NCBI GenBank assembly: GCA_021734045.1
Contig: JAIPJR010000099.1
Span: forward strand, 1-7,700
Reading direction: 5' to 3'
Length of the DNA stretch: 7,700 nt
From: Fidelibacterota bacterium
Lineage (GTDB): Bacteria > Fidelibacterota > UBA8477
A program made the translations under genes and the position numbers. Shown in pieces: positions 1 through 7,700 of the stretch. The number at the start of each line of letters is the position of its first letter. Within the stretch, counting starts at the first letter, position 1. The notes below the pieces were generated by a model, which was given only the letters and a program-made list of their open reading frames with translations, did not search any database and was not told where the DNA came from.

Positions 1-517
1 GATTTTCCGGTTCTGCCGTGTGCCAGTCCGGATCCACACCCTGGGAAATCAGATCATATTCGGTTCCAAGATTAAACAGGTGCACTTTGATGATTCCGTA
101 CAACCCCATCTGCCGGCTGCGGGGACCGTCACCCATTGCTACATAAGCAAAACTGCCCGCATGGTTGGCAGTAAATTGAAAAATGGCTGATTCACCGGCA
201 GGTACGGAATTGGCCAGACCGGGAAATCCATCCTGGCTGGCATCCACATCCAAACCATGAAAATGCAGGGTCTGGGATTGGGAGGAGGTGTTTTGAAAAT
301 GGATGACAATCTCATCACCCTGCTGCACCGCCAGAACCGGACCGGGAATCGATGGTGCTCCGTCGTCCAACTGGAATGCCCAGGCTGGTAGTACTGTGGA
401 ATCGGGCAATGTGACCGTGAAATTTTCCTCAATAGAGAGATAAAAATGCTGTTCCGTAGCCAAAAGTCCCGTTACCAGAAAGAGCGCACTCAAAATGGTT
501 CGTCTCATTCGGTTCAT
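1..517 (-). CDS. Exported multicopper-oxidase-like cupredoxin protein, N-terminal 172 residues (3' end outside window)
   Basis: The reading frame starts at ATG 517 and is open to the window edge. Residues 1-20 (MNRMRRTILSALFLVTGLLA) form a signal peptide, so the protein is exported. Residues about 30-150 fit the first cupredoxin domain of multicopper oxidases: IPGPVLAVQQGDEI, then TLHFHGLDVD (H85, H87, matching the HWHG copper motif), SVPAGESAIFQF, and GSFAY...QMGLYGIIKV. The second half of the usual trinuclear site (YHSH in true oxidases) reads YVAM here, so those two histidines are absent. Oxidase activity is therefore doubtful; the C-terminal domains that would carry the type 1 copper ligands are not in view. 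The start overlaps the stop of the protease gene as ATGA and has a strong ribosome site, so the two are likely translated together. The fold is well supported from motifs; the function is not. Confidence 0.8.
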   Translation of the reverse strand, partial: MNRMRRTILSALFLVTGLLATEQHFYLSIEENFTVTLPDSTVLPAWAFQLDDGAPSIPGPVLAVQQGDEIVIHFQNTSSQSQTLHFHGLDVDASQDGFPGLANSVPAGESAIFQFTANHAGSFAYVAMGDGPRSRQMGLYGIIKVHLFNLGTEYDLISQGVDPDWHTAEPEN

Positions 518-2718
518 GGTGTCTCCTCCACCACAATCTGCAGCAGCATACCATCAAGCCAAACCCCGGCGCCGGTCACCGACAGTAAATTGGCATCGTA
601 AACCGGGTAGGTACCGGTTTTATCCAGCATCAATGTCATCGTAATGGTTTCACCAGCCGGAACGGGGACCGAATCCTTCCAATTAGCAGTGATGGGCAGG
701 CCGTTACGCGCCACCACATTCACATGAAAGCCATGAAAATGGAGCGTGTGGGGCAAGAGACCCGGATTGGCCATCTGAATGCGAACCATTTCGCCCAATT
801 GTCCCTGAAACTGTGTTTCCGGTGCGGTGAAAATTTCCGGCGCACTCAGGCCATTAATGGTAAAAAATTGTGGATTATAGCTGGGGAATTCCGGCTCAAT
901 TCCTGCGTGCATACTGCTCAGCCAAACGGTGTCCCATTCAGTCAGCACCCAGTCGAATACGCGTGTGGTGTCATTAATGCTGGACTTGCGTACCAACATA
1001 CCCGCTAATCCCCGCGCCTGCTGGAACCGGCTGGTGTCGCCATAGAGATACACACCCGGCGGCGGGAGTGGATAGATCACCGAGACCGAATCCAGCGCTG
1101 GAATTTCCACCACAGGCATTTCGGTATTCATAAGCGTCCAGGTACGCGGCTCAACGGTGGTGTTATAAATGATGAGATTCAGAAATCCTGCCGTGGTAGT
1201 AAGTATGGAGGACTGGCGCCCGGTCGTATCCTCTGGCGTGAGGAAAATCTGCGCGGGGAATTCAGTGCCATTCACTGCTGTCAGGACCGTGTCTTCAATG
1301 GTCAGCACCAGGTGGGTTGTATCGGTTCCGCCAGCGTAATTGTGTACCGCCTGGGCCGCCCGGAAAAGATTCAGCCGGCCACCGGAAACCGTGATGTTTT
1401 CCAGCGCCGGAATCACATCCACATTCTCCAACAACATTTCTTTCAGCAACAGAGCGCCCGCCGCCGGAGAGGTCTCGTAAAAACTGGCAAATGCGGAGTT
1501 AGCGGCGGCGTGGAGCAGCGCGATGGCACCGGCCACATGGGGCGTCGCCATGGAAGTTCCCGATTTGTAGCTGGTGCTGCTGCTCAAATCGGTGGACAGG
1601 ATACTGGAGCCCGGCGCTCCCAAATCTATGGATTCGGCACCATAGGCTGCGGAACTGTTTTTTGTGTCCGTTCGCGTGGTATTGGTCACGCTCACCAGAT
1701 AGGGGCTGGAACAACCGGTAGGCACATCACCCTGGGTGTCCACATTGGCATTAATATTCATGGTAGCCACAGCAGATAGTATACCCACTTCTCCCATGGC
1801 CGTGTAAATGTCATTCCACAGCGGATAGGTACCCGATTCACAATCAGCGTAATTCACACCAAAACTGGAATTGGTAGCAACCACAAAGGCACCGCTGGCA
1901 CCATTCGTTTCCAGGAATTCGCTCTTCTGGTCCAAAACATATCCGTAAGCTTCCAGCGCTACCGAAGTCAGCGTCGTGGAACCCGCCACCAGCATGATTT
2001 TTACATCCCAGTTCACACCAGCCACCTGATTGTCATTGTCAGAAACAGCACCCACCGTGCCGGAAACATGGGTGCCATGACTACCCTGGGGTAGATTGCC
2101 GTCTGAGTTATAGGCGTTCCAGCCGTGCACATCGTCCACATAGCCGTTATTGTCATCATCAACACCGTTACCGGGAATTTCGTCTTCATTGGTCCAAATA
2201 TTTGCTTCCAAATCGGGATGATTCAGTTGAATGCCGTTATCCACCACCGCAACCACAATCTCCCGTCCCAAGGCCGTGGTTCCGCCGGTGGTAATGTCCC
2301 AGGCATTCACCGCATCAATGTCCGCCCCCACGGTTCCGCCGGACTGGCCGGTGTTCTGAAATGCCCACTGATTTCCGAATTCAGGATCGTCCGGGATACT
2401 GCGTTGCGCCACGAAATGATCGTATTGGGCATGAATGACGCCGGGTGAATTGCGGACCAGCGACAAGGCATTCTCCAGCGTCACAAAACTAGTATCCACC
2501 TTCAGCGACCAGATGTTCAGGCACCGCACCAGTAGCTTGTGAATGGAAATGCCCGAACCATTCAGCGTCAGTTGAATTTCACCGGCGCTCATGTCATCAT
2601 GAAACCGGGCAAGAATCGTTTTTTGATCGTATTGTAACGGATCCGGACCGCCGAAAACGGCTACCGTGAACAACAGCGTTGTGAAAAATGCTATTTTAAT
2701 CAGCAAAGGTTTTCTCAT
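514..2718 (-). CDS. Secreted subtilisin-like (S8) serine protease fused to two degenerate multicopper-oxidase-type cupredoxin domains
   Basis: 734 aa. Residues 1-23 are a signal peptide. Residues about 32-105 resemble an S8 propeptide, followed by the usual entry to the mature enzyme (DPEFGNQW, NTGQ). The catalytic residues are D160 in VAVVDNG, H214 in GSHGTHVSG, the oxyanion N283 in ATNSSFG, and S389 in GTSMATPHVAGA, so the protease should be active. GNGVDDDNNGYVDD at 183-196 is a likely metal-binding insert. Residues about 468-577 match the first multicopper-oxidase domain (LPPPGVYLYGDTSRFQQARG), but HWHG reads WTLM and the HDH position reads YGD. Residues about 585-731 match the last oxidase domain: INGLSAPE, then H657, H660 and H662 in HTLHFHGFH, equivalent to HPFHLHGH. 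The HCH motif with the type 1 cysteine is replaced by YDA (706-708). No type IX sorting tail is seen. It follows the oxidoreductase by 126 bp and overlaps the next gene by 4 bp. The ribosome site is weak (GGA near the ATG). Confidence 0.93.
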   Translation of the reverse strand: MRKPLLIKIAFFTTLLFTVAVFGGPDPLQYDQKTILARFHDDMSAGEIQLTLNGSGISIHKLLVRCLNIWSLKVDTSFVTLENALSLVRNSPGVIHAQYDHFVAQRSIPDDPEFGNQWAFQNTGQSGGTVGADIDAVNAWDITTGGTTALGREIVVAVVDNGIQLNHPDLEANIWTNEDEIPGNGVDDDNNGYVDDVHGWNAYNSDGNLPQGSHGTHVSGTVGAVSDNDNQVAGVNWDVKIMLVAGSTTLTSVALEAYGYVLDQKSEFLETNGASGAFVVATNSSFGVNYADCESGTYPLWNDIYTAMGEVGILSAVATMNINANVDTQGDVPTGCSSPYLVSVTNTTRTDTKNSSAAYGAESIDLGAPGSSILSTDLSSSTSYKSGTSMATPHVAGAIALLHAAANSAFASFYETSPAAGALLLKEMLLENVDVIPALENITVSGGRLNLFRAAQAVHNYAGGTDTTHLVLTIEDTVLTAVNGTEFPAQIFLTPEDTTGRQSSILTTTAGFLNLIIYNTTVEPRTWTLMNTEMPVVEIPALDSVSVIYPLPPPGVYLYGDTSRFQQARGLAGMLVRKSSINDTTRVFDWVLTEWDTVWLSSMHAGIEPEFPSYNPQFFTINGLSAPEIFTAPETQFQGQLGEMVRIQMANPGLLPHTLHFHGFHVNVVARNGLPITANWKDSVPVPAGETITMTLMLDKTGTYPVYDANLLSVTGAGVWLDGMLLQIVVEETP
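523..529 (-). promoter_or_regulatory. Strong Shine-Dalgarno site for the cupredoxin gene
   Basis: On the minus strand GGAGGAG lies 5 nt upstream of ATG 517, inside the last codons of the protease gene. It fixes the start of the downstream gene at the ATGA overlap and argues that this short-start frame is real. Confidence 0.8.
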
Positions 2719-2844
2719 GGTCCAATTCTAATTCCTGTCAGCCCTGCGGCGCGTGTGTCAGCGCAAGTTTTCATCAAGACAGAATTTTATGACAAAGCCT
2801 GTGGGAATGAAACCCAAAAGGGGCGAATCTCATCACATTTGTAT

Positions 2845-3846
2845 TTAATCAATGGTCAGAACGATTTTCCCTTTATTGGCATTGGCTTCCATGTGGTTAT
2901 GGGCTTCTACAGCCATCTGCCAGGAGTAAACCGAATCAATTACCGGTTTTAATTCACCGCTGTTGAAACGCGGCAGCGCGAATCCACCAAAGTCCCGGGT
3001 TAATCTCACCTTATAATCCAACGGTCTGGAACGTAGGGAGGAAGTTGTCAGCTGCCCCCGTTTTTTGAATAAATCGCGGATATTGAACTGTTCGATGAGT
3101 GCACCGCCCAGAGTCGCCAGAATCACGATGCGGCCATCTACCGCCAGGCTGGCCATATTTCTATCCCAATAATCTGCGCCAATGAAATCCACAATGACAT
3201 CCGCGCCTTTCCCTTGGGTGAAATTCCGGACAGCGGTTGCAAAATCATCCTCTTTGTAATTCACACCCAAATCCGCACCCAGCATTTCACAGAAGTTGAC
3301 CTTTTCATCCGAACCGGCGGTGACGATGATTTTCGCACCGATTGTACGGGCCAGTTGAATTGCAGCCGTTCCCACACCGCTGGCGCCGGCGTGGATTAAG
3401 GCTGTTTCACGCTTTTTCAGTTGACCGTACCAGACAATGGCCTGATAGGCGGTGAGAAAGGCTTCCGGAATAGAGGCGGCGTCCGTGAAGGAGAGATTGT
3501 CCGGAATGGGCAGTGCCATTTGCTCCGGGATGGTCACATATTCAGCGTAACCACCTCCCGGCACCAGCGCCATGACGCGTTCATCGTTCTCCCAAGCCAA
3601 TACCTGGTCTCCCTTGTCAACCACCACACCCGCCGCATCCAACCCCAGGATTTCAGAGGTGCTTGGCGGGGGTGGATAATTTCCCTGGCGCTGCAGAATA
3701 TCGGCCCGGTTCACTGAAGCGGCTTTCACCTTTACCAATAATTCATGGGGTTTTGGTTCGGGTCGTTGTACCTCACCGATCCGCAGCTGCTCCGGGCCGC
3801 CGGGATTGTCAACGATAATGGCACGCATGGTTTGATTGTTTTTCAT
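2845..3846 (-). CDS. NAD(P)H:quinone oxidoreductase, PIG3/zinc-independent MDR family
   Basis: 333 aa, normal length for the family. Members reduce quinones or alkenals with NADPH in the cytoplasm without zinc. Visible hallmarks are MRAI near the N-terminus, the quinone-reductase signature SVNRADILQRQGNYPPPP (44-61), GLDAAGVV (68-75), IPEAFLTAYQA (126-136), the Rossmann dinucleotide loop HAGASGVGTAAIQLA (152-166), TAGSDEK (176-182), and the PIG3-type stretch LRSRPLDYK (271-279). Two starts are possible: ATG 3846 (MKNNQT) or ATG 3828 (MRAI, the usual family start). Neither has a ribosome site. I keep 3846 because an extended -10 element lies just upstream and both copies of the repeated region preserve this frame. 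The first 19 codons belong to the 99-bp repeat found again at 7244-7342. The gene lies upstream of the protease on the same strand, but a functional link is not evident. Confidence 0.92.
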   Translation of the reverse strand: MKNNQTMRAIIVDNPGGPEQLRIGEVQRPEPKPHELLVKVKAASVNRADILQRQGNYPPPPSTSEILGLDAAGVVVDKGDQVLAWENDERVMALVPGGGYAEYVTIPEQMALPIPDNLSFTDAASIPEAFLTAYQAIVWYGQLKKRETALIHAGASGVGTAAIQLARTIGAKIIVTAGSDEKVNFCEMLGADLGVNYKEDDFATAVRNFTQGKGADVIVDFIGADYWDRNMASLAVDGRIVILATLGGALIEQFNIRDLFKKRGQLTTSSLRSRPLDYKVRLTRDFGGFALPRFNSGELKPVIDSVYSWQMAVEAHNHMEANANKGKIVLTID

Positions 3847-3888
3847 GATTTAAGATAACAATGACAGAAGACGCCGGGAGGGAAATGT
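3790..3888. repeat. 99-bp direct repeat, copy A (5' end and promoter region of the oxidoreductase gene)
   Basis: Matches 7244-7342 in the same orientation, offset 3454 bp. Four differences are visible, all transitions (3810, 3822, 3864, 3873), giving 95/99 identity. It covers codons 1-19 of the oxidoreductase and 42 bp upstream of its ATG. Leftwards, identity ends abruptly inside the gene; rightwards, it fades over about 30 bp of T-rich sequence. The two copies bracket 3355 bp of plus-strand genes. Confidence 0.95.
3852..3860 (-). promoter_or_regulatory. Candidate extended -10 promoter of the quinone oxidoreductase, predicting a leaderless mRNA
   Basis: Read on the minus strand this is TGTTATCTT, a TGn plus TATCTT extended -10. 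It is followed by AAATC and then ATG, which would put the transcription start at or next to the A of ATG 3846. That would explain the missing ribosome site. No good -35 hexamer is visible. The motif is unchanged in the second repeat copy (7306-7314). Confidence 0.35.
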
Positions 3889-3965
3889 CCGGGGAGATTT
3901 TGGCTTTAATTTTTTAGATAATAGTTTTAAGTTTATGCCAATCAAAACAGTTGAATATAGAAAAA

Positions 3966-3993
3966 TGGACACCGTTTCATTATTTTCTAAAAT
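3966..3993 (+). promoter_or_regulatory. Weak candidate promoter for the YiiX-like gene
   Basis: TGGACA (3966-3971) and TAAAAT (3988-3993) are separated by 16 bp, each one base from the sigma-70-type consensus. The predicted start would fall almost on the AGGAG ribosome site at 3999, which is tight. The region is AT-rich, so a chance match is possible. Confidence 0.22.
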
Positions 3994-4009
3994 TGATTAG
4001 GAGAATATT

Positions 4010-4636
4010 TTGGGTATTTCAAAGAATAAATTTCCTGGTAAGCCAGTAACTGATTATAACTCAATTCGTGATAAGCTACAAAATGGTGACGTCCTTATCT
4101 GCTCGGGCAGCGGTTTATTCTCAACTATGATTCAACAAGCAACAGGAAGCGTTTGGAGTCATGTAGGATTTATCCTTCGCCTGGATTCAATCAGTCGCGT
4201 AATGCTACTTGAGAGCGTTGAACCATTAGGAGTCAGAACAGTACGTTTGTCTAAATACCTTGAAAACTATTCTAATAATGGAAAACCCTATCCTGGTGGA
4301 TTGGCAGTAATACGAAATCGTAATTTCGCACAATTGATTAACCCGAGTAAGCTGACCGGTCTAGCAAAATATGCCATTGATCTTTTTGGGTATTCTTATG
4401 ACAAAGATGAAATTGCAAAAATAGCCGCACGAATATTGGCGTCTAAGGTTCTATTCACGAAAAAACAGATGAAAAAGATTGCTCCGGATCGTGAATTTAT
4501 CTGCTCTGAATACGTTGCGCGTTGTTATGAACACGTTGGTCTAAGAGTACAATGGAACGAATTAGGTTTTGTTGCTCCATCTGATTTCGCGGCGGACCCT
4601 AATTTTGATTTAGTAGCTGTACTCAAGAAAAAGTGA
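4010..4636 (+). CDS. YiiX/YaeF-type permuted papain-fold (NlpC/P60 superfamily) cysteine hydrolase
   Basis: 208 aa with no signal peptide or membrane segment, so probably cytoplasmic. The circularly permuted papain-like layout is visible: GDVLICSG (26-33), then the catalytic histidine H51 in VWSHVGFI, an acidic residue E68 in LLESVE, and the catalytic cysteine C165 late in the chain in EFICSEYVARCYE. Relatives hydrolyse amide or ester bonds in peptides or lipids; the substrate here cannot be read from sequence. The TTG start at 4010 is chosen because AGGAG (3999-4003) sits 6 nt upstream. Base composition is roughly 40% G+C by counting several lines, clearly lower than the genes on either side, which suggests separate acquisition. 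It lies within the segment bracketed by the 99-bp repeats, transcribed opposite to the oxidoreductase. Confidence 0.85.
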   Translation: MGISKNKFPGKPVTDYNSIRDKLQNGDVLICSGSGLFSTMIQQATGSVWSHVGFILRLDSISRVMLLESVEPLGVRTVRLSKYLENYSNNGKPYPGGLAVIRNRNFAQLINPSKLTGLAKYAIDLFGYSYDKDEIAKIAARILASKVLFTKKQMKKIAPDREFICSEYVARCYEHVGLRVQWNELGFVAPSDFAADPNFDLVAVLKKK

Positions 4637-4761
4637 AACCCAATAAAAGCCCTTCAATGGTGGTCATCTCCTTCCATCCTGAGTGTTTGAAAGAGGTTGA
4701 GGTGGTACTTGAAGCTCTTATAAAGAAATATCACCAGTTAACGCACGATCTGACTGGTTGA
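4633..4761 (+). CDS. Possible 42-aa small protein overlapping the YiiX-like stop codon
   Basis: A GTG start overlaps the upstream TGA as GTGA, an arrangement typical of translational coupling. The product would begin MKPNKSPSMVVISFHPE and continue with a helical, lysine/glutamate-rich stretch to a stop at 4761. Only a weak purine run (AAGAAAAA) precedes the start. I do not recognise the product. Its end overlaps, in another frame, the transposase remnant, so it may be an accidental ORF or itself part of decayed insertion-sequence DNA. Confidence 0.25.
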   Translation: MKPNKSPSMVVISFHPECLKEVEVVLEALIKKYHQLTHDLTG

Positions 4762-4841
4762 ACCGAGAGATTGAAAGGCGAGTAAAAGTAGTGAGGACAT
4801 TTCCCAATACCGATGCATTGACCAACTTACTGTCAAACTAA
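4743..4841 (+). pseudogene. Eroded C-terminal end of an IS256/Mutator-type transposase
   Basis: In the frame of TGG 4755 the sequence reads ARSDWLNREIERRVKVV, then RTFPNTDALTNLLSN and TAA at 4839-4841. This matches the conserved IS256-family C-terminal block, R-T-T-N-x-I-E-R-L-N-R-E-I-x-R-R-T-x-V-V followed by F-P-N and a leucine-rich end. Only about 32 residues remain; the DDE catalytic core is absent, and the same frame is closed by TGA at 4710-4712. It is a scar of a past insertion in the segment between the direct repeats. Confidence 0.7.
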
Positions 4842-4956
4842 TATGTAGAGTATCCATAGTATTCAAAACGCTTGGAAACCGGCTGATTTATCTCTACATA
4901 AACAGCTAACCAGATGATGTATAAGGTGACGCTTTTCCTGTTTTACGATAAAGATG

Positions 4957-4984
4957 TTGACAAGTCGTAAACTCACTTTATTTT
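4957..4984 (+). promoter_or_regulatory. Candidate promoter upstream of the 688-aa gene
   Basis: A perfect TTGACA (4957-4962) is followed after 16 bp by TATTTT (4979-4984), four of six matches to the -10 consensus. It would give a leader of about 170 nt containing both hairpins at 5042-5100. Confidence 0.3.
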
Positions 4985-5041
4985 CATACATGACTAAACA
5001 CATCTCAAATGCAAACAGCGAAAATCATCATTACTGATATT

Positions 5042-5059
5042 AAGGAGGGTTACCTCCTT
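5042..5059 (+). other. Perfect 7-bp hairpin pairing a Shine-Dalgarno with an anti-Shine-Dalgarno sequence
   Basis: AAGGAGG (5042-5048), loop GTTA, CCTCCTT (5053-5059). No run of T follows, so it is not a typical intrinsic terminator. It lies about 100 nt before the start of the 688-aa gene. Confidence 0.6.
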
Positions 5060-5076
5060 CTCTCGAGCTTGGACAC

Positions 5077-5100
5077 TAGAAGGCAAAAACGCCTATTCTA
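5077..5100 (+). other. Second hairpin in the leader of the 688-aa gene
   Basis: TAGAAGGC (5077-5084) pairs with GCCTATTCTA (5091-5100) around an AAAAAC loop, with an extra TA or bulge in the right arm. No T-run follows. Its role is unknown: RNA structure or a remnant of a mobile-element end. Confidence 0.4.
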
Positions 5101-5149
5101 CCTCAAGTTGAAAATTTAAATCTGGACAAAAATAAACCGTCAAACACAT

Positions 5150-5153
5150 GAGG
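5150..5153 (+). promoter_or_regulatory. Ribosome binding site fixing the start of the 688-aa gene
   Basis: GAGG lies 7 nt before ATG 5161. The alternative start at ATG 5203 (MPYHIPLL) has AAGG only 1 nt upstream, which is too close, so 5161 is preferred although the signal peptide then has a long N-terminal region. Confidence 0.55.
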
Positions 5154-5160
5154 CTCAACG

Positions 5161-7227
5161 ATGATAACCTTAAGTTTAATTTTTAGTCGGTTTTTCACAA
5201 GGATGCCGTATCACATCCCTCTTCTTACAGCCATCCTCTTGACAAGCTTGCCAGCTTATACACAGGAAGTCACTGCAAAAGGGGTGGTCACCATCGAAAA
5301 TTATCAACCTGACGAAGGCCCCCTCATACGGCAGCTTGAGCTCAGCTATCGCGTCAGCCATCTCATGGGTGAGCCACTGGAGGTCTACAACGTACGGTAC
5401 TGGTTTGGTGCGACCATCCGAATCGACGGAATCGACTACCCGCTTGAGAACTTCCCCCCGAAGGTTCAGAATCGTCTGAAGATTTCTGACTTGCAGATCA
5501 CGTTGAGAGCCCAGGGCCGGACGGCCGATAACCTTCCCATCGGCCCATGCTTCAATACCCGTGTCCCTCTTGGCACGATCCCCCAACCTGGGGGCAAATG
5601 GGGGTACAGTATGGGAGGTAGCCCAGACTGGGACGAGTTCTTCGAAAACTGCGGCGAGCGGCGGGCAAAGGCGCTGTTCCGGAGTGGATTTAGCTACGAT
5701 CAGCCGGAGATAACATCGATCTCCTTCCTTGGAATGAGGAGCGTCAGGTCTGACCTTCAACAACGGGAGCGGCGAGCGAATCGGATAGAAGAACTCCTCG
5801 CACGTGCGGATGCGGCATTGGATGCCGGTGATATTGAAGACGCAGCTCGTGCGATCAAGCGATTGAAGCAAATGGAGCCTGATGAGCCCCGGGTTGAGAG
5901 CCAAATCGCCACGATGGAGCGGGGCATCAAGCAGCTTCAGGCTCATGATGATAAGGCATCCAACGTTGTGCGTACTTCTGCCAGTGGGTTTTACGATTCC
6001 GATGATGACGCGGATGAGGATGAAGGTTCCGAGGATATGGATTCCGTGGCCTATTCTACACAGCAGCATGTGGTTCTGACGCCCGAAGAACAGGCAAAAA
6101 TACAGCAAGCCCAGATCGAACAGGATCTGGACTCATGGGTCGATTCCGATGCCCTGGCCCGGGAGTTATCCAAGGAGTCGCCCAGCATGCAGGCTGTCTA
6201 TCTGGGTATCTTGGGCGCGACCATGTATATGTCTGTACAGGCAGTCACTGACGACGATACCGAAGATAGTGATGTCCCAGAGCATGACCGCATCGATGAT
6301 TCCATCGACTGGGCAAGCCAATTATTAATGCCGGCTGGTCTTGGGTTAGGATCGATCTTTCTGTACATGGTAACAAGCAGCACCTTTAGCACGAATAATG
6401 AACTGAAGGCGCTGGCGCGGGATTTGGTAGTCTGGGAACGACAATTGCGAAATGAGTGTCGGTCTGGAGTGCTGGCAAGCTGTGACGAGGCGGTGTCACT
6501 ATCGAGGAAGTTCCGAGACCTATCGAAACCCGCTCTGGAGCGGGAATTATCATCTCCGTGGCGTGGCCTCGGCTCGGTCCTGGGTCCATCGTGGGAGGTA
6601 CGGGTCACCGCGGGTTTTTCAAAAGACGCTTTCGCCACCATCGTCCCCTACGAACGCGAGGACTCTGCTTACCCCCACACTTACGCTGACCAAGTGGAAT
6701 TTGAAGGACCCATGGACGCTGGCACGTGGGAGTTCGTAATGCGAGTCAAAAGTTTCCGGACCAGTTTCAGTTACACCAGACGTTATGGTAAGCTAATTGA
6801 TGATGAGCAATATGATCCTGATAGGATTCGACATACACCGCTCCAGATGATGACTAGTTACAGCGGTGGTCTTGGCATCCAGTTCGCACAGGGTCTTTTC
6901 TCTCCCTATGCAGAGCTGCGCGTACGATTGAATTCCATGGAGAATCAGGATATCGCCCGGGATAAGTGGAGCTCCAGTTGGGGGAATTGGCACACCAGAG
7001 AACCGCAGACGATTTCAGTCCCCGTGGAGAATGATCGCGCACTGGTCATAGGCAATACTTTCAACTTCAGTGGTGTACGCTCTACCCGTGGACCTAACGT
7101 CGCAGCATTCGTTGTTGACGTGGCATACGTTCTCCCACCGGAGGAATCTCCTTTTGACCCCGGATTTTCCATCAGCGTCGGGTACTCGATCTATCAGCCC
7201 TTCGGATTTGGGCGCTATGCACGCTGA
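5161..7227 (+). CDS. Exported protein of unknown function with TPR-like helices, acidic linker and probable C-terminal beta-barrel
   Basis: 688 aa; I do not recognise the family. A signal peptide is likely: R10 and R14, hydrophobic 19-30, cleavage near PAYTQ (31-35). Residues 36-195 look beta-rich with two cysteines (C130, C164). Residues about 200-260 form charged helices, including a TPR-like unit (ARADAALDAGDIEDAARAI, 214-232). Residues 280-294 are a very acidic low-complexity linker. Two hydrophobic segments, 343-361 and 387-406, flank an acidic loop (DDDTEDSD) and may form a membrane hairpin. A helical section (412-455) carries a second cysteine pair (C433, C441). From about 470 onward, amphipathic strands rich in aromatic residues and glycine (WEVRVTAGFS, WEFVMRVKS, SFSYTRRYG, GGLGIQF, YAELRVRL, FSISVGYSIYQPFGFG) suggest an outer-membrane barrel of about eight strands. 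G+C is above 50%, unlike the neighbouring YiiX-like gene. The stop lies 16 bp before repeat copy B. Confidence 0.85.
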   Translation: MITLSLIFSRFFTRMPYHIPLLTAILLTSLPAYTQEVTAKGVVTIENYQPDEGPLIRQLELSYRVSHLMGEPLEVYNVRYWFGATIRIDGIDYPLENFPPKVQNRLKISDLQITLRAQGRTADNLPIGPCFNTRVPLGTIPQPGGKWGYSMGGSPDWDEFFENCGERRAKALFRSGFSYDQPEITSISFLGMRSVRSDLQQRERRANRIEELLARADAALDAGDIEDAARAIKRLKQMEPDEPRVESQIATMERGIKQLQAHDDKASNVVRTSASGFYDSDDDADEDEGSEDMDSVAYSTQQHVVLTPEEQAKIQQAQIEQDLDSWVDSDALARELSKESPSMQAVYLGILGATMYMSVQAVTDDDTEDSDVPEHDRIDDSIDWASQLLMPAGLGLGSIFLYMVTSSTFSTNNELKALARDLVVWERQLRNECRSGVLASCDEAVSLSRKFRDLSKPALERELSSPWRGLGSVLGPSWEVRVTAGFSKDAFATIVPYEREDSAYPHTYADQVEFEGPMDAGTWEFVMRVKSFRTSFSYTRRYGKLIDDEQYDPDRIRHTPLQMMTSYSGGLGIQFAQGLFSPYAELRVRLNSMENQDIARDKWSSSWGNWHTREPQTISVPVENDRALVIGNTFNFSGVRSTRGPNVAAFVVDVAYVLPPEESPFDPGFSISVGYSIYQPFGFGRYAR

Positions 7228-7243
7228 GGGCGGTCACCTGTTT

Positions 7244-7300
7244 CTCCGGGCCGCCGGGATTGTTAACGATAATGGTACGCATGGTTTGATTGTTTTTCAT
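7244..7300 (-). pseudogene. Truncated 5' fragment of a second quinone oxidoreductase gene
   Basis: From ATG 7300 the minus strand reads MKNNQTMRTIIVNNPGGPE, identical to the intact oxidoreductase N-terminus apart from A9T and D13N. Homology then ends at 7244; the frame runs on through unrelated sequence, antisense to the 688-aa gene, to a TGA at 7172-7174 (42 codons). It cannot encode an enzyme. Its upstream element is intact, so it could still be transcribed. Confidence 0.85.
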
Positions 7301-7342
7301 GATTTAAGATAACAATGGCAGAAGACACCGGGAGGGAAATGT
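7244..7342. repeat. 99-bp direct repeat, copy B
   Basis: Second copy of 3790-3888, differing only by transitions at 7264, 7276, 7318 and 7327. It carries the first 19 codons of the oxidoreductase gene and the region upstream of its ATG, including the extended -10 element (7306-7314). To its left, homology stops exactly after the codon for E19, between the repeat and the end of the 688-aa gene. Confidence 0.95.
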
Positions 7343-7700
7343 GTTTAGGGGGAGTTTTTTTACTTCCTATTTTTTAACGTGCCGCTTAGCTTCAGACCTA
7401 TTGATGTATAAAAGAGCTTGGATGGAAGGGTGTAGAAGGGTACGGTGTGAAGTATTAATGATCCATGATAATCCATGAGTTCGAACAAATTATTGTACTA
7501 TGATCGAGTTGTGTCAAATTCACTATTAAACCATAGGCAATGTAGTAATATATATGGTTAGAATCACTACTGTCCCGTTAAAAGTCCCATAAAAACAATT
7601 GGTTGCAGGATGACCCCTCTGAAAGTCGGGAGTTGGCTTGCATAAGTAGTTGATTTATTGGCACTTTCTCAAAAAGCGATACACTTAAAATCTGTAGAAT
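7343..7700. other. AT-rich noncoding right end
   Basis: No ORF with coding character, tRNA or rRNA is seen in these 358 bp. The first 30 bp or so still weakly resemble the T-rich sequence after repeat copy A. Short repeats occur: AAGGGT twice near 7427-7440, and ATCCATGA twice near 7460-7478. At 7571-7588, TGTCCCGTTAAAAGTCCC resembles an insertion-sequence terminus, but no transposase frame begins before the window ends. Confidence 0.5.

Follow-up and report, generated by a model that had tools for sequence, protein, structure and literature searches.

A foreign gene segment between direct repeats of an oxidoreductase 5′ end in a Fidelibacterota genome, a probable footprint of homologous recombination

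The window analyzed here, a 7,700-nucleotide stretch of Fidelibacterota DNA that is the entire contig C76, carries on its left side three minus-strand genes encoding a multicopper-oxidase-like protein, a subtilase and a PIG3-family quinone oxidoreductase, all with native codon usage. The oxidoreductase orthologue in G002, a genome of the same genus, is 74% identical and is syntenic with the subtilase and multicopper-oxidase-like genes. The C-terminal part of the subtilase (514-2718) matches a multicopper-oxidase (cupredoxin) domain and a second cupredoxin-like gene adjoins it, an arrangement kept in G002. Searches of the locus for RNA genes and a tRNA attachment site found none. The features from the oxidoreductase rightward are as follows.

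2845..3846, minus strand: intact PIG3-family NAD(P)H:quinone oxidoreductase, the target gene (TIGR02824, E = 1.7e-122; native codon usage)
3790..3888, minus strand: left repeat copy, the oxidoreductase coding start (57 bases) plus 42 bases upstream
3889..3975, minus strand: upstream DNA of the intact gene, homologous to G002 by alignment score; proposed to be donor-supplied in the best model
4010..4636, plus strand: C92 (YaeF/YiiX-type permuted papain-like) peptidase, 208 aa (PF05708, E = 2e-6; PDB 3kw0, E = 2.5e-28)
4750..4842, plus strand: C-terminal remnant of a transposase of the IS256/Mutator family (positions 340-365 of the PF00872 profile, E = 1.3e-4)
5161..7227, plus strand: 688-aa ORFan, an open frame with an apparent N-terminal signal sequence and foreign codon usage at native GC
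7244..7342, minus strand: right repeat copy, an oxidoreductase 5′-end stub with a 42-aa open frame
7343..7410, minus strand: upstream DNA on the stub side, with weak homology to G002 by alignment score; proposed to be native upstream DNA
7565..7700, plus strand: end of a multi-copy IS (CACTACTGTCCCGTTA...) at the contig break, with other copies on contigs C23, C42 and C90

The 136 bases of the IS in the window are identical on C23 and 82-83% identical on C42 and C90. All of these copies are at contig ends, and the window stops within an unassembled IS. The copy on C23 appears to break a NUDIX-like reading frame.

Analysis of the direct repeats bore out the structural description in the initial annotation. 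The copies at 3790-3888 and 7244-7342 are identical at 95 of 99 positions, and the four differences, each of which was mapped, are all transitions as claimed (3810/7264, C-T; 3822/7276, C-T; 3864/7318, A-G; 3873/7327, G-A). In each copy, 42 upstream bases precede the initial 57 bases of oxidoreductase coding sequence. The left copy forms the start of the intact 333-aa gene, whereas the start codon of the right copy opens only the 42-aa stub, which extends on the opposite strand into the 3′-terminal part of the 688-aa gene. Identity between the copies ends abruptly at 3888/7342, inside noncoding DNA. Within the genome (2.54 Mb in 119 contigs) the second copy is found with a blastn E value of 1.7e-40, so the repeat is not due to chance, and because the genome holds just these two copies we rejected a dispersed promoter cassette, an explanation that the annotation had itself set against its proposal.

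The 3355 bp between the copies have the mixed base composition that had been described for this segment. The gene for the C92 peptidase is foreign by composition (codon z −5.6, GC z −5.1) and had no match among 59 related genomes; searches of plasmids, phages and viral contigs returned a single match, at 30%, in one archaeal phage. The 688-aa ORFan has a codon z of −3.0, belongs to no Pfam or NCBIfam family, and a search of the other 244 genomes of the phylum returned no match. The GC content of the peptidase gene is 39% compared to 53% in the ORFan, suggesting that the two genes probably have separate histories. Between them lies the transposase scar noted earlier, which codes for ~26 aa from the C-terminus of an IS256/Mutator-family enzyme. 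The reported absence of an integrase was confirmed, in that Pfam, NCBIfam and transposase profile searches identified no recombinase encoded in the insert. Terminal inverted repeats were found neither at the ends of this insert nor at those of the insert on contig C104 described below, and comparison of the insert with plasmids gave no match and with viral contigs no relatives. An integron cassette, prophage or plasmid origin was rejected given the lack of a recombinase, of a plasmid match and of viral relatives, with only the weak phage match to the peptidase. A duplication of 99 bp is too long to be the target duplication of an IS or transposon, and insertion of such an element was rejected on this length and on the lack of inverted repeats at the insert ends.

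Comparison with related genomes bore on the origin of the DNA flanking each copy. G002 has one repeat copy and no insert at the oxidoreductase locus, and is collinear with the window at 67.7% nucleotide identity over 3860 bp, a divergence (about 67% identity) too great to fix breakpoints and one at which weak homologies are to be read cautiously. The DNA at 3889-~3975, just inside the left copy, aligned to the G002 upstream DNA with a score of 28.5, compared to 12.5 ± 2.5 in 1500 GC-matched segments of the same genome, none of which scored as well, and it was the best match to the G002 upstream DNA in the ~350 kb of the genome scanned. The DNA at 7343-7410, outside the right copy, reached a local score of 20.0 against the same upstream DNA, compared to 10.0 ± 1.9 in controls (0 of 1500 as good); when the alignment was anchored at the collinear position 6 of 1500 controls did as well, and 19 of 300 dinucleotide shuffles reached the same score, indicating a weak match. 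Because both flanks resemble G002, the left strongly and the right weakly, yet show no likeness to each other, the two copies probably both carry oxidoreductase upstream DNA, but of two different ancestries. From these alignments we infer which flank, and with it which copy, is native and which came from a donor. The expectation for an island, that native upstream DNA would be confined to the outer side of the right copy, was not seen, since the G002 upstream DNA fits better inside the left copy. Searches for the right-flank DNA elsewhere in G001, a sister species, and in G002 gave no significant match, and a search of the genome for the right-hand neighbors in G002 returned short dispersed repeats only.

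The initial annotation had looked to a relative with a single repeat copy as support for an insertion. Such an empty site was found in G001 at a second locus, on contig C104; a direct empty site for the window locus was not found in G001, where the search returned no oxidoreductase orthologue. The second locus emerged from a scan of the genome for direct repeats of 60-500 bp, covering about 1.46 Mb, which returned few comparable pairs. The clearest of these, with a 134-bp core 93% identical between copies, has the following features (coordinates in L070).

423-556: stub core
822-3698: subtilase cargo, 958 aa (codon z −4.1, GC 0.41)
4131-4264: core in the intact DUF1207 gene

When L070 1-556 was joined to 4265-4906, the product aligned to the G001 empty site (contig C151, L184 3003-4200) as a single 1202-bp HSP with 93.3% identity. 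The 5′ side of the stub is continuous with G001 (94%), whereas the 5′ side of the intact DUF1207 gene is of another type resembling G002, so the insert supplied the DUF1207 gene with a new 5′ end, and the previous one persists as a stub. The two copies have the same base at eight core positions where G001 differs, so the duplication postdates the split from G001 and is thus recent. The stub matches G001 at the edge facing the insert; elsewhere it has changes of its own, including a frameshift. In G001 three extra reading frames (L184 936-1877 and 1993-2984) lie between the DUF1207 gene and a thioesterase gene, which are adjacent in G000 and G002, making this interval a further variable insertion point of the locus. 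The window and C104 share the same topology, and the C104 comparison is the firmest result of this analysis. By analogy, the outcome observed at C104 may also hold at the window locus.

Other repeat pairs were less informative. On C61 (L069), a 127-bp repeat with 92% identity, at 4735-4861 and 6979-7105, covers the 3′ end of a 143-aa gene and flanks a gene for a GLUG/sorting-domain protein; this is a less clean case, involving a gene 3′ end, in which the stub looks like a decayed copy of greater length, its flanks diverged on both sides, and the G001 contig ends at this point. On C27 (L100), a Fic gene (11319-12461) upstream of groEL lies between 92-bp repeats (11154-11245 and 12620-12710), but a recent insertion was rejected here, as this Fic gene is also present in G002, 82% identical and at a nearby position, where the repeats around it are a different pair of 38 bp (L208 1474-3154). 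The pair in L103 was set aside as tandem starts of RNA-binding-type genes, and those in L117, L089, L151 and L093 as dispersed intergenic repeats. A search for a motif shared by the repeat cores of the window, C104, C61 and C27 found no similarity above shuffles.

We consider it moderately probable that foreign DNA entered the oxidoreductase locus by insertion anchored on homology, through either a single crossover of circularized donor DNA or homology-facilitated illegitimate recombination (HFIR), and with similarly modest confidence we regard the 99-bp repeat as shared homology rather than an integrase attachment site. The donor fragment would have comprised the 5′ portion of an oxidoreductase homologue with its upstream region, the C92 peptidase gene, the IS256 remnant and the 688-aa gene, and would have recombined with the resident gene in a RecA-type reaction within the ~99 bp common to donor and recipient. 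The far end of the donor could have been joined to a truncated homology arm, the resulting circle entering by one crossover, or could have been joined illegitimately to the resident gene in an HFIR-like manner. In the product, the body of the resident gene would read from donor upstream DNA (3889-3975), followed by the cargo, with the displaced resident 5′ end (7244-7342) and the old upstream DNA on the far side. One homologous crossover is favored because the shared stretch would have a donor flank on one side and a recipient flank on the other. The sharp identity edge at 3888/7342 in noncoding DNA requires an earlier breakpoint between donor and recipient. We infer the crossover mechanism, the order of events and the donor from this arrangement; searches found no donor genome for the insert, and inspection of the 7243/7244 joint gave no evident microhomology.

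Both routes have precedents. In an E. coli lacZ assay with linearized plasmids, 56 of 60 candidate recombinants had partial target duplications (109-950 bp in the 14 sequenced), which were attributed to one crossover of a molecule that had lost part of a homology arm and recircularized (PMC3240628). As at the window, foreign DNA there lies between direct duplications of part of the target and encodes no recombinase; in contrast, the window event was natural, its flanks are diverged and its upstream DNA has been swapped. HFIR, known from S. pneumoniae, A. baylyi and P. stutzeri, similarly combines one homologous anchor with one nonhomologous joint, capturing foreign genes and keeping a remnant, and has been invoked for V. 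cholerae T6SS immunity arrays that retain resident-gene remnants (PMC5361080). However, HFIR usually deletes resident DNA rather than duplicating it (PMC3240628), whereas the window locus has a duplicated anchor.

The mechanism originally proposed, a site-specific integrative island at the oxidoreductase 5′ end whose integrase was lost or acted in trans and whose copies are attL and attR, now seems rather unlikely. The topology of the end product equals that of the dusA islands, which insert at a gene 5′ end between imperfect direct repeats, bring a new dusA 5′ end and leave the old one at the far side (PMC4482086). Nevertheless, those islands span 30-60 kb with direct repeats of 26-28 bp, compared to 3.4 kb and a 99-bp core here, and unlike them the window insert lacks a tyrosine recombinase (PMC4482086). 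The same genome also has a second target, at C104, with an unrelated core and different cargo; there is no conserved att core among the repeat loci, no terminal inverted repeats, and no mobile relative among plasmids, phages and viral contigs apart from the archaeal phage match to the peptidase. The proposal is thus upheld in part: at the window the cargo is foreign and a stub remains, and the insertion with replacement of the 5′ end, observed at C104, probably applies there too, but the integrase mechanism lacks support.

The best G002 match of all DNA scanned in the genome, at 3889-3975, raises the unlikely, though not negligible, alternative that the intact gene and this flank are an untouched native locus, the right copy being a displaced 99-bp fragment carried with neighboring DNA or copied during repair. 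Two coding differences that look derived in the stub are consistent with this reading, but the right flank also resembles the G002 upstream DNA collinearly (6 of 1500 controls), and C104 shows this likeness to G002 alongside a proven insertion. The other option raised originally, a tandem duplication in which most of one oxidoreductase copy was later replaced, would yield an intact copy and a stub, but we regard it as very unlikely: identity stops abruptly at 3888/7342, flanks about 96% alike would be expected and those observed are unlike, the model needs two more breakpoints exactly at the repeat edges, and the C104 flanks differ in ancestry. An assembly chimera of two strains is less probable still; although the genome is metagenome-assembled, the contig ends in an IS and strain variants could give two versions, the sequence has no ambiguous bases, no common stretch at the 7243/7244 joint on which an assembler might go astray, and a counterpart of similar topology at C104.

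In sum, the window holds a real, nontrivial footprint of foreign gene acquisition, probably by homologous recombination; on present evidence it is not a novel system. It is a doubtful conjecture that in this genus small foreign gene modules repeatedly enter at the ends of resident genes without an integrase, swapping promoter and 5′ end (the window, C104 and perhaps C61), possibly through an undescribed trans-acting recombinase or strong competence. Repeats of this kind can pass wrongly for integrase attachment sites. For this uncultured lineage, the findings point to uptake of foreign genes without a mobile element, in which the resident gene survives and its upstream DNA is exchanged, and C104, together with the empty site in the sister species, provides a natural example that can be dated.
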